64,000 bases of DNA from a virus. Positions 1 through 64,000 of this stretch are shown here, piece after piece. The stretch lies in the IMG/VR virus record IMGVR_UViG_3300044638_004427, positions 1-64,000 of that record. The stretch is one strand, 5' to 3'. The position numbers and the translations under genes were made by a program. Each line of letters starts with the position of its first letter. Position 1 is the first letter of the stretch. The notes beneath the pieces were generated by a model. It had not been told where the DNA came from and did no database searches. It was given only the letters and a program-made list of their open reading frames with translations.

Positions 1-319
1 AAATACAATGTGTTAGTTCGTGAAAAATTAATTGTTTTCTTGTTTCTAGATTAGACATTCTCCAATAACTGATATCGATTAAAATTTCTCTACGATTTAA
101 ATAATATGTACAAACACCAATATTATCGTCAGATAGCTTACCAAAACGAATGCTAAACTGAGTTGGTGGTTTTATTTTATTACATTCAGATTTAGCTAAA
201 TCCATGTACTCTTTGTAGTAGCCTTGTAAATCTTTGTCGATATTATTTATCGGTATCATGAAAAATAAAATAATAGAAGAAATCCATATAAATAATCCAG
301 GCATACTAACTCTTTTCAT
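1..319 (-). CDS. Secreted HExxH metallopeptidase-like protein (partial)
   Basis: Read from an ATG at 319; the 3' end lies beyond the window edge. The visible 106 residues begin with a short basic stretch and a hydrophobic segment (about residues 8-24), which suggests a signal anchor. They end in a zinc-protease motif, HELTHC, at residues 100-105. The block before the motif (GVC...ILIDISYW...QLIFHE) is clearly related to the lipoprotein at 13153-13602, so the two are probably paralogs. Catalysis is inferred from HExxH only. A third zinc ligand would lie outside the window. The start overlaps the end of the next upstream gene. Confidence 0.65.
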   Translation of the reverse strand, partial: MKRVSMPGLFIWISSIILFFMIPINNIDKDLQGYYKEYMDLAKSECNKIKPPTQFSIRFGKLSDDNIGVCTYYLNRREILIDISYWRMSNLETRKQLIFHELTHCI

Positions 320-515
320 GTGATTTTCTTCTCATCCTTAGTTTAATCATATTTTCATGAGAACGACTTACATTACAAGATCCACAAACAGAACCGTTCC
401 ATAGCTTCCCGGTTTCGTCAACGTGCTTTTTATTTTTCCCATCGGGATATGTACCCGATTGAATCCTATCTTTTAATATATTACATTGCTTACATAATCT
501 TTTATTTTTTTCCAT
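306..515 (-). CDS. Small four-cysteine zinc-binding-like protein
   Basis: 69 residues from ATG 515. An upstream in-frame ATG at 542 would lengthen it, but it lies inside the preceding gene. Two CxxC pairs (CKQC near the N-terminus, CGSC in the middle) flank a GTYPDGKNK segment, as in small zinc ribbons or the zinc part of HNH-like proteins. No HNH catalytic residues are visible. The C-terminus is basic. Function unknown; it is part of the short minus-strand operon. Confidence 0.55.
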   Translation of the reverse strand: MEKNKRLCKQCNILKDRIQSGTYPDGKNKKHVDETGKLWNGSVCGSCNVSRSHENMIKLRMRRKSHEKS

Positions 516-729
516 AACAAACACCCATTTTTTTAGGAACATTTAATGTATTATTTGCATCCAATTGATATAAAATATAATCACTACTTTCTATTACTCT
601 TGTTTCTTCTAACTGATCATGTTCGTTTAAAATTGTCATTTTCTCCCAATATTTTAAATCGGTACTAACGGAATTTAAATTCCTTGCTCGCCTTTGACGA
701 GTTTGTATTTTATATAATTTTCTATTCAT
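502..729 (-). CDS. Hypothetical protein, basic N-terminus
   Basis: 75 residues. The start overlaps the stop of the upstream gene in an ATGA arrangement, supporting translational coupling in this operon. The N-terminal 20 residues are very basic (RKLYKIQTRQRRAR) and the rest is mixed and acidic. No family recognised. Confidence 0.5.
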   Translation of the reverse strand: MNRKLYKIQTRQRRARNLNSVSTDLKYWEKMTILNEHDQLEETRVIESSDYILYQLDANNTLNVPKKMGVCYGKK

Positions 730-923
730 TCTGAATATGCCTCAAAGTTACATTTAGTACAGGTTAATCTTTTTGTTACAGGGTGGTATGTCCAATCATG
801 AATTTCGTCAATTTCGTGACATTTTTTATTCGCTACTGGCTTGTTTCTGTCTACATTATCATTAAATAGTCCAAAAAACTTATATCCGAGGACCATAAAA
901 ACCATAAAAATGACTAATTCCAT
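726..923 (-). CDS. Small membrane protein with cytoplasmic-type zinc motif
   Basis: 65 residues from ATG 923, preferred over 938 because GGAGATCATT lies directly upstream. An N-terminal transmembrane helix (about residues 2-18) is followed by a soluble tail with Cys/His residues and a CTKC pair near the end, which could bind zinc. Function unknown. Confidence 0.5.
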   Translation of the reverse strand: MELVIFMVFMVLGYKFFGLFNDNVDRNKPVANKKCHEIDEIHDWTYHPVTKRLTCTKCNFEAYSE

Positions 924-1000
924 AATGATCTCCAACACTTACAAGAATTTAACAACTATAACTAAAGTTGCACGTATGTGAACCTGATGAACATTACGTA

Positions 1001-1213
1001 TCAACTACGACGAGCTTCAAACAGCGAGTCGCCGACGTTACCAATTGACGTACCGACAACTTCAGTTAATTGCCACGGATTAGTGTATTCACCATTCTTC
1101 TCTTTTAAAATCCACACAAAACTACCTACCAAGCCAATAGAAAGACAAAAATCCTTTTTTGGCTTTCGTGAATTTCTTACTATATACCCATACATAACAC
1201 CATCCATACCCAT
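1001..1213 (-). CDS. Hypothetical protein
   Basis: 70 residues, with GAGG at a suitable distance before ATG 1213. It has a glycine-rich N-terminus, a short hydrophobic middle segment (LVGSFVWIL) and no recognised domain. It lies between the two better-supported parts of the minus-strand operon. The overlapping plus-strand frame has low-complexity composition and was judged the shadow. Confidence 0.4.
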   Translation of the reverse strand: MGMDGVMYGYIVRNSRKPKKDFCLSIGLVGSFVWILKEKNGEYTNPWQLTEVVGTSIGNVGDSLFEARRS

Positions 1214-1296
1214 ACATCTACACCTCTACACATTACCTAATGTCTTTTGTATCCTTATAAAACAATTTGATTACATTACTTCGTAATGTTGGTACA

Positions 1297-1827
1297 TTAT
1301 CTTATTTCCTTTGTATCTTTATAGAATAATGTCGTTAAATTGTTATCGGAGTATATTACTTTAGATACTGTGTTGTTAGGATAGTTGGTGGATATGAATG
1401 AGTGAGCTAGATCTAACTTATCGAATACACCTACTACTATTTTATCGTTACGTTTATTAACGAGTTGTACTTGGATAAGATAGTCTGTGGTTATGACTGT
1501 ACGTATCTTATACGCCACTACAAGCTTATTGGTATAAGAGGTGTAACCTTTGGCTATAAAGGCTTCTGTAAGCTCTTGAGCACGAATCTTACGATTCTTA
1601 AGACTCATAGATTCGTCTGTATCTTGTACCAATATAACGAAATTAAGATTGGGTAAATCTCGGATTAGCTTCCTACAAGTATGACTCTTATCCTGAATCT
1701 GGGATATGTTTCTAGATACAGCTGCTAGAATATTATTACTATGAGAGATAAAGAATCGTTTATCTTTCTCATTAAAGAATCCCCATATTCCAGGCTTAGA
1801 GTAATCCAGTAAATCTTTAATTTTCAT
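1297..1827 (-). CDS. GIY-YIG-like protein with degenerate catalytic motif
   Basis: 176 residues. The N-terminus reads KPGIWGFFNEKDKRFFIS, the position and spacing of a GIY...YIG motif in the nuclease superfamily, but GIY is replaced by GIW and YIG by FIS. A following HSNNILAAVSRN segment matches the usual S-x-N-L-x-x-R helix. The C-terminal half is a mixed alpha/beta region with no recognised family. Probably an inactive or divergent derivative, possibly a DNA-binding remnant of a homing nuclease. It is the first gene of the minus-strand operon after the large noncoding region; no strong SD is seen. Confidence 0.5.
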   Translation of the reverse strand: MKIKDLLDYSKPGIWGFFNEKDKRFFISHSNNILAAVSRNISQIQDKSHTCRKLIRDLPNLNFVILVQDTDESMSLKNRKIRAQELTEAFIAKGYTSYTNKLVVAYKIRTVITTDYLIQVQLVNKRNDKIVVGVFDKLDLAHSFISTNYPNNTVSKVIYSDNNLTTLFYKDTKEIR

Positions 1828-2058
1828 AAAATTAACATAATATAATCGAGTTAATTGATTCTTTGTACCTCAGTAATTACAAGCAGATACGAAAGATTCA
1901 TTTTCCCACTTTTGAGATAATATAATCCATCATTCATGGGATATCGTTTCTATGATAGTTGTTAATGTTTCTAGATTAATATGTGAAAATTCGTGGATGA
2001 GCTAACGCAGTCGCACTCGAACCTCGAAGTACCCTACCCCCCTCAATCAATATCGTTG

Positions 2059-2188
2059 TGGCACCGAACTTGCAGGGCATAGTTCTTGCTATTGCAAATC
2101 GTGCCAATTGAGTTGGCATAGATCGTGCATCCCCCTGCAATTATCGTGCCTGGCATGGGGCTTGCATGTGGTACGGAAGTTGCATTGG
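2059..2188 (+). repeat. Degenerate tandem array of -24/-12 (sigma54-like) motifs
   Basis: At least five copies of a 16-17 nt element match GG-N10-GC, the invariant core of RpoN promoters. They start at 2059 (TGGCACCGAACTTGCA), 2075 (GGGCATAGTTCTTGCT), 2114 (TGGCATAGATCGTGCA), 2151 (TGGCATGGGGCTTGCA) and 2169 (TGGTACGGAAGTTGCA). Two decayed copies sit at about 2090 and 2135, so the repeats are nearly end to end. A sixth match lies at 2359 (TGGCATGGGGCTAGCA). The motif match is directly seen. Whether it is a promoter array, an iteron set for a phage protein, or part of an origin is unknown. Confidence 0.6.
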
Positions 2189-2207
2189 CAGGGTCATGAG
2201 ATATAAT
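2180..2207 (+). promoter_or_regulatory. Sigma70-type promoter in front of the structured region
   Basis: TTGCAT (2180-2185), a 16 bp spacer and a consensus TATAAT (2202-2207). Expected start about 2214. The -35 box overlaps the last -24/-12-like repeat, so binding at the array could control it. No gene starts within 600 bp downstream, which fits a noncoding transcript. Confidence 0.6.
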
Positions 2208-2213
2208 AGTATC

Positions 2214-2775
2214 GCGGGCGCGGATATATATACAGGGTCAATCGATTCAGTTGAAGGTGTAGAAGTTCTATGCAATGTCAAGTTCTTAGACGGTGTTTTG
2301 GGGGTCACTGATTTAGTTGATCGTAATGATTTCAATGGGTTAGGACGATTTGAGGGGTTGGCATGGGGCTAGCATTGATGTCTGGCATGACGGCGACGTC
2401 ACGAGATAGCACTAGATTCTCTCTCTCCTCTCTCATCTAGTGTTAACTCTCTCCTCTCTCCCGAAATACCCCACGGACGGGGTATCGTTAGCGGATGGTT
2501 ACCGCTAGCCTGATGATGGGTAACCCTTTGCATGAGTTGGTCTTCGTGCATTGTATAAGATAGACTAGTGATCGCGTGGCAATAAGCCTGACGATTGCGC
2601 CGATAGGGTACCACGCTAAAGCCTTAACTGGCTATGCTTAGACGCCCTAGCGCCCCCGATAAGACGGTTATTGGTCCGGGGTATAGCCGATAACAAACGG
2701 TTAGAAGTCCGTTGAATCGGTGCAAGTTCGAAACAACCCTAGGGAATGGGTTGTCGCAAGGGTTAACCTTGCCTG
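2214..2775 (+). ncRNA. Candidate large structured noncoding RNA
   Basis: About 560 nt without a credible gene and visibly richer in G and C than its surroundings. Helices seen directly include 2332-2337/2373-2378, 2388-2392/2397-2401 closed by a GCGA (GNRA) tetraloop, 2410-2417/2435-2442, 2466-2472/2479-2485 and 2487-2494/2502-2509. They continue with 2529-2535/2544-2550, 2574-2579/2611-2616 enclosing 2580-2583/2594-2597, 2667-2674/2687-2694, 2696-2700/2709-2713, 2734-2739/2748-2753 and 2756-2761/2767-2772. A repeated CTCTCTCCTCTCTC tract is at 2421-2434 and 2447-2460. Size, density of helices and phage context recall the ornate RNAs GOLLD and ROOL. I cannot assign a family from memory of their sequences. 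A GTTCGAA at 2726 resembles a T-loop but no T-stem forms. Confidence 0.55.
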
Positions 2776-2817
2776 ATGATGAACTTAAACAAAAAAAAAA
2801 TAAGAAAAGAGAGTATC

Positions 2818-2988
2818 ATGCACAAAATAAAAGAATGCAATCAAAATTGTTTAAATGTGAAGCCTCTAAAAAAATACGATTGGTCATTCAGTATTTTAGC
2901 AAAACAAGACTTGGAGAATCGACGAGCTTTTGAGTCGGTATCGAAACTTTTAGACAACATAATCAATAAAATTAAGGGTAAGTCATGA
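2818..2988 (+). CDS. Hypothetical protein, first gene of the early arm
   Basis: 56 residues from ATG 2818, behind an AAGAGAG ribosome site. Lysine-rich, soluble, with Cys residues near the N-terminus. The stop overlaps the next start (ATGA). No family recognised. Confidence 0.5.
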   Translation: MHKIKECNQNCLNVKPLKKYDWSFSILAKQDLENRRAFESVSKLLDNIINKIKGKS

Positions 2989-3095
2989 AAAAACAAATTG
3001 ACGCTATCGAATCCGAACTAAACTCTAATCTCTTTAATCTAACTTTAGTCGTCTTTGGTGTTTTTATTCTTTACTGCATTAAGTTCTACGCTTAA
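2985..3095 (+). CDS. Small single-pass membrane protein
   Basis: 36 residues: a polar N-terminus, then a hydrophobic helix (about residues 16-33, LFNLTLVVFGVFILYCI) and a short tail. The start overlaps the preceding stop by ATGA. Function unknown. Confidence 0.45.
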   Translation: MKKQIDAIESELNSNLFNLTLVVFGVFILYCIKFYA

Positions 3096-3119
3096 TAATA
3101 TAACTAAGGAGTGAATGCT

Positions 3120-3365
3120 ATGTCACAAAATATTTTGAAAATCGAGGCATCCCCAATTGATACCGACGAACTTTTCCAAGAGTTACTGAATGAGACACAC
3201 GAACCCCTGAAAATCGGGTCACTTGAATATCTTGCAGGTGACGCACTGCGCAAGCTTGACCCAATAGCTTTTCGGTGTGAAGTATCCAATTATATTGACT
3301 CACTCTTGAGTGACGGTGAATTGACTGAAATTAACGGCGAATACTTTTGGACTTCTGGCATCTAA
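3120..3365 (+). CDS. Hypothetical protein
   Basis: 81 residues from ATG 3120. Its leader AAGGAGTGAATGCT is nearly the same as that of the next gene, a sign of duplicated control DNA. It is an acidic, mostly helical sequence with no recognised domain. Confidence 0.6.
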   Translation: MSQNILKIEASPIDTDELFQELLNETHEPLKIGSLEYLAGDALRKLDPIAFRCEVSNYIDSLLSDGELTEINGEYFWTSGI

Positions 3366-3396
3366 TAATATAACGTTATATTAAGGAGTGGATGCA

Positions 3397-4032
3397 ATGC
3401 TTACCAAAAACTCTAAAATGAAACGCTCAGAGGGTTCGAGGTTTAAAAAGATATTTAATTGGACCATTCCCGCATTTATGACCAAAGATGGTTTTAAAAC
3501 TTGCCCAATGGCCGGAGTCTGCGCGTCCGGTTGCTACGCTCGAATGGGTGCTTATGTTTGGTCTAACGTCTACGGAAAGCATGAGTCAAACTTGAAGCTA
3601 ACCCAAACCCCTGAATTCGTGCAAGCTATGAGTCTTGAAGTCAAGCGAGTCAAGGCAGACCTAGTCCGTATCCATGACGCCGGTGACTTCTACTCTCTTG
3701 AGTATCTTCTAAAATGGGTTGATATTGCCAAGCTTAATCCATCGGTGCAATTTTATGCGTACACGAAAAGCGTGAGCATGGTTAAAAGTGTGACATTGCC
3801 TGATAACTTGACAATCATTTTCTCTCTAGGTGGGCGAGAAGATCACTTGATTGACACAAAAACCGATAGACATAGCCGAGTCTTTTCTTCCCTTGAGCAA
3901 TTGCAAGCTTCGGGATACGTCGATACTAGTCACGACGATACTCATGCGATCGGCGTTAATCATCGAATTGGGCTAGTCTATCACGGCAACAAAAAATTCG
4001 ATAACACGGCATGGGATCGGGTTAGCGCATAA
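3397..4032 (+). CDS. GP88-like phage protein
   Basis: 211 residues from ATG 3397, behind TTAAGGAG; a GTG at 3388 is less likely. It carries the features I associate with the phage gene product 88 family: a Cys-rich segment TCPMAGVCASGCYARMG near residues 32-48, a DAGDFYS motif in the middle and a GGREDH segment later. The cysteine cluster could bind a metal or iron-sulfur centre. The biochemical role of the family is not known to me. It sits among small early genes. Confidence 0.7.
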   Translation: MLTKNSKMKRSEGSRFKKIFNWTIPAFMTKDGFKTCPMAGVCASGCYARMGAYVWSNVYGKHESNLKLTQTPEFVQAMSLEVKRVKADLVRIHDAGDFYSLEYLLKWVDIAKLNPSVQFYAYTKSVSMVKSVTLPDNLTIIFSLGGREDHLIDTKTDRHSRVFSSLEQLQASGYVDTSHDDTHAIGVNHRIGLVYHGNKKFDNTAWDRVSA

Positions 4033-4051
4033 TAAAAGAAAGGGTCACGAT

Positions 4052-4261
4052 ATGGTTAAGGAATTGCTAATAGATCATAATGGACGGGAATTGTACCTAG
4101 TGGGCAAGGTGTATTATGGGAATAGACTTGACCCTGAAGATAGGGGCGATATTACAGGATTCAAGGTATTCGATGAATTAACGAGCGAGGATATCACCGA
4201 CGAACTTTCTTGGGACGAGCGCGACAAATTAGAACAAATTCTTTTTGATCAAGGCAAATAA
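4052..4261 (+). CDS. Hypothetical acidic protein
   Basis: 69 residues, preceded by AGAAAGGGTC. A predicted beta-rich N-terminal half is followed by an acidic helical C-terminus (ELTSEDITDELSWDERDKLE). No family recognised. Confidence 0.55.
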   Translation: MVKELLIDHNGRELYLVGKVYYGNRLDPEDRGDITGFKVFDELTSEDITDELSWDERDKLEQILFDQGK

Positions 4262-4279
4262 TATAGCGATTTTTTGATG

Positions 4280-4320
4280 CGGCGTGAGCCGTGGCATGGC
4301 CTAGGGATGGGCCGGTTTTT
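4280..4320 (+). terminator. Hairpins in the 4262-4341 gap, possible weak terminator
   Basis: CGGC-GTGA-GCCG (4280-4291) forms a short stem with a GNRA tetraloop. GGCC (4298-4301) can pair with GGCC (4310-4313), followed by GG and five Ts (4316-4320). The second stem is only four pairs, so termination is uncertain. Confidence 0.3.
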
Positions 4321-4341
4321 CTAACAATTAAGGAGTCTTTT

Positions 4342-4503
4342 GTGTGTGAAATAAACTGTTTTTGTTTAGTGTGTGAATTGGTTGAAGCTGAAACTCGTGG
4401 CGTTATCCGGTTAAGTGACATTGACTCGGATTCATTGACTCGGGACCAATTAAAAGCCCTTGACTTATTTGATGAATTTGTTAAGTCGGGACTAGGGAGT
4501 TGA
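4342..4503 (+). CDS. Small cysteine-rich protein, copy A
   Basis: 53 residues from GTG 4342, chosen because AAGGAG lies 7-8 nt upstream and no ATG follows in frame. It begins CEINCFCLVCELVE and ends FVKSGLGS. The protein at 4820-4987 has the same layout (CERDCGCAICQLELLE...FVKAGIGS), so they are paralogs. The four cysteines could bind zinc. Function unknown. Confidence 0.55.
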   Translation: MCEINCFCLVCELVEAETRGVIRLSDIDSDSLTRDQLKALDLFDEFVKSGLGS

Positions 4504-4506
4504 ATT

Positions 4507-4563
4507 ATGTTATCAATTGCCGCTAGTTTGATTGCTCGTTATTGTATGAGGATTAAAGAATGA
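4507..4563 (+). CDS. Very small ORF between two genes
   Basis: 18 codons (MLSIAASLIARYCMRIKE) from ATG 4507. It ends in an overlap with the next start (4560). It may only serve translational coupling. No SD is visible, so a real product is doubtful. Confidence 0.25.
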   Translation: MLSIAASLIARYCMRIKE

Positions 4564-4709
4564 TGTATTTAATTTTAGTGTTTACATTGTTGTTTATTTT
4601 AAACAAAACATACAGAGGGTTGCTTTATAATTTGGTTTATCTTGTTTTTGTTGTTGGTTCTTCTTCTTTTGTTTGGCTAGTTTTAGCATTGCTAATCGGG
4701 AGGAATTGA
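4560..4709 (+). CDS. Small membrane protein, two hydrophobic segments
   Basis: 49 residues, almost wholly hydrophobic, with two possible transmembrane helices (residues 3-15 and 22-46) split by NKTYRG. Similar in length and pattern to the products of 8018-8170 and, less so, 7658-7786. Function unknown. The 110 bp gap that follows contains a TATAAT at about 4740 but no well-spaced -35. Confidence 0.5.
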   Translation: MMYLILVFTLLFILNKTYRGLLYNLVYLVFVVGSSSFVWLVLALLIGRN

Positions 4710-4819
4710 TATGATGACAGATTGATGATATCCACGCATTTTATAATCATGAGGCTGGCAGTAAGGTAAATAATTCGCGCTCATCCTTTTATCTGTACGG
4801 AATATAACAGGAGATTATT

Positions 4820-4987
4820 ATGAGTAACTGTGAAAGAGATTGTGGTTGTGCTATCTGCCAATTAGAATTGCTTGAAAAGTCTGGTTATATTAGTATGGAT
4901 GAAGAGATAAACGAGAGGAAGATTCAATATGAACTAAAGGTTATGGAAGTATTTAATGCGTTTGTTAAGGCTGGAATCGGTAGCTGA
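4820..4987 (+). CDS. Small cysteine-rich protein, copy B
   Basis: 55 residues, SD ACAGGAG. N-terminal CxxxCxCxxC and C-terminal FVKAGIGS match the product of 4342-4503, with an added helical middle. Likely zinc binding; function unknown. Confidence 0.55.
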   Translation: MSNCERDCGCAICQLELLEKSGYISMDEEINERKIQYELKVMEVFNAFVKAGIGS

Positions 4988-5017
4988 ATTGATTATTAAA
5001 TAACTGGAGGTTATTAT

Positions 5018-6355
5018 ATGTCAACATACAAGATAAAAAATTTCTCGGTCACCATTAAAAAAGAAGAAGATGCAGTGACTCCTGCTTCTTTAATTACAAT
5101 GTTCAAACTATTAAACGACAGGAACAATATTGAATTAGTTAATAGAACACAAAGAGAATCCCTAAAGAAAAGTGTACATAATAAAACAACCTTGGCCGTC
5201 TTGCACACTAACTATCACAGTATGCGCTCGGTTCGTACTGCGTTGCGTATTAATATCAAACGTGTTGTACGTACTGATATTGTTGTTACGTTGCCCCCTA
5301 TGTCTCACAAAAAACGCCTTAAGTTACAAGCTATTGGGGCACCTAGTCTTCCATCATACACAACAAAAACTGATTTTAGTTTTCAAAAGAATAGAATTGT
5401 GTTGTTGCAACGTGCTGAGTCTTGTGTTCGTGATCTTATTAATAGGATTCAATCAGCACGGGCTGCTTCCCGTGAAATTCAAACACGCACTAAAACATTT
5501 ACAACTAACTCCGGTCGAGTTGTATCTTTTACTGTAACGGGAGGGTACACTAGCTTCAATGGTAGAAAACAATATAACACTGGGTTCACTGAGCCTAACT
5601 CTATCATTAAGATACAACAAAAACTTAAAGTACAAGGTATCTTCGAACCTAAAAAACCTACCACTACCGAACGTCATATCGGTATTGAGATTGAGTTTGC
5701 TTGTGTTGCTGGTAAAACTGAACTAGCTGATGCATTATATAATGCTGATGTTGCTAGTTATGTTCAGCTTAAAGATGATGGTAGCATTCGTGACTTCCCA
5801 TCTAATCATAAGCCGCACGAGTTAGTTGTCTGTGTGCCTATCAGTAAACGCGCCGATGTTATCAGTCGTGTTTGTGGTGTGCTCGAAAAACTAAATGCGA
5901 ATGTTAATAAAACATGTGGTTTGCATGTGCATTTGGATATGCGTAATGACAATGTATCCTCTGCATTTAATAATCTTGTGTCTGCTCAGAACATTCTGTA
6001 TCAAATGATTCCGCAGTCACGCCGCACTAATACTTACTGTAAGAAAACTTTGACAAAAGATTATGTCAAGGCTCGTCGCTCTAGTGATAGATATGTTGGT
6101 ATCAATCCTATGTCATTCAGCCGACATAGTACAATCGAGGTACGATTGCATAGCGGTACAACAAACTACACAAAGATTATAAACTTTGTGGATATTCTGA
6201 TTGCAGTAGCGTACAATAGTGCGAGAATTGTTCGGGCGGCTACCACTGTTCGAGGATTCATTAGGCAACACGATATCCCTAGTTATCTTGGTGCTTACAT
6301 TGAACAACGTATTACGTTGTTCGGTGGGTTGTCTTCGGTTGAAGAGTCTGCTTAA
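5018..6355 (+). CDS. Amidoligase-like enzyme (glutamine synthetase-type fold)
   Basis: 445 residues, SD CTGGAGG. The C-terminal half carries the signatures of the Amidoligase_2 group of carboxylate-amine ligases: GIEIEFA (222-228), DGSI (254-257), CGLHVHLDM (300-308) and TIEVRLHSGT (372-381). These correspond to metal- and ATP-binding positions of the glutamine synthetase fold. The N-terminal 210 residues are basic and unrecognised and may bind the target. Such enzymes join an amine to a carboxylate using ATP. The next gene is a class II glutamine amidotransferase, so the pair could use glutamine-derived ammonia or remodel gamma-glutamyl bonds. The substrate cannot be read from sequence. Confidence 0.75.
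   Translation: MSTYKIKNFSVTIKKEEDAVTPASLITMFKLLNDRNNIELVNRTQRESLKKSVHNKTTLAVLHTNYHSMRSVRTALRINIKRVVRTDIVVTLPPMSHKKRLKLQAIGAPSLPSYTTKTDFSFQKNRIVLLQRAESCVRDLINRIQSARAASREIQTRTKTFTTNSGRVVSFTVTGGYTSFNGRKQYNTGFTEPNSIIKIQQKLKVQGIFEPKKPTTTERHIGIEIEFACVAGKTELADALYNADVASYVQLKDDGSIRDFPSNHKPHELVVCVPISKRADVISRVCGVLEKLNANVNKTCGLHVHLDMRNDNVSSAFNNLVSAQNILYQMIPQSRRTNTYCKKTLTKDYVKARRSSDRYVGINPMSFSRHSTIEVRLHSGTTNYTKIINFVDILIAVAYNSARIVRAATTVRGFIRQHDIPSYLGAYIEQRITLFGGLSSVEESA
6302..6322. repeat. Perfect 21 bp inverted repeat at the end of the amidoligase gene
   Basis: GAACAACGTA and its inverse complement surround a central T. The core ACAACGTA recurs in the noncoding repeats at 10200-10322. It lies within codons for EQRITLF, so the symmetry may be chance or an operator in a coding region. 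Confidence 0.4.
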
Positions 6356-6386
6356 TTATTAACAATAACATTGGAGAATAAATAAT

Positions 6387-7319
6387 ATGTGTAAAATTAT
6401 GGTGATGGCTGGAGTTAATAACGCTAATCGTAAACTTGCATGGGAGTTCACTAAACAAATGGCTATGCAAATGTCTCCCGGTAATAATGATGGTTTAGGG
6501 TATGCAGCTGTAACAGCCGAGGGTGAATTGTTTGGTGAACGTTGGCATGTAAATTCAGAAGCATTCGCTAATCGTCCAGCTGCTGAAGTACCTTCATCCG
6601 AAGAGGTTAAAATTATTCGTAGTTTTGATGGTGTCCTTACTCATACACAAAAGCCTGTGCGTTATAATAAATTCGGTAGCATCAACGAGGATGCAATGGT
6701 TGGCATTACATTGCATACTCGCATGGCTACCAGTGGTAAACAATTTATTAACACTCATCCTTTCGTTCGTGGTAAGACTTCGCTCATTCATAATGGTGTT
6801 ATTGGTAACGCTGATAGTCTTGAATTGATTCAGTCAACGTGTGACAGTGAGGCAATTCTTAACCTGTATGTTAAGCATAACGTTTCAAACAATATGCAAG
6901 CCATTCAGAAAGTTGCACACAAGTTGTCAGGTTATTATGCTTGTGGTGTTATCACTGACACCAAACGTTTCGGTCCAGTCATTGACGTATTCAAAGATGA
7001 TCGTGCTCGTTTGTCTGCTGCCTTTATTCGAGACATGGGTATCGTTGTGTTCAGTACTGTGATGGACGACATTGAAACTGTTTGCAACAAGATGGGTATG
7101 GAGATTGCATATAAGTTCGGTGTTAACAGTGGTATGTTACTCAGACTTAGCGCATTGTCTGGTGCCCCTCTTGCTGTGCAGAAGTTCAAGCCTGTATTTA
7201 AACACACCGAAACTTCTAAGGGTAAGAAACCTTCTTGGAGTTTTTCGACGGACGGTACATATAGTGAAGACGAAACAACGTGGTCTACTGTAAATAGTTT
7301 GAATGCCTGGAGGAAATGA
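6387..7319 (+). CDS. Class II glutamine amidotransferase
   Basis: 310 residues. Starts MCKI, giving the Cys2 nucleophile of the Ntn-type glutaminase after Met removal. HTRMATSG (110-117), THPF and HNGVIGN (135-141) match the substrate and oxyanion positions of the family (as in PurF, GlmS and YafJ-type domains). No second catalytic domain is fused. The last 70 residues are low-complexity Ser/Lys/Thr. It probably releases ammonia from glutamine or acts on gamma-glutamyl groups. It lies 31 bp after the amidoligase gene, its likely partner. Confidence 0.8.
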   Translation: MCKIMVMAGVNNANRKLAWEFTKQMAMQMSPGNNDGLGYAAVTAEGELFGERWHVNSEAFANRPAAEVPSSEEVKIIRSFDGVLTHTQKPVRYNKFGSINEDAMVGITLHTRMATSGKQFINTHPFVRGKTSLIHNGVIGNADSLELIQSTCDSEAILNLYVKHNVSNNMQAIQKVAHKLSGYYACGVITDTKRFGPVIDVFKDDRARLSAAFIRDMGIVVFSTVMDDIETVCNKMGMEIAYKFGVNSGMLLRLSALSGAPLAVQKFKPVFKHTETSKGKKPSWSFSTDGTYSEDETTWSTVNSLNAWRK

Positions 7320-7321
7320 TT

Positions 7322-7441
7322 ATGGAATCTTTTGATCTTGACCAAAGAGTATTTGTTTGTGTTCATGGTAATGACATTGAATGGTATTGTGATGATTGTG
7401 AAGAGTTAGTTGAACAATATGTTAAGGAGAATGAACAATGA
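7322..7441 (+). CDS. Small acidic protein with two Cys pairs
   Basis: 39 residues. FVCVHGNDIEWYCDDCEEL resembles a miniature zinc knuckle. It follows the amidotransferase by 2 bp and its stop overlaps the next start (ATGA), so it is likely translated with them. Function unknown. Confidence 0.5.
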   Translation: MESFDLDQRVFVCVHGNDIEWYCDDCEELVEQYVKENEQ

Positions 7442-7656
7442 AACAGGATGTTATTATTGGATATAACAAAGGTGAGCCTGTTATTGAAGAGGGTGTGTTA
7501 ATTAAAACAGCCGACCCAACCATTACCGGGCGCATCTTTGAAATAGATGGTAAGTATTTTGTTAAGGGTAAAACAGACGAGCTACAATCTAAATGGTTTA
7601 ATCGTTTGAGTGAAGCCATACAGTATTGTCAGCCTAAAAAATATAGCTGGAACTAA
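7438..7656 (+). CDS. Hypothetical protein of the amidoligase cluster
   Basis: 72 residues, ATGA-coupled to the previous gene. Beta-rich, with no recognised domain. Confidence 0.6.
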   Translation: MKQDVIIGYNKGEPVIEEGVLIKTADPTITGRIFEIDGKYFVKGKTDELQSKWFNRLSEAIQYCQPKKYSWN

Positions 7657-7657
7657 T

Positions 7658-7786
7658 GTGTTAAAATCATTGTTGTTTACTGTCGTGCTGCCTGAGCTAT
7701 ACAATATACTTTACTTTATTTTCATCATGATGTTTAGCTTGGGCAGCTTGTTGTTGTTGTCTTTGATTCACCTTATGTTTATTTAA
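7658..7786 (+). CDS. Small hydrophobic membrane protein
   Basis: 42 residues from GTG 7658, one base after the preceding stop. Almost entirely hydrophobic with Leu/Phe/Met runs; one or two membrane helices. It resembles the other tiny membrane proteins of this region. No SD except inside the preceding gene. Confidence 0.4.
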   Translation: MLKSLLFTVVLPELYNILYFIFIMMFSLGSLLLLSLIHLMFI

Positions 7787-7802
7787 CTAACTGGAGGTTG
7801 GT

Positions 7803-8006
7803 ATGTACTCGGTTGATGTTACCTATTTGAGTAACGAAATTCTTACAGACGAATATAATTTGGAGTTAGATGATAAAGACTTGAGTAGTTTTTTAAATAT
7901 GCTAAATAAAAAGTACGCTCGATTGTATAGTGTTGAGTATAATAAACATACAGTGTTTGCTTTTACTAGGGATACGGTTAAAGTTGTAATCAAAGTTTAC
8001 CACTAG
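7803..8006 (+). CDS. Hypothetical protein
   Basis: 67 residues. The leader TAACTGGAGGTT is the same as that of the amidoligase gene. Beta strands alternate with an acidic helix. No family recognised. Confidence 0.6.
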   Translation: MYSVDVTYLSNEILTDEYNLELDDKDLSSFLNMLNKKYARLYSVEYNKHTVFAFTRDTVKVVIKVYH

Positions 8007-8017
8007 AAAGGATTCAC

Positions 8018-8170
8018 GTGTTATATTTACTAGGTCTTATACTTATTCTAACAACATTCAATTCAGTAACATTACGGTTTTATCTTTATGGTTTACTTTA
8101 TTGCATTTGTTTTGTTGTTGCTTCTCCTTTTGTTTTGTATTTAATCTTTTCATTCGCAGGGAGTAAATAA
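8018..8170 (+). CDS. Small membrane protein, two hydrophobic segments
   Basis: 50 residues from GTG 8018 behind AGAAAGGATT. Two hydrophobic stretches, with the same length and arrangement as 4560-4709, suggest a paralog. The stop shares its last base with the next ATG (TAATG). Confidence 0.45.
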   Translation: MLYLLGLILILTTFNSVTLRFYLYGLLYCICFVVASPFVLYLIFSFAGSK

Positions 8171-8397
8171 TGTTAAACACTTACGATATTTATTTAAATG
8201 GGTACGGTCATTACAAAGTCGATGCTTCCATATACAGGATACCAATGAGTGATGATATGGAATGCGAGGTTGAAGTTGTGAAGGTAAAGAAGTTCGATGA
8301 TCTTCTCGAAGAATATGCAGCGTGTGATGTTACCGATGAAGAAATGAATTTGATTGAACGAGAAGTCGCCATTCGATTCTTTAATAACTTACACTGA
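8170..8397 (+). CDS. Hypothetical acidic protein
   Basis: 75 residues, AGGGAG upstream. Strongly acidic helical C-terminal half. It shares the DDLLEEYAACDVTDEEMN pattern with ITDEMMN in the following protein, so the two may have a related segment. Function unknown. Confidence 0.6.
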   Translation: MLNTYDIYLNGYGHYKVDASIYRIPMSDDMECEVEVVKVKKFDDLLEEYAACDVTDEEMNLIEREVAIRFFNNLH

Positions 8398-8403
8398 GGT
8401 TGT

Positions 8404-8763
8404 ATGCTTAAATTTATTTATTATCCAAAGAGTAGAAAAATTGTTTATCTTAAATCAAAGAAACGTGTAACCTTTCGTCACGTGTATGAAATGTCAAAAC
8501 AGAATAACCAAATTGAAATCGTTGAGGCATATACACTGAAGAACATTACAGATGAAATGATGAATAGGTTTGTTAGATGGGGGGCTAACCCACCCTCTGA
8601 TGAATTGAATACCGATGTGTATGGACCAGCTACTCCACTAAATGAAACTAAAATATACAGATGTAATCAGTGTGATACCCCAACACCAAATCGTTTTAAG
8701 TGTCAGAATTGTTGGGACCAAGTTACAGATAATTACGAAGATGAACTTCTTTACATGTTGTGA
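8404..8763 (+). CDS. Protein with C-terminal zinc ribbon
   Basis: 119 residues. The N-terminal alpha/beta part is unrecognised. Near the C-terminus CNQC...CQNC forms a treble-clef or ribbon-like zinc site. Possible nucleic-acid or protein-binding role by inference only. Confidence 0.6.
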   Translation: MLKFIYYPKSRKIVYLKSKKRVTFRHVYEMSKQNNQIEIVEAYTLKNITDEMMNRFVRWGANPPSDELNTDVYGPATPLNETKIYRCNQCDTPTPNRFKCQNCWDQVTDNYEDELLYML

Positions 8764-8769
8764 GGTTAT

Positions 8770-8874
8770 ATGAAATGGATGTTATTGTTTTTAGTTGTAT
8801 TAATTTCTAGTTGTGAGACAATGCGAGTTGTTCCCAATGATGGTCCTAGACATATAAGAGAATGGAGGGATTGA
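8770..8874 (+). CDS. Small lipoprotein, possible outer-membrane spanin
   Basis: 34 residues. A signal sequence ends in the lipobox LISSC with the lipidated Cys at residue 15, leaving a mature peptide of 20 residues. Small lipoproteins beside a lytic enzyme are often Rz1-like, and the lytic transglycosylase starts 240 bp downstream. The mature part is short even for Rz1 and has no proline-rich run. Confidence 0.5.
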   Translation: MKWMLLFLVVLISSCETMRVVPNDGPRHIREWRD

Positions 8875-9117
8875 GTGGAAACAAGTGATCTTAAAAAAGA
8901 AAAGGTTAAAAGAATTTTAGCAAGCATTGAACACTCAGCGTATGCACTAATTGATAGTGGAGATAATCATCATCCAATGGATTTGATTATGGATTTAACA
9001 ATGACAGCATACGAGTTAGATATAATGACAAACTTTGTTGATAGGTTTAAAGGAGAAGAACCTACTGACAAATCAAACAAGAAAGTAATTAAACTTAAAC
9101 CGAAAGGAAAGGCATGA
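8875..9117 (+). CDS. Hypothetical protein upstream of the lytic enzyme
   Basis: 80 residues from GTG 8875, directly after the lipoprotein stop; SD GGAGGGATT. Helical, with a lysine-rich C-terminus. The stop overlaps the start of the transglycosylase. No membrane helix, so not a holin. Confidence 0.55.
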   Translation: METSDLKKEKVKRILASIEHSAYALIDSGDNHHPMDLIMDLTMTAYELDIMTNFVDRFKGEEPTDKSNKKVIKLKPKGKA

Positions 9118-9578
9118 GAATATTAAGGTATCTTTTATTTCTTGCGCTGCTTATTCCATATAACTCAGCGACAAGTAGTTATTCAGATAGAACACTGAAT
9201 GGTATTTATCGAGCTAAAGCCAAACAACATAACGTTAGCTATGAAGTGTTACGTGCTATCTGTGAAGTCGAAAGTAATCATAATGTTAAACTTAAAAAGG
9301 TATGGGATGGAGGGTCATATTCATATGGCATATGTCAAGTAAAGCTGGCAACAGCTAGGGCAATGGGATTTAAAGGAACCGACAAACAATTATCTTCACC
9401 AGATGTCAACATTGAATACGCAGCTAAATACCTTGCCTATCAACTAAAGAGATACAAAGGCAATTATGAAAAAGCTATTGTATCTTATAATCGTGGTAGT
9501 TATAGTAATGAAGATAAGAGAAGTTACTCAGGTAAAGTTGCTATCTCTTTCCTCTTGTATAAACTGAAAGGAAGATAA
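9114..9578 (+). CDS. Secreted lytic transglycosylase (SLT domain), probable endolysin
   Basis: 154 residues. A signal-type hydrophobic segment at residues 5-17 is followed by an SLT lysozyme-like domain. It has the catalytic glutamate in CEVESNHN (about residue 53), SYGICQV (70-76) and a late AIVSYNRG motif. It cleaves the glycan strands of peptidoglycan. The signal sequence suggests Sec export or a SAR-like release rather than holin-only exit. Small membrane and lipoprotein genes nearby may be its lysis partners. Confidence 0.8.
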   Translation: MRILRYLLFLALLIPYNSATSSYSDRTLNGIYRAKAKQHNVSYEVLRAICEVESNHNVKLKKVWDGGSYSYGICQVKLATARAMGFKGTDKQLSSPDVNIEYAAKYLAYQLKRYKGNYEKAIVSYNRGSYSNEDKRSYSGKVAISFLLYKLKGR

Positions 9579-9579
9579 T

Positions 9580-9843
9580 ATGTCCACTCGTATTCGTTAT
9601 GTTAAAGATGCTAATGGTAATCTTATTACAAAGAATCCTTTGCTTGTTGCAGGGGATCTTATTGCTGTGACGCTTGTACCAGACAAGCTACAATTCACCA
9701 TTACCAATGCTAACAATGGTCAGCTTATTGCTAGTGATACCGCTGTATCCATGCAGATGCTTAAGATCAGAGTAAAAAAAGAACTACGTTCTCGTGGTGC
9801 TGTATTCAATGATGAGGTAAGGACACGAGGACAAGTCGGATAA
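9580..9843 (+). CDS. Hypothetical beta-rich protein
   Basis: 87 residues, starting 1 bp after the lytic enzyme. Beta-rich N-terminal two thirds and an Arg-rich C-terminus. Last gene before a terminator. No family recognised. Confidence 0.6.
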   Translation: MSTRIRYVKDANGNLITKNPLLVAGDLIAVTLVPDKLQFTITNANNGQLIASDTAVSMQMLKIRVKKELRSRGAVFNDEVRTRGQVG

Positions 9844-9870
9844 AATAATCCTTGCTTCAGTAAAGTTAAT

Positions 9871-9904
9871 AGGGTAGCTCTTACATAGAGGGCTACCCTT
9901 TTTT
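9871..9904 (+). terminator. Rho-independent terminator
   Basis: Perfect 8 bp stem AGGGTAGC (9871-9878) with GCTACCCT (9892-9899), then a T run to 9904. It closes the operon ending with the lytic enzyme. Confidence 0.85.
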
Positions 9905-9917
9905 AATTGGAGATTAT

Positions 9918-10166
9918 ATGAAACACACTATTAAAAATATCAAACTATCAGATGTGACAGATGATACTGGATGGATTGTTAGATCATCGGGTAATTGTTA
10001 CACATCATGGATTAGAACAATTAAAACTAATCGTGATTACAAAGAGATTCAAGATATACTATTAGGTGAAGGAGACTATCCTGGATGGACTGGAGTAGAG
10101 TATGCACCAGGATTATGTCGAGAAGGTCTTGTAGTCTTTACAAGCGTATGGGATTCTAGTGGGTAA
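9918..10166 (+). CDS. Hypothetical protein
   Basis: 82 residues, SD TTGGAG. Trp/Gly-rich, compact, single-domain look. Stands alone between a terminator and a repeat-bearing gap. No family recognised. Confidence 0.6.
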   Translation: MKHTIKNIKLSDVTDDTGWIVRSSGNCYTSWIRTIKTNRDYKEIQDILLGEGDYPGWTGVEYAPGLCREGLVVFTSVWDSSG

Positions 10167-10199
10167 AGTAATGTGCATAATATACAGAACTGTTAGTCT

Positions 10200-10322
10200 T
10201 ACGTTGTTTTATTCTGAAAAGAGGGGGAGGGATTTTTTGATATACCTCTCCCGCTTACACCATATGATGCTACAACGTATTAACCGTTCGCACTTTATGT
10301 GCTCACTTACAGCTACAACGTA
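10200..10322. repeat. ACAACGTA repeats in an intergenic control region
   Basis: Two direct copies of GCTACAACGTA start at 10269 and 10312 (43 bp apart). An inverted TACGTTGT is at 10200-10207. Between them GGGGGAGG (10223-10230) pairs with CCTCTCCC (10245-10252) but has no T tract. The gap 10167-10379 precedes a new gene run, so operator or promoter sites are plausible. No clear sigma70 boxes seen. Confidence 0.4.
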
Positions 10323-10379
10323 ATCACCATACGTACCTTCTTGGTACCATATTTAAAGAAATTATACAAGGAGTCAAAA

Positions 10380-10586
10380 ATGGAAACTTTACAAGCTATT
10401 GAAACTCTTAGAGAACATTCTGATAAAAAATGCTCACTTACCCTCACGCTTAAACATGGTGAGGTCGTTGCTTTATTGGGTGGGTTAATTGAAATTCAAA
10501 TTGATTTGGAAGAACACAAAACAAAACCAATGCTAAGATTTAAAGCACCGAAGTTTGTGGACATCTTTAGAATTAAAAGATCGTGA
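10380..10586 (+). CDS. Hypothetical protein
   Basis: 68 residues from ATG 10380, SD AAGGAG; a longer frame from 10299 would run through the repeat region and is rejected. Helical with a hydrophobic patch (VVALLGGLIEIQI). Unknown function. Confidence 0.55.
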   Translation: METLQAIETLREHSDKKCSLTLTLKHGEVVALLGGLIEIQIDLEEHKTKPMLRFKAPKFVDIFRIKRS

Positions 10587-10599
10587 GAAGGAGCCTAAG

Positions 10600-10797
10600 A
10601 TGAAATATATATTACTACCAATAGTTCTATTAATTGCTGCTTGTGGTCCACATGAAGTTAATGTTAATCATAAGATACAACTTGATATGACAAACCTAAC
10701 AAAATACTTCGAATCAATTTGTGTATCAGAGGGAGCAACGGATGTTGAATCGTGTATTGATGAAAAGATTACTGAATTTTTAAAGTTGGTACTATGA
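10600..10797 (+). CDS. Small lipoprotein
   Basis: 65 residues from ATG 10600, SD AGAAGGAG. Signal sequence with lipobox LIAAC, Cys at residue 16. The mature part is acidic with two further cysteines that could form a disulfide. Its stop overlaps the next gene, which encodes a membrane protein, an arrangement like spanin pairs. Confidence 0.6.
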   Translation: MKYILLPIVLLIAACGPHEVNVNHKIQLDMTNLTKYFESICVSEGATDVESCIDEKITEFLKLVL

Positions 10798-11003
10798 CGG
10801 AAAAGATTATTTTTACAATAACAACCATTTTTCTTGTTTTAGTGTTAATTGCAGTTGGATTAATCTCGGAGTATGCAGACAAACTTTCTTCATCTAAAGA
10901 TAAAATCGAGTCAACATATCTAGGTGAAGTTGAAAAATGTTCTTTGTACAAGATAAAAGTGAATAGGATTCCACCAACATTACTTTGGAGATGTCATGAC
11001 TGA
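10794..11003 (+). CDS. Small membrane-anchored protein
   Basis: 69 residues. N-terminal transmembrane helix (about residues 5-25), then a short soluble domain with two cysteines. ATGA-coupled to the lipoprotein upstream, so the two may act at the envelope together. Too short for a typical Rz coiled coil. Confidence 0.55.
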   Translation: MTEKIIFTITTIFLVLVLIAVGLISEYADKLSSSKDKIESTYLGEVEKCSLYKIKVNRIPPTLLWRCHD

Positions 11004-11211
11004 TTTAGATTTGCTATCTAGGATGATAGACAGATTGATGATGAACACCTACGATCAAATAGGCGTGGCACGAGAAATGGGAAAAGACACGCAGTACACC
11101 GCAGGAATACTTGCGGGACTTCAAATGGCTAATGCGTTGATTGATTCAATTACAGTCGAAGCACCGTTCGATCCATTCGAACGACTTGAAAAGAAAGAAG
11201 AAATCAATTGA
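10996..11211 (+). CDS. Hypothetical helical protein
   Basis: 71 residues, overlapping the upstream gene by 8 nt, SD TGGAG. All-helical composition. No family recognised. Confidence 0.55.
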   Translation: MTDLDLLSRMIDRLMMNTYDQIGVAREMGKDTQYTAGILAGLQMANALIDSITVEAPFDPFERLEKKEEIN

Positions 11212-11213
11212 AT

Positions 11214-11384
11214 ATGAAGCATATTAACGAAGAATTAACAGAACATTTTATCAATGAAATAAAAAAAGAATTGGAGTCTAAATCTGATATTGGATTTATT
11301 CCAGAAGAAGAACTATCATATTTAGTTAAAGAAGTTTTTTCTCTTCTTGCTAGATCAATTGTAAGAAAGTATATGGAGTATTGA
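11214..11384 (+). CDS. Hypothetical helical protein
   Basis: 56 residues from ATG 11214, two bases after the previous stop. Acidic and helical. The stop TGA overlaps the next ATG at 11384. Confidence 0.45.
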   Translation: MKHINEELTEHFINEIKKELESKSDIGFIPEEELSYLVKEVFSLLARSIVRKYMEY

Positions 11385-11479
11385 TGGATCATTTTAATAG
11401 TATTACAGGGGTAATTTTTGGAATGGTTGTAAATCTTTTATTTTATGTTTGGGGATTTAAAGATGGGAGCAAAAAATGA
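11384..11479 (+). CDS. Tiny membrane protein
   Basis: 31 residues with one hydrophobic helix (residues 8-24, TGVIFGMVVNLLFYVWG) and a basic end. TGATG coupling before and ATGA coupling after favour a real gene. Function unknown. Confidence 0.4.
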   Translation: MDHFNSITGVIFGMVVNLLFYVWGFKDGSKK

Positions 11480-11934
11480 ATATCTTTTACGTTGACCGTG
11501 ACCCAGTAATCGCCGCTCAACAACTTGTAGACAAACACGTTGTTAAGATGCCCCTGGAAACTGCACAGTTGCTCTGTAGCGCGTTCCCTCAAGGCGAAGC
11601 ACCCTACCGCCGCACCCACTACAATCATCCCTCTGCAGTCTGGACCAGGCGTTCTCGTGCTAATTACGAATGGGTTATCAAACACGGATTAGCATTGTGT
11701 GAAGAGTACACCAAACGCTATAGTAGACAGCATAAAAGTAATATAGTGATTCTTTGGTGCAGGGACAATATGGATAGACTTGAGTGGGGGGAGGATTTTT
11801 TCACCGATCCCCCAGAATGTATGCCTGATGAATGTAAAACAGGTAATTCAGTTGAATCATACCGTGAATATTATCGTAAACACAAATCATATATTTATAG
11901 GTGGACTAAAAGTGACAAACCAGAATGGGCCTGA
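11476..11934 (+). CDS. Conserved phage protein, pyrimidine-dimer glycosylase-like
   Basis: 152 residues. MNIFYVDRDPVIAAQ..., KHVVKMPLETAQLL, HYNHPSAVW and CMPDECK follow a pattern known from many tailed phages, often annotated as a pyrimidine dimer DNA glycosylase-like protein. The activity is not established from this sequence. The GC content is visibly higher in its first 250 bp than in its neighbours. Confidence 0.55.
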   Translation: MNIFYVDRDPVIAAQQLVDKHVVKMPLETAQLLCSAFPQGEAPYRRTHYNHPSAVWTRRSRANYEWVIKHGLALCEEYTKRYSRQHKSNIVILWCRDNMDRLEWGEDFFTDPPECMPDECKTGNSVESYREYYRKHKSYIYRWTKSDKPEWA

Positions 11935-11935
11935 C

Positions 11936-12172
11936 ATGATGGACTACATTCTAGGAAACTTTGAGCACCTAGAACAATTGACCGATCAATATCGAAAGCG
12001 CAAAGAAGAATTGAAAAACAAAGATCCTATTTTTAAAGAAGAAATAGATGAACAATATAAAGACCATATTAAATATTTAATTTGTTTAGAAATAAGTAGA
12101 GATATGGCTTGCTCTTACGAAGATGCTGTTGTATTGTATGAAGAGATTGGTTTGGGTAAATTGTTTATATGA
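11936..12172 (+). CDS. Hypothetical helical protein
   Basis: 78 residues from ATG 11936; an in-frame upstream extension lies inside the previous gene. Acidic, charged helices (YRKRKEELKNKD). No family recognised. Confidence 0.5.
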   Translation: MMDYILGNFEHLEQLTDQYRKRKEELKNKDPIFKEEIDEQYKDHIKYLICLEISRDMACSYEDAVVLYEEIGLGKLFI

Positions 12173-12255
12173 AACTACTATCGTTCATCTTAACAGTTTG
12201 GGGATTAACAATAAGTACATTTATGATTGTGAGGATTTTAAACCGTGGAAAGTGA
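12169..12255 (+). CDS. Tiny membrane protein
   Basis: 28 residues, one transmembrane helix, basic end (MKLLSFILTVWGLTISTFMI). ATGA coupling upstream; overlaps the next GTG start. Confidence 0.35.
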   Translation: MKLLSFILTVWGLTISTFMIVRILNRGK

Positions 12256-12421
12256 TGTTGTTTACGTTGTAATTGTTTCTGATGAAGATTCACAAAATAC
12301 ACAAATTCATTCAGTTTACTCTAAAAAAAGTGCAGCCGATAACGCACAACAAAAGCTGGAATCTCAATTAGGTGAGGACATGGTTGTATATGTTGAACAA
12401 CACGAAGTTTTTGATAACTAA
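12245..12421 (+). CDS. Hypothetical protein
   Basis: 58 residues from GTG 12245. Beta strands around a helix, acidic. Overlaps both neighbours by a few bases to tens of bases. No family recognised. Confidence 0.4.
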   Translation: MESDVVYVVIVSDEDSQNTQIHSVYSKKSAADNAQQKLESQLGEDMVVYVEQHEVFDN

Positions 12422-12773
12422 AGATAAAGATCTAGACGATATTGTTCTTGAATTGTATCAAGCGTCCTGCGTTTACGTTCAAAATAGAATTACAGGAAAA
12501 GCTGAACTCAATAGATTTATTGAGACAAGTTCTATTGTTCGTGACATAATTCTTACACATCTTTCAGATGCACCAACTTCAGCGGCGTTTCAAGCAACAA
12601 ACAAAGCACTAATAAAAAATAAAATAAGAATACGTAGAGAACAACATTTCCGCCCTATCATTGATAAATGGTTCGGTCCCAATGTTCAAAAGTATGATGA
12701 CTATGCTTTTGATATAGCATTAGAAATACTGCAAAAAATTAAAACAAGATTTATAGATGGTTATGTCGAATAA
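12390..12773 (+). CDS. Hypothetical helical protein
   Basis: 127 residues from ATG 12390; a GTG at 12372 is an alternative. It overlaps the preceding gene by 32 nt. Mostly helical and mixed charge; no motif recognised. Confidence 0.5.
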   Translation: MLNNTKFLITKDKDLDDIVLELYQASCVYVQNRITGKAELNRFIETSSIVRDIILTHLSDAPTSAAFQATNKALIKNKIRIRREQHFRPIIDKWFGPNVQKYDDYAFDIALEILQKIKTRFIDGYVE

Positions 12774-12966
12774 AGTTAAATACAGATACACTTGTAGTTA
12801 TTGCGGAAAAGAATGGGAACTTAGCTACATGGTTAAGAATCCCAATTGTCATTTTTGTAAAGACGAAAACGTAAAATGCCAAGAGATTAAATTAGTTGAT
12901 TACTATGGTGTTGATGAAAATAAGATTGATTTTGAAAAAATACACTGGTGGAATTGGAGAGATTAA
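12763..12966 (+). CDS. Small zinc-ribbon protein
   Basis: 67 residues from ATG 12763 (12757 possible). CSYCGKEW...CHFC near the N-terminus forms a zinc ribbon or rubredoxin-like knuckle. The C-terminus ends WWNWRD. Function unknown. Confidence 0.55.
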   Translation: MSNKVKYRYTCSYCGKEWELSYMVKNPNCHFCKDENVKCQEIKLVDYYGVDENKIDFEKIHWWNWRD

Positions 12967-13178
12967 TGTGTTTGATCTGTGTTGAAATACAAAAGGGACA
13001 GCTTGCCCCAAATGAATTTGCTAAAAAGATGGATATGGTGTTGAGAGAACAACCAGACCATGAAGAGGAATTAATTAATGCTCTCACCAAAGCAGACTTC
13101 AAATATTTGGAACAGCTGGACAAATACCTTACAGAAAAACTTATTAAAGAAGTTGCTGATATTCTCACTATTAAGTAG
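12966..13178 (+). CDS. Hypothetical helical protein
   Basis: 70 residues from ATG 12966, behind GGAGAG. Begins MCLICVE, then charged helices. The coding end overlaps the likely start of the next gene. Confidence 0.5.
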   Translation: MCLICVEIQKGQLAPNEFAKKMDMVLREQPDHEEELINALTKADFKYLEQLDKYLTEKLIKEVADILTIK

Positions 13179-13602
13179 CGGCTGCGGTAGTTATACACAA
13201 AAACAAAATACTATTGAGCCAGAGTTTCAACAACTAGTTGATTTATTTGAATTAGAACAAAATATAACAGTTAACGTTGATGTTGTATTTAAAAAAATAG
13301 ATTATCCAACTGTTGGTCTTTGTTGGTCAAACATTAGTAATAACCAGAAGAAGGGTATAAAAATTGAAATCGACCCTGATTTTTGGAACAAATCGTCTGA
13401 CATGAAAAGGGAAGAGTTGTTATTCCATGAGTTGGGTCATTGTGTTTTAAACAGAGATCACGATGATTCTATTATTCACTACACTATTCCAAAGAGTGTA
13501 ATGTATCCTTATGTTTTTGAAAACGCTTACAAAAAATATAGGAGCTATTATGTAGAGGAACTAAAAAATACAAACGCACTATTGACGAATCATCTTAATT
13601 GA
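13153..13602 (+). CDS. Lipoprotein with HExxH metallopeptidase motif
   Basis: 149 residues if the TTG at 13153 is used; this places a clean signal sequence (LLIFSLLSSGC) at the N-terminus. An ATG at 13078 would add 25 residues that spoil it. The lipobox LSSGC predicts membrane anchoring after export. FHELGHCVLNRDHDD supplies the zinc motif, and the preceding block resembles the window-edge gene at 1-319. A periplasmic or outer-membrane protease is inferred; the target is unknown. Confidence 0.6.
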   Translation: MLIFSLLSSGCGSYTQKQNTIEPEFQQLVDLFELEQNITVNVDVVFKKIDYPTVGLCWSNISNNQKKGIKIEIDPDFWNKSSDMKREELLFHELGHCVLNRDHDDSIIHYTIPKSVMYPYVFENAYKKYRSYYVEELKNTNALLTNHLN

Positions 13603-13633
13603 TGTAGAACTAAAGTATAAGGAGCAAGCACAT

Positions 13634-13819
13634 ATGAAAAATCTAAAAGTAGTTGTAGCAAATCGTGGTGGTGTTAGTTATGAAGAATCCCGTTCAGCGT
13701 ATCGCGGTTCTGTAAATATCGCAGGTAAACGCCACCGTACTAAATACTATGCAACACGAATCGGTGCTCGTAGAGCACTGACAAGTCTAATCAATTCTCT
13801 TACAACAGCGGCAAGTTAA
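13634..13819 (+). CDS. Small basic protein, AP2/arm-type DNA-binding-like
   Basis: 61 residues, SD AAGGAG. YRGSVNIAGKRHRTKYYATRIGARRAL has the three-strand-plus-helix pattern of the small DNA-binding arms of integrases and AP2-like domains. It stands alone before a strong terminator. DNA binding is an inference. Confidence 0.6.
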   Translation: MKNLKVVVANRGGVSYEESRSAYRGSVNIAGKRHRTKYYATRIGARRALTSLINSLTTAAS

Positions 13820-13892
13820 GGCGCACCATTCTAACAACCTCCTGCGCCAAAGGCACCGATACGCTTCCTCCACGTATCGGTGCCTATTTTTT
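13820..13892 (+). terminator. Two stacked hairpins with CCTCC loops, the second a strong terminator
   Basis: GGCGCA (13820-13825) pairs with TGCGCC (13843-13848) around a loop containing ACCTCC. AGGCACCGATACG (13851-13863) pairs perfectly over 13 bp with 13873-13885 around CTTCCTCCA and is followed by ATTTTTT. The second is a clear intrinsic terminator. The CCTCC loops match the 16S anti-SD core, so a stable 3' RNA fragment with SD-pairing ability is conceivable. Confidence 0.85.
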
Positions 13893-13898
13893 ACTTAT

Positions 13899-14138
13899 AT
13901 GAAAATATCAATTGGTTCTTCAACAGATAAAAATATATGGGATATAGTTCAGAGTAACATCGAGAACGGGTACACCGTTTATAGTGATAATAGAGATTAT
14001 TACGTGGATGTACTATCTGACGATAATGTATATAGATCAGAAGACGCACAGTTTCAACACATGCCAAGTGGTATGTATGTAATTAAAAATAACACAGTTT
14101 ACATGGTGGATAATGTTCAAACTTGGATCAACTTATAA
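13899..14138 (+). CDS. Hypothetical protein
   Basis: 79 residues. Beta-rich with many Tyr/Asp/Val residues. Overlaps the next gene by 26 nt. No SD is obvious because the terminator ends 6 nt upstream. Confidence 0.5.
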   Translation: MKISIGSSTDKNIWDIVQSNIENGYTVYSDNRDYYVDVLSDDNVYRSEDAQFQHMPSGMYVIKNNTVYMVDNVQTWINL

Positions 14139-14319
14139 ACACGTTAACTGTTTAGATGTTTGTTTTCGTGTTGATGAAATAAATGTAAAAGAAAATGGTG
14201 ATATCGACCTGAAAGGATTGTGGTTAAATCAACACTATGATATGTTAGTTATATGTAATGACGACATTACAGTTACAAAAAATCGTTTACATCAATGGAG
14301 AGAACTAAATGTCAAATAA
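14113..14319 (+). CDS. Hypothetical protein
   Basis: 68 residues. Beta-rich, likely an SH3-like small barrel by composition (inference). Overlaps the ribonucleotide reductase start by 11 nt. Confidence 0.5.
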   Translation: MFKLGSTYKHVNCLDVCFRVDEINVKENGDIDLKGLWLNQHYDMLVICNDDITVTKNRLHQWRELNVK

Positions 14320-15934
14320 ATATGATGTTTTTTCAAACAAATTTGCTCAAGATATTTTTTTGCAAAAGTATTCAATGAACGGAACCGAAACATGGGCGGA
14401 CACATGTGCTCGTGTTGTAGGTGCTGTTTGTGGACAACTTGTAGATTCAAAAACTAAAAGTAAGATTTTAAAATTCATGGTTGACCGGAAGTTTATTCCC
14501 GGTGGCCGCTACTTATATTCTTCAGGTAGATCATTTCACCAAGTAAATAACTGCTTTCTTTTTCGGGCAGAAGATACCCGAGAAGGCTGGGCAGATCTTA
14601 TGAATCGTACAACCTCTGCTCTACTTACTGGCGGTGGTATTGGTGTTGACTATACAGCCATCCGTCCAGACGGAGCACCAATCAAACGCACTGGGGGCTT
14701 TTGTACTGGACCTATCTCATTGATGGAAATGGTTAATGAGACTGGCAGACATATCATGCAGGGTGGCCAACGCCGCTCCGCTATTTGGGCTGGTCTTAAT
14801 TGGGATCACCAAGATACAATGAAGTTCATTCATCTTAAAGACCATACCCCAGAGTTGAAAGCACTCAAAGAAAAAGATTTTAATTTCCGTCTTCCGATGG
14901 AGTTTACAAATATCTCCGTCATCTACGATACAAATTTCTTTATTGCGATTGAAGACGAGTCTCACCCCAATCATGCCAACGCAAAAAAGATTTGGCTTGA
15001 GAACTGTAAACAAGCATTCTCAACAGCTGAACCTGGAATGTCTTTCAATTTTAGAAAAGATGCAGAATCTCTCCGCAACGCCTGTACAGAAGTAACATCT
15101 GAAGATGACTCAGATAAATGTAATCTTGGTACAGTCTGGATGAATCGTTGTAAAGACAAAGCAGAGTTTGCTGAAGTCGTAAAATATTCTACATTATTTT
15201 TACTTTGTGGAAGTATTTATTCAGACGTTCCAACTGCTAAAATTAAAGAAGTTGGAACTAAAAACAATCGAATCGGATTAGGTCTTGGCGGAATCCATGA
15301 ATGGTTAATGCTTCGTGGACACAAGTACGAGTGTGTACCAGAGCTTCACAAATGGCTTGCCATCTACGAGCGAGAGTCCGACTCGGCTGCATTCATTGGA
15401 GCAAAACAATTAAACGTTGCCGTTCCTAAAGGCGTTAGAGCAATTGCTCCAACCGGAACTATTGGTATCATTGCTGAAACAACAACAGGTATCGAGCCAC
15501 TCTTCTGTAAAAGCTATAAACGCCGTTACTATAAAGAAGGTAAGTGGATGTACCAGTATGTTGTAGATGGTGCTGTTAAACGGCTTATGGAACAGGGTGT
15601 AAAGATCGAAGCTATCCAAGACTCTTATGACATCTCATTTAAAGAGCGAGTAAAATTCCAAGCCGATGTTCAACAGTATGTTGATATGTCTATCTCTTCT
15701 ACTTGTAATATGCCATCTTGGGGATCAGAAAAAAATAATGAAGAAACTCTTGAACAGAATGCTAAAATTCTTTTAAAGTATGCTAAGAGGCTTAGGGGAT
15801 TTACTGTTTACCCGGATGGATGTAGAGGTGGACAACCACTTACTCAAGTACCACTTGAAGAAGCATTACTCGTTGAAGGTCTTGTATTTGAAGAACGAGA
15901 AGGCGAATGTGTTGGGGGCGTATGTGGAGTTTAA
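14309..15934 (+). CDS. nrdJ: Class II (adenosylcobalamin-dependent) ribonucleoside reductase
   Basis: 541 residues, a compact monomeric-type reductase. N-terminal CxxL cysteine in VNNCFLF (Cys82), the active-site NACTE motif (257-261), Cys271 before NLG, the phosphate-binding APTGTIGIIAETT, STCNMP, and a C-terminal redox pair CVGGVC (534-539). No separate radical-generating subunit gene is adjacent, which fits the B12-dependent class. It makes deoxynucleotides for phage DNA synthesis; the cofactor must come from the host. Confidence 0.9.
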   Translation: MSNKYDVFSNKFAQDIFLQKYSMNGTETWADTCARVVGAVCGQLVDSKTKSKILKFMVDRKFIPGGRYLYSSGRSFHQVNNCFLFRAEDTREGWADLMNRTTSALLTGGGIGVDYTAIRPDGAPIKRTGGFCTGPISLMEMVNETGRHIMQGGQRRSAIWAGLNWDHQDTMKFIHLKDHTPELKALKEKDFNFRLPMEFTNISVIYDTNFFIAIEDESHPNHANAKKIWLENCKQAFSTAEPGMSFNFRKDAESLRNACTEVTSEDDSDKCNLGTVWMNRCKDKAEFAEVVKYSTLFLLCGSIYSDVPTAKIKEVGTKNNRIGLGLGGIHEWLMLRGHKYECVPELHKWLAIYERESDSAAFIGAKQLNVAVPKGVRAIAPTGTIGIIAETTTGIEPLFCKSYKRRYYKEGKWMYQYVVDGAVKRLMEQGVKIEAIQDSYDISFKERVKFQADVQQYVDMSISSTCNMPSWGSEKNNEETLEQNAKILLKYAKRLRGFTVYPDGCRGGQPLTQVPLEEALLVEGLVFEEREGECVGGVCGV

Positions 15935-15936
15935 AT

Positions 15937-16209
15937 ATGGAAGAAGAAAGAAAACTAAATCAATCATTCGCAGCCCCGATAGCTGGTGTATATCGGTATG
16001 AATTAATTCCGGCTGACAGCCCCATTAATTATCATATTGATCTTTGGTATCAGTTTTCTATGGGCATGGATGACGAAGAATTACTTAACGAATACGATGA
16101 TGCTGTGTATTTAAAAAAAGGTGACTATGTTGTATTCGAAAACGAAACAGTAAAAGTGAAAAACAAAACCCCAAATCTAAGATTGGTAGTTAATAATGAC
16201 AACAATTGA
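15937..16209 (+). CDS. Hypothetical acidic protein
   Basis: 90 residues from ATG 15937, two bases after nrdJ. Acidic middle (GMDDEELLNEYDDAVYL), then a beta-rich end. No family recognised. Confidence 0.55.
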   Translation: MEEERKLNQSFAAPIAGVYRYELIPADSPINYHIDLWYQFSMGMDDEELLNEYDDAVYLKKGDYVVFENETVKVKNKTPNLRLVVNNDNN

Positions 16210-16420
16210 ACGCTATAAAAAAATGTACTCAGAGCCCAATGATAGTGATAACATCGTGCTACAAAACAACAAAGCAATTGTTCCAACTTGGTTCGCTGTG
16301 TACTTGTTACATGGCTCAGGTATTAAATCTAGAAAAAAAAGAATTGTTAAAAAGATTTTAAAGACTCAGCTTAAAAAATTAATATTAAATTATGTCGAAT
16401 CAAAAAACAGAGAAAATTAG
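16196..16420 (+). CDS. Hypothetical basic protein
   Basis: 74 residues, overlapping the upstream gene. The C-terminal half is very lysine-rich (SRKKRIVKKILKTQLKKL), suggesting contact with nucleic acid or membrane. No family recognised. Confidence 0.5.
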   Translation: MTTIERYKKMYSEPNDSDNIVLQNNKAIVPTWFAVYLLHGSGIKSRKKRIVKKILKTQLKKLILNYVESKNREN

Positions 16421-16703
16421 TATAAAAACAAGCGATGGTACATATGTTGTTACAGTTAGTTTATCTTCTAGTTTAGAAGATAAAAAGATAAATGCAGTAT
16501 ATAGAAATGGTACAATAACGGCTTGGATATCCAACTTTTGGTGGGAAATACCAGAAGATGAGCAAATAAACAAAGACGCCGAGCCACCTAAACCCAAACA
16601 TTGTTGGCACCAGTGGAAAGAATATGTTGGTTTTACTGAACGTTATTGGTATTGTGAAAAGTGTGATAGCAAATCACAGGAGAATCCAAACAAATGTTTT
16701 TAA
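16392..16703 (+). CDS. Protein with C-terminal Cys/His zinc site
   Basis: 103 residues. A beta-rich N-terminal half; near the C-terminus CWHQW and, after FTERYWY, CEKC make a C-H-C-C zinc site. Overlaps both neighbours. Function unknown. Confidence 0.55.
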   Translation: MSNQKTEKISIKTSDGTYVVTVSLSSSLEDKKINAVYRNGTITAWISNFWWEIPEDEQINKDAEPPKPKHCWHQWKEYVGFTERYWYCEKCDSKSQENPNKCF

Positions 16704-16960
16704 AATTAACAAAATCATCCGGCGCAAAAGTCAGAGTTAGCTCTGAACACATTTCATACTATCACTTATTCAATGGTGGAACTATAATTATATTTCATGA
16801 AGGTCATCATCTTGAAATTCAAGAAAATCCTGAATTGATAGACAAACTATTACAAGACTCTTACATTACAATTAAAGAGGCATATGAAAATCGAATTGGC
16901 GAAATACCACAACATCCGACCAACTATCAAGTCGATGATTCAGAACAACTTCAATCGTGA
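16694..16960 (+). CDS. Hypothetical protein
   Basis: 88 residues. N-terminal strands (VRVSSEHISYYHLF) followed by an acidic helix. It overlaps the next gene by 77 nt in another frame, an unusually long overlap for this region. Confidence 0.5.
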   Translation: MFLKLTKSSGAKVRVSSEHISYYHLFNGGTIIIFHEGHHLEIQENPELIDKLLQDSYITIKEAYENRIGEIPQHPTNYQVDDSEQLQS

Positions 16961-17144
16961 TCACGTTGATCTTGTTGCTAATATGGCTGTCGCCTGTAAC
17001 TGTCCTGTCATTGTATGTTGCTATTATTATGCTGAAGCTTTGGGATATATGCCAGAAGAAACTAAAAATCAAATAAACAACTTGATGATTTTTTATAACT
17101 ACAATAACATTGAGGGTATTGAAACCCTAAAGGAATTCAAATGA
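16884..17144 (+). CDS. Hypothetical protein
   Basis: 86 residues; helical, with a cysteine-rich segment VACNCPVIVCCYYY. The true start could be later, because the first 25 codons overlap the previous gene. ATGA-coupled to the following gene. Confidence 0.45.
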   Translation: MKIELAKYHNIRPTIKSMIQNNFNRDHVDLVANMAVACNCPVIVCCYYYAEALGYMPEETKNQINNLMIFYNYNNIEGIETLKEFK

Positions 17145-17362
17145 GAGAATGTTACTTAGTAACAAAAACGGATACTTTATTTTTAGATTTGTATAATTCG
17201 CCTATCTCATTACACTCGTCATACGAAGCAGCAAAACAAAAAATCAGTCTAATGAATAAGAATGACGAAAAAAATAACGTAACACACAACGAATACAAAA
17301 TACATCCAATGGAATTAGTAGAAGAACTTAATCAATTTCAAATACAATTAAATCTTTTATGA
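17141..17362 (+). CDS. Hypothetical protein
   Basis: 73 residues, SD AAGGA, ATGA junctions on both sides. Helical; no recognised motif. Confidence 0.55.
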   Translation: MRECYLVTKTDTLFLDLYNSPISLHSSYEAAKQKISLMNKNDEKNNVTHNEYKIHPMELVEELNQFQIQLNLL

Positions 17363-17655
17363 AGAAAAAAGAATATACTATTCAAGTAGACGGTAACAGA
17401 ACAACAGTATCATCGCCGGATTATTCAACTACTACAGTTGCATCGAGTGATGCCAACAAAACAGCAATAAAGATTCATCACCCAGAGCATTACAATAAAG
17501 GCATTGAATGCTGGGACTACATTGTATCTCACAACATGGGATTCCTTGAAGGTAACGTCATTAAGTATGTCACAAGATACAAACTTAAAAATGGTAGGGC
17601 TGATCTCTTGAAAGCTAAAGAGTATCTTGATAAGCTACTGGAAGAGGTTAAGTAA
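17359..17655 (+). CDS. DUF3310 family protein
   Basis: 98 residues. After a Ser/Thr-rich 35-residue lead, HHPEHYNKGIECWDYI, EGNVIKYVTRYKLKNG and LLKAKEYLDKLLEEV match DUF3310, a small phage protein family sometimes called nucleotide kinase-like. No P-loop is present, so the kinase label is doubtful. Confidence 0.75.
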   Translation: MKKKEYTIQVDGNRTTVSSPDYSTTTVASSDANKTAIKIHHPEHYNKGIECWDYIVSHNMGFLEGNVIKYVTRYKLKNGRADLLKAKEYLDKLLEEVK

Positions 17656-17685
17656 AAGCAGCCCCAATTTTATCCAGTATGTTAA

Positions 17686-17702
17686 AGTAAGTTTAACTTA
17701 CT
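17686..17702. promoter_or_regulatory. 17 bp perfect palindrome upstream of 17716
   Basis: AGTAAGTT, a central T, then AACTTACT, 14 bp before the next start. Position and symmetry fit a repressor operator or a small RNA hairpin. The gap 17656-17715 also carries the SD TAGGAG. Confidence 0.4.
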
Positions 17703-17715
17703 GACTAGGAGTGTT

Positions 17716-17919
17716 ATGACATTACCAGATGAAAGAACAAGAGCGATTGTTAAAGCTAGAAACTTTCTTTATGATCTAACAGACCCAAAGAAAACTCCTC
17801 GTATTCCTAAAGCTATTAGAAAAGAAGCATTCCGTATTCTTAAACATTACCCTTGGGATTCTTATTTAAATATTACAGCAGAAGCTTTGCCTGATGTCTG
17901 GGGTAAAACTAAAGATTGA
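17716..17919 (+). CDS. BPSL0761-like small protein
   Basis: 67 residues. MTLPDERTRAIVKARNFLYDL..., PRIPKAIRKEAFRILKHYP matches a small conserved family found in bacteria and phages (BPSL0761-like) of unknown function. SD TAGGAG. Confidence 0.6.
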   Translation: MTLPDERTRAIVKARNFLYDLTDPKKTPRIPKAIRKEAFRILKHYPWDSYLNITAEALPDVWGKTKD

Positions 17920-18403
17920 CAATACCAACCAAAAACAGTATCATCTAGATATGAGTAGGCTATATCGTTTAAAGTTACACGATAAGACAATCAAATACCT
18001 CAATAAAATTAAAAGAGAATATGGTGTTAAAGTTTCTGTTGGAAAGATTCAGGACTTTAATATCAGTGAATTTTTTGATATTGATGGCACACCGCTCACA
18101 GCGGGATCAGCCGCTGGATATTATTTTGCAACTCTTGATGGATCTGAATATCTTTATGTAGCAAACAAACAGGTGTACAAAAAAGGCCACGATGCTATTG
18201 TACTACATGAGATCGGCCATCTACTATTAAATAGACACCGTTATGTGAAATATAAAAGCCAAGAAGAATCATTCGCAAATGGTTTTGCTCTAGCTAAAGC
18301 ACAAGAACTTGGTATTTACATCGACCCTGATATGGTTGTTGAAATGTGTAAGTACTCAGATAAATATTATAAGAAAACAATTAAGAAAGTAAAACGTAAA
18401 TGA
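17894..18403 (+). CDS. ImmA/IrrE-like HExxH protein
   Basis: 169 residues from ATG 17894 (ATG 17951 is an alternative). HEIGHLLLN (105-113) followed at about residue 124 by QEESFANGFAL gives the HExxH plus distal Glu arrangement of M78-type (ImmA/IrrE) metallopeptidases. No signal sequence, so it is cytoplasmic. In other systems such enzymes cleave repressors; here the target is unknown. ATGA-coupled to the nuclease gene. Confidence 0.65.
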   Translation: MSGVKLKIDNTNQKQYHLDMSRLYRLKLHDKTIKYLNKIKREYGVKVSVGKIQDFNISEFFDIDGTPLTAGSAAGYYFATLDGSEYLYVANKQVYKKGHDAIVLHEIGHLLLNRHRYVKYKSQEESFANGFALAKAQELGIYIDPDMVVEMCKYSDKYYKKTIKKVKRK

Positions 18404-19491
18404 AGAACAAACTTTCTCATAGTGCGTCAAACCAATTCATGGACTGTCCCACAAAGTGGAAGTACCACTATGTAGATAGGCTTCGTTCTAAGACACACCA
18501 TGCCGCCCTTGCCTTCGGTTCCGCTGTAGACTCGGCTGTTACTACTCTACTTAAAGGCGGGGAGAAGAAGCCCGAGGATATCTTTGCCTACTTTTGGAGG
18601 TTTCAAGATATCAATGGCAAACAAACCTACCTCCCCACTTCCACTCAAATTGTTTACGCCAACTCTGATTATGATGAGGAGCTACTCCTCCCAGAAGATA
18701 TTGATAAACTTAGAGAAGAGTTTAAACTAGAAAATCCATTAGCTGAAGTACAGAAAGTGTATTCTGAAAAAGAATACATGGGTTTTGATGGACTCCCCGA
18801 AGATAGAAAGAAGATTCTAAACTATGCCAATTGGCTATCACTCTATCGCAAAGGCTTGCTGATGGTACAAGCTGTGCGAGAAGATGTAATGCCAAAGATC
18901 AAGAAGGTACACGGCTCACAGGTTTATTGTAAGCTAGAGAACGATGTTGGTGATCTTATCGTTGGCTATGCCGATATGGTGGCAGAATGGGAAGGATATG
19001 ATGAACCTATTATCTTTGACTTTAAAACTTCTGCGAAAGATTATGCGGTCGATTCGGTACTTACGTCGCCGCAATTGACTTTGTATGTTCACTCACTTAG
19101 CAGCGAGTACAAGAACACCCGCCGTGCTGGATACATCGTGCTAAACAAGAACGTTAGAAAGAACCGCACGAAGATCTGTAAGAAGTGTGATTATGTAAAT
19201 GAAGGCACTAACCACAAGAGTTGTAATAATACAGTAGATAGTGTACGTTGTAACGGGGAATGGAATTCAAAGCTAAACCCAAAGATCCATGTGCAAGTTG
19301 TTATCGACTTGATTCCAGAGAAGACAGAACAGATTGTCCTTGAGAACTTCGATTACATCAATGCATCTATTAAGAATGGTGTATATCACCGCAACTTCTC
19401 AAGCTGCGTAAAGCCTTATGGAAAATGCACGTTCTACAATCTCTGCTACAAGGATAGCATGGATGGGCTTGTTAAGCTGGAGGAAAAATGA
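18400..19491 (+). CDS. PD-(D/E)XK nuclease, Cas4/RecB-like
   Basis: 363 residues. LSHSASNQFMDCPTKWKYHYV and AFGSAVDSAV give motif I of the PDDEXK_1 group. IIFDFKTS is the D-x-K core and PQLTLYVHSL the QxxxY motif. A four-Cys insert CKKCDY...C and a late CxxxxxxC pair resemble the iron-sulfur or zinc elements of Cas4/AddB-type nucleases. Placed next to an annealing protein and AAA+ ATPase, it is likely the 5'-3' exonuclease of the recombination or replication machinery. Confidence 0.8.
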   Translation: MKNKLSHSASNQFMDCPTKWKYHYVDRLRSKTHHAALAFGSAVDSAVTTLLKGGEKKPEDIFAYFWRFQDINGKQTYLPTSTQIVYANSDYDEELLLPEDIDKLREEFKLENPLAEVQKVYSEKEYMGFDGLPEDRKKILNYANWLSLYRKGLLMVQAVREDVMPKIKKVHGSQVYCKLENDVGDLIVGYADMVAEWEGYDEPIIFDFKTSAKDYAVDSVLTSPQLTLYVHSLSSEYKNTRRAGYIVLNKNVRKNRTKICKKCDYVNEGTNHKSCNNTVDSVRCNGEWNSKLNPKIHVQVVIDLIPEKTEQIVLENFDYINASIKNGVYHRNFSSCVKPYGKCTFYNLCYKDSMDGLVKLEEK

Positions 19492-19760
19492 GTTACGTTG
19501 AGCATTGTAAAAAACACGGCCAGTATCACGGAGAAATCTGCGGAGAGTGTTTTGAGGATCTCAAAGCATTAGAAAAAGCTTATTATGAACAGGAAGAAGA
19601 ATTAGATGCCACTATGATAGCGTTTAATATTCTTAAAAAAGAAAACGAGCAGCTACGCGCAATGTTAACTTCCATCAAACAATCTCTGATTGAAATTAGT
19701 ATTCAATCGGAAGGCACAGTAATGGCTATTGACGAAATGGAAACTAATAAAGTATTATAA
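19488..19760 (+). CDS. Coiled-coil protein with N-terminal zinc motif
   Basis: 90 residues, ATGA-coupled to the nuclease. N-terminal CKKHGQYHGEICGEC offers C-H-C-C ligands, then a coiled coil. A possible adaptor of the recombination complex. Confidence 0.6.
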   Translation: MSYVEHCKKHGQYHGEICGECFEDLKALEKAYYEQEEELDATMIAFNILKKENEQLRAMLTSIKQSLIEISIQSEGTVMAIDEMETNKVL

Positions 19761-19764
19761 ACTT

Positions 19765-20688
19765 ATGATTAAAAAATATGAAACATATCTCAAAATTGAC
19801 AAAGATTACCAACCATCGCCAGGTATTGAAGTCGTTAGTAAATTACGTCCTAATGTTTATCGAGTGGTGTATGACCATCGTACCGATACGGTAAGCTTTA
19901 CTGAGATGGAAACAAATCACGATGAACTTGTCGATTTACCTAGTCCTGAATATGAAATGATTACTCAGGATGTTGATATGTTTCTTACCTCTGAATGTGA
20001 AGCACGATTTAAAGAAGTTGGCTTTTTACATAAGTTTAATATACTTTTGTATGGTTTACCGGGAACAGGGAAAACGTGCTTAGTTAATCGTGTAGCACAA
20101 AAGGTAATCGCATCTGGTGGGATTGTTTTATTTAACCCACCACCTGCAGCGTTAAAATCTACATATGAAGTATTAGACGCTATTCAACCAGAAACCAGAG
20201 TGTTGATTATCTTTGAAGAAATGGATCAACATGTAAGAGATGATGAAACTACTCTTCTACATGTACTCGATGGTGAGGTTCAAAAAAAGAACGCTATGTA
20301 TATTGCAACAACTAACTACATTGAAAAAATTCCAGCTCGGGTAAAAAGACCCGGAAGGTTTTCGGTTGTTGTAGAAATTGAATTCCCTAACGCAACTGCT
20401 CGAAGAACATACTTAACTACAAAACTAAAAGATAAAGCTATCATCGAACATATTGTTAAGAAAACAAAAGGATTTAGTATTGATGAACTAAAAGAAGTAG
20501 TAAGGGGTTACTACTGTATGAAGAAAGAACTAGATCCATACATTAAATATGTTGCATCAAATTCTGGTAAAAAAATAAATGAATTAGATGATGGTGATGG
20601 ATTTATATCAGATGAATATGCCTGGCCAGAGAGAACACCTGAAGGTGATTTTAAAAGAGCATTAAGTAATTTTGTAAATAAAAAATAA
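19765..20688 (+). CDS. AAA+ ATPase (first of two)
   Basis: 307 residues from ATG 19765; the TTG at 19729 lies in the previous gene. Walker A GLPGTGKT, Walker B LIIFEEMD, sensor I ATTN and an arginine-finger region RVKRPGRF. The N-terminal 95 residues are unrecognised. The same layout occurs at 29035-30009, so they are probably paralogs. Replication-associated remodelling (helicase or clamp loading, or complex disassembly) is an inference. Confidence 0.8.
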   Translation: MIKKYETYLKIDKDYQPSPGIEVVSKLRPNVYRVVYDHRTDTVSFTEMETNHDELVDLPSPEYEMITQDVDMFLTSECEARFKEVGFLHKFNILLYGLPGTGKTCLVNRVAQKVIASGGIVLFNPPPAALKSTYEVLDAIQPETRVLIIFEEMDQHVRDDETTLLHVLDGEVQKKNAMYIATTNYIEKIPARVKRPGRFSVVVEIEFPNATARRTYLTTKLKDKAIIEHIVKKTKGFSIDELKEVVRGYYCMKKELDPYIKYVASNSGKKINELDDGDGFISDEYAWPERTPEGDFKRALSNFVNKK

Positions 20689-20693
20689 TAATT

Positions 20694-20939
20694 ATGGAAA
20701 ATAAAATTAAGAAATATGAAAAACAATGTCTTGATTATGCAGAAAAGTTTAAGCGTAATTGGGAGTGGTATGGCATGGTTAAAGATGCTTGGCTTGCTGG
20801 TTATCAACAAGCTAAGATTAATTTTTCTGAATTTGAAAAAGAAACACACATCCTTGTCAGTGAAAACGGAAGTCATCAAACTGGAGAAAAACTCACATAC
20901 CCCGGAGGAAAAAATGGGCAGACCGAAAAAACAAGTTGA
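20694..20939 (+). CDS. Hypothetical protein
   Basis: 81 residues; charged helices first, then a low-complexity end that overlaps the SD and start of the next gene. No family recognised. Confidence 0.5.
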   Translation: MENKIKKYEKQCLDYAEKFKRNWEWYGMVKDAWLAGYQQAKINFSEFEKETHILVSENGSHQTGEKLTYPGGKNGQTEKTS

Positions 20940-21192
20940 CTCTGAACTAAAAACAAATACAGCAGATGCTGTGGAAACGGAAACTGTTATGGAACAAACA
21001 AAACAAACGTCAGTTCTAGATGGATTAGCTTTAGGTATTTCTAAAACCAAAGATGGTTGGGCAGTTGTACAAATCGCTTACAACGCAGAATCTGGAGAAT
21101 CAGACTTGCAAGATGTTCACCTAGCTGGTATATCTAGAGATGACGCAATTGAGTTATTCAAGATTACAGCAGTGGAGAAAGGACTTGTATGA
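20914..21192 (+). CDS. Hypothetical protein
   Basis: 92 residues from ATG 20914, SD CGGAGGA. An extended lead (GRPKKQVDSELK) is followed by a small alpha/beta domain with KDGWAVVQIAYN. Overlaps the annealing protein start by ATGA. No family recognised. Confidence 0.6.
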   Translation: MGRPKKQVDSELKTNTADAVETETVMEQTKQTSVLDGLALGISKTKDGWAVVQIAYNAESGESDLQDVHLAGISRDDAIELFKITAVEKGLV

Positions 21193-21722
21193 AGACAGTA
21201 ACTACGCCGAAAGGTACAGCACTACCCCTTGTCAACCTAAAGGGTAAAGATTATTTAATGGTTGGCCACAGACTTCAGTGGTTCAACGAAACGGAAACAA
21301 ACTTCCGAATTGAAACCGACTTCCTTCTTGTTAATGATGATCAAACGGTAGCACGAGCTATTGTTACTGTCTTTGATAAAGAAGGTAAGGAAGTTAAACG
21401 GGCCAGTGCAACAAAGCGCGAAACCAAGAAGGACTTCTCCGATCATACCGAGAAAGCTGAAACTTCAGCAGTAGGTCGCGCTCTAGCTATGCTTGGATAT
21501 GGGACACAATTCGCTATCTCAGATCTTGACGAAGGCGATAGGATCGTAGATAGTCCAGTAGTAGACGCTCGTGGCGCAGCATCTAAGCCAGCCGATAGTG
21601 TAGCCAAATTAGAGTCAGCAGTAGGATCAGTTGCTGATATTAAAAAAGCAGGATCATTTAGAAAAACAGCATCTAAAAAACCAGACGTTGCAGTAGGAGC
21701 AGAATCAGATGGATGGGAATGA
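21189..21722 (+). CDS. Probable single-strand annealing protein (ERF/Rad52-like)
   Basis: 177 residues. Beta strands with MVGHRLQWFNETETN, a KRASATKRE segment, then ETSAVGRALAMLGYG, the short helix pattern seen in phage annealing proteins. The C-terminus is Ala/Ser-rich and ends in an acidic SDGWE like an SSB tail. It would anneal single strands during recombination-dependent replication, together with the nuclease at 18400. Subfamily not certain. Confidence 0.6.
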   Translation: MKTVTTPKGTALPLVNLKGKDYLMVGHRLQWFNETETNFRIETDFLLVNDDQTVARAIVTVFDKEGKEVKRASATKRETKKDFSDHTEKAETSAVGRALAMLGYGTQFAISDLDEGDRIVDSPVVDARGAASKPADSVAKLESAVGSVADIKKAGSFRKTASKKPDVAVGAESDGWE

Positions 21723-22077
21723 AGCAGTACAGTTAGAACAGGAAATGATTAAACAGGAGCAGCTAAACCAAACCCCACCGGAGGAAGTTGCTGCTTCTAT
21801 GTTTAATCTTTATCTACCTCGATTCCAATTGATGGTAGATAAACTTAGTAATAAATCCCTACGAAGAGTTCTTAAAGCATTGATTGAATATCCCCTTGTA
21901 GAAGAAGATTTTAAATTCTCTAATGAACTTGAAAAGGAAGCTTTTCTTGTTGCAGAGAATCTTATCTTAGCTAAAGTAATGATGATCAATCATACCCTCA
22001 TGCAGCATGAAGTGGACTTGCAAAGTGTGGGAGAAACTGATAATGTAGTTAAAGAACAGGAGAATGAAAATGGCTAA
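21709..22077 (+). CDS. Hypothetical helical protein
   Basis: 122 residues. Gln/Glu-rich ends around a helical core (RFQLMVDKLSNKSLRRVLKAL). Overlaps both neighbours. Unknown; likely part of the replication gene set by position. Confidence 0.6.
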   Translation: MDGNEAVQLEQEMIKQEQLNQTPPEEVAASMFNLYLPRFQLMVDKLSNKSLRRVLKALIEYPLVEEDFKFSNELEKEAFLVAENLILAKVMMINHTLMQHEVDLQSVGETDNVVKEQENENG

Positions 22078-22375
22078 ATCAAAACGTACTGTAGTAGGAT
22101 CTGTTTGTAAATCTAAAGATACTGGTAAACCGGATTATCTTGTTCTTCGTGGTCAAACAGCAGATGCTCTTGCTAAAGCACTATTATCAGCAGATAAACA
22201 AAAAGGTCTTACTCTAAAGCTAGAGAGCAAGAAGTTTCAAATGGAAAGTCTAGATGCTGCAGTTGCAGGGGGTAAGCTATCAAGTGATTTAGCTGAAAAG
22301 ATCAAAGCTGATCGTATTGAAAAAATCCCAGACTGGGTTAGGTTTGAACTCGTTCTAGTTGAATCTCAAAAGTAA
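22070..22375 (+). CDS. Hypothetical protein, possible DNA-binding accessory
   Basis: 101 residues from ATG 22070, SD CAGGAG. Basic N-terminus (MAKSKRT), strands, then helices. Last gene before the structured gap and terminator. No family recognised. Confidence 0.6.
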   Translation: MAKSKRTVVGSVCKSKDTGKPDYLVLRGQTADALAKALLSADKQKGLTLKLESKKFQMESLDAAVAGGKLSSDLAEKIKADRIEKIPDWVRFELVLVESQK

Positions 22376-22612
22376 CCTTGATTTGGATTTGTGACACCTA
22401 CCTAATCGTGATGGCGATTTGTGTAATTGTTGTCCCATCAGCATGACACAATGAGAGTGGTGTGTTCGGGAAGCTTTTCCCGTAGTTCAGTAGAGAACTA
22501 AGTTAGTTCTGTTTAGAACTACATAAGCTGTAAAGAAAGCATCTACCGTATTTTGTGGGTTTTGATAGTTAAAACTTACCGTGTGGCCCCGGCGTTAACG
22601 GGGCACTTTTTT
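22376..22612 (+). ncRNA. Candidate small structured RNA ending in a terminator
   Basis: The 247 bp gap before the primase-helicase gene folds strongly. CGGGAA-GCTT-TTCCCG forms a stem at 22467-22482. GTAGTTC (22482-22488) pairs with GAACTAC (22516-22522) and encloses the perfect palindrome AGAACTAA-G-TTAGTTCT (22494-22510). The last hairpin is the terminator at 22586-22612. This may be an independent RNA or a leader that controls downstream expression by readthrough. No clear promoter is seen in 22376-22460. Confidence 0.5.
22586..22612 (+). terminator. Intrinsic terminator before the primase-helicase gene
   Basis: GCCCCG (22586-22591) with CGGGGC (22599-22604), loop GCGTTAA, then AC and six Ts. 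The SD AGGAGG of the next gene follows at once, so readthrough or attenuation would set its expression. Confidence 0.8.
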
Positions 22613-22622
22613 AGGAGGCACA

Positions 22623-24575
22623 ATGATGAGTCACTTTATTCGTTTCACCAAAGGTGTAGCTGATAAGGGTAAGCTTATTTTACCCACCGAAGTATTCGAT
22701 CATATTGATGATGGTGATAAAGATTACTATGCTTCTGCATATCTATACAACGAACAACAAGCCGAAGAGTTTAAGAAAACAGGAACAGTTCGTGGTATTA
22801 AAGATGTTGTAACAAATCGTATTTGGTTTGATTTTGATACAAGTGAAGATCCATCATTTGCACAAATTGATGCTAAAGAAGCAATTAGACGTTTAGAAAA
22901 GTATGGCATCAATAAAAAGAATATTGAAATCTATTTCTCAGGTAACAAAGGATTTCACCTTGTTGTAACCCTCAATAGGTTTATTCAACCCGAACAAGTT
23001 TACAACATTTGTGTTAAAAAGTTTGGACAAGATTTAAAATCATTAGACTCTGCTGTATATGATCCCTCCCGTATCTTTCGTGTCCCTGGTACAAAGCATC
23101 AGAAAAGTGGTCTGTATAAAATCCCTCTTACATACAACCAATTGTTTACACTAAATATCAATCAAATCAAAAACTTAGCTAGTTCATTGGATAACATCAC
23201 TGAAGATTTTGAATGGGAAGTAGCTGCACCAAAAGAAGAATTATTTGTTATTGAAGATAAAAAACCAAATAAACGAGAAATCATCCCTGAACTTCTAGAC
23301 TTCTCCAAAAAACCCAATCAATGGAAAAACTGTAAGTGGGCTCTCTTACAAGGTAACTTCAAAGAAGGTGAGCGTCATAACGCCTTGATGGTTATTGCTG
23401 CAACTTGTCGTGGGTTAGGATACGACAAGGATACAACCTATTACATGTGTAAGTCTGCCATGAAAAAACAGGCAATGCTTACAGGACAAGAAGAGTTCAA
23501 CAAAGAAGAACTATATACAAATATCATTGAACAATCTGTGTTTACTGATAATTGGGAAGGTGGACAATATAGTTGTCAAAAACCCGGCTGGCTACAAACA
23601 TATTGTTCATCTCTAGAAGAACATAAATGTAAAACTGAAACAGAAGAACCACCAGTAATTCAAGTTACTGATATGGGTTCCTTGTTCTCTTCATATGCCC
23701 AAAACTTTGAACAGAATATTATTAAAACCGGAATCCCTAAGTTAGACGATAGGGCAATGATTTGTGCTTCAACATTAAATGGATTGCTTGGACAGCCCGG
23801 TGCAGGTAAAACATCTATGTCCTTGCAGTATCTTCTTAATACGTCCAAGAATGACATTCATTCAACGTTCTTTAGCTTGGACATGGGTATGCCTATTGTG
23901 TATGCTAAAATGGTCCAGAAGCTAACCGGATACGATTTTAAAGAAGTATTACGTATCTTTAAAGAAGATCCCAAGCTTTCTTTAAAACTGAGTGAACAGC
24001 TTAAAGAAGATTATAAAAACGTTGGGTTTAATTTTAAATCAGGGTTAACTGTACCCGATCTAAAACGCACAATCGTTGAACAACAAGAAGAGAAGGGTGA
24101 GAAGGTCAAGCTGGTCGTTATTGATTATCTTGAATGTCTTGCTGGACCGTATTCAGACCAAACAGCTAACACTGGATTCATTGCTAACCAACTGAAAGAT
24201 CTAGCAAATGAATTGTCTGTTGCTGTTCTACTATTACTTCAAACTCAAAAACACTCAACCCCAGATGTTTCAGATCCACTACTTTCGTTAAAAGGTGTGA
24301 AGGGTTCAAGTCTTATTGAACAAAGTTGTAGCTCCATTCTGACTCTCTGGAGAGAGGGCTATAATCCAAAGACCGTTGCTGATGATAAATATATTTCATT
24401 TGCAATTGTTAAAAACCGATTCGGTTCTCTTTGGTCAGGAGACTTTAGCTGGCATGGGGTTACTGGAGATATCCGCGAGTTAACTGAAGAGGAAGAGGAA
24501 AACCTTGGTGAATTCCGTGCTAGAAAAGCACAAGCAAAACTAGAAGCAGCTCAACAACAAACTGGGTGGGAATAA
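22623..24575 (+). CDS. Primase-helicase: AEP-type primase fused to DnaB-like helicase
   Basis: 650 residues, SD AGGAGG; ATG 22623 and 22626 are both possible. The N-terminal domain has the archaeo-eukaryotic primase signatures WFDFD (68-72), SGNKGFH (106-112) and DPSRIFRVPGT (147-157). The C-terminal domain is RecA/DnaB-like with Walker A GQPGAGKT near residue 395, VVIDYLE as Walker B and LLLLQTQKH later. It unwinds DNA and primes lagging-strand synthesis. The C-terminus ends TGWE, like the annealing protein. Confidence 0.85.
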   Translation: MMSHFIRFTKGVADKGKLILPTEVFDHIDDGDKDYYASAYLYNEQQAEEFKKTGTVRGIKDVVTNRIWFDFDTSEDPSFAQIDAKEAIRRLEKYGINKKNIEIYFSGNKGFHLVVTLNRFIQPEQVYNICVKKFGQDLKSLDSAVYDPSRIFRVPGTKHQKSGLYKIPLTYNQLFTLNINQIKNLASSLDNITEDFEWEVAAPKEELFVIEDKKPNKREIIPELLDFSKKPNQWKNCKWALLQGNFKEGERHNALMVIAATCRGLGYDKDTTYYMCKSAMKKQAMLTGQEEFNKEELYTNIIEQSVFTDNWEGGQYSCQKPGWLQTYCSSLEEHKCKTETEEPPVIQVTDMGSLFSSYAQNFEQNIIKTGIPKLDDRAMICASTLNGLLGQPGAGKTSMSLQYLLNTSKNDIHSTFFSLDMGMPIVYAKMVQKLTGYDFKEVLRIFKEDPKLSLKLSEQLKEDYKNVGFNFKSGLTVPDLKRTIVEQQEEKGEKVKLVVIDYLECLAGPYSDQTANTGFIANQLKDLANELSVAVLLLLQTQKHSTPDVSDPLLSLKGVKGSSLIEQSCSSILTLWREGYNPKTVADDKYISFAIVKNRFGSLWSGDFSWHGVTGDIRELTEEEEENLGEFRARKAQAKLEAAQQQTGWE

Positions 24576-24576
24576 T

Positions 24577-24912
24577 ATGCCTTCAAAGAAAAAACAATTA
24601 GATAGTGAACCTATTGATACATTTGTGTTAGCTTTTATGGGTGAGCTTGTGAATGTTGTTACTGATATTATGATTGTGGATTATGCTCAGAATGAAGATA
24701 ATACATTAGAACAAAACGCACCAATGGTAGCTAGGGGGTATCTCCTAGATTGTGATCATAATTATCTATACCTAGGTGAAAATCCTTTAGAGGTTTCTCA
24801 AGCTATTGCTAAGAATAGAATTACAATGGTTCAAATAGATAGGAAGAAATCTAAATACGAAGAACTTCTAGATGAAATGGGTGATCCTAACAAAAGGGAA
24901 GACATTAATTAA
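24577..24912 (+). CDS. Hypothetical protein
   Basis: 111 residues, one base after the helicase stop. Lsm- or SH3-like small barrel by strand pattern (inference), then a charged C-terminus. Stop and next start share a base. Confidence 0.6.
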   Translation: MPSKKKQLDSEPIDTFVLAFMGELVNVVTDIMIVDYAQNEDNTLEQNAPMVARGYLLDCDHNYLYLGENPLEVSQAIAKNRITMVQIDRKKSKYEELLDEMGDPNKREDIN

Positions 24913-25181
24913 TGTATGTGGAACAGTTGTCACAAACACTAATACAAGAATTTAATCCCAAATTTTTAGGTTTTGATTTCTTTGATGATAACATGAACAT
25001 TGTTATTTCATCTGATTGTTTTATAAATCAATCAATGCAGGATAGAGTAAAATCTGTATATAATTGTATTCAAGAAAAATCACCAAATGTTCTTGAATAT
25101 CACCGTATATTTGTACATACTTTTACTCAGGCAGAGCTTACTGACGTTCTAGAATACAACAAAGAAGGTACAAATGTCTGA
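24912..25181 (+). CDS. Hypothetical protein
   Basis: 89 residues, TAATG coupling. Alpha/beta, no motif recognised; lies between the helicase and polymerase genes. Confidence 0.6.
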   Translation: MYVEQLSQTLIQEFNPKFLGFDFFDDNMNIVISSDCFINQSMQDRVKSVYNCIQEKSPNVLEYHRIFVHTFTQAELTDVLEYNKEGTNV

Positions 25182-25374
25182 AGGAACAGTTGTGGTTATC
25201 GTTGGTAAAAGAGATCAACGTGTTCGAAATCATGAAGAAAAGGAGTTGCACGGTACAGTAGTAAAGATTGAGCACGGTAAGGTATGGGTGATGCTTCCAG
25301 ATGGTGATCTTTGGGTGGGGGAAGATTATCAAGTATATCCAAAACAAGAGGAAGAAGAATGCACGACAAACTGA
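25174..25374 (+). CDS. Small KOW/SH3-like protein
   Basis: 66 residues. GTVVVIVGKRDQRV...LHGTVVKIEHGKVWVMLPDGDLW has the repeated-strand pattern of a KOW- or SH3-type barrel. Ends in an acidic tail. Overlaps the polymerase start. Confidence 0.55.
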   Translation: MSEGTVVVIVGKRDQRVRNHEEKELHGTVVKIEHGKVWVMLPDGDLWVGEDYQVYPKQEEEECTTN

Positions 25375-27500
25375 TCTATGGTAAGGATGAGACACAACGC
25401 ATAGTTTCAATCGAACCAATGGTAAGTGCCGCTGCCCTGGAGGTTTTCACAGAAGATGAAAGTAATAATGTCAATTCTCACATTGTTAGTAATCGGTATT
25501 GGATTCTTTCGAATCAAAACGTTGATGGATCATTTACAAGATTAAATGGCAATCTCCACTACAAATACGGTAAACAGTTTACTACCCGTAGTGAATTCAT
25601 TTCATTTAAAAAACAACACCAACGTAGTGATTTGTATTCTATCTATGACCCTAAAGAATCAGCTATGGTTAAAGATGGGATTACATATTTCAAAGGAATG
25701 AAACCACAGGATGTTTCCATTCTATCTTTTGACATTGAAACAACAACGCTCGACCCCACCGCACCGGGAGCTTCTGTCCTTCTTATCTCCAATACATTAC
25801 GCAAGGGTAATAAAGTAGAAAGAAGATTATTCGCATACACAGATCATGACAGTGATGTTGATATGGTTAATGCATGGTGTGATTGGGTAAAGGAACAAAA
25901 CCCATCCATCATATGTGGGCATAACATCTATTCATTCGATTTAAAATATCTGTACGAATACATGGATAAGATGGGTCATGATCTTAGGTTAGGTAGGAAC
26001 GACACCAATATTCGATTTGAGGAATACGAATCTAAATTCCGTGTGGATGGTACTCGTGATTTACATTACAATAAGGTACGTTGTTATGGTAGAGAACTCA
26101 TTGATACAATGTTCCTTGCCTATAAATACGATATCGGGCGCAAGTACGAAAGCTATGGGCTAAAAAAGATTATCGCTCAAGAAGGGTTAGAAGCAAAAGA
26201 TCGTATCTTTTATGATGCTTCACAGATTCGCTTTAAATATAAAGATCCTGAAGAATGGGAACTAATCAAACAATACTGTTTGCATGATGCCGACGACGCA
26301 TTGAAACTGTTTGATTTAATGTCACCACCGTTCTTTTACATGACCCAATCAGTCCCTAAAAGCTTTCAGTCAATGATTGAATCCGCTTCTGGGAGCCAGA
26401 TCAACTCAGTCATGACACGGAGCTATCTACAAGAAAAACACAGCATTCCTAAAGCATCAATGACGGCTGAGTACGAGGGAGCTATCAGCTTCGGCAATCC
26501 TGGTGTCTATCGGAACGTATTTAAGGTTGACGTAGCATCTCTGTATCCATCAATCATGATTGAATACAAAGTACATTCTCCTGAAAAAGATCCTAATAAG
26601 AACTTCTTAAACTTGGTACAGACGTTTACCGAGCGACGACTTTATCATAAAAGTTTGGCTAAGACTGATAAGTATCATGATGACATGCAAGCTGCATTCA
26701 AAATTTTTATTAACAGTTGTTATGGTTTTTTAGGAAGCACGGGCCTAAACTTTAATATGCCACAAGGTGCAGCCTTTATTACAAAAACAGGTAGAGACAT
26801 TCTATCAAAAGCAATTGAATGGGCTGAAGGAAAAAAATTTAAAATTGTAAACGCTGACACAGATTCAATATCTTTTACAAAAGAACATGGAGATGATTTC
26901 TCAAATGATGACTGTAATAATCTTTTAAAAGATTTAAATTCGTTATATCCTTCAACAATTAGATTTGAAAATGATGGTTTGTATAAATGTGTAATTGTAT
27001 TTAAAGCAAAAAATTATGTATTATATGATGGTAAAAAAATTAAAACAAAAGGATCAGCAATTAAAGCAACAACTAAAGAACCTGCTCTCAGAGAATTTAT
27101 CAATACTATTATTAATAGCATTATTGATGGTAGAAATGATTACGATAATATTTATAAAGCATATGTAAAAGAAGCATTAAATGTTAAAGATATTAAAAGA
27201 TGGGTTAGTAGAAAAACAATTTCAGATAAGGTTTTAAACCCACAAAGAACAAATGAGCAGAAGATATTCGACATTATACAAAACACAAATATATCAGAAG
27301 GTGATAGGATATACTGCTTTTTTAAATCGGATGGAAGTCTAGGGTTGGCGGAAGAATTTTCTGGAGATTATGATAAGGATAAGATGCTTGAAAAACTTTA
27401 TAAGACATCTGAAATATTTGACACAGTAATTCCAGAAGGAACTTTTATAAACTACAAATTGAAAAAAAATAAAAAAGCATTAGAGGAAATAGTATTATGA
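25359..27500 (+). CDS. Family B DNA polymerase
   Basis: 713 residues from ATG 25359; a longer frame from 25311 would overlap the previous gene more deeply. The 3'-5' exonuclease motifs are FDIETTT (Asp125, Glu127), ICGHNIYSFDLKYL and YCLHDADDAL. Polymerase motif A is DVASLYPSI, motif B KIFINSCYGFLGS and motif C NADTDSIS. At 713 residues it is small for family B but complete. It is the replicative polymerase, working with the primase-helicase upstream. From about 26.69 kb to the end the codons are more AT-rich than in the first half. Confidence 0.95.
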   Translation: MHDKLIYGKDETQRIVSIEPMVSAAALEVFTEDESNNVNSHIVSNRYWILSNQNVDGSFTRLNGNLHYKYGKQFTTRSEFISFKKQHQRSDLYSIYDPKESAMVKDGITYFKGMKPQDVSILSFDIETTTLDPTAPGASVLLISNTLRKGNKVERRLFAYTDHDSDVDMVNAWCDWVKEQNPSIICGHNIYSFDLKYLYEYMDKMGHDLRLGRNDTNIRFEEYESKFRVDGTRDLHYNKVRCYGRELIDTMFLAYKYDIGRKYESYGLKKIIAQEGLEAKDRIFYDASQIRFKYKDPEEWELIKQYCLHDADDALKLFDLMSPPFFYMTQSVPKSFQSMIESASGSQINSVMTRSYLQEKHSIPKASMTAEYEGAISFGNPGVYRNVFKVDVASLYPSIMIEYKVHSPEKDPNKNFLNLVQTFTERRLYHKSLAKTDKYHDDMQAAFKIFINSCYGFLGSTGLNFNMPQGAAFITKTGRDILSKAIEWAEGKKFKIVNADTDSISFTKEHGDDFSNDDCNNLLKDLNSLYPSTIRFENDGLYKCVIVFKAKNYVLYDGKKIKTKGSAIKATTKEPALREFINTIINSIIDGRNDYDNIYKAYVKEALNVKDIKRWVSRKTISDKVLNPQRTNEQKIFDIIQNTNISEGDRIYCFFKSDGSLGLAEEFSGDYDKDKMLEKLYKTSEIFDTVIPEGTFINYKLKKNKKALEEIVL

Positions 27501-27664
27501 ATCCTTATGTTATTGGTATTCTAATTGTTGCATTAGTTTTATTAGTTTGGGCAATTGCTGCAGAAAGATATTATAAGATGGGATATCAACACGCAATAGA
27601 CGATGTAAAATTACTCGGTGATTTTATTAAAAAGAAAATAAAAGATAACTCAGATGAAAATTAA
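27497..27664 (+). CDS. Small membrane-anchored protein
   Basis: 55 residues, ATGA-coupled to the polymerase. N-terminal transmembrane helix (residues 4-22), then a charged helix. Function unknown. Confidence 0.5.
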   Translation: MNPYVIGILIVALVLLVWAIAAERYYKMGYQHAIDDVKLLGDFIKKKIKDNSDEN

Positions 27665-28010
27665 ATTTTTTCAAATAGCAAAAGCAGCATCAAAGCATTC
27701 AGATCATCCTGTTCATCAATTGGGTGCTGTTATCGTAAAAGGTAATAAAATAATTTCAGTTGGATTTAATAAAAATAAAACTCATACAAAGTCTAACCAT
27801 GCTTGGAAAAGATTACATGCTGAATTGTGTGCAATCATTAAAGCAAAACAAGACTTGACAGGATCAAGTATTTACGTTTATCGTGAAACTAAGAATGGTA
27901 ATCTTGGGTTGTCTAGACCTTGCCCAAGTTGTATGGAAGCCATTCAAGAAGCTGGGATAAATAAAATTTACTACACAATAGAAACCGGGTACTCTGAGGA
28001 AACAATATGA
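27654..28010 (+). CDS. Cytidine/deoxycytidylate deaminase family protein
   Basis: 118 residues. HAELCA gives the zinc ligand His and catalytic Glu, and RPCPSC the two cysteines of the deaminase fold. Near dUTPase, GMPR-like and nucleotide genes, conversion of dCMP (or a free base or nucleoside) is likely. Substrate is uncertain because the sequence is short for phage dCMP deaminases. ATGA coupling downstream. Confidence 0.8.
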   Translation: MKIKFFQIAKAASKHSDHPVHQLGAVIVKGNKIISVGFNKNKTHTKSNHAWKRLHAELCAIIKAKQDLTGSSIYVYRETKNGNLGLSRPCPSCMEAIQEAGINKIYYTIETGYSEETI

Positions 28011-29035
28011 TTGAAGCTCTTTCTTTTGACGACGTTCTTATTATCCCCGAATACTCAACTATCAAATCAAGGAAAGATGTTAGCACTGTAACTAAAATGA
28101 ATGGAATCACTCTTGAAGTTCCAATCATCTCATCCAACATGGACACTATTACTGAATCTGAAATGGCTAAAACCATGCACATGCTTGGGGCAGGAGCTTG
28201 TCTTCATAGATTTAACACAGTAAATGAAAACAAACAGATGTACAAAGCATCTCCAAAGCAAACAATGGTTTCTATCGGAGTGGGTGCTGCTGAATTTGAT
28301 AGAGCACTAGCTTTGTTTGAAAGCGGCGCAGAGACATTTGTTATTGACGTAGCACATGGTGCAGCACAGCATGTTGTAGAGCAATACGATAATCTACGTG
28401 CTATTGTAAAAGAAAATGCAAATATCATTGTTGGTAACTTTGCTACTGGGATTAGTATTAGAGATTTTAAACATCAATTAAAATCCAGGGTCATGCCTGA
28501 TGCATATAAAATTGGAATCGGTGGTGGTAGTCTTTGTACTACTCGTGTTGTTACAGGCTGCGGCTTACCTACTTTCCAATCAATTCTAGATTGTAGGGGT
28601 TATGCAGATAATCTAATCGCTGATGGTGGTATTCGTAACAGTGGTGATATAGTTAAAGCACTAGCTGCTGGAGCTAAAGCTGTTATGGTTGGGGGTCTTC
28701 TTTCAGGAACAGAAGAAACCCCTGGAGATGATGTTATAATTGGAAAGGGGTCACCATTAGAAACCAGATATAAAAGATACCGTGGCTCGGCATCTCTTGA
28801 ATCTTATGAGATTCAGAATAAGGTTGCTGACCATAGAGCGGCAGAGGGAGAAGCAACCCTTGTTGAATGTAAAGGACCAGTCAGACATGTTATTCTTAAC
28901 CTAGTTGGCGGCATTCGTTCTGGCATGAGTTATGTTGGTGCTTCAAACTTGACTGAACTAAGAGAATCTGCTAAGTTTGTAAGAGTAACAGATTCGGGTA
29001 AGAGAGAATCAAGAGCACATGCCAAGGAGGTTTAA
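28007..29035 (+). CDS. GMP reductase / IMP dehydrogenase family enzyme
   Basis: 342 residues. A beta/alpha barrel with [16 protein letters not shown], the phosphate site [11 protein letters not shown] with nucleophile Cys177, DGGIRNSGD and [12 protein letters not shown] domains are absent and the length fits GMP reductase better than most IMP dehydrogenases, but the two cannot be told apart here with confidence. It would shift the host GMP/IMP balance for phage synthesis. Confidence 0.85.
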
Positions 29036-30009
29036 TGTCACACTTCATCGTTAAAAACAAAACCAAACTCCTAGACATGAATCTAGGAGACAGGGTTCCT
29101 GAGTCTGATTTTAGCATCATGACTCCCGAAGGAATCTTTGTTCAGCTTGAGCACATTGACGATGAAGAAGATATTACACCTTATGAAGTGACTCCTGGTA
29201 TTTGGGTTATCCAAAAAGTAGGTAATCAATTAAAGTTAATTAAGACTGAGTTTGTGAAGGACGAGATCTTATCATCGTTCGTACACACACAGTCTATTAC
29301 AGACAAGATTGATTGCTTCTTTAAAAAACTTGATGTATATAAGAAGTATGGAATCGAAGTACCTAAAAGGGGGATTCTTCTTTATGGCCCACCGGGATCA
29401 GGCAAGACTACTATCATCAATAAGATAGCAGAACGTTATGGCGCAGATTTAAAAACAGCAGTAATCACCTGGCCTACAGATAAGTATGAAGCATATCAAG
29501 TAAAAGATTTTATTAAAAGCTTTTCATACAGCGGAGTTGATAAAATCATTCTTGTTGTAGAAGACATTGGTGGAGTTGAGATTGACCAAACCAGAATGAA
29601 GAGTGATTCATCTCTCCTGAGTTTGCTAGACAATCAAGAAAAAACATTTAAGATTCCTGTACTCATCCTCGCTACTACAAACTTCCCAGAAGTCTTTCTT
29701 GGTAATCTTACAAATCGACCACAACGGTTTGATGATAAGATTGAAGTTGGTTTACCTCCAGCAGAGTCTCGTGTTGAGTTACTTAAGTTCTTATCCAAAG
29801 GAGAGAATGTTACCGAGAAAGAATGTGAGTTTGTGAAGAGTAAAGCATGTGCTGAATTTTCTCCTGCACACATTAAAGAATGCATCATTCGTGCTGCTAT
29901 CTATGACAAACAACTTATTGATACAATGAAAGAAGTAGCAGACGAAATCGTAACATATAAAAAAGCATTCTCTAAACAGAAGTCTATGGGTATGGGATCT
30001 TATGATTGA
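29035..30009 (+). CDS. AAA+ ATPase (second of two)
   Basis: 324 residues, TAATG coupling. N-terminal 110 residues unrecognised, then Walker A GPPGSGKT, Walker B ILVVEDIGG, sensor ATTN and NRPQRFD. Same architecture as 19765-20688, suggesting paralogs with different partners. Confidence 0.8.
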   Translation: MSHFIVKNKTKLLDMNLGDRVPESDFSIMTPEGIFVQLEHIDDEEDITPYEVTPGIWVIQKVGNQLKLIKTEFVKDEILSSFVHTQSITDKIDCFFKKLDVYKKYGIEVPKRGILLYGPPGSGKTTIINKIAERYGADLKTAVITWPTDKYEAYQVKDFIKSFSYSGVDKIILVVEDIGGVEIDQTRMKSDSSLLSLLDNQEKTFKIPVLILATTNFPEVFLGNLTNRPQRFDDKIEVGLPPAESRVELLKFLSKGENVTEKECEFVKSKACAEFSPAHIKECIIRAAIYDKQLIDTMKEVADEIVTYKKAFSKQKSMGMGSYD

Positions 30010-30238
30010 TAATAAAGTTTTATATAATTTATATTTAAATAATCAAACAACTGAGGGTTTTTTATTAAATAAATATTCATTCCATATTTCAACATGTGAT
30101 CAATATTTTAATAAAAAAGAATCTTATATTGTATCTGAATCAACAATATCAAAAGAAAAAGAAATAGATGATAGTATTGAGCATCTCATAGGTAGATCAC
30201 GCACTACATTCGGATCAAAAAATTTAATTCCAGAATAG
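30002..30238 (+). CDS. Hypothetical protein
   Basis: 78 residues, overlapping the ATPase end by 8 nt. Asn/Ser-rich and AT-rich in codon use. No family recognised. Confidence 0.5.
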   Translation: MIDNKVLYNLYLNNQTTEGFLLNKYSFHISTCDQYFNKKESYIVSESTISKEKEIDDSIEHLIGRSRTTFGSKNLIPE

Positions 30239-30254
30239 TTTTATTTAAAAAAAT

Positions 30255-30551
30255 ATGGATAATCTGATTAATTTAGGTAACTTTAAAAAAAATAAAGAAA
30301 AGGAAAAAATTCTAGAGAAATCAGAAAAAGCTGTAGATGAAATGAAATTAATTCTACAGATATTAGATTTAACTATAACTGGTCTTAGTCATTTTACAAA
30401 ATATGTAGTTGTAACGGAATGTATCTCTGTGTTAGAAAGTAATAAGATTCTTCTTCAGATACATCTTAAAAAATATAATAAAGCAATGGATAAAATAAAA
30501 GAAGATATTAAAAATGGCAAACTGGAAGAAACTGGTAAAGAGAATACCTAA
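30255..30551 (+). CDS. Hypothetical helical protein
   Basis: 98 residues. Lysine-rich coiled-coil-like helices (NFKKNKEKEKILEKSEK). Overlaps the next gene by 38 nt. Confidence 0.5.
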   Translation: MDNLINLGNFKKNKEKEKILEKSEKAVDEMKLILQILDLTITGLSHFTKYVVVTECISVLESNKILLQIHLKKYNKAMDKIKEDIKNGKLEETGKENT

Positions 30552-30825
30552 TAAAGTTCAACTCTCTAGAAAAGGAGAGTATGAAATTGTATGGGTAGAA
30601 TCATTTAAAGAAGATGATGTTGTCGGTGAAACAAGATTTGACCGAAAACAAATTGCTATTAAAGACAAGATGTCTGCAAAAAATACAGTCATCACTTATT
30701 TACATGAAGTAACTCATGGTTTATCAGCAGAACACGATGTACAATTAACAGAAAATCAAGTACTAGCAATAGAAAAGGGCTTGTACTATCTTTTAAAAGA
30801 TGGTAATATTTTTAAAAAGGATTGA
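30514..30825 (+). CDS. Small HExxH protein
   Basis: 103 residues. LHEVTHGLSAEHD is a zinc-protease-type motif with a nearby acidic residue; no signal sequence. Minimal in size, like SprT- or ImmA-type cores. The third of four HExxH proteins counted from the left of the plus-strand arm. Function unknown. Confidence 0.6.
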   Translation: MANWKKLVKRIPNKVQLSRKGEYEIVWVESFKEDDVVGETRFDRKQIAIKDKMSAKNTVITYLHEVTHGLSAEHDVQLTENQVLAIEKGLYYLLKDGNIFKKD

Positions 30826-30827
30826 CA

Positions 30828-31487
30828 ATGAAGAAAATTTTAATTTTAGGCGACTCACACTTACCATATACAGACTTTGATGTAATTGAACAAGCACACG
30901 ACTTTGCTAAAAAATTTAAACCAGATCTAGTTATTTCAACTGGAGACATGACTGACCAAAAGTATTGGAGCAGGTTTCCTAAATCACCAGAAGATGACGG
31001 TGGATTACTGGAATGGGAAAAGGTGTTGGAAGGAGCAAAGGAATTTGCTAAGATGTTTCCCAAGATGATTATCCTTAACTCAAATCATGATCGTCGTTAT
31101 GCAAAGAAAGCAGCTGAGAGTGGCATCCCTAAAATTATGATTAGGACACTTTCAGAACTCATTCCCAATAAAGGCTGGCAATGGCATCTTGGACCTAATC
31201 CTTACATCGTTGATAATATCGCCTTTATGCACGGGGATGAACTTCAGGGCGGAGTAAAAGCCAAAGCAAACGTACTAGGGATGAATGTTGTACAGGGACA
31301 TTCCCACAAGGCAGAATTACACTACGTCAATACATTCAACAAAAGCGTATTCGCAATGGACGTAGGTTGTACAGTAGACCCTAAAAGCGCAGCGTTTGAT
31401 TATGCAGCTAGTTCATTAACAAAAGTTTGGGTAGGGTTTGGATTTATTGAAAATGGTATTCCTCATCTAGTACCGAAGAAAAAGTAA
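30828..31487 (+). CDS. Calcineurin-like metallophosphoesterase
   Basis: 219 residues from ATG 30828 (TTG 30822 rejected). GDSHLP (8-13), STGDMTD, NSNHDRR and QGHSHKAE are the metal and phosphate motifs of the superfamily. The substrate may be a nucleotide, nucleic acid end or phosphoprotein. Confidence 0.85.
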   Translation: MKKILILGDSHLPYTDFDVIEQAHDFAKKFKPDLVISTGDMTDQKYWSRFPKSPEDDGGLLEWEKVLEGAKEFAKMFPKMIILNSNHDRRYAKKAAESGIPKIMIRTLSELIPNKGWQWHLGPNPYIVDNIAFMHGDELQGGVKAKANVLGMNVVQGHSHKAELHYVNTFNKSVFAMDVGCTVDPKSAAFDYAASSLTKVWVGFGFIENGIPHLVPKKK

Positions 31488-31488
31488 T

Positions 31489-31701
31489 ATGAAAACTAAA
31501 TATTTATTAATGATCTTTGATGAAGATAACACTCTACTAGGATACACCAGTTATTTGTTTAACACACAAAAACAAGCAAAAAAATATGTAAAATTATTAG
31601 ATTCTACCGGTAGAAAAAATGTTTTAGCGCCATTGAGAGTATTAGACACAAAAGAAATTAATAATGAAATAAAAAAATTTTCACAACTTGTTGGGCAGTA
31701 G
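31489..31701 (+). CDS. Hypothetical protein ending inside the tRNA 5' half
   Basis: 70 residues. Its last codons and TAG stop (31699-31701) lie within the tRNA acceptor and D-arm sequence, so the gene and the tRNA share DNA. Alpha/beta; no family recognised. Confidence 0.55.
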   Translation: MKTKYLLMIFDEDNTLLGYTSYLFNTQKQAKKYVKLLDSTGRKNVLAPLRVLDTKEINNEIKKFSQLVGQ

Positions 31702-40205: not shown

Positions 40206-41306
40206 TTACCCTTGCCATCCAGAAGAACTACTTGCAGGTAACACAGTCGGGGAACCCAGTTTAATTGAACCGTCTGGATTTAATCCGGCTTGTGTATTAT
40301 AATAAGCTGTTTGTGCATCACGTAAAGGAGCATTTGCTTGCATAGTTGCAAAAGTACCCAATCCTTGACCAATACCTTGACCAATATTAGCCCAGCCTTG
40401 CTGGGTTTGTGCTGCTTGTTGTTGTAGTTGTTGAGCTTGTCCAGTATAAGCATTGGAACGCGCCGCAGCAAGATTCATTTGATTTTGATACATTTGTTGT
40501 TGTGCTTGACGTTGACGCAATAACTCAGCATTTTGTTGCTGAATGTTCATGTTCATTAATTGTTGTTGTTGAGCAAGATTATATTGTCTTGCTGCATTTT
40601 CTTGTGCAACACGGCGCTGTTCTTGTGCCATGCGATTTTGGATGTTAAAGCGTTGAAATTCGTCTTCTGCACCAGCTTTGGCGCGAGAAACATCAAATTC
40701 TTGTCCACGAATTCTACCAGCAAATTCTCCACCTTGTATAATAGATTGTAATGCACGTTGTGAAGCAGCAGCAGACCCACGTTCAGCAGCAGCTTGTTGT
40801 TGTGCAGCAAGTTCATCGGCTGATTGTAATTGAGCAGCAATCCCAGCACCTGAATCTAAAGCACCACGAGCACGAAGTCCAGCAAGAATTTGTTGACGTT
40901 TAGCTTCGGCACTACGTTCAGCAGCAGCTCGTTCTTGAGATAATTGAGCACGTTCTTCAGCAGTAAAACCAGTACGACCTCTTTGCTGAATACCAGCAAG
41001 AGCTTCCATCTGCGCCTTTTTAAATCGAGGATCTTCTTGGATTTGTGCTACTTTAGAAACGCCTTGATCTACAGCTTTTTCTAATTCAGGGGTAAGTACA
41101 CCAGCAGATTTAAATTCTTTATAAAAAATTTCCTTGGCTAAATCTGGCCCAGCGCCAAGTTTTTCAATTTCAGCTAATGCTTTTTTTTGTGCGTTTGCAG
41201 CAGCTTCTCGATCAGAGGCGGAAGCCATATTACCAATAACAGCACCGCCAATATTTGCAAGAGCCGAGCCACCTAATAATAATGCTGTAGATGTTGCTAT
41301 TGCCAT
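40206..41306 (-). CDS. Internal virion protein, Gln/Ala-rich helical (gp14-like)
   Basis: 366 residues. A short hydrophobic N-terminal helix (TALLLGGSALANIGGAVIG) is followed by a long Ala/Gln-rich helix that ends in Gln tracts. Same style as the small podovirus ejection protein that inserts in the outer membrane. The 40150-40205 gap shows nothing notable. Confidence 0.6.
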   Translation of the reverse strand: MAIATSTALLLGGSALANIGGAVIGNMASASDREAAANAQKKALAEIEKLGAGPDLAKEIFYKEFKSAGVLTPELEKAVDQGVSKVAQIQEDPRFKKAQMEALAGIQQRGRTGFTAEERAQLSQERAAAERSAEAKRQQILAGLRARGALDSGAGIAAQLQSADELAAQQQAAAERGSAAASQRALQSIIQGGEFAGRIRGQEFDVSRAKAGAEDEFQRFNIQNRMAQEQRRVAQENAARQYNLAQQQQLMNMNIQQQNAELLRQRQAQQQMYQNQMNLAAARSNAYTGQAQQLQQQAAQTQQGWANIGQGIGQGLGTFATMQANAPLRDAQTAYYNTQAGLNPDGSIKLGSPTVLPASSSSGWQG

Positions 41307-41309
41307 AAA

Positions 41310-41687
41310 TTATAAACTCCTAATAAAATGGATCATTTCTTTGTCTGTTTCATTAAAATTATTTTTTTGTAAGGTTTCAATAAGACCTTTATTTTTTGTA
41401 TACGTAAAACAAGCGTTAAATCCTAATTCTTTAGCCGCCATACAAAGAGTGTCTAATAAAACAGATAAAGATTCTTTTCTTTTAATTTTTTCACTTTTAG
41501 GGTCGGATATAATCCATTCTATAAGACATAAATTTGAATCTGTTGAATATATAAACCCAGCAACAATATCATTAACTATAAAACCAGTCCGTGGTAACAT
41601 TGAAAGAGGAACAGGTGACCAATTATGTTGTTTCCACCACTCTACTAACATACTATAATTCTGTTCGTTTACAAGTTCAATTTTCAT
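41310..41687 (-). CDS. GNAT-like acetyltransferase within the virion operon
   Basis: 125 residues. The N-terminal strand-helix (VEWWKQHNWSPVPLSMLP), GFIVNDIVAGFIYSTDS and the helix SVLLDTLCMAAKELG fit the GNAT fold. The usual pyrophosphate loop is weak. Packed 3 bp after and 1 bp before virion genes, so it is likely made late. GNAT-like proteins at this place are known from other podoviruses; substrate unknown. Confidence 0.6.
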   Translation of the reverse strand: MKIELVNEQNYSMLVEWWKQHNWSPVPLSMLPRTGFIVNDIVAGFIYSTDSNLCLIEWIISDPKSEKIKRKESLSVLLDTLCMAAKELGFNACFTYTKNKGLIETLQKNNFNETDKEMIHFIRSL

Positions 41688-41688
41688 A

Positions 41689-43383
41689 TTATTCTATATC
41701 TAATGTTCTTGAAATATTACTCATGCCTTCAAGAGTTTTTTGCGCTCCAGTTTGTGCTTCTGAATAAGACGTTTTGTTAGATTCAACTTTTTCTTTAAAG
41801 TCTTTAGCAAATTTTTTAATTCTTGCTTGATATATAGAATATGGTTCACTAGTGTTTTGTGCTTGTGGGTAATTTTTCTGTATCCACTTATACAATTTAT
41901 TTTTAGTTGTTTTACTGTTTCTCATTGTTGCCATCATAGTAGAAGCAATACTTTGAATTTTTTCTGGATTTTTTTCAATATTAATCTTATCAATATCTTT
42001 AGAAGCTTTTACTAAACCACCTTTATACCAAGTATCCCCACTTAAACGAGCGGCTTTTTTATCTCGCGTTGTTTCGGCTTCTTCTTGACCCGTATATTTG
42101 CCTTCAAATTGTTGTTGTGAGCCAATTAATTGACTTAGGGTTTCTTTTCCTACTTTACCAGATTCAAACCCTTTTGCTAAATCTTCTTCTTTAATAGGCG
42201 CTTGTCCAGTCAATCTTCTTAAAGCATTAATTTTTGCTAAATCTTCTTTTTTAGCATATCCATATCCAGCTGTAACATCACCTTCGCGAGAAAATTCAGA
42301 AATTGATTTAAACATACTCCTCAGTCTTTGTTCTTCTGGAGTTAAGCTTTCTTCCCCTTCTTCCACTGCCTTTGTATTTAATCGTTCAACAGCTTTATTT
42401 AATTCATCAACTGTTTTTGTTGCACCCATTCCTTCGATTTGGGAAACATCTAATCCTTTTAAATTAGCTAACTGTTCTCTAGTTAATCCTAGTTTTTGTA
42501 GATCAGCTTGGGTAATCTTTTCACCCATAAAAATACCGGCTTTTAAACGATCTAAAGCTGATTTTTTAGACTCAATTTCAGCTTTTGCTTCTTCACCAAG
42601 CCCAGCCATATATTTTTCTTGTTCAGCTTTAACAGCAGTTTCAGCTTGTGTTTTAGCCGCTTCAGTTTGACCTTTAAGAAGCGCAGCTTGCTGTGCAGCA
42701 ATCTCTTCAGCTGACATTGCTTTTTGAGCTAATCCACTAGCCGCCTGTTGTGCTGAAGATAATTCAGAAGATTTCTGTAATCCAGCCATTGCTTTAGCAA
42801 AATCACCTGGTCGAACACCTCCGGGAGCAAAGCCAGCGTATTGTTGCGCTAATAGCCCAGGAGATCCTGCCAATTGAGAAAGAGCAGCTATATTAGCAGT
42901 ACCTTGAAGCCCCATAGGACCTTGGTATTGCATTTTTTGAAGCTTGTCGTATTCACTTAATTCTGCTTCAGATGCTTGACCAGACGTAATTTTACCTAAT
43001 AAACTATTAATGCGTTCTTGAGCGGGAACACCACCAGACGCTTTATTTAATTCTTCTTGAAATTGGGCTTGTTGTTGCTGAAGAGCAGCGGTTTTAGCTG
43101 CTACATCTGATTGCAATTTTTGTGCCAAAGCCTGTGAAAAACGAGGATCAGCTACTGCACCGGCTTGTTGTTGATATGTTACAGGAGCAGCTGGCTTCTT
43201 TTGAGGCTGCATCGGAGGAAGTGAGCTTTGAACTGCTTGTGATGGCTGTGCAGGTTGAGCTGGCTGCTGCTGTGCAGGTTGAGCTGGCTGCTGCTGTCCC
43301 GGTTGTTGACCAGGCTGCTGTTGAGCAGGTTGTTGCTGCTTTTTCCTTGGATCATAAGGGCTTATAACAGGGGGCATTGGCAT
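41689..43383 (-). CDS. Virion protein, Pro/Gln-rich N-terminus
   Basis: 564 residues. The first 80 residues are Pro/Gln/Ala repeats, followed by long Ala/Gln/Lys-rich helices. Probably an internal virion or ejection protein. No enzymatic motif seen. Confidence 0.55.
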   Translation of the reverse strand: MPMPPVISPYDPRKKQQQPAQQQPGQQPGQQQPAQPAQQQPAQPAQPSQAVQSSLPPMQPQKKPAAPVTYQQQAGAVADPRFSQALAQKLQSDVAAKTAALQQQQAQFQEELNKASGGVPAQERINSLLGKITSGQASEAELSEYDKLQKMQYQGPMGLQGTANIAALSQLAGSPGLLAQQYAGFAPGGVRPGDFAKAMAGLQKSSELSSAQQAASGLAQKAMSAEEIAAQQAALLKGQTEAAKTQAETAVKAEQEKYMAGLGEEAKAEIESKKSALDRLKAGIFMGEKITQADLQKLGLTREQLANLKGLDVSQIEGMGATKTVDELNKAVERLNTKAVEEGEESLTPEEQRLRSMFKSISEFSREGDVTAGYGYAKKEDLAKINALRRLTGQAPIKEEDLAKGFESGKVGKETLSQLIGSQQQFEGKYTGQEEAETTRDKKAARLSGDTWYKGGLVKASKDIDKINIEKNPEKIQSIASTMMATMRNSKTTKNKLYKWIQKNYPQAQNTSEPYSIYQARIKKFAKDFKEKVESNKTSYSEAQTGAQKTLEGMSNISRTLDIE

Positions 43384-43403
43384 AGTTCACCTTATAATAG
43401 TTG

Positions 43404-43829
43404 TTAATTCTCGTCGCCGTATATAACGACGCGAATGTTGTAAGTTTGACCTTCAGTTAGGCCAGTAATGTGTTTTATTTTAACTAATCCAGGACTTAGC
43501 TGTTCCCATGAAACGGTTACACCACTGGGTGGAAACGCTGTTGGAATGGATATATTATCCACTTTCCCAACAGTAATAACATTTATATTATTATTAAAAG
43601 TAACAGCCAATGTCAATGAAGTAATAGGTACACCAGAAGCTGAAACTTGAACAGTAAAGTCCTTTATATTACAAAGAATGTTATTACGAAGTGTAATTTT
43701 ATTATTTAAAGCATCATAAATAGTATCAAATCCATTGTTAATAGAAACAATAAGCTTTTCCACCAATTCAGAATATTGAGGTTTAAAATCGTTTTTAAAT
43801 AATCTTCGTAAGGTGGGTAATTTAGCCAT
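43404..43829 (-). CDS. Small virion protein
   Basis: 141 residues; N-terminal helical part, then a beta sandwich-like end (TVQVSASGVPITSLTLAVTF). Shares a base with the nozzle stop. Probably a tail or head-tail component. Confidence 0.5.
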   Translation of the reverse strand: MAKLPTLRRLFKNDFKPQYSELVEKLIVSINNGFDTIYDALNNKITLRNNILCNIKDFTVQVSASGVPITSLTLAVTFNNNINVITVGKVDNISIPTAFPPSGVTVSWEQLSPGLVKIKHITGLTEGQTYNIRVVIYGDEN

Positions 43830-46800
43830 TATCTATATGCCCTTGTGCTAAATGTTTTACCAGTAAGGGTAATACCATATAATGCGTACTGCTCTCTTGC
43901 TGTACTATGAGAAAATTTAACGTTTAAATATCGACATCTTTGACAAGCAGCAGGGACAATTGTACGAAACGGAACAGAATTAGATACACCACCAAAGAAA
44001 TTGTCACCAAACTGGTCATGTCCAAACAACCCAGACCCACTTCCAGCAAACTCAACATCTACGAATGCAGGTAGAAGATCGGTTGAGAAACTGAGTTCGG
44101 CTAATGTAAACGCTTTACTTGAAAACATTGCAGTTGCTTCGCGGATTTGTTTATATGATAGTGGGTCACCAAATGTATTAGGAGCATACACTACAGACGA
44201 TGTAATTGCGTTATAAATGACAATAGGTCCTTGAATGAAATCAAGAATTTTATTAAGAGTAACCCTTTTAAAAGTATAATCAACTGAAACAATTACAGCC
44301 TCTTGTAAAGCCGTTCCTTCAATTGGTAAATAGTTAGAGAATGCAATATTTGGATCTGAGTTAAGTTTGTCGATAATTTTATTATAACAAGCTGCAATAT
44401 CATCAAAATCATTATCTCTTGTAGACCAAGTTCCGCCTGTTGTAAAAGAAATTAATCCAACTGGAATACTAAATGTATTAGCATTAATTACAGTAACTTC
44501 ATGATTACCATTAATATCTGGGTATGTTGCGGCTCCGAGGATCGTAATAATTCTTCCAGAGATAAGCCCGTGCCCAGCCGATGTAATTACAGTTGGAGAT
44601 GTTAATGTTGCAGATGTAATTGCTCCAGATTTTCCATTAATAGTAGAAAAGAAATCGTTAGTTGAAATACCTACATCATTATCTAATTTATTAGCAAGGG
44701 CAACTATTTTAGTTCTAAGATTATCCCCACCAACAGCCTTTAATGATGAATAATAATCTGTATCAGCAACTCCGGGGTCCGCATCTAATTTATTCAATAA
44801 AGAATTGAATTGATAGACGGTTAGAGTTTGAGTCTGAGTTAAAACATCACCGACTTTTACATTTGTAGTTGATGATAATTTAATTACATTATTAAAATAG
44901 TTATTAACACCGATAGAAAAATTATACTCTCTATCAGCATAATCTTCACGAGTAAACGATTTTCTTTCTTGTTCAATATATGATTCAGTGGGCAATCCTA
45001 AATATAACCTATCATCAACGGGATTTAATATGCCACAATTATTTGTTTTTATGTACTTTGTCCAAGTTCCTGTTAAAGAGGAATAACGAAAAGCTTGTGT
45101 TGCATAGGCATCACTAGGCTTAGTTACAGACCAAACAATATATGAGTTATCAGACTCATAACCAATCCCAAAAGTTGCTGTTGTAAAATTTGGGTAGTTT
45201 GCTGATTGAATTCTTAAAACTTCAGTGTCAATAGGACGAGATGCAATAGATACACCAGATTCACTTGCCGTTGAAATACCCTGAGTAGTCCAGCAGTAAA
45301 CCAAGTTCTGACTAACAGCAACGGAGTCAGGAGCGACAAGAATACAGCTACTATCGAATAGCGCAACAGTAAATGGTTCGGTTTCAGCTGATAAACGATA
45401 TAATCCATCTTCTTTGAAAATAAAAAGAGAATCCCTTAATGGAAAAATACGTAAAATTGCATTTTCTTCTGATCCAATGTCAATGAAGTTACCAGTAAGA
45501 ACGTTTACAGGAACAGCTTCTGGTTGTTCAAATTTAGAATAATATACACGATTCTTTCTTGTATAGTTATCAGAGAACTCAGCTAATGTTGATTTTGTAT
45601 ATGAGAACGATGTTCCGGCTACTGTAATTAGTGCTGTTGCAATTTTTAATTGAGTTGTGGATACATATTCAACAATATAAACACCGTCAATATTTGGGTT
45701 TGAATTGCTGTTTGAAATTACAATAGTGTCGCCATTTAAAAATCCATGAGCAGCACCAAATGTAAGAAGAGTCATTCCAGACCCAGCATCAGCAATAGCT
45801 CCACCATTTGTTTTATTTGGAGAAATGTCTGGACTAAAAGAAACGCCAGTAGCGGCGTTGTTAGTGGTTAAATAGAACGGATTATCTACAAACACAGTTC
45901 CTTCTAATAAAAATAAACCAGGATTTGTTCCAGAATAATACGCATAAGTGTCAAATCCAACCGATGGATTATCTACTTGATCTGCTGTATTTCTGTTTAA
46001 AACACGAATAAAACTTAATGTTGCTTCTGCTGTTGCAACAGAAGGAAGGAGTAAATCATTGCTTGAAATAACAGCAGTTCTACCAGAAACACTTTCACCA
46101 ACCCCAGCGGTTGTTACAGACGAACTAAATCCACTTAAACCAGCAGCAAAGCTGATAGCAGCAGCAGACCCATCAACTAAATAATTTACTGTAACAACAT
46201 TTGTTCCAGAATTATAAGTACAAGAAAAGTCATTAATTAATGAATTAAGAGAGTTCGCTATTTTTTGTCCAACGTCATCTTGTGTATTTGATGGGATATA
46301 AATTTTAATTAATTTACGCGATGCTGCATCAGGTGCTGTATCCGACCCAGTTAAATCAAACCAAACACGATATTTTGTTTGATTACCAGCACTATTAATA
46401 TCAAAATAATTAACATTTGGTATTACAGCAGCTGAAATAGGAGGAGTTACTGGAACCGCGATTGTAACAACCCTTTTTACTCCACGGACAAATGAAATCT
46501 TACAGTTATTAAAAGATGTTCCATCTGAAATAATAACAGTTGGTGTTCTACTAGCATCTAATTCATCTTTTAAACGAGCAACACCAAGTAGCTCTAAATC
46601 ACGTAATTGTTTTATTTTTGTGTTTGCGTAAAAAGTATATCCTTTGAATGTATTAATATCGTATGCAAATGGAGGATAATCATTTGGTTTAGCGTCTTCT
46701 CCACCGGATGTATTAACGTTTGTATAGAGGTTTTCTTTGTTCAAGAAAGCAGGAGGAACATTATCGTTAATAGTTAATGTGTTGTCAGATGACTTTAGTG

Positions 46801-48514
46801 TAGGGTCATAATAATTTTGCAGTACAAGTCGGTAGTCAACAGGAGGTAATAAATCTTCTAGTGGAGAAGAAAACAACGCATTAACCTGTGTTGTTTCAGT
46901 TCGATAAAGTTTATAATAGTAAGTTGTGTCAATGTTGTGTGGAACCGTAAATTCTAAATCAACAGAGCCTTTTGTTGTTAAAGCAAAATTAGATAATCCA
47001 ATTGTTGTTGAATATGTGCTATTAATTACATTGGTTGATTCTGCTTTTAGTTTAGAAATGATAGCAGAGAGATAAGTTTGTTGAGCAAACAACTGGGCAC
47101 CAGTTCCACGGACATCAACGATGCCAGTATCTTCTGCTGCAACAATTTCAATTGGTTCAGCAATAGAACGATATTTATTACTTTCAATTTTAGCATTAGT
47201 TAGATCAGTTAAAGGATTAACAGCAATATTCCAAATACCAGTTGTTCCAGCTGTTACCGCCGCCGCAACGGGAACTTCAAATGTTGTTGGGGATCTAACT
47301 GTTGCAACTCTTGTTCCGTTTAAATCAGGATCGCCTGTATTTTGTAAAACAATACTTTGTTGATCTGTTAATCCATGCGCAACGGTTGTTGTGACTGTTA
47401 CAATTCCACCAACATCTGCTGTAAATGAAGCAATTGCTCCGCTAATTCCAACAGGATTAGCTGTTGTATAATCTCTAGCGGTAAATGTAATAGATCCAGC
47501 AGCAACAGAGGCAACTGTTTGATTGCCGTTTAAATTTGTAATTGGGTACGATGTATTAGATTTAAAATCTACAAGATTAATTTTATCACCAATAGCAAAG
47601 TAATTTGTCGCAGTTCCAGCTGAAAAATTAACTGTAACAATTCCACTCGCAGCTGTTACCGAGCCAATGGTTAAAGGTTGATATGGCCCACCACCCCCGG
47701 TGTAATCAGCAAATAAAAGATCTTCGTCAATCTTTTTAGCTAACGCAATCATATTGGCTCTAAGATCAACAGCATTAGTTTCGTTTGTAACTTTTAAAGT
47801 AGAATAGTAATCACCAGAATCAATTAAACTATTTGCGCTAGATAGATTATCTAATGTGTTTAACAAACGGTTAAAGTCCATTTGTAATAGCATTTTAAGA
47901 GGATTATATACAACAACTCGTTCAGACGGAGTTCCAAGCAATTCAACGTTGTTTGCGTCAATCTTACCCCAAACAAGTTTGTAAGCAACTGTACTGTTTT
48001 CAGTTAGGAAAGACTCTTGATCACCAAATGTGGTATTTAAACGTGCTTGAAGATCTAAAGCCTTAATCCCACCAGCTTGTGTAATATAACCAGATGCATT
48101 TGTAAATTCAGAGGAACTAGCAGCAGAAATCTTTTTAATGCCTTCATTTGTAGTGAAATAGAAGTTACCGTTTTTAGATTGGCTAGATTTAATTCTTAAT
48201 CCAGCTTCAACTTCTGTAAATGAACCAAAGAATTCAGTGAACTTAGCTTCTCCATTATTCAATACACCATCTTGGTAGGCAATCTTATCACCATAATGAC
48301 GTAAAATACGTTGACGATAGACCATCAACTGTTTAGCTGTATCTAAATTTGGAATTTCTTCTCCGAATAATTTATATCCACGACGAGATTCAATAACATC
48401 ATCACGACGGATGATGACATTATTGGCTTCGATAAGAGAACCGGGAGATAGTTCTAATGCGTTACCGGAAAAATTTAACCCAAGGGCTTTGAGGTTAACA
48501 GTTGAAGAAGCCAT
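43829..48514 (-). CDS. Tail nozzle / tubular protein B-like, with repeated insert modules
   Basis: 1561 residues. The N-terminus (NLKALGLNFSGNALELSPGSLIEANNVIIRRDDVIESRRGY) is typical of podovirus nozzle proteins (T7 gp12, P22 gp10 group), which average about half this length. Three inserted beta domains carry HGL...G...NG..V motifs (AHGLTDQQ, AHGFLNGD, GHGLISGR). Two long helical modules are near duplicates (YYSTLKV...ALAKKIDEDL and YYSSLKA...ALANKLDNDV). The inserts may decorate the tail tip and bind receptors. Confidence 0.65.
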   Translation of the reverse strand: MASSTVNLKALGLNFSGNALELSPGSLIEANNVIIRRDDVIESRRGYKLFGEEIPNLDTAKQLMVYRQRILRHYGDKIAYQDGVLNNGEAKFTEFFGSFTEVEAGLRIKSSQSKNGNFYFTTNEGIKKISAASSSEFTNASGYITQAGGIKALDLQARLNTTFGDQESFLTENSTVAYKLVWGKIDANNVELLGTPSERVVVYNPLKMLLQMDFNRLLNTLDNLSSANSLIDSGDYYSTLKVTNETNAVDLRANMIALAKKIDEDLLFADYTGGGGPYQPLTIGSVTAASGIVTVNFSAGTATNYFAIGDKINLVDFKSNTSYPITNLNGNQTVASVAAGSITFTARDYTTANPVGISGAIASFTADVGGIVTVTTTVAHGLTDQQSIVLQNTGDPDLNGTRVATVRSPTTFEVPVAAAVTAGTTGIWNIAVNPLTDLTNAKIESNKYRSIAEPIEIVAAEDTGIVDVRGTGAQLFAQQTYLSAIISKLKAESTNVINSTYSTTIGLSNFALTTKGSVDLEFTVPHNIDTTYYYKLYRTETTQVNALFSSPLEDLLPPVDYRLVLQNYYDPTLKSSDNTLTINDNVPPAFLNKENLYTNVNTSGGEDAKPNDYPPFAYDINTFKGYTFYANTKIKQLRDLELLGVARLKDELDASRTPTVIISDGTSFNNCKISFVRGVKRVVTIAVPVTPPISAAVIPNVNYFDINSAGNQTKYRVWFDLTGSDTAPDAASRKLIKIYIPSNTQDDVGQKIANSLNSLINDFSCTYNSGTNVVTVNYLVDGSAAAISFAAGLSGFSSSVTTAGVGESVSGRTAVISSNDLLLPSVATAEATLSFIRVLNRNTADQVDNPSVGFDTYAYYSGTNPGLFLLEGTVFVDNPFYLTTNNAATGVSFSPDISPNKTNGGAIADAGSGMTLLTFGAAHGFLNGDTIVISNSNSNPNIDGVYIVEYVSTTQLKIATALITVAGTSFSYTKSTLAEFSDNYTRKNRVYYSKFEQPEAVPVNVLTGNFIDIGSEENAILRIFPLRDSLFIFKEDGLYRLSAETEPFTVALFDSSCILVAPDSVAVSQNLVYCWTTQGISTASESGVSIASRPIDTEVLRIQSANYPNFTTATFGIGYESDNSYIVWSVTKPSDAYATQAFRYSSLTGTWTKYIKTNNCGILNPVDDRLYLGLPTESYIEQERKSFTREDYADREYNFSIGVNNYFNNVIKLSSTTNVKVGDVLTQTQTLTVYQFNSLLNKLDADPGVADTDYYSSLKAVGGDNLRTKIVALANKLDNDVGISTNDFFSTINGKSGAITSATLTSPTVITSAGHGLISGRIITILGAATYPDINGNHEVTVINANTFSIPVGLISFTTGGTWSTRDNDFDDIAACYNKIIDKLNSDPNIAFSNYLPIEGTALQEAVIVSVDYTFKRVTLNKILDFIQGPIVIYNAITSSVVYAPNTFGDPLSYKQIREATAMFSSKAFTLAELSFSTDLLPAFVDVEFAGSGSGLFGHDQFGDNFFGGVSNSVPFRTIVPAACQRCRYLNVKFSHSTAREQYALYGITLTGKTFSTRAYR

Positions 48515-48528
48515 AGAACCTCTTTAAG

Positions 48529-49830
48529 TTACATACGTTTACGAGTGCCCATTTTACCATAACGCAATAATGAGTGTCGGGCCGTAATTTTTTGGGGTGT
48601 TCCTTCAGAGCGATCATCTAACAAAGATCCTTGCCTAACTTCGATTTCTTGTAGTTTGGCGTTAGCTGCTTGTAGTCCCTCTGTGTCACCAATTGCTGCT
48701 AAAATTCTTGCAGCAGTGCGTTCTGCTAGTGAATTATGTAAATCTGGTGGAATCTGTGGAATAATACACTCGTTTGCAACACAGACATAATCACCAACTT
48801 GAATATTTGCAATAGCAGGTTGAAAATTAAACCCATTTGAGTAGTAGGTATAAAGGTCTGTTTTTGTCACCTTGAAATAGTGAACATCGGTGGAACCTTC
48901 AACTCGACTTCCAACAGCTTTCACAACAATGTCATACGCATATGTGCGATGACCGGGTTTAGTCTGAAGGAAATCAACTAAATCACCAACAGCAAATAAA
49001 TTTTCATATGTTGTATTGATTTTGAATCCAATTAAAGATTCAATCGAAAACGCATTGACTGGAGTGGAAGGGTTCGATGTAAAGGAAGCAGTAATATCTT
49101 TATATGTGATAACAACTGTTGAATTGGTTACAATAGCAGTTGTATTAGTAATAGAAGCAGCATTGATTGCTGCCTGTAAATTACCTGCTGTTATAGTAGC
49201 TGATCCACCAATAACAAAATCAACTCCCGCTTCAAATGTATAAATCGTCGGGGAATTACTTTGGTTATTTAAAGTAATTAAAAATTTATCACCAACAAGT
49301 GGATTTGAAGATAATGTTACATCCTGTGTAAATGCTGTAAATAACCTAGCTCGACTATCACGTACAAGCTGATTAGGACGAAGGAAGATAAAGAAATTCA
49401 ATTTTCCACTTGGATCTCCAACGACACTAGGAGTTAAAAGAATATCGTTGTTTTCCATATAGAATTTATGAATTGCTTGATTGGCACCAATATTGCGTTG
49501 AAAGAACGCTTTGTCGCCAGAAGAAATGCGGGTCATTTCAAAATAATTACCCGATTGATCTGACCAAAATAAGTCACGTAGCTTCATCCCGATAGCTCTA
49601 TCAGGAATTGCATAACGGCTAATATTAGTGACAAGAGGTACTTGCACCCGATAAACAAAGTATTCCTCGTGATATTGCATCACAGCAGGAACTTGTGCAA
49701 TAAACATTTCCTCATTAGCAAAAGCAAGAATATCATCTTCCGTAAAAGTATTTTGACTTATTGGAAATAATATTTTACGCTTGACAGCTTCAATGAGTTT
49801 ATCCGATGTGTACCAAGGAGTGGTGGACAT
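48529..49830 (-). CDS. Tail adaptor / tubular protein A-like
   Basis: 433 residues. WYTSDKLIEAVKRKILFPIS...FTEDDILAFANEEM is the helical head-tail adaptor signature; MQYHEEYFVYRV and YAIPDRAIGMKLRDLFW follow. A beta insert is present in the middle. Forms the ring between portal and nozzle. Longer than T7 gp11 because of that insert. Confidence 0.65.
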   Translation of the reverse strand: MSTTPWYTSDKLIEAVKRKILFPISQNTFTEDDILAFANEEMFIAQVPAVMQYHEEYFVYRVQVPLVTNISRYAIPDRAIGMKLRDLFWSDQSGNYFEMTRISSGDKAFFQRNIGANQAIHKFYMENNDILLTPSVVGDPSGKLNFFIFLRPNQLVRDSRARLFTAFTQDVTLSSNPLVGDKFLITLNNQSNSPTIYTFEAGVDFVIGGSATITAGNLQAAINAASITNTTAIVTNSTVVITYKDITASFTSNPSTPVNAFSIESLIGFKINTTYENLFAVGDLVDFLQTKPGHRTYAYDIVVKAVGSRVEGSTDVHYFKVTKTDLYTYYSNGFNFQPAIANIQVGDYVCVANECIIPQIPPDLHNSLAERTAARILAAIGDTEGLQAANAKLQEIEVRQGSLLDDRSEGTPQKITARHSLLRYGKMGTRKRM

Positions 49831-50246
49831 TATGCCTCCTCAGATTCATCTTCTGATTCTTCTTCTTCTGATTCACCCTTCATTGCTTTTAATTTAGCTA
49901 ATTTTTGTTCAAGTTTTTTGATTTCCGCTTCAACGTCGTCAGCAGCTTCAGCCATTCCAGCTTCGCCACTTTCTTCAGCTTCCATATCTTCTAGCTGGCC
50001 TTCTTCTCCATTTGGCATATCATGAACAAGTTCTTTAGCCTTATCAAGACCCTTTTCAAGATCTTCTTTATTTCCAGCCATAACTGAAACTTTTTTAGCC
50101 ATCATGTCTTTTAGACTTCCGCCCATTTCAGAAGACATGTCATCTTTAAGTTCTTTAAGAACGCCCATTTTAGCCTTCTGTTCAACAGGGCTAAGTTTCT
50201 TGGCTTTCTTTTTTTCAAGCATTTTCATCATTTTTTCATGCATCAT
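49830..50246 (-). CDS. Acidic coiled-coil protein
   Basis: 138 residues. Lys/Met-rich N-terminus, Glu/Asp/Ser-rich C-terminus (ESEEEESEDESEEA). Could be a scaffold or minor virion protein. No family recognised. Confidence 0.5.
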   Translation of the reverse strand: MMHEKMMKMLEKKKAKKLSPVEQKAKMGVLKELKDDMSSEMGGSLKDMMAKKVSVMAGNKEDLEKGLDKAKELVHDMPNGEEGQLEDMEAEESGEAGMAEAADDVEAEIKKLEQKLAKLKAMKGESEEEESEDESEEA

Positions 50247-50258
50247 AAAAAATACCTA

Positions 50259-50495
50259 TTAAGCTAAATCAAAAGTTTGTTGCTGTGATCCAGCCCCTTG
50301 TGTAGCAACAGCAGGATCTGTACCACGAGATGTTACTTGCATAGAAGCGTCCACAGACCCTCCTTGACAAGCTGCAATATAATTTGCAATTTTTGCAACA
50401 TGTTCTTCTGGATTTCCAGAATTTACTAGATCAAGTTTTGCATTAAGTTCTGCAATACTATCGCTTGTATTAATAACAATAACTAAATGTGCCAT
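50259..50495 (-). CDS. Small virion-associated protein
   Basis: 78 residues. Helical core NAKLDLVNSGNPEEHVAKIANYIAACQGGSVDA and a Ser/Thr/Gln-rich tail. Repeated in style in phage head genes; decoration or head fibre role possible. Confidence 0.5.
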   Translation of the reverse strand: MAHLVIVINTSDSIAELNAKLDLVNSGNPEEHVAKIANYIAACQGGSVDASMQVTSRGTDPAVATQGAGSQQQTFDLA

Positions 50496-50496
50496 T

Positions 50497-50928
50497 TTAA
50501 CTCCTAGACATTAGTAATAATATTATGATAGCAAATTCCACAGCTGCTATCATCATTGCCCATTTTGGGACAACAGTTTTAATAACTTGTACTTCTACTT
50601 CCCGGATTACCTCAACAGGAACAGAAACGATCTTTTCAACAATAACTTCTACTGGAACTTCTTTTATAACTTCAACAGGAACTTCTACGATGCGCTCAAC
50701 TTCTTTGATAACTTCAACAGGAGCATCAACATAGATTATTTTTTGTACTTCTTTAATAACTTCAACTGGTTTTTCTACATAAAGAGTTTCTGTTACAATT
50801 TTTTCAACAGGAACTTCTACAATCTTTTCGATTTCTTTAATAGTAATTTCCACAGGTAGTTGATCTACTTGTGGTTCAGATTGAATTAATTTAGGAGCAG
50901 CCGAGCTGCCAATAGTGACTCTACCCAT
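50497..50928 (-). CDS. Val-Glu-Pro repeat protein with C-terminal membrane helix
   Basis: 143 residues. Residues 30-115 are a string of V-E-V-P-V-E-x-I-x-E repeats, likely an extended beta or fibrous rod, ended by a membrane helix (MMIAAVEFAIIILLLM). A membrane-tethered fibre in a virion operon is unusual. Possibly made for host membrane insertion rather than for the particle. Confidence 0.55.
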   Translation of the reverse strand: MGRVTIGSSAAPKLIQSEPQVDQLPVEITIKEIEKIVEVPVEKIVTETLYVEKPVEVIKEVQKIIYVDAPVEVIKEVERIVEVPVEVIKEVPVEVIVEKIVSVPVEVIREVEVQVIKTVVPKWAMMIAAVEFAIIILLLMSRS

Positions 50929-51419
50929 TAGCTTCTAAGAATAATTTTATACTGGACATTCCCACCAGTAGGAGCTACGTTAGACACAATACGAAGCCTT
51001 TTGGCAACGAATTCAATGACGGATGATGCCGATGCACCAGGGGCTATTGGACTTGATATAGCAGATCCTAGAGCTGCCCATAAAGACCCAGAATCATCTG
51101 GACTAGCTTCTAAAAACACACTACCAGCTCCACTTACTCCAACAAGAGCCTCCATATAAATCTGACATTTAGAATAACTTCCAGCACTTGTCAATGTCAA
51201 TAAAACATCTCCAGAGACAGAAGCCGGAGTTTGTGCTAATGCTGCAGAAGAAGCTGAAACAGATGGAACAGTTAATATACTGTCACCATCAGCGGCACTC
51301 AATTCAACAGCAAATTCAGTAGCAGCAGCTATAATAACTCTTTGGGCTTCTTCAACCCCATCATAAGCTCCTACTGTACACTGAACTGCATCTAATTTTG
51401 TTTTATTTAAATTTGCCAT
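50928..51419 (-). CDS. Beta-rich virion protein
   Basis: 163 residues, TAATG coupling. Ser/Ala/Val-rich jelly-roll-like composition. Likely a head fibre or tail-surface protein. No family recognised. Confidence 0.55.
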   Translation of the reverse strand: MANLNKTKLDAVQCTVGAYDGVEEAQRVIIAAATEFAVELSAADGDSILTVPSVSASSAALAQTPASVSGDVLLTLTSAGSYSKCQIYMEALVGVSGAGSVFLEASPDDSGSLWAALGSAISSPIAPGASASSVIEFVAKRLRIVSNVAPTGGNVQYKIILRS

Positions 51420-51439
51420 AAATATCCATTATATAGTTG

Positions 51440-54400
51440 TTAAACTGTACTTGCTTTAAATAATATAGCAGCGGTATTTCCAGTGCTAGTCGAAGTATAT
51501 TGCACCTGTCCAGAAGAGTCAATCGAGAACACTAACCCAGTGTCATCTCCAACATAATCCTGACTCATTTCCCAAGAAGCACCCTTCTGAATACCTTTTA
51601 AAGTATATTCAGCATACGTAGAAGCTCTTACGATTGTAACTTGTGCTTTAAATCCTCGCACTACTGCATTTGAAAAAACAAGTCCCGTAACATTGGCTGC
51701 AACACTTTGATTATCTAAAGCAGTAAAAGGAGTTCTTGATATATCACCACTATAATCGGGTATAATATAAGCATATGAAAGATTACCAGATGTATCACTC
51801 ACTAATGCTGAACCATTAGAAGCAGCAACTGCTGGTGGTAAGGTTAGTGTATAATTAGCAGAAACTGAAGCTGGTGCTTTTACTTCAACATAATCGGTGC
51901 CCGGAGAAGCTTCTGTAAACTTGACAGAATGCTCGTCATCTAAGACTAAATCACCAGTTAGAGTGCCACCCACTAGATCTAATTTTAACGCTAAAGCATC
52001 AAATACTGCGTCTTCAGATGGAGATTTATCTGTTACACCATTTGTTATTGTTTGTGTAATTACGGCAGTTTGAGCACGACCATCTGTAAAATAAAGATTA
52101 GTTGTTCCTTCTAAAACATCATCCGTGTCAATTGTAACAGCGTTTGTAACAGGTAAGACACCGTTAACAGATTTTACAACAACAGAATCATCTGCCTTTA
52201 ATGCTAGAGCATCAAACACGGCATTTTGTGACGGGGCAACAGTTGTAACACCATCTGTAATAGAGTCAGCAACTTTACCATCTACATAGTTTTTTGTTGC
52301 AACATCTTGTGCAGAAGTAGGGTCTACAACGTTATTAATCTGGTGGGTGCCCATGTTAAGAGCACCAGACATTGTACGTGTACCACTAGCTAATAAGTAC
52401 TGAATGTGATCATCATTACCCAAACCACTTAATAGACTATGTGTTGTTGCTTCACCGGCTGGGGTATATAATTGAGTACCTCTAAAATCAACATAATCAG
52501 CGCCATTAACGGAACGAATCCTAGCTTGAGGATCGTTTGTATACCCATCAGCTGTTTCAAAAACAACACTACCAATGGCTACAAATTCAGCAAAAGGTAA
52601 TCCTGATAAACTGGTGATTTCAGTAGAAGCTGCATTTCTTGCATCTGTAATATTATTATATTGATTGATACCTTGAATACCAACTACAGGAGAATCTTTA
52701 TCATTGGTGGCAAAGAAGTGAACTAGAACATAACTATTGTTTGCAACTTCTGTTAACTGCCAAGAACCACCTGTAAATTGATTGTAAGGTAGGCGTCCGT
52801 TTGCACCTGTATAGCCAGCAGTTCCGCTGTAAATAACAGGGTACGCATCTGCTGGTTTTTTACGCCATAATTGTCCTTGGCGATATAAAATAGGAATTTG
52901 AGCTTGTGGTAAAATCTCGATTAATATATCTTCATCTCTAATTTTACCTTCATCTGCATCAAACTGTGCGTTTGCTGCAAGATTGCCAGTACCGTCAACG
53001 CTAAAGTTTTGTAAAGCCAATCCACTTAAATATCTAGCACCAAAAACAGTATGAAGATAAGTGTGGGTAGCACCATCCATTGTAAGACCGTGGCGTTCTT
53101 CTGCAAAATAAGAACGGCTATTTGTATCGGTATTCCAATAAACAATGGAAACTAAGGCATTGTTTTCAAATAACTCCGCTCCTAACGTTTGAGTGGAGCT
53201 AAGTGTTCCAGAGTCATTAAAATAAATATAATGATTTCCAGCAAGACTAGGTATTGTTAAATTGATTGCTGTAGTTTTTGTGAATTTTTTACCTTTTACA
53301 TAAAAATCATAGGATGTTGCGGGAGGATTTACATCTATTGTAAAAGTTGAACCAACGACAGAAGTAACGGAGTCGGTTCTATTTGGAAATCCTGTAGGTT
53401 CTTTTGTAACTTGATCTTGTTCTACAAATCGTTCAGCCAATTGATCAATAGCTTCAATAACATCATTTGGTGCTGGTGCCCAATCGGTAGGATCAGCTGG
53501 ATTATATTCAATTGTAACAGTACCAACGATATCAGTGGTTCCGGGGGATTGACCAATATTAATATCTGGTGAATCAAGAGTTAGACTACCGGACGCATTT
53601 ACTGATAATACACCACCGTCTGAATACACTAACTCAGCATTTCCTGGGTTATTACTAGCAAATGCGAGGAAAGCAAAATCTGGACTATTGTTTGAATATA
53701 ATGAAGCTATTACTCCATCTGTTGTTGTGGGAGTTGTTGTTAACGAACCAACATTCGAAATAGCTCCGCTTTGAAAATCGGTTTGAGCATACACATTAAT
53801 TTGCGTAGAGGTAGCACCAATATCTAAGGATGCACCAGAAGAATTAATTCCACCTTGGGCATCAATATTACCAACGACGATAACATCATCGTTAAATGTT
53901 TTATCTCCACCTAAAGTTTGTGCAGTTGCTGTAATAAGACCAGCATTTACAGCGTCTGCTGGCTCAAGGCTTAAAACTTGTCCAGTTAATGTAGCAGCAT
54001 TAATGTTTGGAGTAGATCCTACAGCACCTAATGTAACAGGATCGTGTGAAGATTGATCTAGAGTAATTCCTGAAGCACCGGGACTAATTGTGGCAACGCC
54101 AACTTGATTTGGTGCTTTTAATTCCCAAGAATTACGATCACCAGATGTTGAAACATATCCTGTAATAGAACCGTTTTCTTCTAATTCAATTCCTGAATTA
54201 AATGCCGAGCTTACAGCACCGTTTTTATTAAGAGTAATTTGTTTATCGGTTACTTCAAGATTTGTGACATCTTGATAAAAGGTGTTGCCATATAAGTTGA
54301 CATTAACACCAGAATCACCGATATTGATTGTGGAAGCGTTAGATGTTCCGATTGAAAGAGTACCCGCCCCAGCTGTGATAGTATCAATTGAATCAGTTTC

Positions 54401-54805
54401 AACACCACTTGATGCTGTAACCAAATCATCAAAAGTTTTATCTCCAGCAAAACTTTGTGCAGAAGTGGAAACAGCACCGGGATTTGTGCTATCAGCTGGT
54501 TCGAGGTTAATTGTAGAGCGCGTAATATCTCCAACAGTAACAGATGATATTGTAATACCATCTGCATTTGGAGTTGAACCAAGTGCTGCTGCTGTTAATT
54601 TAGAATCAATCCATTTAGATGTTGTAGCATCCCAGACATAGATTTTATCAGTGTCTAAAGCGACACGAGCATCTCCGTCTGTATTACCGACAGTAGGTAG
54701 AGCAGATTCTGTTGCAACAGGAGATTTCCATTCAACTGCACCAGCAGGCCCACCTCCTCCTGATAAGTCGAAGCCCCCAAAAATAAGCGGGTTAAAGCGA
54801 ATCAT
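51440..54805 (-). CDS. Large tail fibre
   Basis: 1121 residues. N-terminal repeated elements NLEPADSTNPGAVSTSAQ...GDKTFDDLV and SLEPADAVNAGLITATAQ...GDKTFNDDV, a central HGLTMDGATHTYLHT-containing domain, then SANYTLTLPPA-type repeats near the end. Typical trimeric beta-fibre composition. Ends ATGA-coupled (54802-54805) to an HNH gene that precedes it in transcription. Confidence 0.7.
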   Translation of the reverse strand: MIRFNPLIFGGFDLSGGGGPAGAVEWKSPVATESALPTVGNTDGDARVALDTDKIYVWDATTSKWIDSKLTAAALGSTPNADGITISSVTVGDITRSTINLEPADSTNPGAVSTSAQSFAGDKTFDDLVTASSGVETDSIDTITAGAGTLSIGTSNASTINIGDSGVNVNLYGNTFYQDVTNLEVTDKQITLNKNGAVSSAFNSGIELEENGSITGYVSTSGDRNSWELKAPNQVGVATISPGASGITLDQSSHDPVTLGAVGSTPNINAATLTGQVLSLEPADAVNAGLITATAQTLGGDKTFNDDVIVVGNIDAQGGINSSGASLDIGATSTQINVYAQTDFQSGAISNVGSLTTTPTTTDGVIASLYSNNSPDFAFLAFASNNPGNAELVYSDGGVLSVNASGSLTLDSPDINIGQSPGTTDIVGTVTIEYNPADPTDWAPAPNDVIEAIDQLAERFVEQDQVTKEPTGFPNRTDSVTSVVGSTFTIDVNPPATSYDFYVKGKKFTKTTAINLTIPSLAGNHYIYFNDSGTLSSTQTLGAELFENNALVSIVYWNTDTNSRSYFAEERHGLTMDGATHTYLHTVFGARYLSGLALQNFSVDGTGNLAANAQFDADEGKIRDEDILIEILPQAQIPILYRQGQLWRKKPADAYPVIYSGTAGYTGANGRLPYNQFTGGSWQLTEVANNSYVLVHFFATNDKDSPVVGIQGINQYNNITDARNAASTEITSLSGLPFAEFVAIGSVVFETADGYTNDPQARIRSVNGADYVDFRGTQLYTPAGEATTHSLLSGLGNDDHIQYLLASGTRTMSGALNMGTHQINNVVDPTSAQDVATKNYVDGKVADSITDGVTTVAPSQNAVFDALALKADDSVVVKSVNGVLPVTNAVTIDTDDVLEGTTNLYFTDGRAQTAVITQTITNGVTDKSPSEDAVFDALALKLDLVGGTLTGDLVLDDEHSVKFTEASPGTDYVEVKAPASVSANYTLTLPPAVAASNGSALVSDTSGNLSYAYIIPDYSGDISRTPFTALDNQSVAANVTGLVFSNAVVRGFKAQVTIVRASTYAEYTLKGIQKGASWEMSQDYVGDDTGLVFSIDSSGQVQYTSTSTGNTAAILFKASTV

Positions 54806-55416
54806 GTGTTTTCTCTTTTCTTCTGTATTGCTTTATGGCCATAATTATCTGTTTTTTTATGGCAATTAACACACAAAGTTCTGCAATTAGTTATTTCAAA
54901 TCTTAATTCGGGGTAATTTTTCCATTCTTTTATGTGATCCATTTGTAAATTATTTTTATTTAAACAAAGAACACATTTATAACAATCTCTTGCAAATACT
55001 TTTTTCCTTAATTCTTTGTATTCTTCTCTAGAGCACAATAAAATTCTTTCTTTTGTTTTTCCGCCCTGCCAATTATTTGCTAATTCATTTCTTTTACCCA
55101 ATTTAGCTAATCTCATTTTTTCTCTAACAACTGGATCTTTAGCTGGGTTTTCAAACATATTTCTATATTTTAAAAAATCAGATAGTTTTCTTCTTTTTTG
55201 TTTTTCTTTTTTAGGTCTAGGTGGTTTATTTTTTTCAGCACAAGACTGACAATTTCCACTATTATTATCTTTAATTATATTCCAAGCTTGGGCATAACAA
55301 ACTTCTCTTTTATTGGAACACGTTAAACATGTTATAATAAAACGAGTTTTACGTTTATTAATAGTAGGATCTATAGGTGTTACTATATCTTTATACTTAT
55401 CCCACAAATTAACCAC
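54802..55416 (-). CDS. HNH homing endonuclease
   Basis: 204 residues. N-terminal zinc-finger-like CLTC...CQSC, then NUMOD-like ELANNWQGGKT, and an HNH core CVLCLNKNNLQMDHIK...CRTLCVNCHKKTDNYG. Inserted upstream of a tail fibre gene with a 4 nt overlap. Codons are more AT-rich than the fibre. Confidence 0.75.
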   Translation of the reverse strand: MVNLWDKYKDIVTPIDPTINKRKTRFIITCLTCSNKREVCYAQAWNIIKDNNSGNCQSCAEKNKPPRPKKEKQKRRKLSDFLKYRNMFENPAKDPVVREKMRLAKLGKRNELANNWQGGKTKERILLCSREEYKELRKKVFARDCYKCVLCLNKNNLQMDHIKEWKNYPELRFEITNCRTLCVNCHKKTDNYGHKAIQKKRENT

Positions 55417-55426
55417 GGGTCACCTA

Positions 55427-55696
55427 TTAAGCAGTGCGTTCAGCGGAAACCAATTGTGCTCTTGTACTATCTGTATAAATAATTGTAAGTTCGTATAGAG
55501 CAATTCCACCTTCAGAGAAATTATAAACTTCTGTGTCGTTTGCTAGAACAGTAGTTGTAATACTTAATTCAACTTTACGTCCAACTTTACCAGTCAAAAA
55601 ACCATCAACGCTAAGAGTTGCGTTAACATCATTGTATGAACTTTGCATTGTTTGTTCATAATCAAGGTGAGATAATGGCTTTTGAGTAATGGACAT
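55427..55696 (-). CDS. Small beta-rich virion protein
   Basis: 89 residues; SITTTVLANDTEVYNF strands. Probably structural. No family recognised. Confidence 0.5.
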   Translation of the reverse strand: MSITQKPLSHLDYEQTMQSSYNDVNATLSVDGFLTGKVGRKVELSITTTVLANDTEVYNFSEGGIALYELTIIYTDSTRAQLVSAERTA

Positions 55697-55697
55697 A

Positions 55698-55862
55698 TTA
55701 TTTACCTTTTTTCATCATTTCTTTTGTTTTTGAGAACTTACGAGACTTACCAGCTGAACTTAATGAAGCAGCAACTGCTTGCTTACGGGGGTAACCAGCT
55801 TTAATCATTTCTCTAATATTCTCACTGATCGTTTCTTGGCTTTTTCCCTTTTTGAGCGGCAT
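55698..55862 (-). CDS. Small basic phage protein
   Basis: 54 residues ([20 protein letters not shown]...). A lysine-rich small protein conserved near structural genes in many phages. The start shares its last base with the preceding HNH stop. Function unknown. Confidence 0.6.
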
Positions 55863-56584
55863 TATTTAATCCTTTGCTTATATTTAGGATGAACATAATC
55901 CATATAATTATTTACCTTATATGAAATTTTTTTAGCTTCTTCTAATGTTAACTTTTTTGTATCAAATAAACGGTGATGATTTGGACATAATGCTAATAAA
56001 TTACTATCTTCCATTGTACCACCTTTAATGTGGGGAACTATGTGAGCAGCATCTAATGCTCGTTCAAATCCACACATTTCACATACTTTGTTTTTTTTAA
56101 ACTTATAAGCTAACTTTGGGCGGCTGCTATTTTTATGTCCGGTATTAATACCCAAACTAATTAATCCATCACGAACCCTTGCATTTGATAAATTTAAAAA
56201 ATTGGCAATTTGAGCAGCTGTCCTTTTATCATTATGTAATTCTAATATTTTAGAATTTATTTCATCTGTTTTTGCTAAAACTCTATAATGTTCATTTCTA
56301 CAATTTAAAGAACAATATTTAGCTGTTGATCTATATGGTTGTAATTCTTTTTTATTTTTACAAAATAAACATTCAATAGTAATTCTTGGGCCTTTTTTTG
56401 GTCCTATTGTTGTGCGGTAATTCTTTTTATCTTTTGGTTGAATTTTTAATCCAAACTGCCTAGCTTTATCCGAAACAGAACGGCTACATAACCCAAATTC
56501 TATTGCTAGTTGGGCTGGACCTTTGATGTAGTATTCAGAAACTAATTTATCTATTTTTTCAGGGGTCCAATTAAAACGAGACAT
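55862..56584 (-). CDS. HNH endonuclease with N-terminal helix-turn-helix and zinc motif
   Basis: 240 residues. The HTH-like [25 protein letters not shown] lead is followed by a zinc motif CLFC...CSLNC, a second HTH-like segment [11 protein letters not shown] and an HNH core [18 protein letters not shown]...[10 protein letters not shown]. Site recognition by HTH plus HNH cleavage fits a homing enzyme. Flanked closely by virion genes. Confidence 0.75.
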
Positions 56585-56587
56585 AAA

Positions 56588-57016
56588 TTACATAATTCTC
56601 CTTTTAATTAAATATATCCTACCACTTGATTTAGTTGCAATATCTGATAAAAGGTTTTTGTCGCCTTCGCTATAACCACCTTGTTTTACAAGCATATCCA
56701 CCATAGAACAAACTTCTTTTTCCTTACCAAGAAGGATAGTAAAGTATTCTTTGTTTTCCTTTACTTGTGAAGGCATACCTTGCATGGAAGACATAACCAT
56801 TTGCATTACTTGGCTAATGTCGTATGATCCGTATAGAGATACGTACTTCTCAGCAGCACGGTCATATTCGCCTTGTAAAGCTTCGTAGAAATCACCAAGA
56901 GCGTCGTGATCTGCAAAGAATAAAGCACCCTTTACATTGTGGTGCATAGCTTGGCTTACAATTTGCATCATTCGGAGTTGGGCAACGAGTTTAAGGAATA
57001 GCTCTTGTGGATTCAT
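56588..57016 (-). CDS. Dps/ferritin-like four-helix protein
   Basis: 142 residues. MMQIVSQAMHHNVKGALFFADHDALGDFYEALQGEYDRAAEKY strongly recalls the Dps pattern (His, VKG, F, H-D, E, YD, E). Histidines 25/26, Asp36, His37 and Glu50 could form a metal site. It lies amid virion genes. Whether it oxidises iron or is only a fold relative is unknown. Confidence 0.55.
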   Translation of the reverse strand: MNPQELFLKLVAQLRMMQIVSQAMHHNVKGALFFADHDALGDFYEALQGEYDRAAEKYVSLYGSYDISQVMQMVMSSMQGMPSQVKENKEYFTILLGKEKEVCSMVDMLVKQGGYSEGDKNLLSDIATKSSGRIYLIKRRIM

Positions 57017-57777
57017 AAATTACCTTTTATTTTTAAATATTCTTCTTTTGTAATTTTTTTAAATGTGTATCCTTTAATTGTTTTATTTTTATTTTCAAAA
57101 TAACGGCGAATTGTTTGATTACAGGTGTTTAATTCTAAACATAGTTGTTGATAAGAAGAAAAAACTTTATTGGTTTCAATACATAAAAGAAAAACTGAAT
57201 TATGAGTAAAATTACCTTTTTTATAAAATTCTTTTAGTTTATTACTCTGTTTTTCTGACCATTCTTTTGTTCTTTTTGTTTTATTTCTGTTTTCAATACT
57301 TTTTTTAGAAGTAATAGCAGCTATAATTGTTTTTTTATATTCTGGGTCCTGAAATCTTTTTTTATTTTTTTCAGAAATATTTTTTCTTCTACTATCGTTT
57401 TTCCACGCTATTAATGCTGCTTTTTTTCTTTTATTTATAGATTCTTGAGTTTTTACTGTAATTAATAATTTATCATACACAGATTGTGTTAACATCGGGG
57501 ATAATTCACCACCAATAGTAATGTTGTATCCTGTATCAATTGTGTTGTGTTTTTTAATTAAATACATTTCCATCTCACAGGCTTCTTGTTTTGTTAAACA
57601 ACAAGCAATTATTTCTTTTTTACAGTTATCAAATCCATATTTTTTTATAGCGTTAGATAATTTACCTTGTTTTTTATTAGATTTATGTTGAACCATTCTG
57701 TGTATAAAATTATTAGTTAATCCTATATATAATTTATTGTTTGGAAATGTTATTTTATAAACACAGTAATTATTCAT
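57013..57777 (-). CDS. GIY-YIG homing endonuclease
   Basis: 254 residues from ATG 57777 (an upstream frame from 57810 is rejected). VYKITFPNNKLYIGLTNNFIHRMVQH has the GIY-YIG signature in the form VYK...YIG, with the helix Arg; CEMEMYLIKKHNTIDTGYN supplies the Glu. NUMOD-like basic repeats follow, and a helix-turn-helix end (SSYQQLCLELNTCNQTIRRYF). ATGA-coupled to the Dps-like gene. Confidence 0.8.
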   Translation of the reverse strand: MNNYCVYKITFPNNKLYIGLTNNFIHRMVQHKSNKKQGKLSNAIKKYGFDNCKKEIIACCLTKQEACEMEMYLIKKHNTIDTGYNITIGGELSPMLTQSVYDKLLITVKTQESINKRKKAALIAWKNDSRRKNISEKNKKRFQDPEYKKTIIAAITSKKSIENRNKTKRTKEWSEKQSNKLKEFYKKGNFTHNSVFLLCIETNKVFSSYQQLCLELNTCNQTIRRYFENKNKTIKGYTFKKITKEEYLKIKGNL

Positions 57778-57778
57778 A

Positions 57779-58216
57779 TTATGGTTTAGGGTGTTTAATT
57801 TTAACCTCAATACATTTTAGCACATAAGCATCCATTTGAGAAGAGTCACCTTGGTGTAATTTTACATAGGCATCGGCAAATTCCCCCAAAGATGGATATT
57901 CTTGTAGTCTTTTTCTATGACACTCTTGTAAAAGCCATTCTGGATCTTGGGATAAATCAATTATAGAGACAGTGTACTCGGCCTTGAGCTTAACCCACTT
58001 ATGAGATACTCCGTCAAGAGTGTCACGCATCTCTTCTTCGAGCACGTCAGCTTCGTCGTATGCTTCAGCCATCAGCTCGTCTTTGTGCAAGACCCATCGT
58101 TCGGGAAGACCCCAAGCACATGACGCTACACACTCCGCAATCCATGCGGTAGGATCTTCCATCTGTGCGCCGTGAGTCTGAACGCCTACTAAGTTTTTAA
58201 TGATAATCTTTTTCAT
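57779..58216 (-). CDS. Hypothetical tail-associated protein
   Basis: 145 residues. LQEYPSLGEFADAYVKLHQGDSSQMDAYV resembles the C-terminal part of small phage proteins beside fibre genes. Acidic and helical. Possible fibre-assembly role. Confidence 0.5.
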   Translation of the reverse strand: MKKIIIKNLVGVQTHGAQMEDPTAWIAECVASCAWGLPERWVLHKDELMAEAYDEADVLEEEMRDTLDGVSHKWVKLKAEYTVSIIDLSQDPEWLLQECHRKRLQEYPSLGEFADAYVKLHQGDSSQMDAYVLKCIEVKIKHPKP

Positions 58217-58218
58217 GG

Positions 58219-60498
58219 TTAGTTACCAACCCTTGTAAACGAGATCCAGTTAAAGTTTCCGTTGTTAAGAAGCTGTCTTGATACGCCTGTATTTTGAAAT
58301 ATTTGAACTGTTAAAGTGTCTCCAGCCGAACATTGAATAATGTTGGAACCTTGGCCGCTAATAGGATAAGTTCCGGCTGCCTGAGCAAAGCAAGGCCCAA
58401 TAACAAGAGTTCCGCTGATTGAGCCACCCAGTTGAATTTGATACTCTACTTCAGAAGAAATATTCGTTGCAGCAGAGGTGAAAAGATATTGACCCTGAAC
58501 GAGATATTTTCCAGATACTGGAATAGTTGCAACTCCAGTTGTTGAATTAAAAAATTCATGAGTATCAAAACTTCTTGACCATCCTGTAATAGTAATCGCA
58601 GAGCCGCTAGTTAAACCAGATTGTCCAGATGTGTTGCGATATCGCGCAGCTACAGTCTCACTAGCCGCGATAGTGGCGGGGCCGGATAGGCGTTCGAATG
58701 AACAGTATTTTAGATACGTTGTGGCGGTTCCTGTATAATTTGTGGAATACCGGAAATCAATTATATCGCCCGCATTGAGTCGAAAAATGGAGTTTACAGA
58801 AAGATAAAAAAACTCTACTCCTGAATTATTTACTCCATCAGCATTTCCGTAATCACCACCATTTTGAGGGTTTCCGTTTTTGTAAACGAGCAATGCGTGG
58901 TTAAAAGAAGTATTTGCTGCACTAAACTTAGTGGTGCTTTTCCCTGATAAACGATAAAACCCAGAAACAGGAACAACATATGTATTTGAAGACCTCGTCG
59001 CATGAGTGTCAACATCGGTGGTTCCAATAGGAAGCAAAACAGTGGTATTGGTTGCGGTTACACCAGCTCCATCGTAAGCACTAAAAGCCACCACCCTCGT
59101 ATCAGTGTCGTTGGACATTTGCACGGAGGATGAGAGGCCGGCTACAGGGAATTTGAAATTATACGCAACCCTTGAGTTCAGGTTCATGTCGGCACCAGTT
59201 AACAAAGTACCAGTGCCTCCTTTAACTACTCTAACTTGAGATGTCGATGATGAATCATAAACAACAGTCCATTGGTCGCTATAACTGTTTGTTGAACCAT
59301 TAAAAAAATTCGCTACACCAAAAGTTATGTATGCTGTTAAAGCATTAGACAATTTAGAAGTGTCAATGTTTGCTGGAAGGCTAAGTGTAATACCACTAGC
59401 ACCAGAACCAGCTACAGAAGCTTGGATACGAGCCTCTACCTCAATAGTATCTCCAACTCTTCTGTATTTAGCACTTGATACAGAACTTCCTGTACCCATA
59501 CCCGTAACGGTAGGGGTGTAGTCTTGCCAATCCGTTATGGGGCTTCCGTACACTGTGCCCTGTGGCCCAAGCTGGAAGGTATCAAAACGCATCTCTACAG
59601 CACCAGCAGTCGCAGTAATGCAAACTACAGCAATTCGATATTGTGTGCCTGTTGCCGTGGTCTGAAATGTGCCCGATGCAATTCCTACACCTGAACTTTG
59701 AACTAGGTTATAAACACCAGCGGGTTGAATCCACGCAGAACCAGACACATCATAGATATAAACAGCAAATGTATTATTGCTAGTGCCGGAGAAATTCATT
59801 GTACCGCTTACAGCTTCATAAGCGAATGAGAATGCAAGTGGTTTAGCTTGATCTTCACGGTCAATTGTGAAAGCATCTGAGATAAAGCCTTGACCGGCTG
59901 TTAATGCACCTGAACTTGCTACGCGAAGATCGTATGTTCCAGCAATAGGGGTAGTACTATCTACAGCAAAGCTTGTAATAGAGGCAGCACCAGCTGTAAT
60001 AGAACCTGTTGGAATCTTGCTGGTGAGGGTGGTGTTAAATAAACTCCATCCAGTTGTTGCTCCGTTTTCAAATGTGCCGTATGTAATATAATTTTTAGCA
60101 CCTTGTTGAAGCGTAGCCCATTTTAATTTATTTGGTTGTGTGTTATCAGCAACAAGAACTTGCCCATCAGATCCAATACCTTGACGAACGTTATCTGTTC
60201 CGTTATGAACAATAATGTCACCAGCTGTTGTGGTTGGAGCTAGTGCGTCAAATGCAGCGGTTTGAGTGGTTTGACCAGTTCCACCGTCAGCAATTGGAAT
60301 TGTTTGACCGGGATTGATACCGCTCCAGTAAATAGAGTCACCAGCAAAGCTAGCGCCGGAAGTATGGGCTAAAATACAACGATATAGTCTATCGTTATCT
60401 AGAACAAGTTGGTCTAGAATGTATGATTGACCAGATGCCCATTGTGTGGCTAGTTCTTGACTGGATGTAAAATGTTGTAAGGTTCTATTATATGCCAT
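58219..60498 (-). CDS. Tail spike/fibre with C1q-like domains
   Basis: 759 residues. N-terminal attachment part with IPIADGGTGQTTQTAAFDALAP, a middle carbohydrate-binding-like sandwich (NNTFAVYIYDVSGSAWIQP...), then two tandem C1q-like jelly rolls (YVVPVSGFYRLSGKS... and ATIPVSGKYLVQGQY...). Likely the receptor-binding protein. Confidence 0.65.
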   Translation of the reverse strand: MAYNRTLQHFTSSQELATQWASGQSYILDQLVLDNDRLYRCILAHTSGASFAGDSIYWSGINPGQTIPIADGGTGQTTQTAAFDALAPTTTAGDIIVHNGTDNVRQGIGSDGQVLVADNTQPNKLKWATLQQGAKNYITYGTFENGATTGWSLFNTTLTSKIPTGSITAGAASITSFAVDSTTPIAGTYDLRVASSGALTAGQGFISDAFTIDREDQAKPLAFSFAYEAVSGTMNFSGTSNNTFAVYIYDVSGSAWIQPAGVYNLVQSSGVGIASGTFQTTATGTQYRIAVVCITATAGAVEMRFDTFQLGPQGTVYGSPITDWQDYTPTVTGMGTGSSVSSAKYRRVGDTIEVEARIQASVAGSGASGITLSLPANIDTSKLSNALTAYITFGVANFFNGSTNSYSDQWTVVYDSSSTSQVRVVKGGTGTLLTGADMNLNSRVAYNFKFPVAGLSSSVQMSNDTDTRVVAFSAYDGAGVTATNTTVLLPIGTTDVDTHATRSSNTYVVPVSGFYRLSGKSTTKFSAANTSFNHALLVYKNGNPQNGGDYGNADGVNNSGVEFFYLSVNSIFRLNAGDIIDFRYSTNYTGTATTYLKYCSFERLSGPATIAASETVAARYRNTSGQSGLTSGSAITITGWSRSFDTHEFFNSTTGVATIPVSGKYLVQGQYLFTSAATNISSEVEYQIQLGGSISGTLVIGPCFAQAAGTYPISGQGSNIIQCSAGDTLTVQIFQNTGVSRQLLNNGNFNWISFTRVGN

Positions 60499-60793
60499 TT
60501 TCTACTCCAAGCTTACTAGTTTCTACATTTAGTTGTTGATTTTCTGGTTGAACCTCTGGTTCTGGTTGAACCTCTGGTTCTGGTTGAACCTCTGGTTCTT
60601 GAATCACATTACCATCAGCATCTAATCCACGATTAGCACGATCTTGAATAATCATTGCTTTAATTTCATCAAATCGATTAATAACATTAATTTCAATTTC
60701 TTGTTCTGCTTTAACAGCAAAACCATTTTCATTGCAAATATGATAGCCATTTTCATCAATTAAATATTCACCTGGAAAAATTTTAATTATCAT
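60488..60793 (-). CDS. Small protein with PEVQPE repeats
   Basis: 101 residues. A beta-hairpin style N-terminus (GEYLIDENGYHICNENGF), a helix, then three copies of PEVQPE near the C-terminus. Overlaps the fibre start by 11 nt. Probably a fibre connector or chaperone. Confidence 0.5.
   Translation of the reverse strand: MIIKIFPGEYLIDENGYHICNENGFAVKAEQEIEINVINRFDEIKAMIIQDRANRGLDADGNVIQEPEVQPEPEVQPEPEVQPENQQLNVETSKLGVENGI
60543..60596. repeat. Three perfect 18 bp tandem repeats
   Basis: TCTGGTTGAACCTCTGGT three times, in frame, giving the PEVQPE repeats of the protein above. A slippage-prone array. Confidence 0.85.
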
Positions 60794-60800
60794 ATTTTAC

Positions 60801-61394
60801 CTATATTTTAATAATATAATTAACACTTAAATTAGCAGGGTGTGTTTGAGTACCAGTTCTAGGAGTCCCATTAGCACCATTTGTTGTGTGTGAGCTAGCT
60901 GATAAACTACCAGCCGAATGATCGTGACCCGAATTAATGTCTGTTACAATATCATCTCTGGTAGCATCCAATCCACCATCCCAAATTCCTGTGGCAATGT
61001 TTGTGCCGTTTTCACGAGTCGTTGCATTATAATTCGCTCGATGAGTATGCGTTCCATCTCCCCCACCTGCTCTACCAGTAATCCCATGGTTATGTCCTTG
61101 GATTTGATCAGTTTGCCTTGTTCCAAGCGTTCCAGAATATGTCAGGGTTGAAATGGTTTGCGAACCTGCACCACGAATGAATACACCCTGTGTGTTAGGA
61201 AGGTTAAAAGTTGTTGAGCCATCTCCTACGCCGTAAGTGGTTCCAATCGCTGCAAATAATCGAGCATAAACCGTTCGACTTACAGCAGCACCATTACAAA
61301 GCAACCATCCTGTTGGTGCAGCTGCGCCAGCGTATGGAAATATTACCCCACCTGGTAGTGCGTTTTGAATTGTTAAATCACTTAAAAAACTCAT
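60801..61394 (-). CDS. Phage tail collar-domain protein
   Basis: 197 residues. PGGVIFPYAGAAAPTGWLLCNGAAVSRTVYARLFAAIGTTYG and GDGSTTFNLPNTQGVFIRG are the Tail_Collar signature. The rest is Gly/Thr/His-rich and ends in a short strand (SVNYIIKI). Part of the tail tip or fibre. Confidence 0.8.
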   Translation of the reverse strand: MSFLSDLTIQNALPGGVIFPYAGAAAPTGWLLCNGAAVSRTVYARLFAAIGTTYGVGDGSTTFNLPNTQGVFIRGAGSQTISTLTYSGTLGTRQTDQIQGHNHGITGRAGGGDGTHTHRANYNATTRENGTNIATGIWDGGLDATRDDIVTDINSGHDHSAGSLSASSHTTNGANGTPRTGTQTHPANLSVNYIIKI

Positions 61395-61402
61395 ACTTCA
61401 CC

Positions 61403-62818
61403 TTAAATAATAAAGAAGTTTGTTCCATTGCTTGTAATTGTAAATGAATCATATTGAGCAGCTAATGATTTAGATACTACACCATCAATTGTACCGCTTG
61501 GAGCGCTTATTGTAATACTTCCTGGAGCAGCGTCAACCTTTTTAATGTTAAATATTTTACCTGCAGTTGGCGCTGGTAATGTCACTGTAATTCCACCAGC
61601 ACCACCTGTTGCAAGAACAATGCTATTGCCATTTGTTAGAGGTGTATTAGAAGAAACACTGACAACATTAGCGTAAACGTATGGATCGACTTCTGATGTA
61701 ATTTTTACAGCAGTTGATCCACCGGCACCATTAATAACCATTCTGTCAGATGCAGAAGCCGTTCCGACAGGAACAACCCATTGTCCAGCATTACTAGGTG
61801 CTGTTTGTGTATATGCACCTGGAGTTAGAGCATCAACGAAAACAGCTTGACCGATGGTGAAACTTGCACCTGAAATTGTTACTTCTCCACCAACTTGTAC
61901 GCGAGAAGTATCAAGAGCAATACCAATGAAATCAATTTTATTATCATCACCAGCGTCAATTAATTGAGCGTTTCCTGAAGAATCTAGATAAACTGGTTTA
62001 CCCGCTGCAACACCAACTCCAGCACCAACGACGTTAATAGTAGAAGATCCGCTACCGGAGCCACCGACAACATACCATCTAGCGTCTGTAGAATTATAGA
62101 TTAAGAAAAGAGATGCTCCATTCTCTAGTGAAACAGCACCACCTGTTCCTGTAACAACCCTATCAACAGCGGTTGCAGAACCGGATTGATTTTGAACTAT
62201 TACACTAGCGCCCGTTAGATTAGAAAGAACAAGATGTTGTCCATTTAATCCTGCTGCAATACCATTAATTGTTCCAGAACCACTGTTTAAACGAACAAAA
62301 GATTTTGTTGTAGTTATGGTAGAAGAAACAGCAAGACTCTCCATCTCAGTGCGGAGGAATCCTGAAGTAACAGCGTTTGCAACAGTACCAACAGTAGTAA
62401 CCCCTGTATTACTAATTGTAACTTCACCTGAAACGGTGGTCGCTGTCGGGATACTAGAAGCGTTGCCTAATAAAATTTGTGCAGAAGAAAGAGTGACATC
62501 GGTAAGAGCACCAGATGGATTGTTAACAACAACAGAATTAACAGTACCAGAAGCTAATTTGCTTCTTGCAATATTTGCTCCTACTTTAATATCACCATCT
62601 TCAATGTTTGAAAGAGTGTTTAAATCAGCATCAATTGTTTTGTTTGTAAGGGAAGCTGAATGAGCTTCTGTTACAACTGGAGAAGCACTTGTTCCATTGT
62701 GGTAGTTTAACTTACCGGAGCCAGATACAACGTCAAGATCACCTTTTTCGCTTGCTGTTGAAGCAGCTTTAGGTACGATCCTCAATCCTTCAATAAATTT
62801 ACGAAAATTTAGTGCCAT
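61403..62818 (-). CDS. Tail fibre
   Basis: 471 residues. SGKLNYHNGTSASPVVTEAHSASLTNKTIDADLN and later SSTINVVGAGVGVAAGKPVYLDSSGN repeats are typical of trimeric phage fibres. It ends in a short beta-domain (SFTITSNGTNFFII). No cleavage domain seen. Confidence 0.65.
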   Translation of the reverse strand: MALNFRKFIEGLRIVPKAASTASEKGDLDVVSGSGKLNYHNGTSASPVVTEAHSASLTNKTIDADLNTLSNIEDGDIKVGANIARSKLASGTVNSVVVNNPSGALTDVTLSSAQILLGNASSIPTATTVSGEVTISNTGVTTVGTVANAVTSGFLRTEMESLAVSSTITTTKSFVRLNSGSGTINGIAAGLNGQHLVLSNLTGASVIVQNQSGSATAVDRVVTGTGGAVSLENGASLFLIYNSTDARWYVVGGSGSGSSTINVVGAGVGVAAGKPVYLDSSGNAQLIDAGDDNKIDFIGIALDTSRVQVGGEVTISGASFTIGQAVFVDALTPGAYTQTAPSNAGQWVVPVGTASASDRMVINGAGGSTAVKITSEVDPYVYANVVSVSSNTPLTNGNSIVLATGGAGGITVTLPAPTAGKIFNIKKVDAAPGSITISAPSGTIDGVVSKSLAAQYDSFTITSNGTNFFII

Positions 62819-62827
62819 GTAAGCCTC

Positions 62828-63304
62828 TTAACTTTGCTGTAAGGTTTGAGCGGAGAAGCTAACCTTACCTGAACTATATCCAGCTAATGTCGGGGTTGTG
62901 ATTTGAACTTGACCTGTCGAAGTTATATTAAACGTACAATCAGCATCGCCAACATAATCTCGTGTTAATGTCCAAGCCGATCCATCATAAACTACTGTAA
63001 TATTACCTGCTTCACTTAAAGTGGTTGTAATTAGACCAACTGTTCCAATCCTAACAACAGCATATTTAATATAACCAGCGCGAACAGCAGAAGTTGGAAA
63101 GTTTAAATCTGTAATATCTAAATTAGTGTTAACGTTGCTAACTAAGTTGAATACTTGAGGGGCAATGTCGTATGGCCCAACAGCAGATAAAAGAGCCTGT
63201 TCAGTGGCTTGGGCAAATTCAATAACTGCCGGAGCCCAATTAGGAGACTCTCCAGAGGAGGGAAATTCAATGGGCGTGCCCTGAATGGTAATTGTTACAC
63301 TCAT
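62828..63304 (-). CDS. Beta-rich fibre-associated protein
   Basis: 158 residues. WAPAVIEFAQATEQALLSAVGPYDIAPQVF then strands DYVGDADCTFNITSTGQVQIT, related in wording to the end of the 51440-54805 fibre (DYVGDDTGLVFSIDSSGQVQYT). This suggests a shared small terminal domain. Confidence 0.55.
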   Translation of the reverse strand: MSVTITIQGTPIEFPSSGESPNWAPAVIEFAQATEQALLSAVGPYDIAPQVFNLVSNVNTNLDITDLNFPTSAVRAGYIKYAVVRIGTVGLITTTLSEAGNITVVYDGSAWTLTRDYVGDADCTFNITSTGQVQITTPTLAGYSSGKVSFSAQTLQQS

Positions 63305-63336
63305 ACTTTTATAGTTGTTAAATACTCAAAATTATA

Positions 63337-64000
63337 TTATTTTTTATATATTAATCGTAATTTACCACAATCATATACTCTATATAAACCATCTTTTAAA
63401 GAATGCTGGTGTTCTGTCATTTCAGTAGGAGTATTCACCAGCGACTTTTGCCTTGATTGCTTAGATACGATCTTTGTGTTTTTAGAATTGTAATAAAAAT
63501 AATCAGGAGGTAATGTCCCGCTTAAAATCCAACCATTCTTAAACCAGGAAGACCCATTAGACCATCGTAAATCTACCCAAGTGATTAGTTCGTTATACTT
63601 AATACAGGCATATTTGGTTAGTTTTGTAACTCCCCCAGAAACAGTATAGTTTTCTTTTGTGCAATACCTACTAAGAACATATTCTTTATTTTTTCTATGG
63701 TGCTTACCAATAGTAATTATAGAAATTAATTCGTCATTAAAATATAAACCAAATGCTTCTATAAATGAGCAAGCCCCTAAAATGTGATATTCATTTAAAA
63801 ATTGTTTAGCTTCTTTTTTGTCTACTTGTTTTATAATGCATTTTCTTGCGTGAATACGTAATTCATTTTTACCTAACTTAGATCTTAAAAATGATTTTAC
63901 CTGCTTATTTCTATCACGCCATTCGTAATCGAATATGTGAATTAAATCCAATCCAGCTTCTTTTGCTATGTTTGTTTTATCAAGATGATAACGGGGATAC
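63337..64000 (-). CDS. EDxHD-type homing endonuclease (partial)
   Basis: The frame is open from the window edge: YHLDKTNIAKEAGLDLIHIFDYEW, then RIHARKCIIKQ, FLNEYHILGA and LISIITIGKHHRKN. This is the catalytic core of Vsr-like EDxHD homing enzymes, with the first Glu-Asp as DYEW. The true start lies beyond 64000; the apparent TTG start at 63951 is inside the domain. It abuts a fibre gene. Confidence 0.75.
   Translation of the reverse strand, partial: YPRYHLDKTNIAKEAGLDLIHIFDYEWRDRNKQVKSFLRSKLGKNELRIHARKCIIKQVDKKEAKQFLNEYHILGACSFIEAFGLYFNDELISIITIGKHHRKNKEYVLSRYCTKENYTVSGGVTKLTKYACIKYNELITWVDLRWSNGSSWFKNGWILSGTLPPDYFYYNSKNTKIVSKQSRQKSLVNTPTEMTEHQHSLKDGLYRVYDCGKLRLIYKK

Follow-up and report, generated by a model that had tools for sequence, protein, structure and literature searches.

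Two predicted type II hammerhead ribozymes around a structured noncoding insert in a phage genome

The DNA analysed here (the window) is a stretch of 64,000 nt from an IMG/VR virus record (IMGVR_UViG_3300044638_004427). Near its start, the interval 2214-2775 contains no convincing gene, and its base composition is unlike that of the neighbourhood, as a preliminary description of this DNA had pointed out: the G+C of the gene-free stretch is about 0.49, versus 0.30-0.40 in its surroundings. The first open reading frame (ORF) downstream in this phage (2818-2988, + strand) encodes 56 aa and belongs to no known family. Elsewhere in the window, an Amidoligase_2 gene adjoins a glutamine amidotransferase (GATase_6) gene at 5018-7319, possibly a peptide-modifying pair in the phage, and two ORFs on the minus strand inside the late gene block (57013-57810 and 63337-63951) match homing endonuclease families. 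The locus described below is found at the same place in four lineages, namely the window phage (with its near-twin L002), L003, L004 (= L005 and L006) and L086, whose segments are 76-100% identical in the four-lineage alignment.

The preliminary description treated all of 2214-2775 as one large folded RNA. Its dense helices and real structure are borne out, but not in the 5' half. The segment 2452-2790 folds with a z-score of -3.17, with none of 100 shuffles equally stable, whereas the fold of 2213-2450 is no more stable than expected by chance (z = -0.07; 87 of 200 shuffles equally stable). For the leader region, a consensus fold computed from three phages has a positive, that is, unfavourable, covariation term, and together with the z-score this rules out a structured 5' leader. 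The structure is therefore real, confined to the 3' part of the interval, and extends beyond 2775; the end previously given at that position falls inside the CUGAUGA core of a ribozyme. The true structured unit spans about 2452-2790 and consists of two type II hammerheads in the same direction, HHR1 and HHR2, around a structured noncoding insert.

A promoter-like site on the plus strand (2180-2207), read directly from the sequence, combines TTGCAT, a 16-nt spacer and a perfect TATAAT (2202-2207). The claim that it is a consensus sigma70 promoter holds for the -10 element, which is perfect and whose context is kept in L003 and L086, but not for the upstream hexamer, which lies 16 nt 5' of the -10 and equals TTGACA at 3 of 6 positions; nor does a promoter consensus scan lend weight, as its sites were no more numerous than in shuffles. 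Three direct copies of a 17-nt repeat, TGGCATGGGGCTTGCAT, are located around the promoter-like site (2114-2375). The leader of the presumed transcript (2213-2451, + strand) has diverged in L004. It holds a hairpin with a CU-rich loop (about 2409-2443), which is absent from L086, and is otherwise without evidence of conserved structure. CU-rich tracts such as CTCTCTCTCCTCTCTC are present 5' of HHR1 in all four lineages (2409-2462 in the window, 7500-7462 in L086), and in three of the four one of them lies in a hairpin loop. They might base-pair with purine-rich ribosome-binding sites or serve as a binding site for a protein.

HHR1 (2460-2525, + strand) is recognized by the Rfam Hammerhead_II model, a structural descriptor and covariation in stem I. 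Its predicted parts, all on the plus strand, are stem II CCC/GGG (2460-2462/2518-2520), GAAA (2463-2466), stem III (2466-2472/2479-2485), AUC with the predicted cut between 2486 and 2487 (after C2486), stem I (2487-2494/2502-2509) and the core CUGAUGA (2510-2516), which is followed by an extra U at 2517. Loop I GGUUA (2497-2501) is predicted to form a pseudoknot with UAACC (2521-2525), and 4 of its 5 pairs are possible in all lineages.

HHR2 (2724-2786, + strand) is recognized by Hammerhead_II, by a covariance model made from HHR1 only, and by covariation in stems II and III. It is predicted to comprise, again on the plus strand, stem II AAGUUC/GAACUU (2724-2729/2781-2786), GAAA (2730-2733), stem III (2733-2739/2748-2754), GUC with the predicted cut between 2755 and 2756 (after C2755), stem I (2756-2761/2767-2772) and the core CUGAUGA (2773-2779), with the extra U at 2780. 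Its fold z-score is -3.39, and the minimum free energy and centroid structures are both the hammerhead fold. A contact between stem I and the tail is only a weak candidate in HHR2, with at most about 3 pairs by eye. The preliminary description also listed a helix with a GNRA loop; the site intended is uncertain, and the GCAA at 2756-2759, which can resemble such a loop, is the 5' strand of HHR2 stem I in the supported fold.

Several searches converge on these two sites. The window has two copies of the motif CCTGATGATG, at a distance of 263 nt from each other, where 0.06 would be expected, and the second copy closes another complete type II hammerhead. A strict structural descriptor finds exactly two sites in the window, HHR1 and HHR2, and gave 0 matches in 51.2 Mb of randomised sequence. 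The covariance model made without HHR2 still detects it, in the window with E = 1.2e-6 and also in L003, L004 and L086, and in 92 kb nothing besides HHR2 matches it. A further CTGATGA at about position 983 was discarded, the descriptor showing no hammerhead around it. In a permissive Rfam search, HHR1 gave the sole convincing match (Hammerhead_II, 2459-2529, 30.6 bits, E = 6.3e-4); HHR2, searched alone in 86 nt, scored 26.9 bits with the same model (E = 4.2e-4), and the next best families at both sites were at chance level. Both scores are under the 37-bit gathering threshold of Hammerhead_II (RF02276), which is a curation cut-off and not a defining structural feature, and both E-values are below 1e-3 in these short searches. 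GAAA, UH at the cut and CUGANGA are found in type II order at both sites in all four lineages, and the three helices, with stem II open, are kept by compensatory changes. Judged by core, order, fold and covariation, HHR1 and HHR2 are predicted members of the type II hammerheads, though sub-threshold ones.

Both hammerheads read CUGANGA-U-stem II in every lineage, one U beyond the consensus, which probably accounts for part of the low Rfam scores. The plus-strand hammerhead of Chrysanthemum chlorotic mottle viroid (CChMVd) likewise has a natural extra nucleotide after A9, an A (PMC3705267); it is viroid-borne and not of the phage type II kind. Mutation of this A10 to U made trans-cleavage 3-4 times faster, whereas a C or G there was harmful (PMC3705267). 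The phage ribozymes carry naturally the same change as the rate-raising laboratory mutation, U in place of the viroid's A. Because U at A10 speeds the CChMVd hammerhead, the extra U would, by analogy, be expected to be compatible with ribozyme activity.

Comparison of the four lineages gives evidence that the structure is maintained. In the four-sequence alignment, 98.7% of the cells at 94 pairs are paired, and both-sided changes occur at 8 pairs, a number reached in 0 of 500 shuffles and compared with 0-1 in slid-partner controls. Five of these pairs are in the hammerheads and three in the insert. Four belong to HHR2: at two pairs of its stem III, C-G is replaced by U-A, and in its stem II A-U becomes G-C and U-A becomes C-G. 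HHR1 has one, in stem I, its stems II and III being invariant. All four lineages have intact cores (GAAA, AUC or GUC, CUGANGA), the sole core change being at N7, a position free to vary. An alignment of related phages, proposed earlier as a check on the helices, thus supports those in the 3' half by compensatory changes.

The insert proper (2526-2723, + strand), judged by the consensus fold and pair counts, contains helices at 2529-2536/2543-2550, 2568-2580/2586-2598, 2620-2623/2630-2633 (helix 10), 2654-2658/2677-2681 (helix 11), 2663-2665/2674-2676 (helix 12), 2687-2691/2716-2720 and 2696-2700/2709-2713, all on the plus strand. Helices 10, 11 and 12 show the compensatory changes; with three both-sided pairs in four related sequences, the predicted insert fold is provisional. 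A short segment at 2551-2563 (columns 100-112 of alignment A3) is hypervariable. It pairs the window with L004 and L003 with L086, contrary to the ribozyme segments, which suggests recombination within the unit.

The two predicted cuts delimit a released RNA of 269 nt (2487-2755, + strand), to which length conservation, the lack of open frames and hammerhead chemistry all speak. Its predicted length is 268-269 nt in all four lineages, and in none of them is a reading frame open throughout the segment; a protein-coding insert was rejected, the frames being broken in every lineage. From hammerhead chemistry its ends are expected to be a 5'-OH and a 2',3'-cyclic phosphate. An Rfam covariance search returned zero matches at the gathering threshold. 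The earlier idea of a structured, possibly new phage noncoding RNA stands for the 3' half, where the compensatory changes are, although it had overlooked the two hammerheads.

The surroundings of the unit differ among the phages. In L086, the similar sequence runs from the CU tract and stem II of HHR1 to a point just past HHR2, and the unit is therefore a module bordered by the ribozymes. An unrelated 68-aa ORF of no known family (L086 7490-7696, - strand) is situated between leader and HHR1 there and only there. Directly 3' of HHR2, small ORFs other than that of the window phage start in L003, L004 and L086, and these have ribosome-binding sites.

Pattern scans and the neighbours of GP88 genes place the unit only in this phage cluster. 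A looser descriptor found no other convincing hammerhead in 1.9 Mb of fetched loci, a joint hammerhead model found nothing close among GP88-gene relatives, and similar DNA was not found in reference phages or plasmids. Pattern matches in L239 and L240 are chance occurrences inside coding sequence, and matches to the 17-nt pattern in bacterial genomes, scanned with the descriptor only, gave no convincing hammerhead. A genome search with RF02276 missed even the window's own copies, and its negatives carry no weight.

We consider this locus to be a self-excising phage RNA gene, which two hammerheads cut out of an operon transcript and whose released RNA is functional, with a probability of roughly 0.75. 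In a read-through transcript of the locus both type II hammerheads would fold, and each would cleave its own strand, at 2486/2487 and 2755/2756. The double cleavage would free the 269-nt structured noncoding RNA with capped ends, the 5' end by stem I of HHR1 and the 3' end by stem III of HHR2. A stem III hairpin would remain at the 3' end of the upstream RNA, and the downstream mRNA would begin with a 5'-OH stem I hairpin shortly before the next gene's ribosome-binding site. The released RNA would probably act in the host cell early in infection, the timing being suggested by the placement of the unit ahead of a rightward gene block. We infer that the locus is transcribed, that the ribozymes cut in the cell and that they serve to release the RNA, as well as this timing; the released RNA is taken as the product on the grounds that its length and helices have been preserved, with compensatory changes.

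RtcB joins 5'-OH and 2',3'-cyclic phosphate ends, and the ends expected from hammerhead cleavage suit it. The released RNA might therefore be closed by host RtcB, or by the reverse reaction of the ribozyme, with the circle as the stable product; this would be a further step on excision and not an alternative to it. The joined ends would rebuild a chimeric hammerhead, its 5' half from HHR2 and its 3' half from HHR1, in which stems III and I are intact. Its stem II, as derived from the sequences, would be weak: besides one C-G it would have two or three more pairs, mostly wobbles. No RtcB or RNA_ligase family protein was found in the phage records, so that a host enzyme would be needed; in a search of the same records for the T4 Rnl1 family the control gave no signal. 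Other phage hammerhead pairs have been probed for circles and none were found (PMC3088659), and overall we regard circularisation as unlikely.

It also appears rather improbable that the hammerheads serve as mRNA punctuation, defining where the upstream RNA ends and where the downstream mRNA starts, while the intervening RNA is discarded. There are published gene-flanking phage hammerheads that process transcripts in vitro (PMC3088659), in L003, L004 and L086 the next gene has its ribosome-binding site just 3' of HHR2, and a stop codon precedes HHR1 closely in L086. For such a role, however, a single hammerhead would suffice, and a discarded spacer fits poorly with an insert length constant to 1 nt, three compensatory pairs and a unit z-score of -3.17.

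Splicing driven by the ribozymes, in which two cuts are followed by ligation of the leader to the downstream mRNA and the insert behaves like an intron, has been suggested as one option for phage hammerhead pairs (PMC3088659), but is very improbable here: the stem II of the joined flanks would oppose CCC to GAA, with one pair only, and the upstream ORF of L086 differs, so that there is no fixed exon pair. Membership of the giant ornate GOLLD or ROOL RNAs, put forward in the preliminary description and likewise phage-encoded structured noncoding RNAs of unknown function (PMC12286853), is refuted by the covariance search and can practically be dismissed, since those RNAs are larger and often near tRNA islands, whereas the insert matches no Rfam family even at permissive settings, GOLLD and ROOL included, no tRNA was found in the 64-kb window, the 5' half is unstructured and the released 269 nt are far below the size of GOLLD.

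Excision of a functional RNA by two hammerheads, the reading we prefer, can be set against known systems. Perreault and colleagues described type II hammerheads with a loop I-tail pseudoknot, their clusters in phages flanking genes, and cleavage in vitro (PMC3088659). HHR1 and HHR2 share with that class (RF02276; PMC3088659) the order GAAA, stem III, UH cut, stem I, CUGANGA and open stem II, and HHR1 also has the typical, non-universal pseudoknot; they depart from the consensus in the U inserted between A9 and stem II, and their scores are 27-31 bits. The clustered phage and prophage hammerheads of C. scindens, A. caulinodans and A. tumefaciens ardA (PMC3088659) likewise come as two close copies on the same strand and are also expected to cut one transcript twice. 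These published pairs flank protein genes, whereas between the two hammerheads of the window lies a structured noncoding RNA whose length is fixed. Retrozymes and viroid-like circular RNAs (PMC4918200, PMC7761336) are similar in that noncoding RNAs of a few hundred nucleotides are excised by hammerheads. Their ribozyme, however, is part of a unit, repeated or circular, capable of replication or retrotransposition, while the window unit has two ribozymes of differing sequence and a single DNA copy with no sign of mobility; a search of the record for a repeated unit found this single copy and no long direct repeats.

In the open-licence literature we found no report of a hammerhead pair framing a structured noncoding RNA. 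The hammerhead class itself is known; the differences here are the framing of such an RNA by the pair and the presence of the extra U in both copies. Hammerheads with U after A9 may score under the Rfam threshold, and more units of this kind possibly lie unseen in phage metagenomes. We put forward only tentatively the broader proposal of a new class of phage RNA gene, matured without protein, in which two type II hammerheads with U10 would excise a conserved RNA of ~269 nt, perhaps circularised by host RtcB, that acts on the host during infection. The known phage pairs flank protein genes whose identity changes. With a conserved noncoding RNA between its members, a pair would give phage hammerheads a testable purpose, the protein-free maturation of an RNA gene.
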